The translations under genes and the position numbers were made by a program. Below, in pieces: positions 1 to 64,000 of a DNA stretch of 64,000 nt (its first letter is position 1; the number at the start of each line of letters is the position of its first letter). The notes under the pieces are model-generated. The model worked only from the letters and a program-made list of their open reading frames with translations. It did no database searches and was not told where the DNA came from. This stretch comes from Alternaria dauci (Eukaryota; Ascomycota; Dothideomycetes; Pleosporales; Pleosporaceae), in assembly GCF_042100115.1 (NCBI RefSeq), contig NC_091272.1:2604001-2668000 (forward strand), written 5' to 3'.

Positions 1-2316
1 AAGCAGCAAGGACCGAACCATCGGATGAGAAGGCCAATCGCGAAGTGCGCGGCGGTAAGGACCGCTGTGAACCTTCAGTAATGTCAAGCTTGTCGTTGAT
101 CTCAATCGACCGGTCAAGCGACCAGGTGACCAGGCCTTCCTGATGGACCCCACGAACGGTGACTCCATCGCGTGATCGTGTCTTGGGTCTCCATATCCGT
201 ACGAAGTGGTCTTCGCCAACAGTCGCGAAACCCGCAGCAGCGGGATCAGCGACAAGGTGGAATACTCGCCCGTTGCCACATACGTCTTCGAAGAAGTGTG
301 GTGCGTCAATTCGTGCCTCTAGCTTCCATTGCGCGCTGGTTTTGTCGCGTCGCCATACTTTGAGATACACCTCGCGGCGGCGCAGACGTTCCTGCTCATT
401 GAACTCTGGAACACCTTCATTCACATAACGAGTGTCCGACTGTGACGGAACCCACTGCAGTAGATACCAAGTCAGTGTACGTCTTACATACATCTCAAAT
501 AGTTGAAACTTACCTCATCAATCGTCGCAAGCCATTCTCCGTCATGGCTGACTTGGATATGCGTAACTGTAGGCTCCTTAATTTGGCGTCCGTCAGGGGC
601 GACATTTGGTTCCGTCGCATTGTTGCGAGTGAGTGCCTGTCGCCCTTTGGCACGACCATTCGCAAGATCAAATGTCTGCAGGTATGGCTCGGGTCTGAAG
701 CCCTCGTCTGTCTTGTTGTGACGAGGCTGTGACGATGGTACGGAGAAGAATACTTCGGTCGAGTTGACTGGATTCACTGCCATGGGTACCGCATCGAAGA
801 TTCCAAACATATTACCAGCATCTTTAGACAGCTGTTCGACGTCTATTCGACGTGACTGGATGCCGATGATGTTTGTGCGCGCCTCGAGCTCGGTGGTAGA
901 AAGAACAATGACAGAATTATTGGCCAGTGTCAATGCATACGCTGAGCCCGTAGGAGAAACTACAATGTTCTCAATAGCCGCAGAAAGATGGGGTAGATGC
1001 TGTGGTTGTCCAGTAGCAAGCTGCCACATTGTGAGTACGGTCTCGTCGCCGCCCGAGATAATGTAGTTGCCATCCAACGACCACTTGACAGACCCTATCG
1101 CATCTCTATGCCAATGGAGTTTTTTGGGCCTGAAGCTTTCGGCATTGCCCTTTTCGACTGCAGCAAAAGAAGCTAAAATGTCTTCGAAAAGAAGGATCAC
1201 ACCAGTTTCTTCACCAACGGCGATGTCGAGCACATCCCTTTGACTTTGTGGAGTCTTGTTTCCGTTGTCATTTTCTTGTTGCTCGCGGTGGTAGACGTTG
1301 AAGGCTGTGATGTGCTTCGAGAATTTGAACTCCCGCCAGACATACTCCAAGTCCTCGAGTGCTGTCTTGCTAGCCTTTGTGCGCTTTCCGACCACGAGAG
1401 AGTCAGATGTAGCAACTACAATGTACTTGCCTTGCAGAAGCACCTGCATACCGCGGATTGCAGAGCTCGCACTGCTCAGTATTTGCTTGACTTGCTTGAG
1501 TTCTGTCCGGGCATCTTGACGCTTCGTACGAAGTGCGTGTACACTGACGGTATGCCCCCCATCAGTTTCATGACAGTATGTAAGATCATCCTCAGAGGAA
1601 TCCGACTGCGCAATGACTGTCATGTGGCGGACTGTAGCACCAATGTTCCATCGACCAGCTTTCTTGCCAGCCACCCAGTTCCACAGTATTATGTGCCCAA
1701 TTGAGTATGCGACGTACACGAGGTGGGGGTTCGTGGGCGATAGAGCATAAGCTGTGAGGGAGCCTGTGTCGTCTTCGGAGAGGGTATTGGCGAGCAATGA
1801 TGTTTCGGTTGCATAGACACAAAGTGATTTGGCGTTGGCGATGAGCAGGTACTTCTCGCCGGGCGTGAAGACAGGGTCGGCAGGTAGGAACCATCCTCCA
1901 TGAGCGGGTGACGAAGCCCACCTATCGGTCTTTTTGCTCTTTTTCTTCTTTACTATGCCCGACACCTCGGCCGCGATCAATTCATTGCGCTCTTGTCTGT
2001 TCCTTTCCTTTCTGTCCTTCTTTTCCTGCTTTTTAAGAGCTGCCTTTGATAGTCCTGACATGTCTAATGCTCCATTGACTTCAGCGGGCGCATCTCGGCT
2101 CACACCGTTCGTTTTCGGAGTAGACGTCGATTGCTCCTTTGGCGTAGACGCATTCGATTTGGGTGTTGCACCAGTTGCGCCGTTTGAAGATGGGCCGTTG
2201 CGACCATCATTGAGCGCAGCGGCAGCGGCAGCCTCGTTCTTTCTCTGCTTCTTGGTCTTCTTCTGTGCCGCAGCTTCCTCGGCCTTTCTCTTCAACTGGG
2301 GAGTCGCGTCCTCCAT
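1..2316 (-). CDS. NAN1: Nan1/Utp17-like WD40 protein of the U3 snoRNP (WDR75 family), 3' part outside the window
   Basis: WD-repeat component of the t-UTP subcomplex of the small-subunit processome. In yeast and animals it works in the nucleolus, linking rRNA transcription to 18S pre-rRNA processing. The protein starts with a Lys/Glu/Ala-rich, nuclear-localisation-like region of about 120 residues, followed by WD40 blades (for example DAIGSVKWSLDGNYIISGG, with the motif TMWQL). One intron is read at 455-513: donor GTAAGT, acceptor CTGCAG, phase 0, joining ...TIDE to WVPSQ.... Without it the frame stops at once. ATG 2316 (MEDATPQ) was chosen because the frame upstream of it has no good start. 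About 750 residues are visible and the C-terminus runs off the left edge. It is divergent from RPB10 (278 bp). The family is fairly certain; the symbol follows the yeast name. Confidence 0.8.
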
Positions 2317-2594
2317 CCTGGCTGAGTCTCGAGCGGACTTGCGTGTAAAATTCCGCAATGGTGGAAGTCGTGAGGGTCGTGTAGAATCGACATGTCGAAG
2401 TTGAACTTTTTCGATGGAGCCTGGCCCGAGCTTTTCACCGCCCGCGTCCTTAGCGCGCCCGCAACTTTCTTTGAGACGGCGTCCACCAACGCCCAGCATC
2501 ACGAGAACCTCACCTTACCTTTGCGCGCTTTCGTAGCTATCAGGCCGTGATCGCGTACCCTCTCAAAAAACACCGACCCTACCGAATCATCAAG
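2317..2594. promoter_or_regulatory. Divergent promoter between NAN1-like gene and RPB10
   Basis: A 278-bp gap separates the start codons of two divergent genes that both serve ribosome or RNA-polymerase production, so shared control is plausible. I see no clear TATA box. A poly-A tract (CTCAAAAAACACC) lies about 30 bp before the RPB10 start. Confidence 0.4.
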
Positions 2595-3111
2595 ATGATC
2601 GTTCCCATCCGTTGCTTTTCGTGCGGCAAGGTACTACAATGACTCTCTAGCTCATGCGCGCCCTCGCTCACAAAGTTCCTAGGTCACTGGCGACCTGTGG
2701 GAGAAGTACATGACTATCCTCAGTGAAGGCAAAGAAGAAGCGTAAGAAGTCCCGTCCATGAAACGCTCCAGCACGCCACCCCCTAGGCAAACTCGACCTT
2801 CTATACCACTACCACTCCCACTCCCATACCGACACAAGACACTCACTAACGTATACCCCACCTAGTGAGGCACTCGACGAGATCGGTCTCCAACGCTACT
2901 GCTGCCGCCGTATGATCCTTACCCACGTCGATTTGATCGAAAAGCTCCTCAAGTACGTTCCTGTCGCGGATCACGCCAAGTTGATGCGCCGCCATGATGC
3001 ACAGATGCAGACACATTCGCTGTAACGCCGTCCCGGACAGGGGCTAACACTTGATACAGATACAACGCCAGCGAAAGAGAACAAGCCCGCGCCGCTCGGG
3101 GAGGACGGTAG
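2595..3111 (+). CDS. RPB10: RNA polymerases I/II/III subunit Rpb10 (ABC10-beta)
   Basis: Small zinc-binding subunit shared by all three nuclear RNA polymerases. Four exons: 2595-2630, 2683-2741, 2866-2952 and 3060-3111. The introns are 2631-2682, 2742-2865 and 2953-3059, all GT-AG. The spliced product is 77 aa, close to the usual 65-75 aa. It opens [12 protein letters not shown] and carries the zinc ligands C7-x2-C10 and the later Cys pair in QRYCCRRM. The [12 protein letters not shown] helix is also typical. The short C-terminal tail is Ala/Arg/Gly-rich. The gene is too fragmented to appear as one ORF, but the exon joins keep the frame exactly. It is divergent from NAN1 and convergent with the phosphoesterase gene downstream. 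Confidence 0.93.
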
Positions 3112-3378
3112 TCGACAGACGATATGAACAGACAATTTGGAGTTTTGGAACGGCATACTTTATCATCGCGAGGCGTTTTATCGGGCAAAGCATATTGGGT
3201 TGAACTAGATCTTCTTCCATGCACGATCTGGAAGTCTGCAGAGACAGGAAATGCCTGACTATAATGAGAGCCGCTAGCCCGCGCGGACGTAGTTCCACGC
3301 GTAGGCGCTTGTGCAGAGCGTGGAATAACAACATCTACCTGACGGACAGAGCAGAAAAAACCCAGTCCTTGATCGTTT

Positions 3379-5370
3379 CTAACATTCCTTACCCTCACTA
3401 CCCCAGTGTTCCTCCACCCACTCTGTCATGATATCTGTGAAGCTTTTCTCATTGTCAAACGCCTCAGTATCCTCCAGCCCACGCTGCGCACCCAAGTACT
3501 CAAGCGCCAGCAATATCCATTTCTCAATGAACTGGTTATACATAAGATCGACGGTTTCTGGTTCTTGAACTTTGCCTCCTGATCGATCGAAGCCAACAGC
3601 TGACTGGATGCAGTTGGGGACATTGTAGAAGGCGATGGGCTCATGAACCGTATCATCACCATCTGCGCCGGCATCATCTTTGGTGGTATAACCCGGGAAA
3701 GGTTTTGGCTCATCCATGTCATGGAGAGGTGTTTGGCCTTCATGGAAGCCAGCGAAAGTAGAGTCGAAAGATGTGAGCATGTGCTGTCGAGACCGTGCTG
3801 CTAAAACCTCTGGGGGCTGCAGGAATGCGTTGCTTTCCATCATGGCCAACATAATAGGGCCTTCATTGTTCAGAAGTTTGATCACTTGGCTGGCGGCTTT
3901 GTAAGGTACGTCCTTGATATACCGGATCCCACTGGTGAACGGCGAGACTAGGAACTTCGTGTCCTTGGTAAAGGCTCCCTTGAAAATGTCAAAACGGATT
4001 GCACCGGTGTTGGTGATCACAAACGCCTTCTTGCCATTCTGAATGCGATCAGATTTCTCGATAGTCTGAGGTAGTAGCTGTTCCTCAATCCAGGTGAAGA
4101 TACTCTCGTTATGCGGATATGGGCGGCGACTGATCCAAAGATCTTGTGGCGCACAGCCATATACTTTTCCAAGGCCGAGAGATGCTCTAGCTTCGCCGAT
4201 CGCCCTGGAAACTTTCTTCCCATGGTCAGTTACGAACGTTTTGGCGTCCTTTCCGCTGTGGTGTTGCATCGAGTAAAGATTGTTGTCAATATATCGACGG
4301 GAGAAGGTGAGCTTTGAGCTCTGGAGTGCGGGCGCTCTGTCTTTCGTACCACGGGTACTGAGACCACTGATAGACGCAAAGCCGAGCGTCTCCATATACC
4401 GCCCACTTTCGAGAGCAGCAGCCTTGGCGTCAAAGATCTTGTAATCACGGATGTGTGTATGACCTCCGAAAAACTGGATAGGTGTGTCCCAGTGCAGGGA
4501 ACGGATAGTAGAAAATAGCAATGCATACTCCTCGGAACGGATATCAACATGGCCAAAGACGATGATCAGGTCGAGGTCTTGATCTTTGAGAGCTTCCTTG
4601 AACCACTCTTCACGCACCGTGTCTTCGACTCTCTGGATAACAGTGTTGTTTGCGTTGCCTGTAAAGTCGAAGATGAATCCAAAAGCTAGGATGCGTATGC
4701 CCTGATTTTTAGTAGTGAATTTCTTGAAGCGCGGTGCGAGTGGCTCAAGTTTCCCAGTCTTGGGATTATAGATATCTAGATTGGAAGCCAAGTAGTTGTC
4801 TTTGAAGTCAGGAACTGTATGGAAGTACTCTCCCTCGGCAGTATTTGCTTTATAAAGTTCGTGGTTCCCGGAACAGATCAGATCAATGCTTTGTTCTTTG
4901 GCTATCTCGTAGGTAAACCTACATATTGGCGCACGGAGTCAGTATACATTCCACGTGTAATCAATGCGGGACTTCACTAACTTTCCTCGAGGTTTAGAGG
5001 AATCGTAGATAGCGTTTCCCTCTACTCTGTCTCCAGTGTCTACAAGGAGGAAGTCCGATCCATCCGCGTCTGCTTTGTCACGCATGTGCTGAGCGAAGGA
5101 GACATAGTCGCCCCAATCAGACGAAAACGACGCCCTGCAGTTTGTCAGATCGACTTTGCATCAAGATAGTACACTTCAGGCGAAGGCGTTTTCGGCAACT
5201 TACTCTTGTAGATGGCCTCCCCACCACCCATGGATATCAGTGGTATGCAGGAAGTTAAGTTGCGCCCATGGTAGGTCACGCAGGGGAGCTGCTTTGGGAG
5301 ACGGCGCCTCAGGCTGGACGCAGGAGATTCCTTTCAGAAGCGCATAAAGAACAATAGATCTGTGAAACAT
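3379..5370 (-). CDS. Secreted or vacuolar 5'-nucleotidase-like metallophosphoesterase (yeast Smn1/YHR202W type)
   Basis: Predicted dimetal phosphoesterase that would remove phosphate from nucleotides in the vacuole or outside the cell. Three exons: 5204-5370, 4982-5134 and 3379-4918, with GT-AG introns 5135-5203 and 4919-4981. The product is about 619 aa, near the roughly 600 aa of YHR202W. A hydrophobic N-terminal signal (MFHRSIVLYALLKGISC) is followed by the full calcineurin-like signature: DIHGWWGG (D-x-H), GDRVEGN, SGNHELY, IVFGHVD and GGHTHIRD. The C-terminal half is the 5'-nucleotidase-type region. ATG 5370 is the first in-frame ATG ahead of the signal peptide. The family call is strong; the substrate (AMP in yeast Smn1) is inference. 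Confidence 0.8.
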
Positions 5371-5790
5371 GTTGAAAGACAAGCTGCTGTGCTCCTTGCC
5401 CCTTTCGCGAACTGCGGTTGTATCAGGCGACCATCTAGGTACTGGGGATGGCTGGACGAATTCTGGTGACGAACAACAAAGACCGGGACACGATACGTCA
5501 AAGCAGTGAGTGAAAGCAGCAGAAGGCGTTGCAATGTCGATGAGACGGACGACACTAGATGTTGTGAGTATCAGACGGTGAACAGCCGACGGTCAGCCAA
5601 TCAGGCAGTGACGTATGCGATGAATGGTTGACGGGCCGTGGTTGCAGCGAGCTGGTCCATGTAGAGCCTAGCGCCATGCTGGCCAGATACAGTTCAACAT
5701 TTTTCTATACACGACAACACCAGCCACCTCACAACAACTCTCCACCCAAACACTTTTCACGCGCATCAGCTCTCGTTCGTGTCGCGCAAG
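5371..5790. other. Divergent intergenic region, phosphoesterase / RCC1
   Basis: 420 bp between two start codons on opposite strands, so it must hold both promoters. It contains an AT-rich stretch with CATTTTTCTATAC about 95 bp before the RCC1 start. I identify no known factor site. Confidence 0.4.
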
Positions 5791-7713
5791 ATGGCTAGAG
5801 CTTCCCGTTCTGCGAGCGCAAAGCCCGCTGAGAAGAAAGATGCCAAAGAGGCCAAAGTGAATGGCGCCAGTACGTCACGCTCACCCAAGGGAACCAGGCC
5901 ACCACTAACCAACCTCGCAGTCCCGAGAAGAGGCGCAAAGAAGACCGAAGACGCGCCTGTTGCCAATGGCATAGCCGAAGAGGTTGAAGAAGCCGAAGAT
6001 GTCGAAATGGCTGATGGCGACACCGAGGAAGTCGAAGCAGCACCACAAAAGCGTAAGATCAACGCGTCCCAAATAGGGCCAGCTGCTAAGAAGACCACAG
6101 CTACTGGACGCAGTCGCGCAAAGAAGACCGAAACCCCCGCGCCCGAGCCCAAAGCCGCGCCCAAGAAGACGACGAAGCGCAAAAAGGACGAAGAAAGCGA
6201 ACCTGAGGTCGAAGACGCGCCCGCGCCCGCTGTGAAGAAGCCAAAGGTCGAGCGCGCAAAGGCTGCACCCAAGACTGCGTCGAAAGCCACGTCAAAGGCT
6301 ACAACGCCAGAGCTAGAGGCCGAGAAGATCAATCCGGCTCTGATCCCAAACCCCAAGGGGCCGCGCCGCGCCAAGGGCAAGAAGACAGAGATCAACTCGA
6401 TCCGCTACACTGAACCTTTGAAGGTGTTCGTCTTTGGCGAAGGCGCTTCTGGTGAGCTCGGCCTTGGTGCGACAAAGAAGGCTATCGACGTGAAGCGACC
6501 GCGTTACAACGAGATTCTGTCCAACATGAATGTTGTCAAGATCGCTACTGGCGGCATGCACGTTGTCGCCCTAACAAAGGACAACCAAATCCTGACATGG
6601 GGTGTCAACGACAACGACGCTCTCGGGCGTGACACATCCAACGCCAACGTCAAGATGCGCGATCTCGATGCGGACGATTCCGACTCTGATTCCGAAGATG
6701 AGACTGGCGGCTTGAATGAGGCTGAGGCTACACCAGCGCCTGTGCCCGCCGAGTTTTTCCCTGAAGACACCACCTTTGTCGACGTCGCTGCCGGTGATAG
6801 TTGCTCCTTTGCCCTCACTACCGAGGGCGCCGTTTACGGATGGGGCACGTTCCGAAAGAACGAAGGCATCATGGGGTTCGCTACCGACAACAAGACGGCA
6901 CCTCGGCCCGTGTACATTGACAGCATAAAGAAGGTTACTCAGATTGTGTGCGGTACCAACCATGTCTACGCGCTCGACAAAGACCACCATGTATGGGCTT
7001 GGGGTAATGGCCAGCAAAACCAGCTTGGCCGTCGTGTCACCGAACGCAACCTCGTTCAAGCTTTGCAGCCGAGCAAGGTTGGTTTCCACGATACCTCCAT
7101 CAAGAAGCACAGCCAACGCATTACGCACATCGCATCCGGTGACTACCACGGTCTTGCAATTGCAGAAGACGGGCACGTCTGGGGTTGGGGGGCGAACAAC
7201 TACTGCGAGACTGGTTACACTGAGAATGCTGGTGCAGACGATGCCAGCGTCCTACAACCCAAAATTGTACACAGCTTGGAGGGCAAGGGTGTTCATACAC
7301 TGGACGCAGGCTCGCATCACAACCTGGCCATCACCAAAGATGGCCAAGTGCTCGTCTGGGGTCGCTGCGATGGTTCACAGACCGGCCTCCCTCCTTCCCA
7401 GCTTGATGCCGAGACGGATGAGAGCAAGGTGCTGAAGAACAACGGCAAGGCGAAGATTGTTGTACAGCCGACACCCCTTCCTGACCTCAAGAACATTGTC
7501 ACTGGCGCATGCGGCCCTGAACACTCCATCGTCATTGACGAGGCCGGCAAGGCCTACTCATGGGGTTTCTCGGTGAACTTTCAGACGGGTCAGGGTACTG
7601 ATGACGAAATCGAGGTCCCGACTTTGATTGACAATACCGCCGTGCGCGACACGAAACTTGTATGGGCTGGTTGCGGTGGTCAATACAGTATCCTGGCAAG
7701 CAAGAAGGAGTAG
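5791..7713 (+). CDS. RCC1 family Ran GTPase exchange factor (Prp20/Pim1 type)
   Basis: Chromatin-bound guanine-nucleotide exchange factor for Ran/Gsp1, which sets nuclear RanGTP. A basic, Lys/Ala/Pro-rich N-terminus of about 200 residues is likely for nuclear import and DNA contact. It is followed by RCC1 blades starting near EPLKVFVFGEGASGELGLG, with repeated G-x-x-H-x-x-A-L and W-G-x-N/G motifs (GTNHVYALDKD, ASGDYHGLAIAEDG, GSHHNLAITKDG). ATG 5791 is used, since the frame upstream has only a GTG. A 51-bp stretch at 5870-5920 has GTACGT, CTAAC and CAG and is probably an intron. It is a multiple of three with no stop, so the protein is 640 aa unspliced or 623 aa spliced. Confidence 0.88.
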   Translation: MARASRSASAKPAEKKDAKEAKVNGASTSRSPKGTRPPLTNLAVPRRGAKKTEDAPVANGIAEEVEEAEDVEMADGDTEEVEAAPQKRKINASQIGPAAKKTTATGRSRAKKTETPAPEPKAAPKKTTKRKKDEESEPEVEDAPAPAVKKPKVERAKAAPKTASKATSKATTPELEAEKINPALIPNPKGPRRAKGKKTEINSIRYTEPLKVFVFGEGASGELGLGATKKAIDVKRPRYNEILSNMNVVKIATGGMHVVALTKDNQILTWGVNDNDALGRDTSNANVKMRDLDADDSDSDSEDETGGLNEAEATPAPVPAEFFPEDTTFVDVAAGDSCSFALTTEGAVYGWGTFRKNEGIMGFATDNKTAPRPVYIDSIKKVTQIVCGTNHVYALDKDHHVWAWGNGQQNQLGRRVTERNLVQALQPSKVGFHDTSIKKHSQRITHIASGDYHGLAIAEDGHVWGWGANNYCETGYTENAGADDASVLQPKIVHSLEGKGVHTLDAGSHHNLAITKDGQVLVWGRCDGSQTGLPPSQLDAETDESKVLKNNGKAKIVVQPTPLPDLKNIVTGACGPEHSIVIDEAGKAYSWGFSVNFQTGQGTDDEIEVPTLIDNTAVRDTKLVWAGCGGQYSILASKKE

Positions 7714-8329
7714 GTCACTCGGGCTGTATATCTTTGGTGCCGAGAATCCTGATGGCGGCGACCCTCTATGAGCATGCTTTTTTCCATTTCCTGATATTTA
7801 GTCTGGTCTCACTTTGAGGCTTACAGACATGCATTCACGGCGTTCAACTTCTTCTCGGGTGTCCTTTGCATAGCGGATATCTGATTCGGCACACGGGGTT
7901 ATCAAATGTATTCGTTCATTATGCGACTGAGTGGCAGGCCAGAATAAACGACATGGCTAGTAGAGGGCGTAGTTTCGGTGGTAGGCTCAGTCGTGCCCTG
8001 ATCAACTTGTAATAGTACGATGTTATGCTATTTGTATCTTTTTTACATCTGCAGTGGTGCTTTCCTATGCTAGATATACTAGGATGTTGTGAAATGAGAT
8101 GCAAGACTGATGCTATGGATCATGCAGCTCCAGATGCCTTACATAATCAAGTTGTGATGACGCTCGACCCTGCCGACCAAAAAACACCATCACCGAAGCG
8201 CATCGACACCAACCTCACGACACAACTCCGCCAAAACCGCAACCTACATATCGTACGAGCCCCGCGAAATAGAAGCCAACACTTTCCGAGATTGACAAAT
8301 TGCGCAGCTTCCCACCCACCACCGCAACA
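7714..8329. other. Intergenic region between RCC1 and the Tom6-like gene
   Basis: 616 bp holding the 3' UTR of RCC1 and the promoter of the Tom6-like gene. The centre is AT-rich. I see no ORF with coding character, no RNA gene and no repeat. Confidence 0.4.
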
Positions 8330-8608
8330 ATGCCACCCAAGCACATGATAGGCAAAGGCCGTACTCTCAACGAGCCCAGCTTTGCGTCTAGCACTATTTC
8401 GGCCTTTACAAGCAAGGAGAACAGGAGTATTGTAACTGCTGCGGGGCTGTTCGCTGTAAGATACCCTGGACGGTGAGAGATATCGGAGGGAGTCAGAGCA
8501 CGACATACAAGAAGGAGAACTGAAGCCAAGACGAGTGCTAACAATGGCGTACAGATTGGCGTAACGTTCCTGCACAGCAGCTGGGCTGAGATCCTACTCC
8601 CTGCGTAA
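8330..8608 (+). CDS. Tom6-like mitochondrial outer-membrane translocase subunit
   Basis: Two exons, 8330-8455 and 8555-8608, joined over a GT-AG intron (8456-8554) with a GCTAAC branch site. The product is 59 aa. A polar, basic N-terminus (MPPKHMIGKGRTLNEPSF) is followed by one hydrophobic segment (about residues 33-53, TAAGLFAIGVTFLHSSW) and the short tail AEILLPA. This layout (tail-anchored, about 60 aa, aromatic SW/SE motif before the end) fits the small Tom6 subunit that steadies the TOM import pore in the mitochondrial outer membrane. The family is very short and diverges fast, so Tom6 is favoured rather than proven. Another small TOM protein is the main alternative. Confidence 0.6.
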
Positions 8609-10062
8609 ATCTAAATCCATCTCAACACAAATGGAGAATGCGCCGGCGCTGCGGCAGCGAGGCGGCAAATGCGAGCGGCCATCGCAGGCCTTGGACGAGC
8701 CTTGATGCCATGTACAAAAAAGGAACCTTCACCTTGGAAAGAGCATTCAAAATGGCGTTCAGGCACGGATAGCATACCCAATGGTGTGAAACCAAGGTCG
8801 GAATGCGACCTATGACTGGGGCCATTAGACGATCATGGAACGTTATGTACAACAACTACGATTTTTTCTTTCTCTGGAGCAATCTCAACTAGACTTTTTG
8901 ATAGCCAGTCTCATTCCATACCCCTCTCGACGTCATTCCAGGATACCTGGTAATCTGAAACACGATGCGCCTCACCTGTATCGACGCGTATGACCGTTCT
9001 GTAACCCACACGACTGGAACACACCAAGCACTGTCTTGCTGTCACAGAATGCTTAGCTACAGACATTACGGATCGAGCTGTCCTGCAAGTTTCTTTCTTT
9101 TTCTTTCCCTTTTCCTGAGACACAGTTCCCAGCTTGACCACGGTTTCACATCGCCTCCTTGGTTTGCTCAGCATCATTTACCATTGTCATTCGTATCAGC
9201 GATGGCGCGCGCCAAGTGTCGGACTGGAACTCCTGTGGGCTGGTGCGAGTGTAGTGTGAGTTCTTGACAGAGCATTTGCTTTTCCACGATAAGCGAAAAG
9301 TCGAGGAAGCGGATATGGGATCAGCCATCCGAATCCATCCGGTGAATCTCTATCGGGCGCGTAGCTGGCGTATGAGAGGTATACGCGTGGCGTATACAGA
9401 TACGCTATGATCGGGCTGTTGGCGGACGGTATCGTTTGGCTATCGTGAAGTGTGCCTCGGCGCTCGGAAGTTGTCTGTTGTCATTGTAGGCGCCAGTCAG
9501 TCGAACAAAGCAGCCTGTGTTGACTTTGGAGCAGTTGGTAAACTCCACTAGCGATGTTTGATTCGTACTTGGCATATTGCATCCATACGGCACGGTGGCG
9601 TCAAGAATTAGTTAGCATGCGGCGCAGCAGGGTAACTCGATTGTTGGTCTGCGAACCTGGTTGTTGGTACTTCGACGCGCCGGTGGCGCATGCAGAAGGC
9701 CCTACTGCATGCGATCGTCTACTGCAGGTACTCTGCATACTAACAATGCACATGGTTCGAAGAACATTTGCATGGATAAGAAACCGATCATTCGTAGTAG
9801 CTGTTCATTCATAACATCCGATTAAGCTATCTGTACATGCAAAGCCGACTCTGAATAGCGGATCAACAGTCCGGCTGTGAAAAAAAGAGTGTACATGGGT
9901 TCATGCATGCTAGTGAAAACCAGCAATTATGCTCGCTACAATTACAGCAAAATTTGAACGCTAGCAGATCGAGGACGCCGAAGCAGTCGACATGCGTCCG
10001 AAGAGATAATAAGGAAATAGTATGTCGTTCGTAAATATGCGTGATGCTGGGGTATCTCTAGT
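8609..10062. other. Convergent intergenic region, no gene seen
   Basis: 1.45 kb between the 3' ends of the Tom6-like gene and noxR. I read short frames on both strands, but none has a plausible protein, splice structure or start context. The composition looks like ordinary unique DNA with T-rich tracts (around 9090-9115). No tRNA or repeat was found. Confidence 0.35.
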
Positions 10063-11846
10063 CTATACTTCTCTAACCCAAACCTAGTAAAGTGATCAGT
10101 GCATGGTCTTGGAGTTGAACGTGTTGTGAAACTTACCTCCATCTTCGCCATATCGCTGCCTTCCTTCCTAGCAACGCTCTTCGCCGTCTGAATGGCCATA
10201 TCAAGGTCGTCTTGGTCGGCCATGGTGATCATATCGCCATCATCCTTGAATTCCACCTTGAACTTGTTGCGCACACCAAACTTCTCGCGAATCTGTTGCC
10301 AGAATTCGGTAATGAGTTGATCCGGGTTGATAAAGACATAGCGCGTATCACTGGAGTGAACCTTGACTCTGATCTTGCCACCTGTACCGCGGTTGCTACC
10401 ACCCGATCTGGTGGAGCGGGCAGGCGATCGTCTCCTAGACTTCGAGCGGGACATCATCTCAAACTCAGCATCATCAAGATCACTGCCGTCGTAATCGTCT
10501 TCTTCCTCTTCTTCAATGTAAGCTGGTCGCCTGCTCTGTTTTGAGCGAGTGTATGCGCCACGACTTGAACGGGCAGGCGGGTATGCGTCGTTATCGTAGT
10601 AGTCATCGATGATATCGTCATCAGATCCACGACGTCGCGGCCTGTAGTCGCGATCCCGCTGGTCTCGCTGATCGCGTTGTCCTCGGTCTCGTGTTGACTC
10701 TGAGCGGCTTGGTGGTGGTCGCTCTGAGGCGGAGCGTTGCGTTGGCTGGCGGCGAGGGGGCTCGTTGCTGCTTTGTTGGTCGAAGGCAGCTCGTCCGAGG
10801 TTCAGAGGCTGAGGCTTAGGACCGCCACCCCGTACAGACTGCGCGCGGCTCATGGGAGCATCGGCAGTAGGTCTCCGCTCTCCACCAGATCGCCTGTCAC
10901 CAGACCTCCTGTCTGCCTCCGGTGGCGGTGTAGGTGGGAACATGTTACGGTTCATCGGCGGCTCTGACTGCTGGCGGGCTCTGCTCTGAAGCTCTGGTTT
11001 GACCAGGTTGGTCGCAGCGTAGGAGATCTTGTCTTCAGTCCTATCGTCTTTTGCCGCCTGCCCTCCCTTCTTGATCTCAGCACCAGCAAAGCCAGTGAAG
11101 GCATTGGCCCGGTCTGACGCAGCGACAAGACGAGCCTTTCCAAGGTAGTCTTTTGTTTTCAAGTTCTTGACCTTTGCTTCATTGGGGCGGTAGACGATAC
11201 CGACGGGGATGGAGAAGACGGTGTAGCCCTCGGCTTCCTCCCGGATGGCCTCGTCAATGACATCGTGGTCGGGCACCACCTTCTCTTTGGCCGCGAAGGA
11301 CAGATCCTGTAGACCTGCGTCCCTCTGCTGGAGGTAGATGTAGCAGAGGCCGCGGTTGAAGAGCACTTCGCAAGAGTATAGCTTGAACTTCAGGCCCAAT
11401 TGCTCATAATCGATGTTGTTGTTTCCGCGTAGGTAGAGGAGGGTGTCGTTGAAATTGGCGAGGGCTTCCTCAAAATCACCCATGAGGAAGTTTGACACGC
11501 CCTGTTGGAAGTATGCGACGGCGAGGTACTGGTCCAGACGCACAGCGCGCTGGTAACAATCGACCTGTAGAGCTGTCAGCACGTGCTCGCAGCGCTTGAG
11601 CCGTCATGCCCGACTTACCGCCTTCTCATGCTCGCCGAGAGTGGCATGGATCACGCCGCAGTTGAACAGAATCTTGGAGGTGTCGGAGATCTGGTCAAAG
11701 ACCTTCAATGCGACGTCGAACTCGTTGTTGTCGTAGCTGGCGAGGGCTGCCACCCAGGTTTCGATTTCCTACGCCATCTGTTAGCAATTGAACTCGGAAG
11801 GAGCGACTAGATGCAGGAGGAAAGCGCGCACCTGCTTCAGAGACAT
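10063..11846 (-). CDS. noxR: NoxR, regulatory subunit of the fungal NADPH oxidase (p67phox-like)
   Basis: Cytosolic activator that, with Rac GTPase, switches on NoxA/NoxB to make superoxide during development and host infection. Four exons: 11832-11846, 11619-11768, 10137-11564 and 10063-10083, giving 537 aa. Introns are GT-AG; the first donor is the weaker GTGCGC. The first 150 residues or so are TPR repeats (LFNCGVIHATLGEHEKA, AYFQQGVSNFLMGDFEEA, LFNRGLCYIYLQQRDAGL). They are followed by the p67phox-type activation stretch, a long Arg/Ser/Pro-rich disordered linker and a C-terminal PB1 domain (about residues 455-531, KIRVKVHSSDTRYVF ... DDLDMAIQTA). There is no SH3 domain, as is usual for fungal NoxR. 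The last exon is only seven codons including the stop. Confidence 0.9.
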
Positions 11847-12799
11847 GACGAGTGGTCTTCACTTGTTACCCGGCAGTATGGTGTCGTCAAGCCTCTCCTA
11901 GCACTCCACCGTGGAACGAGGGGTCGCGTTCCGGGTCAGACGCAAACTGCCCAAAGTGCTCGTCTCAATTCGGCCAGATTATAGCGTAGCCACCGGGGCT
12001 TGTGGGTGTGTGCGACGTGGTGGATTACAGTGCGGCAGCGGTGGTGGGTGCTGGCTATTAGGGTCGTCGAGGTACACAGGTATCCGGAGTGTTGCGCGGG
12101 GGAGTAAACGATCGTACAGGTGTGGGAATTAAGGCACAGTTGGGAAGCCGTTCGGGAAGGAGAGAGGGAGAGGAGGAGGTTTCGAGGGCGGTACTTGGAG
12201 GAGACAGGGACACGGTGGGAATTTGGCGGGCGGTTGCAGGAGGGCTACTGGCGGGGAGACCAAATCTGAGGTCCAGCGCGTTTGAGAGACAAGCCTTGGC
12301 CGACACGGCGACCGCCACGCTGATTGGACCCCTGCACTGTGAAGGCCGAGAGCCACAGCGCTACGCGCCAGTCCAAGACGCCTCAACCCAGCCCATTGCA
12401 GCATGACACCACCGCCTCCGATGCCCTGAGAGCCTAACCATCTTCTCCAGCGCTTCCGAAGGAAACCGGAGCCTGACGTCGTGACGCCGTCTGCCAGCAG
12501 CGGACCTCTGCCAGCTGGCCCCGTACGATCATCGAGTGATGGCGTTTGAGGTTTGTAACATGCAAAAGCTCCGACTGAGACAGCCACGTGAGCATTTGTT
12601 CCGCGCAGCCACCCATCCGCCCGCCTAGCTTTTCTCAGGCATGAACGCATGACTATGCCAGGCCTCGCAAAGTCCGTGTTCGCGCAGTCCTAGTTTCGGC
12701 CTAGATTTCAAGGTGCATGAGTTATCTCTCCTCACCAGACCAACACGGCATTTCGACGGCACTTTGGGGCTTCTTGGACTATCTTGGACTGTCTTGAAC
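11847..12799. other. Intergenic region upstream of noxR
   Basis: 953 bp holding the noxR promoter on one side and the ccs1 3' end on the other, since both genes point left. It is GC-rich, with open frames on both strands that show no recognisable protein. No repeat or RNA gene was seen. Confidence 0.35.
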
Positions 12800-13772
12800 T
12801 CATAGCATCCCACGGTCGCGCTGCTCCTCTCTCTCCTGCCACACCGTCTTTCCGGAACACGAACATACTGTCTTGTCGTCTGCAAACAGCCATTAGCATA
12901 CAGCCGTTCCAAAGCACACGAACTGCCAGAAGCAGAACACGTGGGGCACCAAGAGCACTCACTGTCCCAAACACCAGCGCTGCGTGCAATGACACCCACT
13001 AGCGTATCCGCATCGTTCTTGTCAAACTGTGCAAGGTCAGAGTAGATCTTGGATCAACTAGCGGGTTTCGCATACCTTGCCGTCTTGCTCTCTCGCAACC
13101 ACGATGCTGCGTCCGATCATCTCCCAGATGTGGATAGGCTTGTCCAGGAACACAGATCCCACTCCACCCTTCCCTACCTGAACGGTTCCAAAGATGCCTC
13201 GACACGGCTTGCCCTCCTGCTTGGCCTTTTGATATTCCCAGATGGCGCCGGTAGATTCAGGGCCGTCGGATATATTACCAGATTCGCGAACAGTTGCATG
13301 GTATGTTCCAGGCGATAATCCTCGTATGCTCAGGTCGATGATGGTCATACTTGGAGCCACTTCAACCATGCGCACGAGCCCGCGAACTTTGTTCTCGACA
13401 TGTGGTGCATGCGATTCTAGAATGCAAACCGCGGCGCCTGCTCCAATGTCAGAATCATAACACATACAAAATCTCCACTCAGACGGAGCATGCATACTGT
13501 CTGATTTTCCAGATCCTCTTAGAATTGCATCACGACCAGTAGCTTGGATAGCTTCAACGATTGCCGATGGGGCTGCTGTGCCCTCAATAGATACTAGTTG
13601 ATCTTTGAGGTTGGCAGTGACTTTGGTGATACCTATTCGTGTTAGAAGCTGAATGACGTGCGTGGGGACCGCTCGTACCACTCAACTGCTGCAGAGAACC
13701 TTCAATGTCGTTGATGCATGACTGGCAAGTCATTGGCACCGCGAAGATGGTCTCAAACGATGGAACAGTCAT
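12800..13772 (-). CDS. CCS1: Copper chaperone for superoxide dismutase Ccs1
   Basis: Delivers copper to Cu/Zn-SOD (Sod1) and helps form its disulphide, in the cytosol and mitochondrial intermembrane space. Four exons: 13679-13772, 13076-13632, 12963-13026 and 12800-12879. Introns of 46, 49 and 83 bp are all GT-AG. The product is 264 aa. Domain 1 is Atx1-like with MTCQSC (C16, C19). Domain 2 is SOD-like (GLSPGTYHATVRESGNISDG, GSVFLDKPIHIWEMIGRSIVV). Domain 3 ends with the copper-transfer motif CSCSGKTVWQER. Only the splice pattern given restores this C-terminus, which supports it. The gene is divergent from the uL13m gene (347 bp). Confidence 0.92.
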
Positions 13773-14119
13773 CTTGGAAGGTGTGAATTCAACTGTAATC
13801 CTGCGCAAAGCTTTGTGCTATTAGTAGAAAGGTCAAGTCGTGAGCATGCGGCTTTGCCGTCTGTCGCTTTGAAATCCAGGCCCGAATCCCCGCAGAACAT
13901 TCATGGATGCATCTGGCATCGGACGCTTATCTTATCAGATACCCACGTGACATTGGAAATGTTGGATCTCAGGCTTGGCATCAACCTTCACTGCACGCCG
14001 ACCAGTCAACCAATAGCGCTTGCAGCTTCGCCCTCATCGTCGTCGGGGAGCTTCAGACTTCAAACCCTCCCATTGCTCAACCAGGGTCGGCTTTTAGGGC
14101 ATTGACCTCGTAGCCCGCC
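13773..14119. promoter_or_regulatory. Divergent promoter between CCS1 and uL13m
   Basis: 347 bp between two start codons, with both promoters implied. I identify no copper- or stress-response element with confidence. The sequence is mixed, without repeats. Confidence 0.4.
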
Positions 14120-14756
14120 ATGTCGCAAGTAATTGGAAAGGTGTGTATTCCATCGGACCTCCGCATCCCATGATCTCCATGATCGCTGCCACTGTCTCCT
14201 CGACGATATGTTCTACTCTATATTAGGTTACAGAACTAAAACCGTTGTATAGACGCGCCTGGCCTACGCCCGCTCATGGCACCACCTCGATATCGGCTCC
14301 GACCCACGCGCGCTTGGCCGCGTCGCCTCTGCCATAGCCCTGACCCTCATGGGAAAGCACAAGCCCATCTTCGACCCCTCTACCGACTGCGGTGACTACG
14401 TCGTAGCTACAAACTGTTCCCAGCTACATACCACCGGCAAGAAGCGCTTCCAGAAACTCTACCGCACACACACGACCCGACCCGGCTCCCTCAAAGAACT
14501 CTCCATGGACAGGATGATGGCCAAGTGGGGAGGCGGAGAAGTGCTGAGAAAGGCCGTTAGCGGCATGTTGCCGAAGAATCGGTTACGGAGGGACAGGCTG
14601 GCGAGGTTGAAGACGTTTGAGGGCAGGGCGCATCCTTACAAGGAGAACTTCTTGCAAGTGGCGAATGGTGGTGGACAGAGTATAATTGAGCATGAAGATG
14701 TCAAGAGGACGTTTGCGGAAGCGAAAACACAGGCTCCCGAGGCGCCAGTATCATGA
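14120..14756 (+). CDS. MRPL23: Mitochondrial large-subunit ribosomal protein uL13m (MrpL23)
   Basis: Structural protein of the mitochondrial 54S subunit. Exon 1 (14120-14140, MSQVIGK) is joined to exon 2 (14253-14756) over a 112-bp GT-AG intron. The product is 174 aa. The L13 core is clear: TRLAYARSWHHLDIGSDPRA, LGRVASAIALTLMGKHKPIF, the stretch GDYVVATNCSQL and HTTGKKRFQKLYRTH, then RAVSGMLPKN-type sequence (read as RKAVSGMLPKNRLRRDRL). The 3' end is followed by a hairpin-forming inverted repeat. The intron contains one copy of the GTTCTACTC motif that recurs downstream. Confidence 0.92.
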
Positions 14757-15306
14757 CGAGGGGGTGAGCACAGAGGAAGAGAAGATATACCATGAATTGG
14801 GTGTGTATAAGACATGTAAATCTAAATTGCAGGGCTTGAGCCAAGTCTCGATTTGGTTGCCTCCTGGGCCTAGTTGATTGCTTTCCACGTCTTGCTGCTG
14901 GATGGTTTGAGTAGAACGACCACTAGCGCTGCAAGAATACTCTAATGGCCGTTCTACTCAAATCATCCAGCAGCAAGACGTGGAAAACAACCTCAAGCTA
15001 TCCCATGGTTCGTCGAATTGCAGTGGGCATGAGAAGAGGTATGCTTAATGCATCTGGAGTTCTACCAAATGGATCGACCATGCACCCTCACATCACATGC
15101 ATAGGGGTTCAAAGAAGGTAGCGAGCGAAAGCTTGAATTCCTTCTACTCGCATCATAAGTGTTCTACTCTCGATCGTCCCCTCTAACAGAAAGAAAATGT
15201 GGTATAATGTTCTACTCTCGCTCGACAATCATCCCCTCGAAAGTCACTTGGTAACCGAAAGAAATGTACAAGAAACCAAAAGTGTAACCTGAACATGCTG
15301 TTGTAT
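14757..15306. other. Convergent intergenic region with repeats
   Basis: 550 bp between the 3' ends of the uL13m and uricase genes. It holds a 44-bp inverted repeat (separate entry) and two direct copies of a GTTCTACTCTCG-containing motif (15161-15183 and 15209-15238). Nothing codes here. Confidence 0.5.
14878..14990. repeat. 44-bp imperfect inverted repeat, 25-bp spacer
   Basis: Left arm 14878-14921, right arm 14947-14990, spacer 14922-14946. By eye the arms match at about 41 of 44 positions, and the visible differences are mainly C/T or G/A changes. The core is CCACGTCTTGCTGCTGGATG. The arms would form a strong stem in RNA from either flanking gene. It could be a solo miniature inverted-repeat element or a paired 3'-end structure. 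I see no target-site duplication that settles this. Confidence 0.75.
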
Positions 15307-16312
15307 CTACAGCTTCGACTTGGTGCCCTTGCGGGTGACAGTGCACTGAATGAGGCCGTTGGGGTCTGATTGAGGAGCGAAGACAGTGGCATCCTTGCCA
15401 GTGTTCTTGATTCCCTTGTGCCATGAGAGGTCTGGCGTCATGTTAGCAACTTGATGGGAGGAGATGGAACTTGACACAACTTACCAATTTCAAAGTAGTG
15501 CTTGTTGGGCAGCGCATAGTCCACAGCTTCGACCTGGGGCACAGCGGCTAGGATCAGGTCGCACATTTTGTACATAGTCGCCTGTACACTGGCGCTTTCA
15601 TCCTCTGCAAAGACCTTGAGAGTAATGTCTCTTGCCGCCTTCCATGCAGCATTGAAGTCGACGGCCTTGGCCTCATCTAGGTTCTTGAACAACTTCCATT
15701 GCCATCCAGCCTCAATCTCTGTGCTCAAAATACGGTCCCATGTCTCGGGTAGGCGCGTGTACTCGTCACGGTGAAAGCCATGGAATGCTGAACCTGTGCT
15801 CTTCAGCACAAGGAGCTTCTCAATCTTGGACCGAATAGAGACACCCTCGTTCTCGCGAGTTACTGATTCGACTACGCGGATCTCTTCACCGTCGCGGAAG
15901 AAGGAGTGTGGGTGGGCTTTTCCGTCGATGGTCATGCGCGTCCATCGGTGCTGAATGATCTTGACGTGTGCGGCGTGAATGTGAGGGTAGGTCTTGACAA
16001 AGTGGTCGCCAATAATGGCAGCGAATTGCTCGGGCGGGTCGATGGGGTTTTGTTTTGCGAGGATGTATGTTGTCTGCTTTTGCGTGTCGGTCGCAACTAC
16101 GACAGAGTTGTCTGCCTTGGTGTAGCTGCAGCTTGTCAATGTATGTTATGCTAATACTGCGGCGCGAAGGCGTACGAGGTCTCGATATCTCCCTCGAGTA
16201 AAACGCAGACTGTCTGCTCAACAACCTTGTGGATGCCGGTGTTGGGGTCCTTATCGACCTTGTAGAGGCGGACATTGTCCTTTCCGTAGCGGGCATAACT
16301 AAGCTGAGACAT
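15307..16312 (-). CDS. uaZ: Uricase (urate oxidase), peroxisomal
   Basis: Oxidises urate to 5-hydroxyisourate in the purine-use pathway. Three exons: 16176-16312, 15485-16125 and 15307-15431, with GT-AG introns of 50 and 53 bp. The product is 300 aa, the normal uricase length. Landmarks are the N-terminal YGKDNVRL (active-site Lys), VVATDTQKQTTYILAK (active-site Thr), HSFFRDGEEIRVVE and GFHRDEYTRLPET. The C-terminus is SKL, the type 1 peroxisomal signal, which also fixes the last exon. A TTATCTGAT element near 16475, about 160 bp upstream, fits a GATA-factor (AreA/NIT2) site. Nitrogen control is therefore likely by analogy but not shown. The symbol uaZ is from Aspergillus. Confidence 0.93.
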
Positions 16313-17104
16313 GGCGAACGAAGCTGTTGAGATTGCAACAATAGCCTAACGTGCTTGAGATAAGGGCTGGGGACGAAGGTAGGTAGGTGGTCAATGTGAA
16401 GCTGGAGGGTAAGTAGATGGATGAAGTTATCAAAAAGGGCGATCAAAGCTAGATATACTTGTGAAACGGCGCCTTATCTGATGGACGGCACGCGGAGGAC
16501 ACCGAACTGTAGAGGAGCAGTTTGCGATTGAGGCGCGAGCAAGCTATGGACCGCCGGCAAAGAGGCGGCGAGAACGCGTTTCGATTCGTTGACATGGCCA
16601 TCGGCGAGCTCCGGTCGAGGGAAGAGGCCCTGGATCGCGGCGTGAAGCGTGCACGTGACAGCATCAGAACAGCTCCCCGCCCAAGCATGCAGTCGGCACA
16701 ATGGGACTACGGGTCTGTGGATTGTCGGCACATGGCATTCGGCGCGGTATCAGGCCATGGTGTGGTGAGGTGCAATGCCGCACACTGCAAAGCCGTACGG
16801 TGCATCTGGACGCGAGCTCCGCCGTACCAGGGTAGGGAAATATGCACGTCCCTTGGGCGGCCGCTGCCCGCAACGCGACATGCACCATTCACTCCCACCA
16901 GACACCGTCACTACACCAGCCCCACACGCCCTGGCCCCTGCCACAGCCGCTCCTTCCCCGAACCTTGGCCACACTCCCGCTTTGGGCCAGGCACCGCCAC
17001 GGCGACGACTTCACCTGTGCCCGCGAATTGCTCATGCGGCAAGAGGGCACCGCCGAAAGACAGACATGCGATGCGGTTGGCGGGAACACGGTTAAGGCGC
17101 GCTC
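16313..17104. other. Divergent intergenic region, uricase / Rictor
   Basis: 792 bp between divergent start codons. The uricase side carries TATCTGAT and TTATCAAAAAG (GATA-like cores). The Rictor side is CA/CG-rich with overlapping open frames on both strands that look like shadows of GC-rich promoter DNA. No repeat or RNA gene was seen. Confidence 0.4.
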
Positions 17105-20100
17105 ATGACGCCATCAGCTCGCTCCGCAAACACACAGGCCGATGCCGCCGACCAGACCGCTCTCCTTGCGCCCACGACGAGTAGAGATGGCCGCTCAGCG
17201 TCGTCGGTCGGCATGGCCAGCTCGCGGGGCGGCCAGGCCTCGTATGCCTCGTATGCAACTGCCAACACGGGCCCTGGCAGCTTCAACACCGCCCTGATGC
17301 GGCCCTCGACGTCTCAGGACGGCCGAATACGTCCTGAATTCGACATGCATGCAATCACCGTGGGCGACAATGACGGAACCACGTCCGAGCAGAGGCAGGC
17401 AGAGCTGCAGGACCAGATCGAGAAGGAGACCAAGATCAAGATTGGATCGGAGAACCTGCTCGAGGCACTCAACGCAAAGAACGCAAAAGACAGCAAGAAC
17501 CAGCGGTTACAGGTCGAGGAGCAGCTCAACATATCGAACAGAAAACTCGCCCAATTGCAGTCTGGCTTGGCTGCGGAGAAACAGAGAGCAAAAGAAGTCA
17601 AATCACCGCCAGCAGACCCCCAGAGCAGACTTTCATATCTGTTCCGTCGAAACCTCTCACGCTCGCCGTCGCGGCACATCGTCCAGAAAGAAGTAGGAGA
17701 AGAGGAGGAGACGGAGTCGCCAACATTTGTTCTGGCTGAGATATTGCAGGCTCTGGAAGTTCAGGGCATGCAGCCGGAATACTATGTAGAGAGAGCCAAC
17801 TCTCTGGTCCTCCTGTTCAAGCGACACCCTACGCTGAAGTACGACTTGGCCTGGTCCATATTCGGGTTACGAATGCAAACCATGCTCCTGAGCGACAGCC
17901 GTGAAGTTGTTGCAGCGGCATATCGAGTCATGCGCTATGCCTTCACTGATCGCAAGTCTCTTCGAATTGTACGCGCTCTTCACACAGATCATCTTGTCAT
18001 TCTGTCACTAGTAAAAGAGTCCAAAGCTAGTGTGGAGCGCGAGCAAGCACTGAAGTTTGTCCGTGCTTTCCTTGATGTCAAAGGAGGTGTTGAGGAAATT
18101 GCTCGCGCCGTGGTTCGTATCATCGTCGCAGTGGCCGAGCATGCAGAAGACCGATTGAGGAACATTGCAACGTTGACTCTAGCCGAGATCCTTGTCCGGA
18201 AACCATCTCTTCTGGTGGCAGCAGGAGGCATGGGCGCTCTGGCTGATGCTTTGGGAGAAGGGAGCTACCACGCCGCCGAGAGTGTTGGCACTTCATTCCT
18301 CTACCTGCTGGACACCCCTAGAAGGCGTCGCTTTCTACGGTCTGGGCGCGAATTGGAAGCACCCTTTGCCATGTTCACCGATGCAAACACGACTCATGGA
18401 CATTTGCACGAAGAGAAATTGAAGGTTAACGCCAAAGTCATTGCATCCTTACTCCGGAGCTGGCCTGGGCTGCTCACACTATCCATGAACAACTTTCTTC
18501 CCCTCCGATCCTTACTTTGGTCCTTACAAATCCCTACCCCCCACGTCCGGAACATCATCTTGGAACTACTATTCGACCTCCTCCGGATCAAACCTCCCTC
18601 TTGGTCTTCATCTTTCCTTGCTGGCCGGCGGTTGACTACGTATGGTCGCGTTACAAATCTGAAGAATCAGCAGATCAAAGATGCTTCGTCTTCCAACAGC
18701 GCTGAAGGTGACACTACCAAGTGGAGTCTGTTAGACCATTACGTTTCTGTAGTTCTGGCAGCATTTCTGCATGCTGGGCTGATGCCAGCACTACTACAAG
18801 CTGAAGAAGATTTTTTGACTTTGCCGTTGAAGCGCAAGACAACATTGCTGATTGGCGAAGTTTTGAAGATGGCGAATGAATTGCTGCCCCCATCATGGAG
18901 CGCGCAGCTCCAGGTGCTCCCGCAGCTTCTTCATTCAGCAGCGCGTTTCGACTCTGAAGACCGTTTTGTCGCGATCGGTACCATATATCAAGTGGACAGT
19001 ATCAACCGAACTCTATATCGATCCGGACCTACATCTCTGGGTACTCCTAAAAGCATCGCGTTGTCCGATAGTACCTCGACAACTAGACAAACTGACCATG
19101 CGGCAAAGTTACAAGCCGCCATGCAGGTGGACGAGGCTCAATTTCGCAATTTAATGGTCGAAACGCAAGTGTTAAACACGGTCACGTTCACGAAATGGAA
19201 GTGGGATCTCATTCTAAACATAATCGAAGGTCCGCTGCTCAATCCTAAACGTTTGGACGAGGCTATCAAAGTAACCAAGTTCATCCATCGCGTCCTGGGT
19301 TTCTACCGCCCTTTCAAGTATCGTTTCTCTGAGATCAAAAACACCAAACCAAACCAACGATACGTACGAGCCGGGTGCGCCCTGATGCAGAGCCTTCTGC
19401 AGAACCCCGAGGGTGTCAAATACTTGTCAGAGAGTAAATTTATCCGTCAGCTTGCCGAGTGCTTATCTCATTTCGACCGGATGAGCGGTCTGACGTCTGA
19501 ATCCCCCATATTCCAGACGGATCGTATGAATGAGACACTTACCGGTGGCTACTTTGCGCTCCTGGGTGCTCTAACCAAGGACGCCCGAGGTATCCATATA
19601 TTGGAAAGATGGAGAGTGATCAATATGTTCTACCATATCGTTGAGCTCAATGATCGCGACGATTTGATTCGGACTCTTCTGAGTAACATGGACTACACCT
19701 TGGACGGTCATTTACGCCTCATCATCTCTAAAGCCATGACATCATGCTCCAAAGAAATTCGAATCTTCGCAACTAGATTGTTGCGCAAATATGCAACGAA
19801 GCCCATGGGGACGAGTAGCTCTACTAGTGTAGCGGAATGGGCCATCAGGTTGCTTGTAACGCAGCTTTATGATCCGGACGTGGAAGTCTGTGAGGTCGCA
19901 ATCAAAATATTAGAAGAGGCTTGCAACCAAAAAGAGTCACTGGAGTTTGTAGTCAAATGCCGTCCGGCGTTGGATCATTTGGGAGAGATTGGTGCTCCGC
20001 TGTTACTTCGGTTCCTCTCAACTTCGGTAGGCTACCACTATCTGGACGGACTGGATTACATCACGAGAGAGATGGATGACTGGTTCCTGGGAAGAAACGA

Positions 20101-21150
20101 TACTTACGTGGCTTTGATCGAGGCCTCGATGGCTCGCGCACTTGCGGACATACCCGACAAGCCGTCGACTCAGTTGACGTACGACGACACGCCTGAACCA
20201 ACCGATTATGGTCTTGTGCCACCACACTTCTACCGAGAACTGACGAGGACCAAGGAAGGATGCAAGCTGCTCAAGCAGAAAGGGCATTTTGACGAGTTTG
20301 CAGCGACCATTCGGGACTTTGCATCAGAGGACGACGATCCCGAAATCATACTCAAGGTCAAAGGCTGCTTGTGGGCAGTTGGCAACGTCGGCTCGATGGA
20401 ATTAGGTGCGCCCTTCCTTGAAAACTCGGATGTGGTCAAGTGGGTCGTGCAGATTGCCGAGCAGTCAGAAGTCATGTCGCTCAGAGGTACAGCCTTCTAC
20501 GTGTTGGGCCTGATCTCTCGAAGCCTACACGGCCAGGAAATCCTGCTCGAATATGGTTGGGACGGCGTCGTCAACGACTCTGGCGAGGCACTAGGATTTT
20601 GCCTACCGTTAAACTTCAACAAGCTCTTTGCGGTCAGTACCAGTTTTTCTTTTTCGTCTCGGTCTATGATCTAATACATTATAGATAACGCCCTGGGTTG
20701 CCCAGGCGGAGGACATGAGCTGGAATCCCAATGCCGAAATCAAGGTTGCCGTCACCGACAGAGACCCAGTAAACGCGCGTATCCTGAAGCTTGCGACTGA
20801 CTTGGGTAATACGGTGCTTGCTAAAAAGGCAGCAAATGACCTACAGGCGTAAGTAGTCCCCTAAACGAGAGGTCAAGTTCACGAGCTAATGCATGCGGCA
20901 TAGAATCAAAGCTAGGAAAGCACCTGGGTTTAGTAAGACTGCAATCTTCCACAAGGTGATGCAGATATTAGAAGCACACCACTTCCGCCTTCCGGCATGC
21001 CGGTTCATGCTAGACCTGTTCGACAAGCGAGTTCTCGAGCAGATTGTGCTAGAGGAAGAAGATGACCAGGAAGACGAATCGAGCAGCGAGTCAGATGTCA
21101 GCTCAGAGGCAGACCAGGACGCGACGACTGGTGCACTTAGGACATCGTGA
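17105..21150 (+). CDS. ste16: TORC2 subunit Rictor (Ste16/Avo3)
   Basis: Scaffold of TOR complex 2, which phosphorylates AGC kinases and controls actin, sphingolipid and stress signalling. Three exons: 17105-20632, 20685-20848 and 20904-21150, with GT-AG introns of 52 and 55 bp. The product is 1312 aa, very close to fission yeast Ste16. A short Ser/Ala-rich N-terminus and a coiled-coil stretch (RQAELQDQIEKETKIKIGSE) precede long HEAT/ARM-like helices (Rictor N-terminal domain from about residue 205). The middle part holds IRNLATLTL-type helices and the C-terminal Rictor_V-like block holds KGCLWAVGNVGSMELGAPFL. The tail is acidic (LEEEDDQEDESSSESD). ATG 17105 is the first good start; a longer N-terminus is possible. 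Confidence 0.88.
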
Positions 21151-22735
21151 ACTGGTGTTCGCGAAAATGAATTCGAGGTTTCGGAAATGGGCGTTGAGGA
21201 GCGTTATGTACAGGGATGTCAATGTACAGTAGTCATGGTCTATGTTGGTGGAGCCGAAGGAAAGCGTGCATGGAGAGTTTCCTTTTGCATATGGAGTTCC
21301 CTGGTACGTTTTGGGTGGCTTGCCGAGAAAGCATGTCACTAGTCTAGTGCTGTATTTGGTCACGTTTGGCGAGACTGGCATGGCAGCCAGGGATAACGAG
21401 CATCAAGTGACGTTGAACCAAAGAAAATTTCTCAAAGCGTGAAAGATGGCTTTTGGAACCGCGGCTTCCAAAAGAGCAGGTGCGCGGCGTTGTGGCTTGC
21501 AGAATGAGTGAGAGGCAAGACACAAGCACCACCCTGGAGGGCGGTGGCAGGAATGCGAATGCAAGTCGTCACGACAATCGGACCCTTAGGGGGGGGGATG
21601 TGCAGGGTCTTCGTTCGGCAGTAAGCTAGTTCGTTCCGGCGCAAGTGTGTGTACACATGGGAAAATCATGGGATTGACGTTTGGCAGCCCTGGGTCAGAC
21701 GCGGGTTCAAGCGGGTCCGGGCTCTGATTGGCTGCGTAGTGCTTTGATTCTCAATGTATGACGATTTGACCTCATCCTCGCGCTTCGTGTACATGTATAC
21801 CGCCGAACACTAGACGTCTCGCAGCACATGCCAGATATGTTGACACAGTACGCTCGTGCGTGGGGCTCGCGCGGCTGCGATGCGGATAAGAACAGAGAAA
21901 TGGGCTTGGCAGACGTTTTGCTGCTCGCCTTTGGGCATGTTGGCATTGGCCGAAATCAATGATGACTACTCTGGCTTTTGCTCCTCGGATACGCGGCGCA
22001 ACCAATGGCCCGCGGCAGTCGTCCCAGTCCTCGGGATACCGGTTCGAGGCGCATCTGGTGTGGGAACAAGCAAGGTTTGAGTCGTCTTTCACTGCTGGAC
22101 GTCGTCTGCGGGTGGACCGTGCCGAGTTTTTTATATCGAGCTGGCACAGGATTGGCCTTGCCCGGCGAGCCGATGACGGGCTTTTCTCTCGATCCGAGTA
22201 CCCCAGAGCTGACACAGCAATCGACTGCAGCCTCCCATGACTGGTACGGGGCGCAGAGCAACATCGCCGATCTTTGACCATCCGTCCAGCATGGATGACC
22301 ACTTCAAGTTGTTCTCTCTCCAACATGGCCCTTGTCCGCTCTGCGCTCTACTACTACTAGACTCTACCACCCCTCGCCATTCCGCGAACACCTGCGTTGC
22401 CACCTCGCGTGCTTGTATATATCCTGACTTTGTCTGCCCAAGATAATACCATCGTCCTTCGGCAGTCTCCGTCGTCACCCGTCCCTGCATCAGCACGCGC
22501 GTTGCTGATCAGCCCTCGTCTCAGCTTCCGGAAGAATCGAGCGTTCCGTGAAGACGTGTTGGCACATTTTTTGCCTGTTCTGAAGGTTTAACTATCTTCG
22601 AGATACGCAACCTCGCTGCCCGACTCGACTGCCGCCCTCCCTCCTTGCCCAGCCCTGCACACCTGCCGTGCGCACTCACTCCACGACCAACCAAACCCAC
22701 AATCCCACCCCCCACCGACAGGCTTGCGACTGTAC
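21151..22735. other. Intergenic region between Rictor and the RING-LON gene
   Basis: About 1.6 kb. It contains a nine-G run near 21590 and a long C/T-rich stretch (22600-22730) that looks like the leader or core promoter of the downstream gene. Open frames on the minus strand (21772-22496) show no coding character. Confidence 0.4.
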
Positions 22736-22777
22736 ATGGCTGCCGGCGCCATTGCACAACATAGCGAATCTACATGA
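22736..22777 (+). CDS. Upstream ORF overlapping the start codon of the RING-LON gene
   Basis: A 13-codon ORF, ATG GCT GCC ... ACA TGA, encoding MAAGAIAQHSEST. Its stop codon TGA shares bases with the next ATG (ATGA, 22774-22777). Such an arrangement can control translation by termination and reinitiation. It is seen directly in the sequence. Whether the mRNA starts upstream of it is unknown, but the C/T-rich leader suggests so. Confidence 0.45.
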   Translation: MAAGAIAQHSEST

Positions 22778-24450
22778 ATCGCCAACGGACAAAAGGGTGC
22801 TCCATCGTCGAAAGCGTCGGGCATTCCTTTGAGCCTCAGTTTCCTGCACAGGCCTTCATGTGCGACGATGAGCGCTCGGCAGAGGCTTCGGAGGCGATAG
22901 CCTTGGACGCCCACTGTGACGCCCGACAGATGGTTCGCCTAGTCCAGTGCCCACGATGCTCGAAACCTCTGAGTACCCCAGTCACCCTGCCTTGCGGTCA
23001 CACTGTTTGTCGCGGCTGTCTGCCTCCTCCACAACCTCGTACCAACATATCATATCCAAACACACCGGATCGCCTTGTGGGAATTTCCTGCCCCCTGATG
23101 GGCTGTGGGGCCGAACACGCTTCTGCTGAGTGCTCTGTCGACGTGACGTTGACCAAGTTGATGGACCTCATAAAGGCTGAGATAATTGAGCACAGGCCAT
23201 CTGCGGAAGATACTCCGACACTCCTCGTCGAGGTACCCCAGCATGAAGATTCACCCTTGGATGAGAAAGAGAAGGAAAAGCCTAGCTATCATGGACATCA
23301 AGAGGAACTGCATGGAGGGCGCCTCGTGTCCACGTTTACCATGGCTGAAATGGGCAAACTCCGGTACACTTCCGAAGTCCACTACCAGTCACTATCGGCA
23401 AGCGGGGACCATTACGAGCATCTTGACATCACGCTCATGGAACGCTTACGCGACGTAATCCACAAGGAGTTAGACTGCCTCGTCTGTTACAACCTGATGC
23501 TGGACCCAACAACAACATCGTGTGGTCATACATTTTGCCGTCGCTGCCTCGCTCGCGTTATGGACCACAGTAGCATTTGCCCTTTCTGTCGAAGAGGCTT
23601 GCATGTTCCTGCTTCCCTACAGAATCAACATAGCAATGTCATACTCAACTCTTTGTTGAATGGACTTTGCCCGGATCTGGTGAGTGCTCGTGCTGATGCT
23701 CTCAAGGCGGAAGAGCAGGCGGGAGACAACGTCTTGAACGTTCCACTCTTCATCTGTACACTGTCGCTGCCCTCTATGCCGACATTCCTCCATGTCTTTG
23801 AGCCTCGCTATCGATTGATGATGCGGCGCGTCATCGAAGGTAACAGACAATTCGGCATGGTCATGTACAATCGCACGCATGCACCTCAAGGCGATCTTGG
23901 CCCGACCCCGTTCCTGGAGTATGGAACGCTACTTGAGATTGTCAATTACGAGCTACTGCGCGATGGGCGTAGCTTTATTGAAACACGCGGCATCGGACGG
24001 TTCAAAGTAAGGGCTCACGGCTTACTTGATGGGTACAACGTAAGCCGCATCGAGCGTGTTGAGGACGTTTCTCTTGCCGAGGAAGCTATTCTGGAGCAGC
24101 GTGAGACAACTATGGCGCGAGATTACGCGGAAGCATTCTTCCGCGACCACCCTCAAACCCAACTCCCTACGGAAGTTGCGATCGAGACGTTATCTACGCA
24201 ACAATTACTTGATAGTTGCACAGCATTTGTACGAGAGATGAGAGAAGCCAGTGCGCCCTGGCTTCGCGAACGCATCATCCAGGTTTACGGCGAACCACCC
24301 GAGGACCCCGCAATCTTCCCGTATTGGTTTGCTTCTGTAGTGCCAATCGTGGAAGAGGAAAAATACGTGTTGTTGCAGACTGAGCGGGTCCGCGAGCGCC
24401 TCAAGATTGTGTACTCGTGGATTGGCAGGATCCGCGGACAACGATGGTAA
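22774..24450 (+). CDS. RING-type E3 ligase with LON substrate-binding domain (LONRF-like)
   Basis: Probable ubiquitin ligase with 558 aa. A first RING-like Cys/His block (CPRCSKPLSTPVTLPCGHT ... CRGC) lies at about residues 58-85, with extra cysteines following. A classic C3HC4 RING lies at about residues 233-272 (CLVCYNLMLDPTTTSCGHTF, CRRC, CPFC). An ATP-dependent protease La N-terminal (LON) domain follows from about residue 322 (VPLFICTLSLPSMPTFLHVF, EPRYRLMMRRV). The AAA and protease parts of Lon are absent, as in LONRF1-3. The stop follows QRW directly and overlaps a GTAAGC donor-like site, so a short extra 3' exon is possible. ATG 22774 is used; ATG 22858 (MCDDE) is the alternative if reinitiation skips the first. 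Confidence 0.85.
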   Translation: MNRQRTKGCSIVESVGHSFEPQFPAQAFMCDDERSAEASEAIALDAHCDARQMVRLVQCPRCSKPLSTPVTLPCGHTVCRGCLPPPQPRTNISYPNTPDRLVGISCPLMGCGAEHASAECSVDVTLTKLMDLIKAEIIEHRPSAEDTPTLLVEVPQHEDSPLDEKEKEKPSYHGHQEELHGGRLVSTFTMAEMGKLRYTSEVHYQSLSASGDHYEHLDITLMERLRDVIHKELDCLVCYNLMLDPTTTSCGHTFCRRCLARVMDHSSICPFCRRGLHVPASLQNQHSNVILNSLLNGLCPDLVSARADALKAEEQAGDNVLNVPLFICTLSLPSMPTFLHVFEPRYRLMMRRVIEGNRQFGMVMYNRTHAPQGDLGPTPFLEYGTLLEIVNYELLRDGRSFIETRGIGRFKVRAHGLLDGYNVSRIERVEDVSLAEEAILEQRETTMARDYAEAFFRDHPQTQLPTEVAIETLSTQQLLDSCTAFVREMREASAPWLRERIIQVYGEPPEDPAIFPYWFASVVPIVEEEKYVLLQTERVRERLKIVYSWIGRIRGQRW

Positions 24451-26067
24451 GCACTCACCTTCTTTATTGTCTGCATCCTGTATCCACACCACGTCAGATC
24501 CCGGCCCAAGGAACCTCGCGCACATATGCCCCTTGCATGGCACGAGCATAACGCTGACCGTCCCGTCGTCGTGCAGCATGGTCGCCGCAATGACAGGTAC
24601 CTCATCCCTTGTGCGCTGATCAGTATGACGAAAGTGACATGCATAAGTTGCCCGAAGCTTACATGTTCAAAAAGATGGACTCGATAGGCGTTTGATCTCG
24701 TACCACTAGCTGACAATATATTGACAGGTCCTCTGGCAATGCATGCAGCATCTTATGACTCCTGATTGCTCTCATTACCATAGGAACCGCGCTCCTATCT
24801 ACGCCTCCATCTCAATCTACCACCCATCCCCAATAGGAAGACGAGACGCTTACATCACATGAAGCTTACGACTTCTCAACATTACCGGATACCCCTCTCT
24901 CATGGCCACAATTTGATACCAATCTACCTTTCATGTGTCCCTTGGATGCTAGGAGAGACTTTTGTTTTTGTATTGCATCATTTCACATCACGAAGATTCC
25001 GTTTGTTACCATATGTCCTTTCGCTTCTTCAACGATTACCCCCTTTCAGGAGGACCCGGAGCTTGCCGCGGTCCATGTTCAAATGACTTTATTAGACTCA
25101 GGTGCTAGCCTGGGAAAACTTTTTTCTGGGCGGTTTTCGAAAAAGGTTTTGGCATGTTATGACGAAGGATGGGGGAGTAACTTTGCATTTGATAGGCGTT
25201 GTTTTGCTCTTCTCACATTTAGCGAAAATGCTCCAGTTAGAGAGATAGGAAGATGATGGCTTTGTAGATACTATAGTGCGTGCGAATGGGTGATGTGTAT
25301 GTCTAGCTTGTGCATCATGCTTTACTACACTATTTGCTCGTTTGATGCTTGATGTGTAGCTGTATGATTCACTGACTAGTAAGCTCACGAAACATGTGGG
25401 TATTAGTAAGATGTATGGATGGTTTCGTCCAAGAGCAGTCTTCCAGGATCTACGAAGGCGACTTGACTCTTATTTCCTTTGCCAGAACAGGCTAGAAATA
25501 ACCAACTTATCTGCGAGAAAAGATATTTACTATGAATAGTCCTATCGTGCGGACATTAACGACATTAAATCTAAGCTTAACAAGTAGTCTTGAAATGCTT
25601 TTGTTAGACATGTCGTACAGATGACTTTGGGTGCCGTCACCACGGCGTTTATGGTAGATGTCGAAATGACCGAAGCACAAGGGCTCAGTGGAATGGTGGC
25701 GTAAAGATCGGATGACGAAGAATGTGCACAGGCGAGACTGGCAGGAAAAGCTGACAAGGTGGTGCCGAGAGATAAGAGCGAAGAGCCGCTGCGACGCATA
25801 ATAGAATATCGGGCAAGAGCGAAATCTAAGAAGAGCGTGACGTCTGGCTAAGAGCGAGATCTGGGAAAGCGCATCGTCAGCATTATTGCTGGTGTCTAAG
25901 TGGTTCGAGTCTAGAGGGATCTATGAAGCCATTATCCCCTGAGCAGATCTCAGAGGCCGCATTATTTATAGTGACTATCTAGCGATTAAGGTTTCTGTAT
26001 TAACACCTAATGTCGTGATTGCGCCCCAGCTTCTTTGAACGTCCTCTTTGAGCACTCCATGTCGTGT
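24451..26067. other. Intergenic region, mostly AT-rich and without a convincing gene
   Basis: 1.6 kb holding the 3' end of the RING-LON gene. Around 25810-25880 a short imperfect direct repeat of AAGAGCGAAATC / AAGAGCGAGATC is visible. Apart from the doubtful small ORF at 25542-25799 nothing codes. Confidence 0.4.
25542..25799 (-). CDS. Doubtful small ORF, possible secreted peptide
   Basis: 85 codons from an ATG. The N-terminal part (SLLSLGTTLSAFPASLACA) could be a signal peptide, and the rest contains four cysteines (SPCASV, VICTTCLTK). No homologue or family is recognised. It lies in AT-rich DNA with no visible intron and may be chance. It is listed because its size, leader and cysteines match small secreted proteins. 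Confidence 0.22.
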   Translation of the reverse strand: MRRSGSSLLSLGTTLSAFPASLACAHSSSSDLYATIPLSPCASVISTSTINAVVTAPKVICTTCLTKAFQDYLLSLDLMSLMSAR

Positions 26068-27090
26068 TTATCGAGGATGTATTTTTCCTGGAAGCTCGGC
26101 AGGTTCCGCATTTACGTGATACCCGTACATCTCAGCCGGGGCATTATTGCTGCCCCATTGATGTCCCTTTTGCAGGTGTGTTGAGCTGTCCGTACTCAAT
26201 TCTACAAAGTCGCTCGGGCGATCATAGGTATATCCTGGGGGCTGCACCGCCTTCTCTGTAGTACCACGCTTCCGTCGAATGAGTACAACTCCGAGAATCG
26301 TCAAGCATATTACTGTAAGCCCTCCAATAACCCCACCCACTATAGGCCCAATGTTTGTTGACTTCTGTTCGGAGGGTGAAGGTGTCAAGCTTGGGTTTGA
26401 CGATGGAAGGATACTGCGATTTGAATCAGGGACTGTTGAGCTCTGCGTATCTGAGGTGGTTGGTGGTTGGGTCGAGGTAGCTGAAGAGGCGCTGCTTTCA
26501 GTACTAGAAGCGGATGTCGTCGTTGCCTCTACTGTATTCGGGACCGCGAAAAGGCTGTCGACGGCAGCTGTATTTCCACAGGCAATGTACTCGAATGATT
26601 GATCAGGACCGTTAATCAGGAGTGCTGTAGAACAAAATTGGTCGGAATCGCTGTTCAGTTAGAGTACTCTCCGGTGTTTGCAAAATAACAGAACAACTAA
26701 CCATGTAAACGTAGTAATATCAGTTCTATCAAATAGTCTCCCACATCCCGTCGTGCAGGAATTGTTGTCAATACATATCCCAGCTAATCCACAGTCTCTG
26801 GCTGATAAAACGCTAGTTGGACAAAACCCCCATAACCCGTTTGCTGTGTCGACACGGCATCCGTAGCCAGGGTCGGCTGTCCGAGGATTCTCAGGGTTGC
26901 CATCGAGGTATCCACAGGTAGTGACAGGTGCAAACGCCTGCCTTCTATGGAGCCGTTTGTCGCCATGAGCTGCTGGCTGTGTAGCATGCGGCGCTAATGG
27001 TGCGATCCGGCTGCGAACCGTAGCAGGACTCGTTGAGACCAGCTCTAAAGAGCTCAAAATGATCAAACCCAAGAAGGAGAAACTAGGCAT
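26068..27090 (-). CDS. Single-pass membrane protein with Cys-rich ectodomain (unknown fungal family)
   Basis: Exons 26702-27090 and 26068-26650 around a 51-bp GT-AG intron; 323 aa. A signal peptide (MPSFSFLGLIILSSLELVS) is followed by a dibasic stretch (KRLHRRQ) that could be a Kex2-type site. Next comes a compact Cys-rich domain (about ten cysteines, for example CGLAGICIDNNSCTTGCGR), a Ser/Thr-rich stalk of about 70 residues, one transmembrane helix at about residues 230-252 (IGGLTVICLTILGVVLI) and a basic RRKRG stop-transfer. The cytoplasmic tail is about 70 residues with several Tyr. The layout recalls wall-stress sensors (Mid2/Wsc type), but the ectodomain is not a WSC domain I can confirm, so the function is left open. 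Confidence 0.75.
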
Positions 27091-27687
27091 TCTTCAAACG
27101 AGTGTTAAAGCGAATGGCGACGCGTTGAGCGATTGATAAACTAGAAGTAAAAGACGGGATACCTGGGTAACTGTGGCCCGACGATACACGCAGCTTATGG
27201 CAATCCCTGAGCTGCGCTATGGTCTGTACTGCTTGTATGCAGCCACAGTTTCAAGGGGCGGTAAATACAAGATAATGTGATGTTGCAGGTGTACGAGAAT
27301 GGAGTGCTGTCTCCCGACACAACGGGCCTCTAGACGCACGAAGAACTGCAACCAACCGCCCATTCTGATCCCTGACTTCCAAGCTTGGAGTTAACAATGC
27401 GTGACGCTGTTCGTGGTCTTGTCGTGTGAAGGGTCTATTTCGTAGGTGTGGAGTCGGCGCTTAGGTCGGATTTAACCTGCGTGATTGGTTGCTCTGACCG
27501 CGGAGCCTCCCTTACCGTAGGCACCCACTCATTTCCATGCAGCACGGTGCGGAACTGTCTCGGTCGCGCCTGCTCGTGCTCGTTCCCGTAGCACTTGCAG
27601 CATGTAGTTGCCATCTTTTCAAGAAATTGATTAACTTGGGTCCCTCTGCGCCACGTTCGGTTCTTACCCTGTTACCGTTCCTTTCTA
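27091..27687. other. Divergent intergenic region, membrane protein / GT69
   Basis: 597 bp between the start codons of the membrane protein (minus) and the GT69 gene (plus). Both products enter the secretory route. No clear TATA box or repeat was seen. Confidence 0.4.
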
Positions 27688-29130
27688 ATGTCGCCACCAA
27701 GAAGCATGCGATCGCTTTTACAGGCGATCGCTCTGCTTTGTGTTGTCCTCTTAGTTGTAGCTGGTTTCGGCTTCTTCCATTACGGCCACGACCTATCGCA
27801 GATTAAACCCATCGTCACTGGAATACTCCATCCATCGTCAACGGGTATGTCGCCTCTACTTCCTGTTGTGTAGCCCATATTCTAAGTCTAAAACTAGAGG
27901 CGAAGCCCAGCGCCGTGCCTGAAGCAGCTCACCCAGTCACTCCATCTGAGAAAGGCAATGCTACTCTTATCGCACAGACGCCACCATACATACATGCGAT
28001 CCTAGATCCATCAGATCAGACATTTCCGCGTCTTGAATGCCCACAGCCCAACCTCGATCGCTATGCCTACCTAGGAGGCTCATCTGGATCACTTCAACAC
28101 GCACAACGTCCTCGATACTTCTTTGCACTTGACTTACACCAATGTGTTCAACTCCTTCCGCGGTTGATTGGTTCTATCGTAGAAACCATGCATTTTCTTG
28201 GGCCACAGAACTGCGTGCTTTCGATAGTTGAAGGAAGATCCGACGACGGCACCTTCGAAGTGCTCGACCAGCTTCGCGCGAGCATGCAACTTCTTGGAAT
28301 CAGGTATTACTTCCAATCGAGCGACATCGACCCAATGGCCCAAGGAAAAGATCGTATTGAAGGCCTTGCAGAGCTTCGCAACTTAGCCTTGGAAGATCTC
28401 ATCGCACACCCGGAGCATTACGACGAGGACACTACAGTGATATTCTCCAATGATGTGGCTCTATGTATGGAAGATCTCCTGGAGCTAATCCATCAACGTA
28501 AGTTCCAAGAGGCGGACCAAACTTGCGCCATGGACTGGACATACGTTGGCGACAACCCAACATTCTACGATGTCTGGATTGCGCGTGGTATGACAGGCGA
28601 TTCGTTCTTTCATATTCCCGAAGACGGAAACTGGGGTAAGTTGTGACTGTACGAAATGCATGAGAGACGTTCACTAACTTCGTATCTCTACCACTGCAGA
28701 CTCTGCTTGGAATCTCTTCTGGAATGATCAGACCGCCCGTGCGCGCTGGTCTAGTTTCAAACCTTTCCAGGTTTTTTCATGCTGGAATGGGGTGACAACT
28801 TTCACTGCGAGGCCTATTATGGAGAAGAAGATCAGATTCCGAGCACACAAGGAGGGCGAATGTTTTCAGGGCGAGCCGACATTGTTCGCCAAGGACATGT
28901 GGTTCAATGGGTTTGGGAAGATCGCTGTGATTCCGCAGGTCAACGTGGAGTACGGTGACGAGGCCGCCAAGAAGATAAAAGCTCTCAAAGGATATACGTC
29001 TAAGCACCTTTCGAATGAAGGAGACGATATCAAAATCAACTGGGAAACATCTCCGCCGGAGAAAGTAAAATGTATGCCGGATTACCAACATCAGTCATTC
29101 AAGCCTTGGAATGAGGGATTGCGGCTTTGA
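27688..29130 (+). CDS. GT69 glycosyltransferase (alpha-1,3-mannosyltransferase CMT1 type)
   Basis: Golgi type II membrane enzyme predicted to add alpha-1,3-linked mannose from GDP-mannose, as Cmt1 and Cap59-family proteins do in Cryptococcus. Three exons: 27688-27844, 27898-28635 and 28700-29130, with GT-AG introns of 53 and 64 bp; 441 aa. A short cytosolic N-terminus is followed by a transmembrane anchor (LLQAIALLCVVLLVVAGFGF). The family core follows: FFALDLHQCVQLLPRLIGSI, LSIVEGRSDDGTFEVLDQL, VIFSNDVALCMEDLLEL, CAMDWTYVGDNPTFYDVW, then the C-terminal block FSCWNGVTTF ... FRAHKEGECFQGEPTLFAKD. The exact linkage and acceptor cannot be told from sequence. Confidence 0.87.
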
Positions 29131-29374
29131 AATAGAGACTGTACCCAAAGTAACCTTAAGCTACCATCCTAGGTCCCAGCTTTTATGTCTTGTATCGGCC
29201 CAGGGCATAGCGCTGGGACACAACGAGCACGGAGCTCTACTAACCGGGATCCGATTACTTCGTTCCAGCGCAAAGCGCACAGCTCAGGCGGGTCCTGTAT
29301 GAACGGGTTCAGATGATCGAAAGCGGTAGCAGGTTGATTAGGATGCTGTTGTTGGATGGGGAGAGGAGGATATA

Positions 29375-30218
29375 TTGATTCAAACTACAATTTCTGTCAC
29401 ATACGACCATAGGACACTGAAAATTAGGCTTCCCGTCCGCTTAGCCATATACAAGCAGTGTACCGGCGGATTAGTAGTTAGGTGGGTGACCACTAGCGAA
29501 TCCCCGCTGTTGTATGTTTTTTGCTCTGTCTGTGGTAAGATACACGAAGAGAGTCAAGGGTTGGCGCGCCACGAAACGACACACAAGCCAAAAACGAAAT
29601 GCTCAGTATGCGGGAAGGGCTTCAAGCTTGTGGGCGCCTTCACGCCATGAAAGGGAAAAATCGAACGCCACATCTGTAGTCGCCTAGGTAGAGTATCGCT
29701 CTACAAAAGAAGATTATTAGCTCTTCTGTAGTTACCTACTAGGGTGTTCGATTTTTGCCTTGTATGGCGTGTCCTCAAGAACCACGAGCGCCCTCATGAC
29801 ACGGACATAGCCCGACCAGCAGCCCGTCTCGGTAAGAAGAGGAGACGTTCGCCAAGTCCGCAACCCGTCGCCCACGAGAGTGTAAAGTCGCTTTTTTTCG
29901 GTCTCCCGGGAGGCCTACTGTGTCGCGATAATCATTGGGTTGCAGATTAACGACAGCGACGGCGGCAGCGACGACGGCAGCGATGACAGCATCGACGGCA
30001 GTGATGACTGCATTGACGAAGACAGGCAGCTGTTCTCTATATCCCTCACGCCGCAGGAAGTCCTCGACTTTGTTGCCCGCCTTCTTCCCGCTCTTTCACC
30101 GTCATCCCCCGAGATTGCGCTGCTCATAGAATCTGTTCAATCCCAGGTCAAATCCGCGCCGCCTTTGAACGTACCGGCGATTCACAAGTCGCATACACTG
30201 ACTTCGTGTCTTCAGTAG
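29375..30218 (+). pseudogene. Decayed C2H2 zinc-finger gene
   Basis: A frame at 29375-29650 encodes one complete C2H2 finger (C-x2-C-x12-H-x3-H, FCSVCGKIHEESQGLARHE) and the Cys half of a second (CSVCGKGFKLVGA). It then stops. Shifting one frame recovers an expected His (SRHEREK), so a frameshift is likely. Another frame (29744-29947) gives a finger-like end (RVLKNHERPH) and a basic Ser/Pro linker (GKKRRRSPSPQP). A third (29940-30218) gives a Gly/Ser/Asp-rich acidic stretch. Between them, 29680-29740 contains short inverted repeats (CTACAAAAGAA / CTCTTCTGTAG) and may be a small insertion. An intron-rich intact gene cannot be excluded but looks less likely. Confidence 0.5.
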
Positions 30219-30467
30219 AAGATGAGCTCACAGTACCGCCTCAGAGATCGCCATGTTTGGACTGAACATGAGACCGGATTACCTCGTCAAACCTATGGGA
30301 TCACTGGAAGACCCTCTTATGGTACTTGTTTCCTACCCAACATCCGACCCCACAAGCTCACTACACTTACCATATGGTACAATCAATGAACGTCGAACGA
30401 GAGCATTTCAAAGCCGCTTGTTAAGCTTGGGCTTCATGTTGTCAACGTCCGCACAATAGGTGTGTTT

Positions 30468-31379
30468 ATGTTAGACATCTTTCCGCGCAGACTAGACCAC
30501 GAGGCAATACCCGGGAGTTCGGCCCATGTCCTCAGCAATGTCCCCCGCCGTCTGCGTCATTTCTGGCAAACCTTCGCCTACATTTGCTTAGACCGCTCTA
30601 CGGCACACGTACTTGTGCTTATTGGACGTAAGCCGTATGAGGACTATGGGCACTATCCTCAGGAGCGACAGAGGCCACACAAGACGATATTCCTAGCGGA
30701 TGAGAAACGATACAGAAATGAATTACCAGCGGCCTTCCTCGAGTATCACGACGACAGGACGACCATCAGACGTGTCGCGATCGTGTCCTGCCACCCTGAA
30801 AGATACAAGAGGAGCAAGAGTGTCACGCCATCAAACACCCAGAGGACGCATGCGATCCGGGACCGGCTGCTCGACTATGCATCAGCAATATTGTACAACC
30901 ATGTGAACATGCAATGTTTTTTGAGCAGCTGCAACTACATCTTCAACATGTCGTCGGGGACACTGCTGCCAAACCAGGCTGTCATCGAAGGAAACGAGGC
31001 TCTTGCCAAACACCTCAATTTGCCCATTACAGGTCTTGCAGTGTTTGTAGCAATAGATTCAATGATGAAAAGGCCGGGTCGAAAGCCATCACCAAACGCG
31101 ATGGTCATGATCAGGGGATACGAGATGGATGTGGAGGAGGCCCTAACTTGGCTTGATCGACCAGAGCTAGCCGCCATATACGGTCCGTATATCGAGACGT
31201 ACAGGGCCTATGTTGTACAGACAAGGACTCGATTGCAAGCGCATGGGAAGGAAACAAGACGACAAGGGAGGAGAAAGAAGGAAAGGTTGCTTCAGGAACT
31301 TGAGACATCATTGCTAGAAGAGTTTGGAGATCCAGATGGGCAGCGTCAGACGATATTAGAGCAGGATCAGCGGCGATGA
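30468..31379 (+). CDS. Unrecognised protein or C-terminal remnant, 303 aa
   Basis: Intact frame from ATG 30468. Codon-like, coherent protein sequence continues upstream in the same frame to at least 30240 (for example RDRHVWTEHETGLPRQTYGI), broken by one TGA near 30391. The annotated start may therefore not be the original one and the gene may be truncated. Visible blocks are IGVFMLDIFPRRL, STAHVLVLIGRKPYEDY, RRVAIVSCHPERYKR and a Lys/Arg/Glu-rich helical tail. The D-x-F-P, hydrophobic-strand-plus-G and HPE spacing faintly recalls the uracil-DNA-glycosylase fold. That is only a guess. It lies directly downstream of the decayed zinc-finger frames and may once have been the same gene. Confidence 0.45.
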   Translation: MLDIFPRRLDHEAIPGSSAHVLSNVPRRLRHFWQTFAYICLDRSTAHVLVLIGRKPYEDYGHYPQERQRPHKTIFLADEKRYRNELPAAFLEYHDDRTTIRRVAIVSCHPERYKRSKSVTPSNTQRTHAIRDRLLDYASAILYNHVNMQCFLSSCNYIFNMSSGTLLPNQAVIEGNEALAKHLNLPITGLAVFVAIDSMMKRPGRKPSPNAMVMIRGYEMDVEEALTWLDRPELAAIYGPYIETYRAYVVQTRTRLQAHGKETRRQGRRKKERLLQELETSLLEEFGDPDGQRQTILEQDQRR

Positions 31380-31765
31380 CTACACGCACAGTTATTCTAG
31401 GTGCTTAACATACTATCCGAGAAATCGCTTTCAAAGCAGCCTGTGACTAGCTACTATTCTTGCATTGCAAGCCTGCAGGCTACCTATGTAGATTAGGTAA
31501 TTGTAAAATCCTTGTTAAATCTATTGATCTATTTAATGTGTTAGTAATAAGGCGTAAGTATAATGCTGTCAAGTTCTACTATGCGGGTCATTCTTTTTGC
31601 TCCACCCTAACACTATTGAAAAGGCGATACATGATGACAACAAATCAATGAACAACTGGCTAGAATGCACAAGCTAATTCCGAGTCGAAGGCGTTGAGTT
31701 GGACAAAGAATTATGTTTCGTATCTGGGTATCGTCGTGTACAAAGTTGAATAGCGAGACATTGGT
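31380..31765. other. AT-rich intergenic stretch
   Basis: 386 bp, AT-rich around 31495-31560, between the unknown ORF and the 3' end of the CCDC174-like gene. I see nothing that codes or repeats. Confidence 0.35.
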
Positions 31766-32821
31766 TCATACAGCTTCTTTCTCAGCTGAGACGTTAGGTC
31801 TTGCTTCCGCATCGCCCTCTCCGCCTTGCAACAACTCCTGACCTAGTTCATCGAGAAAGCGTTCTGCCTGTCCTTTGCTCCTCTTCTCCTGTATAGCCCT
31901 TTTCTTGTCTTTGACCATGGCCTTTCTCTTTTCAACAGCCTCCTTGCGTTCGCGCCTCACACGCTCCGTCTCTTCTCTCTCTCTCTTGATCCGACTCATC
32001 TGCTCCTTTCGTTCCTCCTCATCATTGGAGAAATTGAAGAAACCCATTCCTCGCTGCCTTACCTCGGCCCTGCCGTCAAAGTGTACCTCGGGGGGCGGCG
32101 TGAGTTCCTTGTCGCGCTTGGCGGCTAGATCAGCCATTTGCTGAGCGATTGTCTCATCGGGGTTGAAGGCTTGCGTCTGCACGGTGTCGCCGTAGATAAT
32201 GTTGGTTGGCATACTGGGTCGCGCGGTGAAGCGGTCGGGTTCGTCGGCGGCAAGGGTTCGCTTTCGACGCTCTTCGCGGGCAGCTTCTGCGCGCGTTCCC
32301 TTTCGTGTGCGCCCAAACTCGTCTGTGTATTCTACGAGCTCCTCTTCTTCGTCCTCTTCTGATTCTGACGACGTCGTGTGCTCTGCCTCGCCTTTTTCCT
32401 GCTGCTCAGCCCATTTGCGGTCAAAATCGACGCCGTATCTGTCATCAATGTCTTCTACGTCGCCGCGCTTCAGGGCGTCGTACAGGCGGGCTTTCTCTTC
32501 CATGCGCCGCTTTGTGCGCTTCCATGCGACTTCATCCTCGCCTTTCTCCTCGGTTGTCCGCCCGCGATGCTTCTGCGTAAAATCTGTGTCTTCCAAGTCT
32601 TTCAACGCGCGCTTTCTGACATTCTTGTTGTGCGTCTTGAAGATGTCTTCCTTGTGCGGGCGTGCGCGGCCTGCGGTGGGTTTGTGCGATTCGGTAGAAG
32701 AGTTCTTGATGAGGTTGGAGAGGGTCGACGAGAAAGCGAGACTGCTGGAGCTGGAGATTTCCTTGGCCTTTGTGCGTCCTTTGGGTCGGGCGCCGTAGAG
32801 ATGTGCGTCTTTGGAGGACAT
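31766..32821 (-). CDS. CCDC174-like nuclear coiled-coil protein (DUF4078 family)
   Basis: 351 aa, single exon. A basic N-terminus with Ser/Lys stretches is followed by an acidic Glu-rich segment (SESEEDEEEELVEYTDEFGR). The family hallmark comes next, VHFDGRAEVRQRGMGFFNFS plus NDEEERKEQM, and then a long charged helix (RIKREREETERVRRERKEAV). Human CCDC174 is a nuclear protein tied to RNA processing and the exon-junction complex; the fungal role is inferred. The gene is divergent from homoserine dehydrogenase over 321 bp. Confidence 0.78.
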   Translation of the reverse strand: MSSKDAHLYGARPKGRTKAKEISSSSSLAFSSTLSNLIKNSSTESHKPTAGRARPHKEDIFKTHNKNVRKRALKDLEDTDFTQKHRGRTTEEKGEDEVAWKRTKRRMEEKARLYDALKRGDVEDIDDRYGVDFDRKWAEQQEKGEAEHTTSSESEEDEEEELVEYTDEFGRTRKGTRAEAAREERRKRTLAADEPDRFTARPSMPTNIIYGDTVQTQAFNPDETIAQQMADLAAKRDKELTPPPEVHFDGRAEVRQRGMGFFNFSNDEEERKEQMSRIKREREETERVRRERKEAVEKRKAMVKDKKRAIQEKRSKGQAERFLDELGQELLQGGEGDAEARPNVSAEKEAV

Positions 32822-33142
32822 GGCGGGGGGTTGAAGTCAGCGTTGGTTTGGCTGGGCTGGTCTTGGTCGCGTGGTGGAGCGCGTAGGGCGGAGACTCGGG
32901 CGAGGCGATGTCGGCGTCGGAGCTCTGAGCTCTGTGAGTGTTGCGTCACTAAGCTAGGTACCCCACCGAATGTTTTGCTTACCCCACGTCGAAGCCGTGT
33001 GAACTGGCGGTTCCGCAGAAGTCAACATTTCTCTCTCTTTTCGAGTCTGAATATCGTCTCTCTCGTCCTACAAGAGTTCAAGTATAACTCACAACCTTTC
33101 ACAAAGACCTGATTACACCCAATTGACCACACCACAGCAATC
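32822..33142. promoter_or_regulatory. Divergent promoter, CCDC174-like / homoserine dehydrogenase
   Basis: 321 bp between start codons. A TTGCGTCACT element near 32940 resembles an ATF/CRE-type bZIP half-site. An exact Gcn4/CpcA site (TGACTCA) is not present. CT-rich tracts lie ahead of the HOM6 start. Confidence 0.4.
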
Positions 33143-34307
33143 ATGCCTCTGCCCCGTCAAGTATTCATCGCCGTTATCGGTACGCGCAACCATCCCCTAC
33201 ATCGCATGTAAACGGCTAAGAATCGCAGGTGCTGGTGGCGTAGGCAAGACCTTCCTCTCCCAGCTGTCAGCCCTCTCCAAACGTCTCTCACAATCACCCT
33301 CGTCGCCCTACTATCTCTCCCTCATCTGGCTCAGCACCTCCAAGAAGGCTGTCTACCACGCCGATTACAAGTCCCTCTCCAACTGGGAATCCGAGCTTCA
33401 GAACACGACCAACCCCACATTGCCTCTCCCTCAGCTCTGCGAATACCTACAGAAAGCGCCTGGTAAGGTGGTATTGGTGGACAACACCAGCAATCAGGAC
33501 GTTGCCGACAGCTACCCCAAATTCTTGAGGAAGGGCATTAGCGTTGTAACACCTAACAAGAAGGCTTTTTCTGGAAGCTATGCGCTGTGGACGGAAATAT
33601 TCGACGCCGCGGGCAACGGGAACGGTGCTGGTGGCTACGTCTTCCACGAGTCGTCAGTCGGCGCAGGACTGCCTGTCATCTCTACACTGAAGGATCTTGT
33701 TGAGACTGGAGACCAAGTCACCAAAATTGAGGGCGTCTTCAGCGGAACCATGAGTTTCCTCTTCAACTCCTTCCAGCCTCTCGGCGGCGGAGGTGGAAAA
33801 TTCTCAGCTGAAGTCACGTCAGCCAAAGAAAAGGGCTACACGGAACCCGATGCTCGTGACGATTTGAACGGTCTAGACGTTGCCCGCAAACTAACTATCC
33901 TCGCTCGCCTCGCTGGCCTGAAGATCGAATCGCCGACTTCGTTCCCCGTACAATCTCTCATCCCCAAAGAGCTCGAGTCTTGCTCGTCTGGCGATGAGTT
34001 TCTCGAGAAGCTCCCACAGTACGACGACCAGATGGACAAGCTCAAGGCCGAGGCAGAGAAGGAGGGCAAAGTCATCCGATTTGTAGGAAGTGTAGACGTG
34101 CCAAACAACAAGGTCAAGGTTGGGTTGGAGAAGTTCGACACAAGCCATCCAATTGCAGCACTCAAAGGAAGTGACAACATCATCGCATTCTACACAAAGC
34201 GATACGGCGACAACCCGCTCATCGTCCAAGGAGCGGGTGCTGGTGGCGAAGTCACTGCGATGGGTGTTACTGCGGACCTGATCAAGGTGCTCCGGTTACT
34301 GCATTGA
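33143..34307 (+). CDS. HOM6: Homoserine dehydrogenase
   Basis: NAD(P)-dependent reduction of aspartate semialdehyde to homoserine, the branch step to threonine and methionine; cytosolic. Exon 1 is 33143-33179 and exon 2 is 33229-34307, with a 49-bp GT-AG intron; 371 aa. The intron falls inside the Rossmann glycine loop: VFIAVIG joins AGGVGKTF. The catalytic domain shows VVLVDNTSNQDVADSYP, ISVVTPNKKAFSG, HESSVGAGLPVISTLKDL, GVFSGTMSFLFNSF and GYTEPDARDDLNGLDVARKL. There is no ACT domain and no fused aspartate kinase, as in other fungal enzymes. Confidence 0.95.
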
Positions 34308-36467
34308 GGATTTGATGGCGGAGAAGATCATGTAAACTAAGAATTCAGTGTGACTGTTGCCACCAGAAGGCTTACGTACCCGTAGCGACTACCTACCAAC
34401 CACTATACCGACAATCTCAATATCGAAAACTACACTAGATTACACTAGCCGCCTATCTTCTCGGCCATGTGTCGCAACTGCCACGTCCGATCACCTGTCT
34501 GTGTGCTTCTCCGTCGCACCGAGTGTCATGATCGTCATGTCTCCGTCGACGCCGAAGTCCGTTCCTCTGCCGATCAGGGCGCAATTGACGCCATCCCTTG
34601 CTGCAAACCATCCACTCGGCAAAAGTGATGTGCATCAATGGAACTTTCCAGTCAGGAAGATCTCTCAGCGTCAATAGCTTGTTCTACGTAATTGCTTGTT
34701 TCGAGACACTGGTGCAAAGCTTATGTTGTGATACTGAATGCTTATTATTGTGTGACGCTGACGTGTGGGCGATCATATTTGACCCTGCGTGTATGCGTAT
34801 GTGTGTGTGTGTGCAGTGGACAATCATCTGCCGGTTGCCTTGAAGTCTGTGTCGCCATTGAAACTGGATTCTTGTAGGACAAGTGTTGGCGATCACGGAT
34901 CGTCTCTGCTTGCTGTCACACCCCAATTTTCGTATACGCGACTTGGGTGCTCGGCGAGAGGGGAAGTCACAGGATTACCAAGTGTACCAGAATATCGAAA
35001 CGGGACCCTCCAGAAGGAAGTACCGCGGTGAGAACAGATCTTCAAAGTAGGATGATGCCGTGCAGCATGCAAACCATGGGTCGCTCTGCAGAATGAGAAG
35101 GTCAAGCATGCGGATGGTAAGCTTGGTATGCTTAATGTTCCTCTTGAGTAGTAGATCCATCTGCCTCATACTCCAAAGACTTTATGGGTTTCTCCGGCAT
35201 TTGGAGATCTGCAGACGTTATTCATGGCGTGATCCAGACCATGACCCATAATAAACTTTTGAATATTATCCATGCACGTTTTACGAAATCTTCTGAGGTG
35301 TCGTGCGTCGTATTCGGTGAGAAACGCATTCTTTCACCGACGCGAAGAATGTTGGCCACAACAATCAGACCCTCTTTTTTTTTTCTCTTTATAATGCTGG
35401 CTCGACGAAAACGGATATGCGGGCGGAGCGGAATATGCGGTGTATTAGTATACATTGGTAAGGCTTGGCGTCGAACAAAGGGTGTCGCGACGATGCACCT
35501 AGTGTGCGTGCCCGCATGCGCGGGTGGATATCGATTAGCGTAGCTTCGAAGAGCGGTGACGCGTGTTTACCAAAACACAAAGTCTGGACTAAAATGCGGA
35601 GCACCTTTTGTTTTGCAGCACCTGCATCCGAGCGGAAGTGTGGCACAGAAGTGTGGCATGAATTGGTAAAGTCGTGCACAAATGTGGCGCATGGCCTGTT
35701 CGCTATAGACGGTAGAGTGCTTGGGAAAACTCTGACTGGATGCACGACGCAGACGTAATTGTTTGCAAACATGTAGATTTTGTAACGAACTAGCTTCTAG
35801 AACACGTTCCCCTTGAGTCATTCGTAAGTCATAGCAACAAGCGAGGGAGAAAAAAGAGGAAACGCCTGTGCTTGTGACGCACAAACGTTTTGCGCTGTCG
35901 CTGCGTGGCAGCCCAACGCCAAGAAATTCTAATGAATCCAAACAGAAGCGGATGTAAACGCAGGTTGCCCTTGTCCTCTTCGTGTTCGCCTAAAGAACTC
36001 CCTGTCCTTTTTTACGTGAGAACGCCGCAGCCGAAATGAGTGCGCAAAAGTGCCCGTCGCTGGGGCACGTTTTCGCGCTTAGAAAGCAAGAGCAGTGTGG
36101 GTATCCAAAATACAAGTAAGATGAGAGAAGTTGGCCAAAGAGCGCGCTAGGCGATATCGAGAAAACGCAGATACAAGAAACGAAGTGTGGGGTGTTGGAT
36201 GGTCGTGAGGAGTTGAGAGTGTGTTGACCCGAAGCCAGGCTGGTGTGGCTAGTGAGGTGCGGTTGGCGGAGAGCATGTGCATGTGATTGTGTAGCGTGGT
36301 GATGCTGTCCGGGCCGAGGAACGTGGCTAAGTGGATCCGATGGGGAAGCGACGACTCCTCATTTCAGCCACAGTCTAGACTCCCACGACGCTATGCGAAC
36401 CACCAAGAGCTGAGAGGTGGGCTGTGTAGTTGACGTGACCAAGGAAACCAAAGCATCAACCGTCCGA
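34308..36467. other. 2.2-kb intergenic region, no gene supported
   Basis: Contains a (TG)n run near 34800-34813 and a T-rich tract at 35371-35390. Open frames on both strands up to 127 codons (for example 35389-35772, minus) give low-complexity or unlikely proteins and lack splice logic. I see no RNA gene. Confidence 0.35.
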
Positions 36468-37067
36468 TCATTTGAAGATTGTGGAGATGCGCTTGGTGCG
36501 CTGCCGGACACGCGAGAGCATGTTGGCTTTGTGGGGCTCGGCCGGCATGGAGATTGATGGATGTCGCATGCTTATGCGGTCGTTGCTCGATGTGTCGCTC
36601 GGGCTCGTGGCACTGCTGCTCTCGGCATCGTCTTCTCGTACAGCGGGGTACGGCTGCTCAGCCGAGGGGAAGAAGTAGGCGTCAAGTCGAGAGTTCATTG
36701 CACGGTTCTTCTCAGAGGCGGCTGTGACCAGGCTGCTCTTGCTGCCTACGCTCGTAGCGCTGTCGGTTCGGGTGATGTTGTCGAGACGGATGTCACGGCG
36801 GGCTGCGTTCAGAGAGGTCGAGTGTGCGCGCGCAAGTCCAGAGAGAGAGCCGACTGGCGGGGCTGGCCCGTCGCCGATGAGCTTGTACTCAAATTCGGAG
36901 ACGTGGCCGTGGCAGTAGGGGCAGTGGTCGCACTTGACTTCCCATCCTGAGATGCCCAGCTTCTTTCCGCATGTGGAGAGGTTGCTGGAAGGGCTGCATG
37001 GACGAACAAGGTGGTACCAGCGGTGCTGGCACGGGAGAACCGTGACGCATAGTTCGGCGACGCACAT
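36468..37067 (-). CDS. Hypothetical protein with N-terminal Cys/His cluster
   Basis: 199 aa from ATG 37067. The first 65 residues hold eight cysteines and several histidines (MCVAELCVTVLPCQHRWYH, VRPC, STCGKK, KCDHCPYCHGH), spaced as in a zinc-binding fold. The remainder is Ser/Arg-rich and disordered and ends in a basic tail (RVRQRTKRISTIFK). No named family is recognised. The frame extends upstream of this ATG, but the peptide there is Pro/Arg/Ser low complexity and lies in the likely 5' UTR. Confidence 0.6.
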   Translation of the reverse strand: MCVAELCVTVLPCQHRWYHLVRPCSPSSNLSTCGKKLGISGWEVKCDHCPYCHGHVSEFEYKLIGDGPAPPVGSLSGLARAHSTSLNAARRDIRLDNITRTDSATSVGSKSSLVTAASEKNRAMNSRLDAYFFPSAEQPYPAVREDDAESSSATSPSDTSSNDRISMRHPSISMPAEPHKANMLSRVRQRTKRISTIFK

Positions 37068-40000
37068 TGTAGCGTCGTGTTCAAGTGATATCGAGGTAGA
37101 TTTGCTTGTAGGAGAAGGTGAGTGAAGACGTTTTGGCTGAGGGCGACGTCGTGGTGGAAGGTGTCGTGTTGTTCTTGGAGTCACGAGACCAAGACAGAGT
37201 GGCAATCTGGGGTAGACGCTAGTGACGAGTGTTGGAAAGGCGGTGGTAGGGTTGGAATGGTAGAGTACCGGCGTGGGTGGAAGAAGCGGGTGCTGTGACT
37301 TGCAAGCAAAGCGGCGGATCAGATGTTTTAAGTGCAGGAGGGCCGTGAGGTGGAGATTGACAGTGTAGGATGCCGTGTGCTAAGGCGAGGGAGCTGATTG
37401 GGACGCGCGTGGTCGATCACCCCTTACCTCCTTCCTTAGTGTGGTAGGCGGGGAACGATGAATGCGGCGGAATCTTGGGCGGACAAGGGCGATACGGGAA
37501 GGCAGGAACAGCGAAAAGGACGGTGTTAGACCAGCCCAAGCGTCGGAACTGGGTGGAATGACGCTGCGTCTTCGGGGCCGGCGGCTTGGTAACGTTGGCT
37601 TACTATAGCACGACACGGAGCGGACGAACGAGCCAACCGGACGATGAGTCAGGACAGTCGCTGCAGGGTGATGATGAGGAAACAAGTCGGACTTATCGAG
37701 CTGGCGTTTATGAGTAAACGGTCCTGGGAGGGCGACTATTATGGTATTTGACACGACGGACCACTGTGTTGGGCGGACAGGGGTGCGGGGTTCTAGCGCT
37801 GGATTAATTGTCCACGACTCCAGGCGTGCCCAAGCCTAGCAACGCCCGTGATTCAAACAAGGCGACTCTCCTTCATGCCCGCCGCGGCGCCGGGACAGAA
37901 ACGCGGGCTCTGGCACTAACGGCGTTGTGAGCAAATCCGTGCCGGAACGCTGGATTCGTGTGCCATCTCTTCACACCGCTCTCAGATAACGAAGTGCTCC
38001 CTTCGTCGTGTCCGGCGCCCTCTGCAAGCCTTTGGCCGCCAGCATGTGCAAATGTCAACGTCTTATTGGCACCAGCCCCCTGTCTCACGCCTGCGACAGT
38101 CGTACAAAACTACCCTGACCCGACTGCGCTCAGGCTGTCTGGTAATCAGCGTTGCAACAAGGGGGCTACTCTTTTGCCAAAAACCGTCTCCTGCCTTCCA
38201 CACCCAGAGCCTGTTGTGGACACATCGGCCCGGTAGCGAGCGGAACTTATTGAAACCCAGGTCAGCGCCTGCGGGTGAGCATGCTGAGATCGCCCACTCA
38301 GGCATGGCTGGAATGCATTTCAGATGAAGTCATGCCTCGTGGTTTTTGGCGTTGCTCCACTCTGCGATGCTACTTTTCATCCGCCATTGCCAGATCACAA
38401 ATCAAGAGGCAAGTCCACCACCGTGCCGCAGAATCAACTTCTCTCGCTTCGCCTGGGCTAAATGCAGCTCCCTGCTGCCTTGCCGCCCCAAAATCAGATG
38501 TTTACGGGAAGAAGCAAACACCCAAACGTACCGGCACTTATCTTGAATTCTGCCCACGGCGTGCAACACAGACGTCAACAGCAACGGCCCATGCCAGGAT
38601 TCCGCTCGCGTGCATCTTGATTGACTAGAAACACGGCTACACATGCAGCGTTCTGGTAAGACATGCTTTATCACAGGCTACACAGCAATACCCATGTCCA
38701 AGGTGCATTGTAGCAAGCCTGCCGATAGTGCGATCAGTCAGACAACTCCCACATGCAGCAGGATAGCCGTTACAGCCCTGTCGCTGATCCTCACCCCTTC
38801 ATGTCATCTCGTACTCACGGACCCTCGCAATGTTCAACCTACCCAGATCATTCAGGCACCTACATTAATCTGAATGAGCATGCCGCCCAAAGGGTCAGGA
38901 AACCACAGAAACGCCAGATCAAAGCTAAATTGTCAGTGTGTCAGAACCCATGACAGGAGCGCCCTAATCGCAATCGGCCCACCTGCACAGCCTCAACGCC
39001 CTCATGCATCAGCTCGCCTCGCAACGCCTGCCATTCGCTCCGCTCACCTCACGCGTCTCTCACGCTCCTTGGCGTAGATTAAACGCCTTGGCTCCGTCTT
39101 GGCTTGGACTCGATCTTTGTTCACATTTCGACCCCGCTTCATGACCAACTCAAACGCCTGCCTAGCATCACGCGGCATGCTACTCCAGGTCGCAAGTCCA
39201 CATACAGGCTGCTAAAGATGCGCTATATATGCTGCCTGGCCAAGTGTCTACTCAGCCACGAGGCATTTCTTGACCTATCGACAATGCTTGACAAACTGTG
39301 TATGCCCAGACCGCCGTGTAACTTTAGCAGACCCGGCAAGACAATGACGGTTCCAAAGTTGTGGTTGTTAAACCACCCCGAGGTCCAAATCTTATTTTGA
39401 GCACAGATACAGAAGCCACGCGACACAGATAGTGTGACTTTCGAGTCATACCGTGATCGAGTTTGAAGCCGATGCTCTCCTTGTTGCAGTGTTCATACTG
39501 GTTTCGGATAGTGATACTCGTTGCTTCGACCGATTTCATGCACCTTAAGTATGACAGAGCAGTCATGATCCTTGTTGCGTCCCGACCCGCTCTCTCTGAA
39601 CAACGGCAGAATTACATGTAAGCAATGATGCTCTAAGCTTCGGAAAGAAAAAGACACTGTCAACGAGCCTGTTCTGGTCCGTGTATGGCCACGTCTCAAC
39701 ATCGGGCGGAACGTCCAAGACGAGTCCAGATATCTGAAAGTCCCGGATACCCACAATGTAAGGGGGATTTCTACACCCGCGAATGGAGACATATCTCCCT
39801 CATCTAAAGCTTCTCTTAACCCTACGTCATACGTATACTACCAAGCTATCAGGTGTAGCATGCACTAATTTTCGTGATAGTAAACCTCTATGACTTGATT
39901 ACAGCCAAGGGTGATAATCGGTTATGCTCTCGCGTCCAAGCGTATCCGTCTAGCAACTCTACTGGATGAAGAGGCCTGATTAGAAGTGATGAGAAAAGGT

Positions 40001-40429
40001 CTTACTACGGACGTCCCCGCATTTAGTCGGACCACGGTACCGATCGACCCTTTTGAACGGCACCAAGACTTAGCAGTTGCCCAAATTTCTTTCCTTTGCC
40101 GCCGAAAGCGGCAATCCAGAAGTCTCGATACCCTAACCTTAGCTAATAGTCGCTCATCTTGTTTCTTCGCTTACAATAGCGAACTGCAGGTCTATACATC
40201 CCCAAACTCTACAGACCTGTGATTAGATAACACCTACGATTAGAGGCCCTACGCGCTCCTCCATTTCTAGAAACGCTGCTCTGAATCAGCCTTTTTTAAC
40301 ATAAGAAAAATCTATAAAAGAGCCTCTAGACGCTTCCGTAGGGGAAATACGTTCTTAGTCTATGCCCTCCACTGTCAGCGCCAAGAAAATTTCTAAGTTC
40401 TGCTCTAGCTCTGCATTAAAGACGACCAG
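37068..40429. other. 3.4-kb gene-poor region
   Basis: From 37068 the promoter of the Cys/His protein is expected. Beyond about 37.8 kb I find no frame with coding character on either strand. From about 39.8 kb the DNA grows AT-richer and resembles the decayed block that follows. No RNA gene was found. Confidence 0.35.
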
Positions 40430-41900
40430 CAAGCCAGAGTTCCAGGGTCTGATAGACCAAAAACCTGCGAGCCTTTACTCAATGATTCCGCCCGAATGGA
40501 GGCTGCCCAAGTATTACCAATCAGATTAACCATCATGCTGCTCTCAACGCCTTCAGACTTCTGAAGACCGCCCTGCTTAACCCTGAGGAGGACAAGCTTA
40601 CGACTATGTACAGCGCCTCTGAACTAATCAGGATGGTGGTCGACTGCAAGGTCACCTCGGTGGAGGTCACAACCGCGTTTTGCAAGGGGGCAGCGATTGC
40701 ACAACATTTGGTACGGACCCCCACGCCAAGCATTAAACGTACGCTGATAGCGGTATACTAGACTAGTTTGTTTGACAGACATGTTTTTCGACAAAGCCCT
40801 TGAGCGTGCCCAGCAGTGCGATGAATGTTTGGCTCGAGAAGGTCATTTAATGGGTCCCTTCCACGGCTTACCAATTAGCCTGGAGGTATGCTATTCGCCA
40901 GTGATTTATATATCCGCTCACTTAGTGAAAACAGGACGTGCTGATAGTCGAGGGGGAAGCTGATTGTCTCGGTTTCGTTGCATACTAGCCACAAAGAACT
41001 CCGTGATTGTGGACATATTGCTCGACGTGGGAGCTGTGCTTTGCGTTAAGACGAATGTGCGACAGACACTTTTTGTACGCCATTCCTCACCAAGTGGATT
41101 TGCTTCGTCAAGCCAACTCTGCCTGAAGGTCTGCGAATCCTACAACAATTTCTTTGGTCACACCCTCAATCCATATAACATGAGGCTCACTGCCGGCGGA
41201 AGCAGCTCCGGGGAGGGTGTCATGGTCGGTTTCCAAGGAGCTCTCTTGGGTATAGCCAGTGACATTGCCGGATCGATCAGGGTACCCGCCTTGATCAGTG
41301 GAGCTTATGGGCTGGCCAGCAAGCGCTCATTCCCAAAGGATGGCCAGGTACTCTGCCTACTCTTGGGTCTCTGGCTGTGTCAGCACCCGACCTGACTCTG
41401 TTTACCAAAACGGTGCTCGACGCACGTCCGTGGGGGATTGATTCCAAGGCCCTACCGGTTACCTTCCGAGACGTCCCAAGAGAGGTGAAGCTTGGGATCG
41501 GAGTCTATATGGAGACGACATGGTCCCACTGCACCCACCGATCAAGCGAGCCATGCGTACAGCCGTGGATAAGTTACGAACAACTGGCTATGAGCTCATC
41601 GAATTGCAGAAAGTCCCGAGCCTACTTGATGGAGACAAAGCAATCCAACGAGGTTTTGCATTGGGTACGGAGCATAGCATCCTCAAAGTTCTTGAGGAGA
41701 GGGGCGAGGTTCCAATCAAGCCATCGATCGACGCAGCGAAGGAAGATTTTATGAACAAAGCTGACGGATTCTACCTCGACAATGTGTGGCAGTTCGGTTC
41801 CGAGCGAGAAGATTACCGGCATATAAGGGCGTCGGCGCGCTTCATGACCATTTCGGATTGCCTCACAGCACTAGGATCTGGAACCTTCTGGACTTGAGTA
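40430..41900 (+). pseudogene. Amidase (acetamidase-type, amidase signature) pseudogene
   Basis: Amidase-signature homology is scattered over three frames. The N-terminal helix is SMIPPEWRLPKYY (about 40480), then VTSVEVTTAFCKGAAIAQH (about 40650), then DKALERAQQCDECLAREGHL and GPFHGLPISLE (40790-40885). The signature AGGSSSGEG ... SDIAGSIRVPALISGAYG lies at 41195-41310. DLTLFTKTVLDARPW is at 41390 and KADGFYLDNVWQFGSERED at 41755. Several old GT-AG introns can still be traced. In-frame stops and at least two frame changes break the gene. The catalytic lysine of the Ser-cisSer-Lys triad (normally ISLK) reads Glu here. It is a dead copy, probably RIP-affected. Confidence 0.8.
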
Positions 41901-41948
41901 GTCTCCCAGTTATTCGCTCAGAAGTCGCTGCTAAATCATCAGTTCCCT

Positions 41949-42730
41949 GTGAGCGTCATTTCTTTCCTGGAGATTGACCCTCATACCGGCCTGATCTCGA
42001 ACGGCCTGGTCTCGGAACGACCTGATCTTGTAACAAGCTTCTCGTCGCTTATTTGTGGAGAGCCTCTGGCTCAACAAATCGTGTACCTTACTGAACTTCA
42101 TCCGTGCGCACCCTTAGCGCTTGCTCTTACCAAATCATGCTCACGTGCCATAGCGAAGCATCGGCATTACCCTGTGACCCTGGCACCACTACACAGGGCA
42201 GCATGCTAGTATCGAATAGCGCGTCCAGACTGTCCGAAGTCCTGTTTTTGAGTCGTCGACATCGCCCGATCATTTGTCGCAATTTTTGGAACCAGGCAGA
42301 AAACCGTTCCCCAAAGCTCAAACCCAGTAATTATCGCGATACAGTATGCCTCCCAGGAGACCGAAAAGCGACTCTACAATCTCGTGGGTATTGGTTATCT
42401 TAGACGGCAAATGGATAAGTCTGAAAATGCAACATCCGTAGGCGCACTGACTACCTCCAAGCTCTTGGGTGCTTCTAATGCTGCTTTCAACAGGCTTTTC
42501 GGGCTTCTCGATACCTTCTAGCATGATGCCCTGATAGGCTCCAGCATCGCAGTTTTAGCCATGGTCTACCTGGGTATGCTTCGGTTCTTGGCACGCCGCA
42601 TCATCACGAGAATTCAAAATTGAGAGCGTCCGACCGAGCCAGATAACGGGGCATACGAAAGGCTCGACGGATCTGCTGAGTATCTCTTGGTGAAAGAACC
42701 AGGGTCTAGAATTAGAGAGGAACATATCGT
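41949..42730 (+). pseudogene. Degraded coding debris, family not recognised
   Basis: Coherent peptide stretches occur in shifting plus-strand frames. One is SVISFLEIDPHTGLISNGLV (41949 on). Another is IQYASQETEKRLYNLVGIGY, followed by ALTTSKLLGASNAAFNRLFG (42335-42515). After a stop comes a hydrophobic helix, SIAVLAMVYLGMLRFLARRI. Several in-frame stops break the frame, so no intact protein is encoded. About 70 bp (42321-42391) match 29874-29944 in inverted orientation. Confidence 0.4.
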
Positions 42731-43853
42731 TTTCAGCACACTTTCAAGTCAGCAGCTCAGTCTTCCTTAAAGCTCAGCAGTAAAGGTAAGCTGATAATAG
42801 GTTCATAGATAGTAACACATTCCATTGCACAAGACCCAAAGTTACTAGTTGGCTCACAAACATAAGTCAGATCTGAATCTTTTTGCGAGTTTTGCACGAG
42901 AACGGTAAGAACAGGAAGAGTGCAAGCCCTCGAAGCGATTTGCCGAACGCGCTTTACTACAGTGACGGGTATCATCCGCATCTCCTCACCAAATCAAGCG
43001 ATTCATTTTACCAACCTCTGGGACGCAGGACAGCTGATGCATGATAATGATCTCTTGGAGAGTAACTTTTTTACCAAATCGTTTGGTGCGCACTCAAGTG
43101 GAGTAATATCAATGATTGATGGGACGAATAATGGGAAATGCAAATTAAGCAACCTGCTTTTTGGAACACATACGTGCGTTTACAATTCATATTTCCATGC
43201 TGGGCGTTTTTTATAACCACAGACAAGTCCTTATACTTGAGTCAGATCCGAATTGGCTGGATATTTGCATCAATTTTGCAATCTTCTGGTCTCTTTTCAT
43301 ATCATATAAGTTTTACGGCATATACAGTAGTGTATCCTTCCCATCCTCCTGTCTAAATTGATATTCCGCCATCGATTCTTCGCATCTCCTAAAGTACAAA
43401 AAGTTGAACTTTACTTCAAAGTCTTGTATCGCAAAGACGAAGGCGTTGTACTAGGTTTTGGTGTCAGGTTCAAGGCTTTCCAAAATCGATATACTGGAAA
43501 TAATAGAGGCGTTTTATCGTACCGTCTTCGGCGTCGGATTCAGAAGCATAGCGACACACGCAGCCTAGCAAGTCCCAAAAGAAGTGTTGCATGCAATAAT
43601 GCTGGCAGGTGCCGTGGCGCCGAGAGTAGCTCCCCAAGTGAAACCAGCTGCAGAATACCCAGATAGCATGCCATAACTATTGCGGAACAGCCCACCTAAT
43701 ACGATCTGTAGGCATTTGGCTCCGTCGAGGCTAGCATGGCAAGAGTAAGGCTGAATGTAGAGATAAAAATCGCAAGGAACGTGCACTTTTCTAGGGAAAT
43801 CATTCTTGGCCCATTCCGGACACTAGGGACCTAAGTATTCGGCCCACCCGAAG

Positions 43854-43990
43854 GATCAGATAGGAGCAATTCACCGCCCAGAGTCTCTAATGAAATCACC
43901 CAAAAAGATTAGATAGAAGCAATTCACCGCCTAGAACCTCCTAAAACATCAACCTCTCCCCCTAAAAGATAAGACAATCATTGCCTAAGT
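43854..43990. repeat. Imperfect tandem repeat, period about 53 bp
   Basis: Copy 1 starts at 43854 (GATCAGATAGGAGCAATTCA), copy 2 at 43907 (GATTAGATAGAAGCAATTCA) and a weaker third near 43968. Differences between the first two are mostly C/T and G/A transitions, as RIP would leave. Confidence 0.55.
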
Positions 43991-44382
43991 GGGTGATGAT
44001 ATATCAAAGTATTAATTCATAAGTATATTTTGGTAGCTTCAAATCCATTTATCTCATCTGATCTGTTGGGGGTAGGCTAAAAATGTTTCCCCTTTTTCTT
44101 AACCATTGCGATCTACCTAGTTAATCGTTCTCGGCCTATAGAGATTTTCGTCACGCAGGGATAGACGTGAACTCAGCTTATATGAAGGTCATCGCACGGC
44201 GTTGTTAGTCATGAGGTTCCCGACGGCGCTTGGCTTTCGACGTAGTAATTACAAGCCCTGGCAAGATTCGGCCACTTATCCACGGAATATGCCATCTTTA
44301 CTAACATCTGTAATTGTTTCCTCGTACAGAGTGCTCCATCACAGTAGGCTCTTTAGAGACTAGGTGTAAATAAGGAAAGATG

Positions 44383-44390
44383 TATATAAA
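44383..44390 (+). promoter_or_regulatory. TATA box of the small secreted protein gene
   Basis: TATATAAA about 290 bp before the ATG, followed by a CT-containing leader. It is one of the few clear TATA boxes in the window and suits a strongly switched gene. Confidence 0.5.
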
Positions 44391-44671
44391 GGAACAAGTT
44401 GACTGCATCTTTGTATATCATTCACCTCGATACAACAGCCTCTACCAGAAGACTAAAAGCGCCTTTAGACTCTCGTTTATCAATCGGCCTACTTAGCTAT
44501 CAAAATTTGAAAGGCATGTAGCTCCGGTGAAGCTGACTTCTCAATCTCTAACTGGCTACCTCAGTACAGTTCATCTTGCTCAAAATACCCTCTACAGCAA
44601 ACCAACCGTATCTACAATTCGTAAGGGTAATATCTCTTTGCTTGTTACGCAGCAGCTTACTCTACCAGAAA

Positions 44672-44929
44672 ATGGTCTCCTACACGAAATTCCTGTCTGT
44701 TGCTGCTATTGTAGCTCCTGTGTTCGCCCAGTCGAACTGCAACGCCCAGGTTGTACGAGCCAGCACCGGCCAAGTCGTTGCCTCTGGATGCATTCCTGCA
44801 GGCCATGGTGCTATTATCCGTTCTACTACTGAGAACTTGACCTTCATTGTCAACACTAGCACGAGCTGCGGAATGTCTCTGAACCCTACTCGCAACGGTT
44901 ATTCTACTCGGTCGGCGGGACGATGCTAA
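44672..44929 (+). CDS. Small secreted cysteine-containing protein, effector-like
   Basis: 85 aa, single exon from ATG 44672. A signal peptide (MVSYTKFLSVAAIVAPVFAQ) is followed by a mature chain of about 65 residues with four cysteines (SNCNAQ, ASGCIPAG, TSCGMSL, GRC at the very end), enough for two disulphides. No family is recognised. Size, signal, cysteines, TATA box and position next to decayed repeat-rich DNA are all typical of fungal effector candidates. The role in host interaction is inference only. Confidence 0.7.
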   Translation: MVSYTKFLSVAAIVAPVFAQSNCNAQVVRASTGQVVASGCIPAGHGAIIRSTTENLTFIVNTSTSCGMSLNPTRNGYSTRSAGRC

Positions 44930-45147
44930 GTGGTACGGGTGATACTCGTGATAGTGTACTAGGCTACACGGATTACACGCAATTTTGACGCGTTCCTCCT
45001 GCGAGGACGCTGCAGAGACTACGTGTAATTAGGAGAGACTTGCGCGGAGGATGCTCTATAGATTGTTTAATAATATTGATTTTTTACCTTCATTCCGCAC
45101 TACTAGCACAAAGAAATTATGTTGTTCAGACTTTATTGTAGTAACAA

Positions 45148-46267
45148 CTAGTAACCAGGTAGTTGGAGCCAGACTCCCACCCCTATACTGGCCGCCAACG
45201 CCAGCACAGCCTCACCACCCCGTGCAAGGATTCTCTCAGCACCAGACTCGTTATCCTGTGAACCGTATCTCTCATCAAGTACCTCTTTCACGGTCCTCGG
45301 AGTCCGACTCCCCTCCTGTACGTTTCCAGGCTTTACACATGCTACCTTCGCATAACTTTCTCGGCTGCTGCGTCCTGTGGTGAAGGGGACCGTAGGGTAG
45401 AAGGTCATGATATCCACAATGGGAAAGTTAAGCGCGACATCATAATCGGTCGTTTGGTAGATCCTATTGCCCCAGCCGCTGCTCAGATTCCGGTCGCCGC
45501 ATGTAGGTACGGTGACGTCATCGGAGAATGAAGTTACGTTGATTCCCCGGTCCCATTTCCAAATGCGGTCTTTAGCGGAAGTATTGAGGCGTACAACGTC
45601 TAGAAAGAGCAGTTAGCTTGACTTGAGCTTCTCTATTGCCACCGAGCTACAACTTACCCATCGTCACAGCCTCGGATAACATGCCTTCACACTCTGAAGG
45701 TATGGTATTCTGGATAACAGAACAAGGAGGATACTGCTCAGTGTTCCATGTAGCTTGTCCTTGATTTCGATACCATGACTCGAGCGCCTCTACGCATTCT
45801 GTTCCCAACATGGTCCTGCAATCCCCATCATCTTCTTGGGCCCTTTCCAACACCTCTCTGCTCCATGTCAAATCTCCAGTGGTGTGGTTCTGCAAAGAAA
45901 CGAAGCTATGGCATAGGCCCATTATATCGCCTAGACGCTCCATATCCGAATCTCCAGTGTCAAGCCATAGCACAGCCTGCGTGTCATTCTCGTCGTACTC
46001 CGTCACACCGCCATCATATCCAGGCCCAATGTAGGACGAGATTGTCCAGGTGGTTCGGTCGTCTTCTGTGATGGCCACGTTTTCATTGTCTCCAAGCCAG
46101 ACGAGGTTCAGGGCCGTTGTATTCTGGATGATGGAAGCGTTGTATGCCAGGCTTTTAGAGAGGTCATCGCATGTCAAAGACTGAGATTCTGGTTCAGCTG
46201 TGTTTTCAGCAAAGGATGTGCTAGCTAGCGCTGAAGCTAGGAGTAAGCGCTTGGTAAGAGTAGACAT
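45148..46267 (-). CDS. Secreted, possibly GPI-anchored glycoprotein of unknown family
   Basis: Exons 45658-46267 and 45148-45599 with a 57-bp GT-AG intron (CTAAC branch); 353 aa. ATG 46267 gives a good signal peptide (MSTLTKRLLLASALASTSFA). The mature part has several N-glycosylation sequons (NAS, NTT, NHT, NTS, NVT, NLS) and about eight cysteines. The C-terminus (RGGEAVLALAASIGVGVWLQ) is weakly hydrophobic and could be a GPI signal. No catalytic motif is recognised. It points toward the effector-like gene; the two 3' ends are about 220 bp apart. Confidence 0.72.
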
Positions 46268-47223
46268 AGTAGAGGGTCTTTGGAGATGACGATTGCAGTG
46301 GCTTCCTCTTTCTTTATACACCTTACCTAGGTGGTACCAGGCCATTACACCACATCTGCCTTGCTTTCGGTTGTTAGGCGTACCCTGTAGCATATCATCT
46401 TCAATCATAGTGCTCTTGGCGAACCATCCTCTAATCCCAAGTCTTCTACACTAAACCAGGAACACGGCATCTCTTGTGGACAAGAAAGTACAAACCGGCC
46501 AGACAGAATCAAACAGTTTTTCGTTCGAGGCTAATATAGACAGGATCGACATAGTCTTGCTGTTTCGGGTAAACTATGAGAGGTCGCCTTAGCCGATACC
46601 CGTAGGATATGGGGCGCCTGAACGTCTTGGTGAGACCCGCGATGAAGCGGGTCAAAAGATAGCAAGGTGCTGTGACGTAGATTCAATGTTAGGCTTTTCT
46701 GGAGCAGGATCATGGTGCGATATCAACAATCTTGATACTGTAGTACTTTCTTCATTAGAAGAAGCTGCATTCGACTATACCTCAGCGATGCTGGTCCATC
46801 TTTATCCCTGGTTTGCTTTCCATGCTCAAAATCTTGTATGTTGTAGCAGTGAACGCCGGCTAGTATGCTCATGACGAGTGTGTGTGAGAATGATGTACAC
46901 GAGAATCTTTTTGACTCGTTGTAAACGAAGTCTACTTCTTCGAAGCTTTGCCCTGGTATTCAATATCGTACTGGAAGAAGCTGTCCCATATGCTTCCTTT
47001 CCTTGCGAGTGGCGACTTGCGAGAGTCAGCAAGATGACTCCTCAGATCGCCCAAACTCCCCAGCCTGTTCTTGACTGGAGATGTATCCGATCGTGGATTG
47101 GCTGGGCCTGACACGGAGGTCTTACGTAGAGTCTGGAGCTGGGCGATAGAAGACTGTCGTAGTGTCAGCGATGTTGACAAAAGGTTATTGTTAGGGGAGC
47201 TTAGATTTACAGGAAGCGAAAAC
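46268..47223. other. Intergenic region with a perfect short hairpin
   Basis: 956 bp upstream of the secreted protein and downstream of Atg11. A perfect 7-bp stem with a 6-nt loop lies at 46634-46653 (GACCCGC / GCGGGTC). No coding frame or RNA gene is evident. Confidence 0.4.
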
Positions 47224-50200
47224 CTAAGGTCCCCAAAGTAGGTCGCGCACATTGCCTCCGTTTCCATCGTCTATTGACTTGTCCCCACCATTCGTCGACG
47301 TCTCTCTCAGATGGCTGGGACCGTGTCCGCCAGCTGGACTCGCGCCTCGTGTTGCCGTGGCGGAATTTGGATTCAAGTCGGGAACTTCGGCTGGGGACAC
47401 CGCTTCTGTTGAGTTATGACGACCAACCAACGGTGCACTCTTTCTGCTAGTTCCACTACTGCGGCGGCTATCGAGCGATTTCCCAAGCTGAGTTGCTGGG
47501 TCCATGGAGGACTTCTTCTTTGCTTTCTGCATTTCGCCTTGTCCAGTTTCTAGACTACTCTTCACAGTAACTGCACCTTTGATACCTGGGGTACCAGGCG
47601 CCATCGCCTTCTCTTCTGTCGCCTCCAGTAGGTACCATCGCAGTCCATCAGACAGCTCGAAAGGATTGTCGTCTTCGAACGAGACGGCGTTGCTGGAAGC
47701 GACGGAACGATCGTCTAACGATGCTCGAGGTGCACCATCCAGTGTCTTGGAAAGGTCGACGACGCGCTCTTCCACTTTTGATATGCGCGCTACAAGCCAC
47801 TCTTTCCCACCCAATCGATGCGTGTCTTGCTCGCGAAGGAAGAAGTGCGGTGCGCCAACATTGAAGGCAGCCCAAGGACGATGGGCATTGTTACGAGTCG
47901 GCAAGAACAGTGCAAGATCACCTTCCTTGAACGAACGATAGGCGATCTTGTCGTGTGAGTCAGCTTGGAAGCGATGGGCTTTGTCCCGGTAGGCTCGCGC
48001 TTCCTTCTGCCACTTCCGTGCTGTGTGCTCCATGTCGCGCATCCGCTTCGCAACGGCGTCACTAAAGGTTTCGACGTTGAAAAGCTCGAGCTTCTCAATA
48101 AGCTCCTGGTACCGCTGGTCTTCTTCCTCTGGGCTCGTAGCTTCAGTCCACTGAAGGAAGTGGAGGTCTCCGACGTCTTCTAAGAAGCGCTTCAGAGGAG
48201 TAGGCGAGGGCGTGGTAGTACTCCGACTGAGTCCTGCATTGGTGTCCGTCATGACAGTGCTACCACCGAGCCTAGACGCTCGTTGAAGAACCATCTCGCC
48301 ATTCTCATGGGTGATAACAAACCCAAGTGCTTCAACTAGACGAACAAGGCGCTCATGCTGTGTGTATAGACGTTGACTGAGGTCTTTTGCACGTTGCATA
48401 CGTTGGTGGGTGCGAGACGAGTCAGCCTCCTCAAGCTTGCGTAGTTTCTTCTCTACCCGCATAAGTTCGACATCCAGGCTGTTGGCGTGCGAGCTTTTCT
48501 CTGCCAGCTCCGTTTGAAGACGACCAACCTTGGCTTCTTCTTCCTCGACACGCTTTCGCAGAGCTTCAGAGCCGGTCTCACCTTCAGCAAACTTCTCGCG
48601 GAGGCTGTGTAGATGGGTCCGTTCCTCCTCGAGTTCTGCAGTGATGGAAGCAACGCGTGCTCTCTCTATGTCAAGCTCTTCACGGACAGCTGTAACCTCT
48701 TTCTCATGTTCGGCTAGCTTAGTCTTGAGATTGTGTTCTTGCTCCTCGATCCTAGCATGAGCATTCTCGTTATTTGACTTTGCCATCGCCAGGGCCTGTT
48801 GGAGCTCTTTCTGATGATCAAGTGATCGAATCGCTAGATCTTCAAGCTGCACAATGAGCGTAGAATGATCCGCAGGTACGCTCGTACCAGGAGAAAGATG
48901 ATTGAACGCTGCGGTCAGCGAGTCCAACTGCCGTGTCTTGACGGCGTTTCGTTCACCGAGCTCAGCTTGCAGGGCTTCTATGCGCTTTTCGGCTTGTGTG
49001 CTCTGCTCAGCAGCGTCTTTACGCGCCTTCTCAAGTTGAGAAACCAGCTCCTGTACCCTAGCATCCACACCAGTTCGCTCGTTGTCCCTACTACCCAAGA
49101 CGCGATCCAGTTCATCTTCGGCTTCTTCGATTTTGGCCTTGTACGCTCGAATCTCGTCCTCAAGCGACTTACGCTCGTCGGCAAACTCTCTTTGTTGCGC
49201 CCTCATGTTTTCCATGATGTTGTTCTTTGTAGACATGGCCTCCTCAAATCGGCGCTGTTGATCTGCATCGTCGTCTCTCCGAGCTTGTGCATCATTCTCG
49301 AGTTTCGCACGAGCCTCCTTCTCTGCCGCTAGCTGTTGTTCAAGGCGAAGGATGCGGCGCTTGTCTTCTTGTCCTGCGTTCGCAGAGTACCGTCTAGAGG
49401 AAATGGAAGAGCGTCGGGATAGCTCTTCTTGAAATCTAGGTGAAGCGACTTCGGCTGTTGGTGTCGAGGGGTCGCCATGATCAGGAATGCCAAAGGACGG
49501 TGGAGCGCCACCTATTGAGAGTCTGCTAACGGTACTCTGCCGATGTACGAGATCCTCCAGCCGTCGGACCCGGCTCCTGTAACCTTTGAGCTCATCCTCG
49601 AGCTTCGCATTACCTTCCTTGAGCATACGTAACTCATCATCGCCTCGCATCATGAGTTGTGAGGTCCTGCCGAAGGCCGGCTCATGGACACTGCCCATCT
49701 TGAAATTCTTTGCGCGCTTAAGTTGCTGCTTCGTAGGACGATCAAGATCCTTGATAGCTTGGGCGAATGCCTCGGCTTCGGATTCTTGTCCGTCCAATCT
49801 CTGCAAGTCCTTGAGGTATTCTAGAAGCTCTTCCCGGGTAACCACCGGCCAAACGGTCTTCTCAGGGTGTATGTTCAACTCGAATCCCAGCGAGCCACCT
49901 TGCAAGGCATCCAAGTTGACAACATCTGATATTGGCTTCAGCCACTTCTTACGGCGCCGCTCCTCTTCTTCCTGGAAAGTTGCCATCTCTTCAGCGAGCG
50001 AGGATGTGTCCTTTTCCATCCTTTCCGTCCACTCCCGCCTTCGGACGGCTTCGACGAGTAGAGTGCCGTATATGTAGGGCAGACGACCGACGAGAGATAT
50101 GAGCTCGAAAGCAGCGACACCATCTTGTGGTATACTAATCTGCTCGAGTTGCGCACCTATGCTCGCAATAACAGACTCAATGTTCGCGATGGCCTGCATG

Positions 50201-51340
50201 CTCTCGACCGAGTTCCTGATGGCGGTGTTCTTTTGCTCGACAGCTCGTCGCACGAGATCGCTCATCTCCACGCTGTATTCTTGTATGGCCGGCAGAAAGT
50301 TTCGCGTATGGAGCAATGCCATTTTCGATACCTGCGCTACGGATTTGGGGCTTGCTTCTAGTCCCATGACATGTTCGAAATCAGTCTCAACCTTCTTCAC
50401 GACGGCATCGATTTCATTGTATAGACGCGCGGGCTCCTCGGAATCGTCGGCGATGGATCGGCTCTGGCTTTGGCCGGCAGCACCCAGGAGCTCGTGGTAA
50501 TCTGCCTCGATCTTCTCTAGCTGCATGCGCATCCTGTCCATGTGCTTCCCAAAAGACTCCCGGACGCGCTTGCTTGTCGATGTAGCCTTCTTGACAGCAT
50601 CGACGTCGAGAAATTGCTGGAGCGTCTTGCGAACAAGGGTATTGCTGGGCACACTCTGCGGAGAACGCATCTCTTTGGCCAGAAAGCGCGTGAAGTTCAG
50701 GATGGCAGGAACGGTGCCCAACTGTTCGAAGTCGGCATCAAGCCTCTGTATATTGTCCCCGGCTTCCTTCTCGACCCCGTCGTACCACTCCCTGGCTGCC
50801 TGGTACTTCTGCTGCAAGCCCTTGATGTGCGCATCATGGTTTCCGACGGCGACCTGAGTCCCTCTCTCGATGGTGGCTTGTTCGGCAAAGTGCTTCGAGG
50901 CGACTTGGGACATGGCGAGTGACTTTTCGAGAAGGCCAAACGCCCAGTCGCGGCGGGCTTGGAAGAGAGCCTGCCATGCTCCGAGATCGGTGTTCTTCGC
51001 AAGGTGGTTTGGCGCGTCGCCGGGTTGGAAGGCATCGGGCAGTGCTGTCGAGGATATGGCAGCCTGGGGATTGTTGGAGAGTTCGCGACTGAAGACGAAT
51101 ATCTCCTTCTGCAGGGCCGGGGTTAGCATGTGTCATGGACAGCCGGTGGGAGATGTGTACCTCGGTCAAGAGCGCTTGCAGCTTGACATGTTTGCCTTGT
51201 GTTGTGAGCAGGACTTGCTGCTCGGGCGCTATCTCCGTCGCCCTCGAGATCCAGTGCTTGAGCGCATCGACAGACGCAAAGGCAACGGGATCAGCGTCAA
51301 GGCGCTGGCCCGTATGAGCTACAGCAATCTGTAGCGACAT
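47224..51340 (-). CDS. ATG11: Autophagy scaffold Atg11
   Basis: Scaffold for selective autophagy that binds cargo receptors and recruits the Atg1 kinase to the phagophore site. Exon 1 is 51161-51340 and exon 2 is 47224-51108, with a 52-bp GT-AG intron (phase 0, LLTE joins KEIFVF); 1354 aa. A ubiquitin-like N-terminus (SLQIAVAHTGQRLDAD) is followed by the Atg17-like helical region (RDWAFGLLEKSLAMSQVASK) and long coiled coils from about residue 530 to 1000. The C-terminal claw domain reads LALFLPTRNNAHRPWAAFNV, then GAPHFFLREQD, and is followed by a disordered tail ending VRDLLWGP. It is divergent from CENP-H over 236 bp. Confidence 0.92.
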
Positions 51341-51576
51341 CCAGCCTTGTCCTTCCGCTTGGTTGAGTCCTGTCGAGACTGTGCAAGAGGAGTTCTGTGG
51401 CCTGGAAAGTTGAGGCGTGAGCACATGGTTACCAGATACCGCCAAGGAGGGTTCATGCAGGGATCGGCGCCTAGGCGAGGCTGCATCATAGGGAACTAGG
51501 CAGGCGATCGCGTTCGGTCAGATGAACATGGTCTCAGTCGCAAACTTGGAATCACTTGAATCAAAGCAGTAGCAAC
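51341..51576. promoter_or_regulatory. Divergent promoter, ATG11 / CENP-H
   Basis: 236 bp between start codons on opposite strands, so both promoters must fit here. No TATA box and no known site was recognised. Confidence 0.35.
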
Positions 51577-52436
51577 ATGGCAGCAAGAGGCCGTGGTGAC
51601 ATGAAGGACGTGGCGTCTGGAACACAAGATGCAAGCGACTACGCGGACCTGCTACAGACAAATCACAGCGACGCGTTCGCGTTTTCCGAGGCGGAGAAGC
51701 TAGCCCTACAGCTCTACGATCAGCTCAAGGAACTTGAGCTGCAGCACAGTCTTATTGAAGCACAACAATCAGGCACGTCTCACAACCGGTATAGCCTGGA
51801 AGTAGCAAATATTAATTACAATCTGCAGCAGACGCGCATGGCCCTTTGGCAATCCCAGATGACCTGCTCGAGGGGCGCCTGACTGCAGCGCAGCACGAAG
51901 CTATGGACGCGAGGGCAGAGTACGAGATAAGGAACAAAACCACGCACAAGGTGCTAGTGATGGACCCTGTTCTGAAAGCCGTCTACGAGGGCGAGCAGAC
52001 TGGGTTTGCAGAGAGGTGAGCTATCACATAGATTCCTGTGGATCATGGTCTGATGTTGTGTAGATGCATACTGCCGCTTGTCACCGAGAATGATACTGTT
52101 TCCATGATACATGGTTCTCTGACGTTGAGGCTAGCTCACACAGCTCGGTCGCTGAGCACCGCCGAACAAGGCAACATGGCCGCAAACCAAAGACACGAGG
52201 AACTCGCAGAAACGATGCTTGCTCTGGCTGAGGAGACGAAGACGCAGTCGGTGCATGACATTGAAGACGCGCAATTGCGCCAACGAGTCGATGCGGCCGA
52301 TAAGGAGCTCAAGGACTCAAGGCGGAGGGTGAAGACGCTCAAGGGCATATTGTCTGCCATGATAGTAGGCAGCGGGATCAATTGGGCTGCCGACGAGGCC
52401 CTGACCGAGCTCGTCATGGAGGATGAGGACGATTGA
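51577..52436 (+). CDS. Inner kinetochore protein CENP-H (Fta3/Mcm16 family)
   Basis: CCAN subunit at the centromere, forming a coiled-coil assembly with CENP-K and CENP-I. Three exons are read: 51577-51772, 51829-52015 and 52064-52436; 251 aa. The first intron only keeps frame if it begins GCACGT (GC-AG, 51773-51828). The second is GT-AG (52016-52063). Coiled coil at about residues 38-65 (KLALQLYDQLKELELQHSLI), the mid region PDDLLEGRLTAAQHEAMDAR, and the C-terminal family motif LKGILSAMIVGSGINWAADE with an acidic end. ATG 51577 is the first ATG. The exon 1/2 joint is the uncertain point; the C-terminal motif makes the family call fairly safe. Confidence 0.78.
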
Positions 52437-53239
52437 GAGGCAGCAGGTCTTGATTCCATCGGCAAGTGTGGGAGAAGCTATGTAGCGATGTTTGTTGACG
52501 ATGAACGTCATGGCTGTTGCTAGGGCGATGGAATCTACATGGATGCACACGGAACTTTCAGAGCAGGTTGAACGCCTAGCACTTGCAGGTGAGTGAAGTA
52601 GGCTTTTTGACCGTCGGACGTGAGCAGTGGTCGGAACGTGTCTTGGGTGAACCTAGTGAGGGCTTCCGAGCTCGGTCCGGCCGCTGTGAATAGCCAGACC
52701 GCTGTGGCCGGAAGCGGGTGCAGGAGGCCGCTGCCCATGGCTGTGGCGTGCATAGCCATTGAGGAGACCACTGCCATGGGCTGTGCTGCAGAGCGCGCAG
52801 AGCGTGGCATGCGAGGTATGCTGACATGTTGCTCCATGGTTTGGGCAGCGCTGCTTAGAACATCAAAGGGGCTGCAGCAGGACACAGTCTGAGGGGGCGG
52901 GCAGGATGCGCGACTGGGACTGGGACTGGGCGCTGGGTGCTTTGGTGCTCGGGGAAAGACGACCAGCCAGCCGCGCTATGAATGATAACGTCAAGGGCCG
53001 CCTCTGATGGATGCGTCCAACGAATGGTAGAGCGTGTGCTTCTGCGTGCAATCTAACCAAACTTGAAACTCGCCAGGAAAGAATGAAGGGCAGCAGCCAG
53101 CGCCTCAGCGCCCAGGGATGCGCATGCGCCGTGTAGCCAGCCCACGGCAGTGCAAAGGCAACGACGGCGACGAGCAGCGCGCAGCGCGCAGCGCGCAGTC
53201 TTTTGGCAACTGACGCCGACGTGTGCTGCCCGTCTCAAA

Positions 53240-53271
<32 letters not shown>

Positions 53272-53958
53272 ACGGCGACGGCGCATCCAGGACTGCCGTC
53301 GTCGGCATCGTCGCATGCGGTGAGGGAGCGCAGCAGCGGCTCGATGAAGGAGGGGTTGTTGTGGTCCGGGTGCGTGTGCTATGGCAGTAGCAAAACAAGC
53401 GTGCCTGCCTCATTCGCACCTTAGGTAAGCAGCTCTGTTGTTCGGGGAGGCGCGCCTGCCCTCTCACAAAATGTGCTGCTGAGCCCTCACCCAATTCCTC
53501 CCCTAACAAATCCGCCGCCCATACAACTTTCGCCCGCAAACACATTTGGTGAGTCCGCCTGTATTTTGCCCAAGTCGCAACCTCACCAGAACCACTTTTC
53601 GCAACCACACCCTTTTTCCACGCGTTTCCCCGCCCCAATTCCCCCAACTAGCTCTCTCCCAGCCTTCTTTCTTCCATCTTCCGAACGTCATCGCCTTCGA
53701 TTGATTCTTCGTCGCCGTCGCCAGCACCCGCGCCCACGCCCATACTGACTGCAAAACAGACATCAGTCAACCCTTTCAATTTCCTCGCATCCAGCAGCTT
53801 CTGTAAGTACCCGCTTCTTCTCTCGCCGTAAAATCGCGCATCACCGCCCTGTGTTGTGGTGTTTTGCAACCGCGTCCCCTCACGCGCAGAGCATCATTGC
53901 AACCCAACCCAGCAGCTAACAACAAACCACAGCCGCATAACACCACCAGACCAACACC
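52437..53958. other. Intergenic region upstream of NHP6 with simple repeats
   Basis: 1.5 kb. It holds three copies of CAGCGCG (53175-53195), a (GA)13 run (53239-53264), a GGACTG repeat near 52913-52930 and a long C/T-rich leader (53465-53700). These are typical of a strong TATA-less fungal promoter. Open frames over this stretch are low complexity and not genes. Confidence 0.5.
53239..53264. repeat. (GA)13 microsatellite
   Basis: Uninterrupted GA dinucleotide run about 700 bp upstream of the NHP6 start, next to the CAGCGCG triplet repeat. Likely length-variable between strains. Confidence 0.85.
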
Positions 53959-54430
53959 ATGCCCAAGGAGAAGACCACCCGCAAGGCCGCGCCCAAGTCC
54001 AAGGCTGATGGCGGCAAGAAGAAGAAGGGTACGCTTCTCACGTGCATCCCCACGCTTTCGTACTAACATGGACAGACCCCAACGCGCCCAAGCGTGGTCT
54101 TTCTGCATACATGTTCTTCGCCAACGAGCAGCGTGAAAAGGTCCGCGAGGACAACCCTGGTATCAAGTTTGGTATGTCTGCACTCCATGCCCCTTCTCTG
54201 ACCCATCTCTAACAATGAACAGGCGAGGTCGGCAAGGTTCTTGGCGAGAAGTGGAAAGCCCTGAACGACAAGCAGCGCACTCCTTACGAGGCCAAGGCTG
54301 CTGCCGACAAGAAGCGCTACGAAGAGGAGAAGGCCGCTTACCAGGTATGTGTCTATATGCACTTGGACACCACGACAGCTTGACTAACAGCCACTAGGCT
54401 GGCGAGGAAGAAGAAGAGGAGTCCGAGTAG
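53959..54430 (+). CDS. NHP6: HMG-box chromatin protein Nhp6
   Basis: Small abundant DNA-bending protein, partner of the FACT histone chaperone. Four exons: 53959-54028, 54076-54171, 54223-54344 and 54398-54430, with short GT-AG introns (47, 51 and 53 bp, CTAAC branches); 106 aa. A basic N-terminal arm ([20 protein letters not shown]) precedes a single HMG box (about residues 24-94, [40 protein letters not shown]). The end is acidic (EEEEEESE). Length and layout match fungal Nhp6. Confidence 0.95.
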
Positions 54431-55134
54431 AGGCTCGCACCTCGATTATGCTTCCACCAACAATGCTGAACATGTCTTGTCATAGGAGGCCGAGGCTGCC
54501 AAGCCTCTCTCGATTTCATTTGTGATCTTCCTACTTCTTAATGGGTTCGTTATCTCTTGCGGACAAAGGTCTTCGGCTAGCCTATCTGTGCTTCATTTCG
54601 ATAAGGACGGCCGCAGTCAGTACCATTTGCGCTGATGGCGGGCGGTCATGATGTTTGGGCGTCTTACTCTCGACGTTGTGAAGGAACATCACGAAGCTCA
54701 TGACCAAGTCTATGTATACTAGCAACTGCGGTGTAGAAAATCTTTGCTGCTCTTTGAACAACTTCTCTGCTATGCGACCGTGATGCTCACGTGGTCAAGC
54801 CTGGGTGTAGCACGGCGCATGCTCGTGACAGCTCGTGACAGCTCGAATCCCAACTTGGTCACTGATTGACCTCTCTGCCTTGCCCAGTGTTAAAGCCAGG
54901 GCATGACAAGGTGATGGACCCTTGCTGTCCATGTCAACCCTCAGTCCCTTCGTTTCGAGCGACGTGTAGCCGTCATTGCCCTTACACCGCCAAACCGGGT
55001 ACCCGCATCCATGGTACTTGTTCCTTCCCTGGCTTCTCGGATGTACTCCCCTTGTCTCTCACCTTCTCAGTCACACATTATGTACATCATATCTCCAATC
55101 TGGCGCTACTTCATCACAATATCGTAGCATCAAA
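54431..55134. other. Intergenic region between NHP6 and tRNA-Gly
   Basis: 704 bp, NHP6 3' UTR and spacer. A direct repeat CTCGTGACAG occurs twice at about 54822-54842. Nothing codes. The final bases before the tRNA (CATCAAA) resemble a Pol III start-site context. Confidence 0.4.
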
Positions 55135-55267
55135 GCGCCGTTGGGCTAGTGGTATGCTATCGCCTTCCCATCAAACGAAGGAGGCGGGGATCACGGGTGT
55201 AAGTACATGAATGATGCCTATTCGAATCATAGACCTAACAGTAAGCAGTCAAACCCCGTACGGCGCA
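55135..55267 (+). tRNA. tRNA-Gly (anticodon CCC) with an 11-nt canonical intron and a 50-nt GT-AG insert in the T-loop
   Basis: Acceptor stem GCGCCGT (55135-55141) pairs 7/7 with ACGGCGC (55260-55266), discriminator A55267. D-arm GGC-TAGTGGTAT-GCT (55144-55158). Anticodon stem TCGCC (55160-55164), loop TTCCCA then A, anticodon CCC at 55167-55169. An intron at 55171-55181 sits at the normal 37/38 site, and the 3' stem GGCGG (55183-55187) then pairs. Variable loop GGATC. T-stem ACGGG (55193-55197) pairs 5/5 with CCCGT (55255-55259). The T-loop is T54, then a 50-nt insert (55199-55248), then TCAAAC. Without the insert the loop is TTCAAAC, a standard seven-base T-loop. The insert starts GTAAGT, has CTAAC (55235-55239) and ends GCAG. 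A T6 run follows at 55276. The alternative is a pseudogene with a chance insertion, but no stem base is damaged. Confidence 0.78.
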
Positions 55268-55275
55268 GTGCTTTC

Positions 55276-55281
55276 TTTTTT
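55276..55281 (+). terminator. RNA polymerase III T-run terminator
   Basis: Six T residues, preceded by CTTTC, begin 9 bp after the tRNA discriminator base. This is the usual Pol III stop signal and supports an expressed tRNA gene. Confidence 0.7.
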
Positions 55282-55713
55282 GCTGGCATTACTAACTACG
55301 CAGGGTTGTTTTTGCCATGGGTGTCGCGTGGGAGTGACGGTTGGATGGTGCGGAGGAATGTGGTTAGTGACATGACGCGAGACGTAGGGAAGGCGCGAAC
55401 ATCAATATGGCTTTGCTGAGAATGGTTGGATGTGTTTGTTGGAAAAAGGTAAAGGACGTAGTGAACTTGATGTATAGATTGTAGACTCTGCATCGAGTAT
55501 AAGATGTAGTCACGGGCATTTTTTGGAGTCTGGAACCGCCAGAACGTCCCTGGGGTATGGCCTGAACGCCTTGTCATCTTGCAAAAGCAGATAAACATGG
55601 AACAGGTGTTGGGTACGAAGCACACCAACTGTATCCGTCTTACGCATCCTCTCCGTATAGTCATTGGAGACAGGAATCTTGAAACAGAAATACTCTCCGC
55701 CATGACGCGAACA
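55282..55713. other. Intergenic region between tRNA-Gly and SEC11
   Basis: 432 bp holding the SEC11 3' end. Frames on the minus strand here (for example 55296-55703) lie outside SEC11 and show no family. Nothing else was seen. Confidence 0.35.
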
Positions 55714-56338
55714 CTATTCTCTCTGCAAAACGACCATCACACCCATCATGCCTAACATGACCTGCTTCAGCCATGGGTGCTCGCTCAGCAAAATGGTAAC
55801 ATATCCGACAAAAGGTATGAAGCCGACAACACTCCCAATGACGTCTTCTTTGCGGTTCAGAAAGGACTGGCCGGCGGCGTAGAGTTCGGTATCGTCTGCG
55901 AGGTTGTTGTCGCCCTTGGTCAGGAGGCGGAGGGGTGTTTTGCTAGAAACCAAGTCAGCTGGAGCACGTGCAAGCTGAGTCGGGCGTCTTCGGCCCTCCC
56001 CCCAAATAGATCCAGTCAGCGCAGAGACAAGAAAACGCGACTCACCCTCCTCCGTATCTTCTCACAACGCGATGCACGATTGGGATATCCTTGCCCTTGA
56101 CGTTGTATACCACAATCTCGCCCACTTGTGTGTCTGCCCCCCGGTTCCACAGGAATAGTAGATCTCCTCGTTGGAACGCAGGCTCCATGGACCCTGACAG
56201 GACGACGACAATGGGTGAGGGCGAGTCGGAGACTACGGATAGCCCTTTCCACATCATGAAAGCCGTGGAGAGTACCAGCGCGAAGTTGAGGACTTGTGCG
56301 GCGAGTTGCCGCGGTTGCATGTTGGCGAGCCCCAGCAT
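55714..56338 (-). CDS. SEC11: Signal peptidase complex catalytic subunit Sec11
   Basis: Endoplasmic-reticulum serine protease that removes signal peptides. Exons 56046-56338 and 55714-55942 with a 103-bp GT-AG intron; 173 aa, the usual size. One N-terminal membrane helix ([20 protein letters not shown]) precedes the catalytic Ser in [11 protein letters not shown] (about S50), His in IVHRVV (about H89) and the Asp motif [10 protein letters not shown] (about D109 and D114/D115). The C-terminal helix motif is [23 protein letters not shown] 56338 was chosen because the upstream frame is Pro/His/Gln-rich UTR-like sequence. Confidence 0.94.
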
Positions 56339-57083
56339 TGCTGCGGGTCGGGTGTGTTGATGTGGAGGTTGAAGGCAGAGAGGTACGTTGGTCGATCTTG
56401 GGTTTGGGAGGTGGAGCGCGCAGTAGGGCTGTGAGGTCGCGTTCTTGAGTGTATCTTTTTGCAGGAAGTGCTTTTTTGAGAGATTGTCAGAGGCAGACGC
56501 CACAGTAGTTTGCGCGTCGTGGAACCGCGGTCGAGAATGTTGAAGCCAGATTGTCCTAGGATTCGCTGTTGCGGGCAGCTTAGTCAACCTCCGAGATCTG
56601 AGCTATGAACTCCGCATCCCTCTCTGGCACTTGGACACGACAACATACTACGTACTTGGAAATAGCAGCACGAATCTCACAAGCTGCCGCATCACTATGC
56701 ATCATCTGGCGGACGCTTTTTGGGTTTCTGTAGTGTGTGAAAGCCCCTCAGATATGTGCTCGTCTCTCACCTGTGATCGCTCTTACTTGAAGCCGCCTCT
56801 ACACCGCGAACGCGTCAACACGATGTCTACTTATATCAGGTTTCCAATTAACGCAATCGACTGATCTTTCTGATTCCTCATTTCTCACCCGTCACTTAAT
56901 TGGAAGATACGTTTCTAAGCTACAACCGTCAGCTTTACTCCTACTCAGCCGCTTCACGAAATAACATCGCAATACTGCTTAGGGAGAATGCGTTTTGTGC
57001 ATCCTTCCCCGGGCAGCATTGTGCTGTACCGAGCGTCCGGATCTTTCTTTCCACTATGGCCGGCAGTGATCTGTACAGATGAC
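56339..57083. other. Divergent intergenic region, SEC11 / UIM-SIM protein
   Basis: 745 bp between divergent start codons. AT-rich in the middle (56640-56880). No TATA box, repeat or RNA gene was recognised. Confidence 0.35.
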
Positions 57084-58593
57084 ATGGCACCAAAGGAGGT
57101 TGTGCGCGCCCGCCCAACTGGATACGTAACGCTGCTATTGACGTTGGGCGACAACTTGGACTTGTAAGAACCTAGAGATTTGCAGATCTGTTCGACGTGC
57201 TAACACATGTAGTCGATGGGCTCTCACCACGGAAATCAGCAACTTCGATCCATTCATACCCATCACGCACGAAGACATTGTTGGCAACACGCCCGGCTTG
57301 GGCGCCGCCTACGACATGGCGGACAATGCGCTTGAAGCATCCCTGGGTCTCGATTACTGGCGAGAACGAGTAATGAGCAGGATCAGTGACGCTGGATATC
57401 CGGAAAGCGAAGCAACTAGTTCAGATGGAGATGCGGGCTCAGAATCAGAAATGAGAATGGCTCTCCGCTTAAGCCAAGAAGAGTTCTACAGCAAGCGATC
57501 GAAAGAAGAAACTGCGGGAAGTGCGAAGCTACCGACGCCATCCATATCACCGCATATTCCAGCACGAGATCCTAGTAATCAGCGCATTGTTATCCCTGCC
57601 GACGTGGGCCGCTCCTCAAACTTGTTCACGTCAGCCTGGGCAGGACCTCCAAACGCTTTCGCTAGCTCATCACAGCTTACCCGTCAACATGGAAAGTCTT
57701 GCTCGCCATCGTCTTCACCCAACTGGCTACAAGGGCGCGGACCAGACATGGTTATAGACTTGACGGATGACAGTAGCTGCTCGCGTTCGGCCGGCAAAAG
57801 CCCAGTCGAGTCGGCGCCATTCCGGCCTTCCTTCTTCGACAGGACCCTCGGTGGCTTGGATCGCGGCCGTAAAGAACCCATTAGTGATGTCGTTGAAGGC
57901 GAAATGTATGTTTATTAACGAGACCTATAGATATCTCAACTAACAACGGCCAGTTTTCAGAGCAAAGAATTTGTCCAAGTCCCCGTTGGTCCAAACTCCG
58001 AAATCAGCACACTGCAGAAAGAAAGCATATGGAACCGCCCGTACTTTCGCGATCCTATGCAAGGCATCAACTTCTTTGGCCACAACGACGATGGGATTTG
58101 GGGACTCCAGCATCCTGCCCTTGTCGATATCGATCCGGAAGATTTCGTTTTCGTCGCAGAGTACCTCGAAAGCGATGGTTTTGGTTACCGCAACCCACAA
58201 GATGGCAACGAAATGGATGAAGCATTTGCACAATGCGTGTCGGCATGGTTTACTGCGGAGAAGTTGGGCATGTCAGACATGATGGATCATGTCGTCGAAA
58301 AGCTGGAGAAACGCATAGAACCAGGAATGCACGACGTCTTGGTCTTCGCCGATCAAATCTATCGTTCACAAGACACGGCTCTTCTGTCACAAGCACAGCT
58401 GAAGGACTACTGCGCCATGTACATCGCGGAGAACTGGTGGATCTACTGGGGCGACGATAACTTGCGCTCGGGTTTCATCGAGAGGCTCCGGATATCACCA
58501 GAGCTGGAGGGAGACATCCTACGAAGAAGGACTCAAGCGCTTGAAGAACGTGTTAACGACGGCCAAGAAGACAGTGAGACGGAATCGGATTAA
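57084..58593 (+). CDS. Unknown protein with a UIM-like motif, a SUMO-interaction-like motif and a BTB-like C-terminal half
   Basis: Three exons: 57084-57163, 57213-57905 and 57954-58593, with 49- and 48-bp GT-AG introns; 470 aa. At about residues 103-118, SESEMRMALRLSQEEF fits the ubiquitin-interacting pattern (acidic lead, Phi-x-x-A-x-x-x-S-x-x-E). At about residues 207-213, VIDLTDD fits the SUMO-interacting pattern (hydrophobic core plus acidic flank). The part from about residue 258 (GINFFGHNDDGIWGLQHPAL, VDIDPEDFVFVAEYLESDGF) resembles the helical half of fungal BTB/POZ-like proteins. The tail is acidic. The combination suggests a reader or adaptor for ubiquitin- and SUMO-marked proteins. 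No family name is certain. Confidence 0.68.
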
Positions 58594-58843
58594 GTCTGCG
58601 GGGCCTTTACAGGCTATTCCTACGATATACCACGTTGGCTTATATAAGGCGGGATTCTATGTGAACAGAGAGGGTTCAGACCATTTTTCATCGATTTTTG
58701 GTGGCCAAGCTAGTCGAGAAAAGCTATTTCTTTCGCAGATCATAGTGCAACAGTGAACTCATCCAAATGATCTTGTTCAAATGTGGAAATCGAACCATTA
58801 TTCATCACTCTTCGCATTCTCATACAGTGCTGAGAGGCAAGCC

Positions 58844-60747
58844 TCAATCAGAGTCGCCTTCAAACTCAGGAACATTCGGGTCTGGATTCAGAATAGTTAG
58901 CGGAATACCTTGTTTGTCGCAAGTGCATCACGCAAATACGTACCTCTAAGTGCCATGTACTCCAACGTACCACCAGCCTTCTCCGCAAGGAAATCTCTTA
59001 CTATGGTCAGTTCATCTTCTGAAAGCAGCGTGTCCGTGTCCGCCATATCGACTGAAAGACGGATGCCTTGATTACCCAGCCCCAGTCGTGATACGAAATC
59101 CAAGAGACCATCCATGGTGAATTTCGATATACCGGAGATGGTGACAGTGCGGAGGTTCGGTAGACTCGCCAAATGGGGTAGTACGATATCGTTGAGCTCC
59201 AGGCCGCTGACGTACAGATCCTCTAGCTGAGTGAGATCTGTGATGATGGTGATGAGATGCTCGTCCCGAAGAACTTCGGGAAGAATGAGGTGTAGATCCC
59301 GCAACTCTGTCAACTGTTTCAAGGAATCTACGAGAATGTCCAAGTCATCTCGAAACATGCCATCAGTATCGCCACTCAGAAACAGGATCCTCAAGGATGA
59401 TTGTTGGTGCACCAGAGCTTGGTGAAACGTCTTGTGGTCTTTCAATGTATACGAATCTATCTCCAGGCTGCTGAGTTGTATCTTCTCTTCCAGTAGCACG
59501 GGCGTAATGAGTGCGGCTCCGGATTGCAGTTTCGAAAGGCTGAGTCGCTGAAGGCCGGCACATTTGCGTAGCCAGGCGGTTGTTTCGACAAAGACGTCAT
59601 GTTCTGTTGCTTCCAGGTCTACGGTACCATGAATATCCTCGATGCGAAGTGTTTTCAGAGCGGTACATCCTTGCAGTAGGGACAAATGGGGTATAGAGTC
59701 GTTGGATACGCATAATCTTAGATCTTCGAGCGAGTTACCATGATGATTAAGAGCTAGAAGTGTTTCGGCGCCGGCCTTGACGTCGCTGATCGTCTGGAGT
59801 GTCTGGAGTGTATTTGGCCGCATGGAAGAAAGGAACTTGGCGAACTTGTGGTCATTGTCTTCAGAAACCCAGGTATATATCATAAGAGATCTGAATTGCG
59901 GACAATGGTTGTTGATGGACGCGTGGACCAATTCATCCTCCAGAGGCTTTCCATCCCATAGCTCGAGGCTTGAGAGGCGGGGAAGGCGGGGCGTCCATCG
60001 CACAAGAGCACCAGGGTGAACTAACTTTTGTCAGATCATTTGCAATACTAGAGATTGAGATCTACTTGCGTTCACCACTGATCATCTCGAGGGCTGGGGT
60101 GTGTTGTGTGACCACTGCTCTATGTTAAGAGTACATCGTAGCGGTATCGCATACGAACCGTACCTTCGCCAATCGCATCGATTACGTCCGCCGTCTGTAT
60201 TCGTGTATACTTCCTGCCCTTGATATTTATCCCTGTTTCAATCTTCTCGAATTGCTTCAACGGTCCCGAGAAAAATTGCCTAAATCGAGATCAGAATTGG
60301 CGATGCCTACTAATCGAGCTTTACTTACTTGGAGACCCTCGTACGAAATTGATCATCTTCAAGGAGATATCCCAGATCGCGAAAGTCTAACGACTTGATG
60401 TAGCGACAGTAGGGGAAAAGTGTGACGCCCAGACTGGATGCGACGATTGAACGCCACAGGATCGACCATTTCTGTATCGTAAGCAGCTTGGTAGCAGCTG
60501 GCAGACCATAGAGGTCTTCTCCCCCGCCTCGGACAGGAGCTAGATGATGAGACCTTATACGTGTGTTAGTAAAACGGCGATCAACTAGCGGGCCCAGAGC
60601 AACATACTTGTACAGATAAGTTAATGCAGGTACGGCGAGAGCACGGCTGGCACAAGCACAGTTAAAGAGCGTGTCGAATTGTTCTTGATTGGCAAGTTCT
60701 TCGCATAGGAGATGCAAAATATCATCTGGCAGCGCTGAATGGGCCAT
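58844..60747 (-). CDS. F-box protein with leucine-rich repeats
   Basis: Probable substrate receptor of an SCF ubiquitin ligase. Six exons are read: 60608-60747, 60329-60553, 60164-60279, 60076-60114, 58944-60020 and 58844-58881; 544 aa. The N-terminal F-box-like stretch is ALPDDILHLLCEELANQEQF. From about residue 175 come irregular LRRs (LSSLELWDGKPLEDELVHAS, LEDLRLCVSNDSIPHLSLL, LEDLYVSGLELNDIVLPHLA, LRTVTISGISKFTMDGLLDF). The intron at 60554-60607 is 54 bp, in frame and stop-free, so retention would add 18 residues. The small fourth exon (39 bp, donor GTGAAC) is the least certain. It is divergent from RAD9 over 189 bp. Confidence 0.72.
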
Positions 60748-60842
60748 GTTGATTAAATTGACAATGGCTGAAGTCGCTCTCAGGAAAGTGCCTGGATGTG
60801 TTGCTGTTCTTGTAGAAGTAGGCGCGATGATGTCAATGCGCT

Positions 60843-60861
60843 AGCGCGTTTTTGACGCGCT
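60843..60861. promoter_or_regulatory. Perfect inverted repeat with ACGCG cores in the F-box/RAD9 promoter
   Basis: AGCGCGT-TTTTG-ACGCGCT, a perfect 7-bp inverted repeat with a 5-bp spacer. ACGCG is the core of the MBF (MluI cell-cycle box) site that drives G1/S genes, including many DNA-repair genes, in yeasts. It lies midway between two divergent starts, 76 bp before RAD9. Confidence 0.5.
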
Positions 60862-60936
60862 CTTTCCGCTTTCGGTGGCTCCTCGCGATCTGACACCAAT
60901 ACCTCACCACGATGCGAGCAATTCCGGATAGACAAG

Positions 60937-62287
60937 ATGGTCGTCCTCAACTTCACCCTAACACCAGAGGCCGCGTCCAAGGTTCATGACCTGCTTGTTT
61001 GCCTAGGCAAGTTTAGCGAGACTGTGGCTATCGAAGCGCGTCGAGAAAAGGTTGGTTTGCCGCTCTTGTTCTGTTCAGTCTGGCATCTCATACGTCCTGC
61101 ATCAGTTCACTTTTACCGCTCTCAACTCTTCAAAGTCCGCCTACGGCGCCATTACGTTAGATGGCCGGCAATTCTTCGCCAACTACAAGTGCGTGCCAAC
61201 CCATGGCGGACCTGACGGCCGCTTTACCTGCAGCATGTACACAAAGGCGCTCTTGTCAGTCTTCAAGAGTCGTCTGTACGACCCACTGGGGCGCGACGGC
61301 GCAATCGATCGCTGTGAAGTTAGCGTGCATGAGCGGGAGAATGAGGCACAATGCCGATTCATCGTCAAGATGGTGTGTAACCAGGGCGTCATCAAGACCT
61401 ACAAACTCACGTATGAAGCCGTCGACATCATGCATGCGCTCTTTGATCGCAGTATAGCGAGAAACAGATGGAACATACACGCTGGTGCTATGAAGGAATA
61501 TATTGAGTATTTTGGTACCAAAACTGAGATGCTCGATATCTTCGCTGGTACGGATGGCCGCTGTGTCTTTAAGAGTTACACAGAAAAGATTTCGAACGGA
61601 AAGGAAATCTTGAAGCATCCCCTTGTCACTGCTGTCGCAGTCCACAAATCCGACTTTGAACGATTCACTGTGCAGCCGGGCATGCATATCATCATCAGCG
61701 TCAAAGATTTCAAAGCGATCGTTGTTCATGCGGACACACTGAAGACGAGCTTGAGGGCTTTCTACTCTCAGCCAACGCGACCGCTACAGTTCAGCTATGG
61801 TTGCGATGGATTGCTTTGTGAGTTCACGCTAATGACTTCGGGTGATTACAACGGAGCTCCACCAACACCTGCGCCACAAGCAGTGAGCAGCAGACAGACA
61901 TCTCGCACTGCATCAGCGAAAACATCGGAAGACGGGCAGGGTCGTGGCTTCCGGTCTGACATGCCTCCGCCTATGCAACCCGCATCACGACGCGACGGGT
62001 CCGGCCGACTACGGAATCCAGGATCACGCCAAACCTCAGAAGCACAAGTACAGCCAGCCCGTCAGGATTCTGAGAGCCTCTTTGTTCCGGAGGACGAAGA
62101 TGCAGCGTGGGCACCTCTTGACTATGATAAGGAAGAGACATTAGGCTGGGACGCAAGTGCCAACCACGATGTATCGGCTTTTCCAACATTCACAGACAGC
62201 GGCAGTATGCCAAAGACGGATACAACGGACAACGGTGAAGTTTTTGAGCCTACCCAGCGTGTATCCCAGATCAAGGGACTGTGGTAG
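60937..62287 (+). CDS. RAD9: DNA-damage checkpoint clamp subunit Rad9 (9-1-1 complex)
   Basis: PCNA-like ring subunit with Rad1 and Hus1, loaded at damaged DNA to activate the ATR-type kinase. Exon 1 is 60937-61050 and exon 2 is 61106-62287; 431 aa. The intron 61051-61105 (GT-AG, 55 bp) joins ARREK to FTFTALNSSKSAYGA. An inner AG at about 61077-61078 would keep frame too but leaves a 28-bp intron, too short. The clamp domain fills residues 1 to about 290 (MVVLNFTLTPEAASKVHDLL, YEAVDIMHALFDRSIARN). The C-terminal tail is Ser/Arg/Gln-rich and ends in an acidic segment (SLFVPEDEDAAWAPLDYD), where phosphorylation and TopBP1-type binding are expected. Confidence 0.92.
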
Positions 62288-62906
62288 TAATGCTATGGTA
62301 TCGGTAAACGCAGTTCGCAAATCGAGGTAAAGAAGAAGAATAAGCAACTATTACAGAAGATGCGCATCTCGTACTTAACAAAGCCTGTCCACAAAGTGTG
62401 ACACGACCGGTTCAACTAACGTTTCTCTGGTTCATTTGTGTAATGGTGGAATTTGTCGATGACGGTCAGCTCGCTGCAAGGTCATAAGAATCGGCTTCAG
62501 TAAACGTGCTGTTTCAAGCACGGTGGATACGAAGACACCTTGGGATATGTATCACACCGTTATGGGGATGATGCTGATTCGGTTATGGAAGTGGCGAAGA
62601 AGAGCAGCGTGGTATGGTTATCGTCATCTGCGCGCCCAACAAATTGGACGATACTCTCAGGACATCGTGATGACGATGATGTCGTGATAGTGCCCTTCGG
62701 CTTACGCAGTCTTTGAGACATCTGTTAGTTGATGTCTTTGTTCTAAGCTTTCACGTTTTGCGGCATCGGCAAGGTGTGAATCGATGACGTCGAGCTCGCG
62801 TACGCGTATCCGCGGAAGGTGGGGCTGCCTGGAGAAAACGATGCAGGTAGTCCTACTACGTCCAGACCAGTGTGAAGCAACACCTTCATACTCTTTTCGA
62901 TCGGTA
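62288..62906. other. Intergenic region between RAD9 and the thiamine kinase gene
   Basis: 619 bp with RAD9 3' UTR and the next promoter. I looked for a thiamine riboswitch (CTGAGA and ACCTGATC-type cores) here and in the first intron and saw none. Nothing else was found. Confidence 0.35.
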
Positions 62907-64000
62907 ATGGCACCGAAACGCATTCTGGTAATCGCTGGCTCGGACAGTTCGGGTGGGGCGTACGTACGCATGCATGCATCCGCCCTCTGTCAGCCACACA
63001 CCACTAACGATCCTATCACACCAACAGCGGACTAGAAGCTGATCAGAAGGTCATTGCAGCCCATGGCTGCTATGCTATGACTGCTACGACTGCATTGACA
63101 GCGCAGAACACGCTCGGCGTACAGGATATACACCACACGCCGCCAGACTTCGTACGGAAGCAAATTGACGCTGTTTGCGAAGATGTCGGTGTGGATGTGG
63201 TCAAGACTGGTAAGAACGATAATGAGAACGGCCTACCTGATGGACGAATGCGCTGATAGAAACAGGCATGCTTGCCTCCGCCGAGACAATCTTGATTGCT
63301 GCAGACGCTTTCAAGAGACACGAGATTAACACCACTGTTGTTGACCCTGTATGTACTAGGTTGCATTTGTGTTTCCTATTTATGCAAATCCTAAAGCTTT
63401 CGGTTCGAGCTGATCATACTGAAAGGTAGTGGTGTCAACATCGGGCTCACAGCTCCTTCCTGAAACCGCCATCTCAACACTGATTCAACACCTCCTGCCT
63501 TGCACTACAATTCTCACACCAAACCTTCCAGAGGCACGGCTACTGCTTCAAACTGCTGGCTTAACCCTTTCTGACACCCAAAACGTCGAAGATATCGTCT
63601 CTATAGCACAGCATATCCAGTCACTAGGACCAAAATGGGTATTGCTAAAAGGTGGCCATTTACCATTGACCCACAGCCGTGTAGTAAGCACACAGGACAG
63701 CGAGAAAGAAGTCGTTTTGAACGTACTTGTAGGCGATAGCGGAGTCACGATATTCGAAAGTCCCTATCTGCAGTCCAAGAACACGCATGGGACCGGATGT
63801 TCGTTAGCATCCGCTATTGCATGTAATCTGGCTGAGGGAATGTCAATGATCAAGGCGGTTAAGAAGGCAAATCTGTATGTTGAAGCAGGAATCAAGACAG
63901 CCGTCGACTTGGGACAGGGAAGTGGCCCAATCAATCACTTCCATTCGGTATACATGCTGCCTTTCACACCAGGAAATTTCATCAGTTATCTGCTGGATCG
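62907..64000 (+). CDS. Hydroxymethylpyrimidine(-phosphate) kinase, Thi20/ThiD type, 3' part outside the window
   Basis: ATP-dependent phosphorylation of HMP and HMP-P in thiamine synthesis or salvage. Exons seen: 62907-62959, 63028-63209, 63266-63348 and 63426 to the edge, with GT-AG introns of 68, 56 and 77 bp; all phases agree. Motifs are RILVIAGSDSSGGAG (substrate loop), MTATTALTAQNTLGV, DVVKTGMLASAET, VVVSTSGSQLLPE, TILTPNLPEARLLL, WVLLKGGHLP and the anion-hole end THGTGCSLASAIACNLAEG. Fungal homologues often carry a C-terminal TenA/thiaminase-like domain (Thi20). Whether this gene does lies beyond 64000. Confidence 0.9.

Follow-up and report, generated by a model that had tools for sequence, protein, structure and literature searches.

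The interrupted tRNA-Gly(CCC) gene

The window, meaning the whole 64,000-nt stretch of Alternaria dauci DNA analyzed here, contains a tRNA-Gly(CCC) gene that has an 11-nt intron at position 37/38 and a 50-nt insert at position 54/55 (Table 1). The gene lies between an HMG-box-like gene and a SEC11-like gene (other strand), both named by eye from their translations. A 5S rRNA gene is also present in the window, at 29399-29518 on the plus strand (76 bits). One protein encoded in the window, 558 aa long, shares 97% identity with proteins of Alternaria alternata and A. tenuissima and 94% with a protein of A. panax, as befits an Alternaria species.

The letters and stem pairing given in the original prediction were reproduced, including an acceptor stem with 7/7 pairs, a T-stem with 5/5 and an anticodon stem with one G-T pair. 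The D-stem has 3/4 pairs (13-22 is T-T); ARAGORN marks the D-stems of the Asp and Pro genes described below in the same way. When the window is submitted as is, ARAGORN reports 0 tRNA genes, even with anticodon-loop introns of up to 150 nt permitted. With the 50-nt insert left out, it reports a tRNA-Gly(CCC) with an 11-nt anticodon-loop intron, the tRNA-type intron that had been described.

The borders of the insert were re-derived and, as proposed, cannot slide. The insert had also been said to carry the signals of mRNA introns in this genome, and signals of the same kind are visible by eye in three introns of the neighboring HMG-box-like gene (window 54.03-54.40 kb), which have GTACGC or GTATGT, CTAAC and AG. 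A chance GT-AG stretch was considered and rejected: of the 127,880 50-mers in the window (both strands), only the tRNA insert combines a donor of the form GTRNG and an AG at its end with a CTRAY motif whose A lies 9-12 nt from that end.

Table 1. Features of the window gene (window positions) and inserts in the other interrupted tRNA genes
Gene	Feature	Position	Strand	Basis or remark
Gly(CCC), window	Whole gene	55135..55267	+	
Gly(CCC), window	Exon 1: acceptor 5' strand, D-arm, anticodon stem 5' strand, anticodon CCC, A37	55135..55170	+	Sequence, ARAGORN
Gly(CCC), window	11-nt intron at 37/38	55171..55181	+	37/38 rule; ARAGORN puts the 11 nt one base earlier
Gly(CCC), window	Exon 2: A38, anticodon stem 3' strand, variable loop, T-stem 5' strand, T54	55182..55198	+	Sequence, ARAGORN
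Gly(CCC), window	50-nt GT-AG intron between T54 and T55, donor GTAAGT, acceptor GCAG	55199..55248	+	Sequence, ARAGORN
Gly(CCC), window	B-box-like TATTCGAATCA within the intron	55219..55229	+	6 of 9 defined consensus bases; alone not significant
Gly(CCC), window	Branch-site-like CTAAC, branch A 10 nt from intron end	55235..55239	+	
Gly(CCC), window	Exon 3: remaining T-loop, T-stem 3' strand, acceptor 3' strand, discriminator A	55249..55267	+	Sequence, ARAGORN
Gly(CCC), window	T6 run then GC, Pol III terminator-like	55276..55281	+	Type seen after most tRNA genes examined
Arg(CCT)	51-nt GTAAGT...TACTAAT...TAG at 53/54			Found by Rfam search blind to GT-AG
Gly(GCC)	54-nt GTAAGT...CTAAC...TAG at 57/58	L150 on C2		A-box pattern, blind to GT-AG
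Arg(TCG), Asp(GTC), Pro(TGG), Ser(CGA), Leu(CAA)	T-loop introns			GT-AG patterns anchored on the T-arm
Arg(TCG), second gene	Intron at 53/54			Pattern match; exons placed by BLAST
Leu(CAA), second intron	49-nt GT-AG in D-loop	C1		Noticed by eye after the T-loop intron pointed to the gene; confirmed by uninterrupted C7 copy
Pro(TGG), second intron	55-nt GT-AG stretch in anticodon loop, apparently at 34/35			

Other interrupted tRNA genes in the genome

The proposal of a spliceosomal-looking intron in a nuclear tRNA gene, with two splicing systems perhaps needed, is supported at the sequence level, and the insert is not a single-gene oddity, because eight further tRNA genes contain the same kind of insert. 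In the 34.9-Mb genome (10 contigs), nine tRNA genes with eleven GT-AG introns were found, a lower bound, as are the copy numbers given below. Nine of these introns are in the T-loop, at 53/54 (four), 54/55 (four) and 57/58 (one), one is in the D-loop, and one is apparently inside the anticodon, at 34/35; none is placed at 37/38, where most of the interrupted genes have a canonical intron as well. The Leu and Pro genes apparently contain two GT-AG introns each.

The introns are 49-55 nt long, and all eleven have GT-AG termini and a CTRAY branch site with the A 9-12 nt from the end. The donors are GTAAGT (eight), GTATGT (two) and GTAAGA (one), and the acceptors are CAG (five), TAG (five) and AAG (one). 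Seven of the eleven introns can slide by one base, unlike that of the window. Because GT-AG patterns led to six of the nine T-loop introns, the ends of these six were partly selected for; the three found without asking for GT or AG (window Gly-CCC, Arg-CCT and Gly-GCC) are all GTAAGT...AG. A boundary-free scan of the DNA read for T-arm-interrupted tRNAs recovered 6/8 interrupted genes, all with a GT-AG register, and one chance match (L118); the Ser and Leu arms do not fit the script, and most of the scanned loci had been fetched by GT-AG patterns.

With the GT-AG inserts removed, all eight genes read are called as tRNAs by ARAGORN, with fully paired acceptor and T stems (G-T counted). The ninth, the second Arg(TCG) gene, lies outside this set and was deduced from BLAST. 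ARAGORN agrees on the names of Gly-CCC, Arg-CCT, Asp-GTC, Ser-CGA and Gly-GCC, and labels Arg-TCG as Leu-taa, Pro-TGG as Gln-ttg and Leu-CAA as Ala-cgc. These labels differ because anticodon-loop introns leave several registers, and the three anticodons were assigned by the 37/38 rule.

The Pro gene was presumed to be such from two marks of eukaryotic Pro tRNAs, the D-arm TGGTCTAGTGGTATGATTC and a discriminator C. Its apparent 55-nt anticodon-loop intron is the least certain of the eleven: ARAGORN still calls a tRNA (Tyr) when the stretch is kept, and no empty site covers it. If the gene has instead one long 37/38 intron, the anticodon would be TGT and there would be no 34/35 intron. The Pro T-loop intron is independent of how the anticodon loop is read.

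An RF00005 search of the genome covered 63 of 931 candidates, and none of the six Gly-GCC or five Asp genes seen later was picked up by it. Of the seven pattern searches, only one yielded more matches than its reversed-pattern control, and gene identification therefore rests on the folds. The GT-AG T-arm pattern gave 19 matches (reversed control 46), all of which were scanned and yielded 3 tRNAs; a second such pattern gave 79 (control 110), from which 30 loci were scanned together with 15 further regions, yielding 4 tRNAs. Among 33 A-box matches (control 36), 20 were read and 12 were tRNAs, with 3 more in known tRNA genes. The pattern that gave the second Arg(TCG) gene had 16 matches (control 29) and one further pattern had 23 (control 11), each with 4 tRNAs among those checked. 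The last pattern had 47 matches (control 62), including one known case, the Leu D-loop. The scan script is suited to tRNAs of the common D-arm form alone; the Ser and Leu genes were picked out by eye among 15 loci, and other genes of the Ser/Leu form may have been passed over.

The remaining pattern gave 25 matches (control 56), among them one tRNA and one putative further case, at C1:5416684-5416741(+), with the structure GTTCG/GTAAGG...CTAAC...TAG/ATTCC and a near-perfect B box, CGTTCGATTCC, within the intron. The start GTAAGTTC is found in 5 of 12 introns, compared with 0 of 51 intron-like window stretches, one of which is the window tRNA insert.

Several other features were encountered during these searches. 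Anticodon-loop introns are present in 14 of the 39 ARAGORN tRNA genes in loci L009-L048. Of 58 Rfam tRNA matches, 17 cluster at C3:3344209-3399162, near the end of C3, in a region resembling a mitochondrial genome fused onto a nuclear contig. Upstream of the tRNA-Ser(AGA) gene at C7:1601287 (L034), a tRNA-Ser-like 3' half (variable arm and T-arm) ends a few nucleotides before the gene, and is either a tandem tRNA or a fragment.

Filled and empty sites, and Pol III-type signals

The spliced sequences exist as plain tRNA genes, as judged from uninterrupted copies and paralogues. Of the six Gly(GCC) genes, a single one (L150, C2) carries the 54-nt insert, which over the length of the gene is all that distinguishes it from L151 on C5. 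The Leu(CAA) gene on C7 is uninterrupted at both places where the C1 gene contains introns (D-loop and T-loop), with 38/38 and 41/42 positions identical to the intron-free query, and a Pro-like paralogue on C3 runs without interruption through the T-arm and the 3' strand of the acceptor stem (30/30). These empty sites point to the gain of single introns, with loss being less likely. The exons of all six Gly(GCC) genes (L148-L153) are identical while their flanks and most of their 37/38 introns vary, which makes them a clean set for dating intron gain.

The two Arg(TCG) copies found both contain the 53/54 intron. Their exons are identical at 72/72 positions (from BLAST, in which 52 of 65 columns match and the 37/38 intron accounts for a 13-nt gap, together with the 3' exon), whereas their introns are identical in 39 of 53 alignment columns (exons versus introns, Fisher p 2e-6) and are still recognizably related (z 4.8, 0/300 shuffles). 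The suggestion that the insert is a recent intron gain thus fits Gly(GCC) but not Arg(TCG), whose introns have diverged between identical exons. Introner elements, a mobile intron family, would be expected in many near-identical copies; in the 66 pairwise comparisons of 12 introns (the C1:5416684 candidate included), the next z values after this pair are 3.3, 3.3 and 2.8, and a common origin of the introns is not demonstrated by this set.

The alternative that fares best, while still unlikely, is that these loci are tRNA pseudogenes, redundant copies disrupted by insertions, in which either the resemblance to GT-AG introns is incidental or splicing serves no purpose. According to the accessible parts of a 2014 review, eukaryotic tRNA genes with insertions in the D- or T-arm are for the most part redundant copies, supposed to be pseudogenes (Yoshihisa 2014, PMC4090602). 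Genes with the same anticodon and no GT-AG intron exist for Gly-GCC (five), Asp (five), Arg-CCT (one) and Leu-CAA (one), so the interrupted Gly(GCC), Asp(GTC), Arg(CCT) and Leu(CAA) copies could be dispensable. No intact copy was found for Arg-TCG, Ser-CGA or Gly-CCC in an insensitive copy search; for a second Gly(CCC) copy, the genome was searched at the DNA level with sensitivity only to long near-identical stretches. Such absence is weak evidence, since the BLAST-type search missed the known C1 Leu copy, and the Gly(TCC) genes (three seen) may read GGG by wobble. Against decay stand the fully paired acceptor and T stems and the branch sites at 9-12 nt in 11/11 introns, which random insertions would not be expected to possess. 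The identical exons and diverged introns of Arg(TCG) argue that selection holds the exons, and together with the T-runs after 8/8 genes they make decayed pseudogenes unlikely.

Such T-runs are characteristic of the ordinary genes as well. A run of T5 or more occurs within 45 nt downstream of 8/8 interrupted genes, 47/48 ordinary nuclear tRNA genes and 110/4000 random places, and T4+GC follows 8/8, 38/48 and 64/4000, respectively. Upstream, a YATCRA motif is present in 6/8, 33/48 and 263/4000, and a TATA in 3/8, 26/48 and 378/4000. The second Arg-TCG gene was left out of these counts, and two genes of the mitochondrial-like cluster were excluded from the ordinary set.

The internal promoter is split in several genes, which speaks against a functional reading and for pseudogenes; the presence of the upstream TATA in only 3/8 also speaks against a functional reading. 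The four introns at 54/55 and the one at 57/58 split the B box, and the Leu(CAA) D-loop intron splits the A box. The four introns at 53/54 leave [A]G-TTCRANNCC, nearly a whole B box, where the intron's final AG joins TTCRANNCC. Possible substitute B boxes are present within the Pro (GGTTCGACATC) and Gly-GCC (AGTTCGACTCA) introns; p is 0.057 over the five verified introns that break the B box and 0.10 when every verified T-loop intron, nine in number, is counted. Only the addition of the putative C1:5416684 case brings it to 0.004, a post hoc value.

It is very unlikely that the loci are simply spliced within Pol II transcripts that then either release the tRNA or yield none. Introns of the GT-AG kind normally characterize Pol II transcripts, and the window tRNA sits between two protein genes, but T4+GC lies directly downstream of every gene counted and YATCRA upstream of most, as in ordinary tRNA genes. 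A Pol II transcript, one of the options raised by the original prediction, is less likely because the Pol III-type terminators are kept.

An equally slim chance is given to ectopic introns cut by the tRNA splicing endonuclease at a bulge-helix-bulge (BHB) motif, a mechanism known from archaea, Cyanidioschyzon and nucleomorphs. In the portions of that literature available, the ectopic introns of archaeal and red-algal tRNAs occupy similar positions (D-loop and T-loop, including 53/54). A four-pair central helix, allowing any of nine registers, is possible in 2/9 T-loop introns (Arg-CCT and Leu-CAA) by a crude test without a positive control, and GT-AG ends and branch sites play no role in the endonuclease pathway. 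Both the BHB intron and the Pol II-only locus are disfavored. An assembly error is rejected as very unlikely, as the inserts recur at independent loci, nine in all.

Interpretation and relation to known systems

The reading preferred here, with a probability of about 0.8, takes the insert for a U2-type spliceosomal intron and its host for a functional tRNA gene transcribed by Pol III; nine nuclear tRNA genes would together contain at least 11 such introns. Pol III would make the precursor, and the nuclear spliceosome would remove the D-loop, anticodon and T-loop introns first; end processing and export would follow, after which the endonuclease would take out the 37/38 intron where one is present. 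End processing, export and the tRNA splicing endonuclease all read the folded tRNA, and for this reason the spliceosome is placed before the endonuclease. Genes with introns at 54/55, at 57/58 or in the D-loop, in which the A or B box is damaged, may rely on upstream elements.

A broader reading of the sequences is held with less assurance, though it is still favored. In this lineage, spliceosomal introns would have entered nuclear tRNA genes time and again, at the D-loop, the anticodon and the T-loop, making the spliceosome a required tRNA maturation enzyme ahead of the endonuclease; splice signals would replace or relocate internal promoter elements, and in one Pro(TGG) tRNA an mRNA-type intron would interrupt the anticodon itself, with a tRNA-type intron beside it.

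If these readings are true, mRNA-type introns would link the spliceosome to tRNA supply and allow a test of whether the spliceosome has general access to Pol III precursors. Sites that occur both filled and empty within one genome, between identical exons of ~70 nt, would then serve as clean natural cases of intron gain. Annotation of tRNAs would also miss such genes, as ARAGORN is blank on the unedited window gene, Arg-CCT gene and Gly-GCC locus.

Nuclear tRNA introns are the textbook case of a non-spliceosomal pathway acting at one position, and the GT-AG inserts are set apart from the canonical eukaryotic 37/38 introns by where they lie, how long they are, their sequence signals and the machinery presumed to remove them. 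Searches of the open-access literature (PMC) turned up no paper recognized as reporting spliceosomal introns in nuclear tRNA genes, and a prior report elsewhere is possible. The fission-yeast U6 RNA is a Pol III transcript with an mRNA-type intron, and lichen-forming ascomycetes have spliceosomal introns in their nuclear rDNA. The latter resemble the present introns in being spliceosomal-type introns in an ascomycete non-coding RNA gene, and differ in that the host there is an rRNA and here a tRNA.

By position, the precedents are the extra introns of Cyanidioschyzon merolae and nucleomorphs, which are found in the D-, anticodon and T-arms, up to three per gene (PMC3978253, PMC4090602, as far as the available text goes). 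The 2014 review, in its accessible parts, credits non-canonical tRNA introns to nucleomorphs and a red alga (PMC4090602). In contrast to the reading preferred here, these introns in C. merolae rely on BHB motifs and the tRNA endonuclease, and GT-AG ends and branch sites are unmentioned in the sections available.

By sequence signals, the precedents are fungal. The accessible text of a 2017 paper (PMC5832005) describes fungal U3 and U6 genes that hold spliceosomal introns, with copies with and without an intron in one genome; the U3 introns have GT-AG ends and RCTRAC and are termed normal spliceosomal introns, and a title cited there states that an intron can sit in the small nuclear RNA gene for fission-yeast U6. 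According to that text, U3 and U6 are the only small structured RNAs in which interruption is known to be frequent. On this partial view of the source, the introns reported here share with those of fungal U6 and U3 their short length, their GT-AG ends, a branch site of the RCTRAY type and a host gene for a small structured RNA. They are unlike them in that the host is a tRNA, several isoacceptors and three arms are affected, and most of the genes have a 37/38 intron as well.
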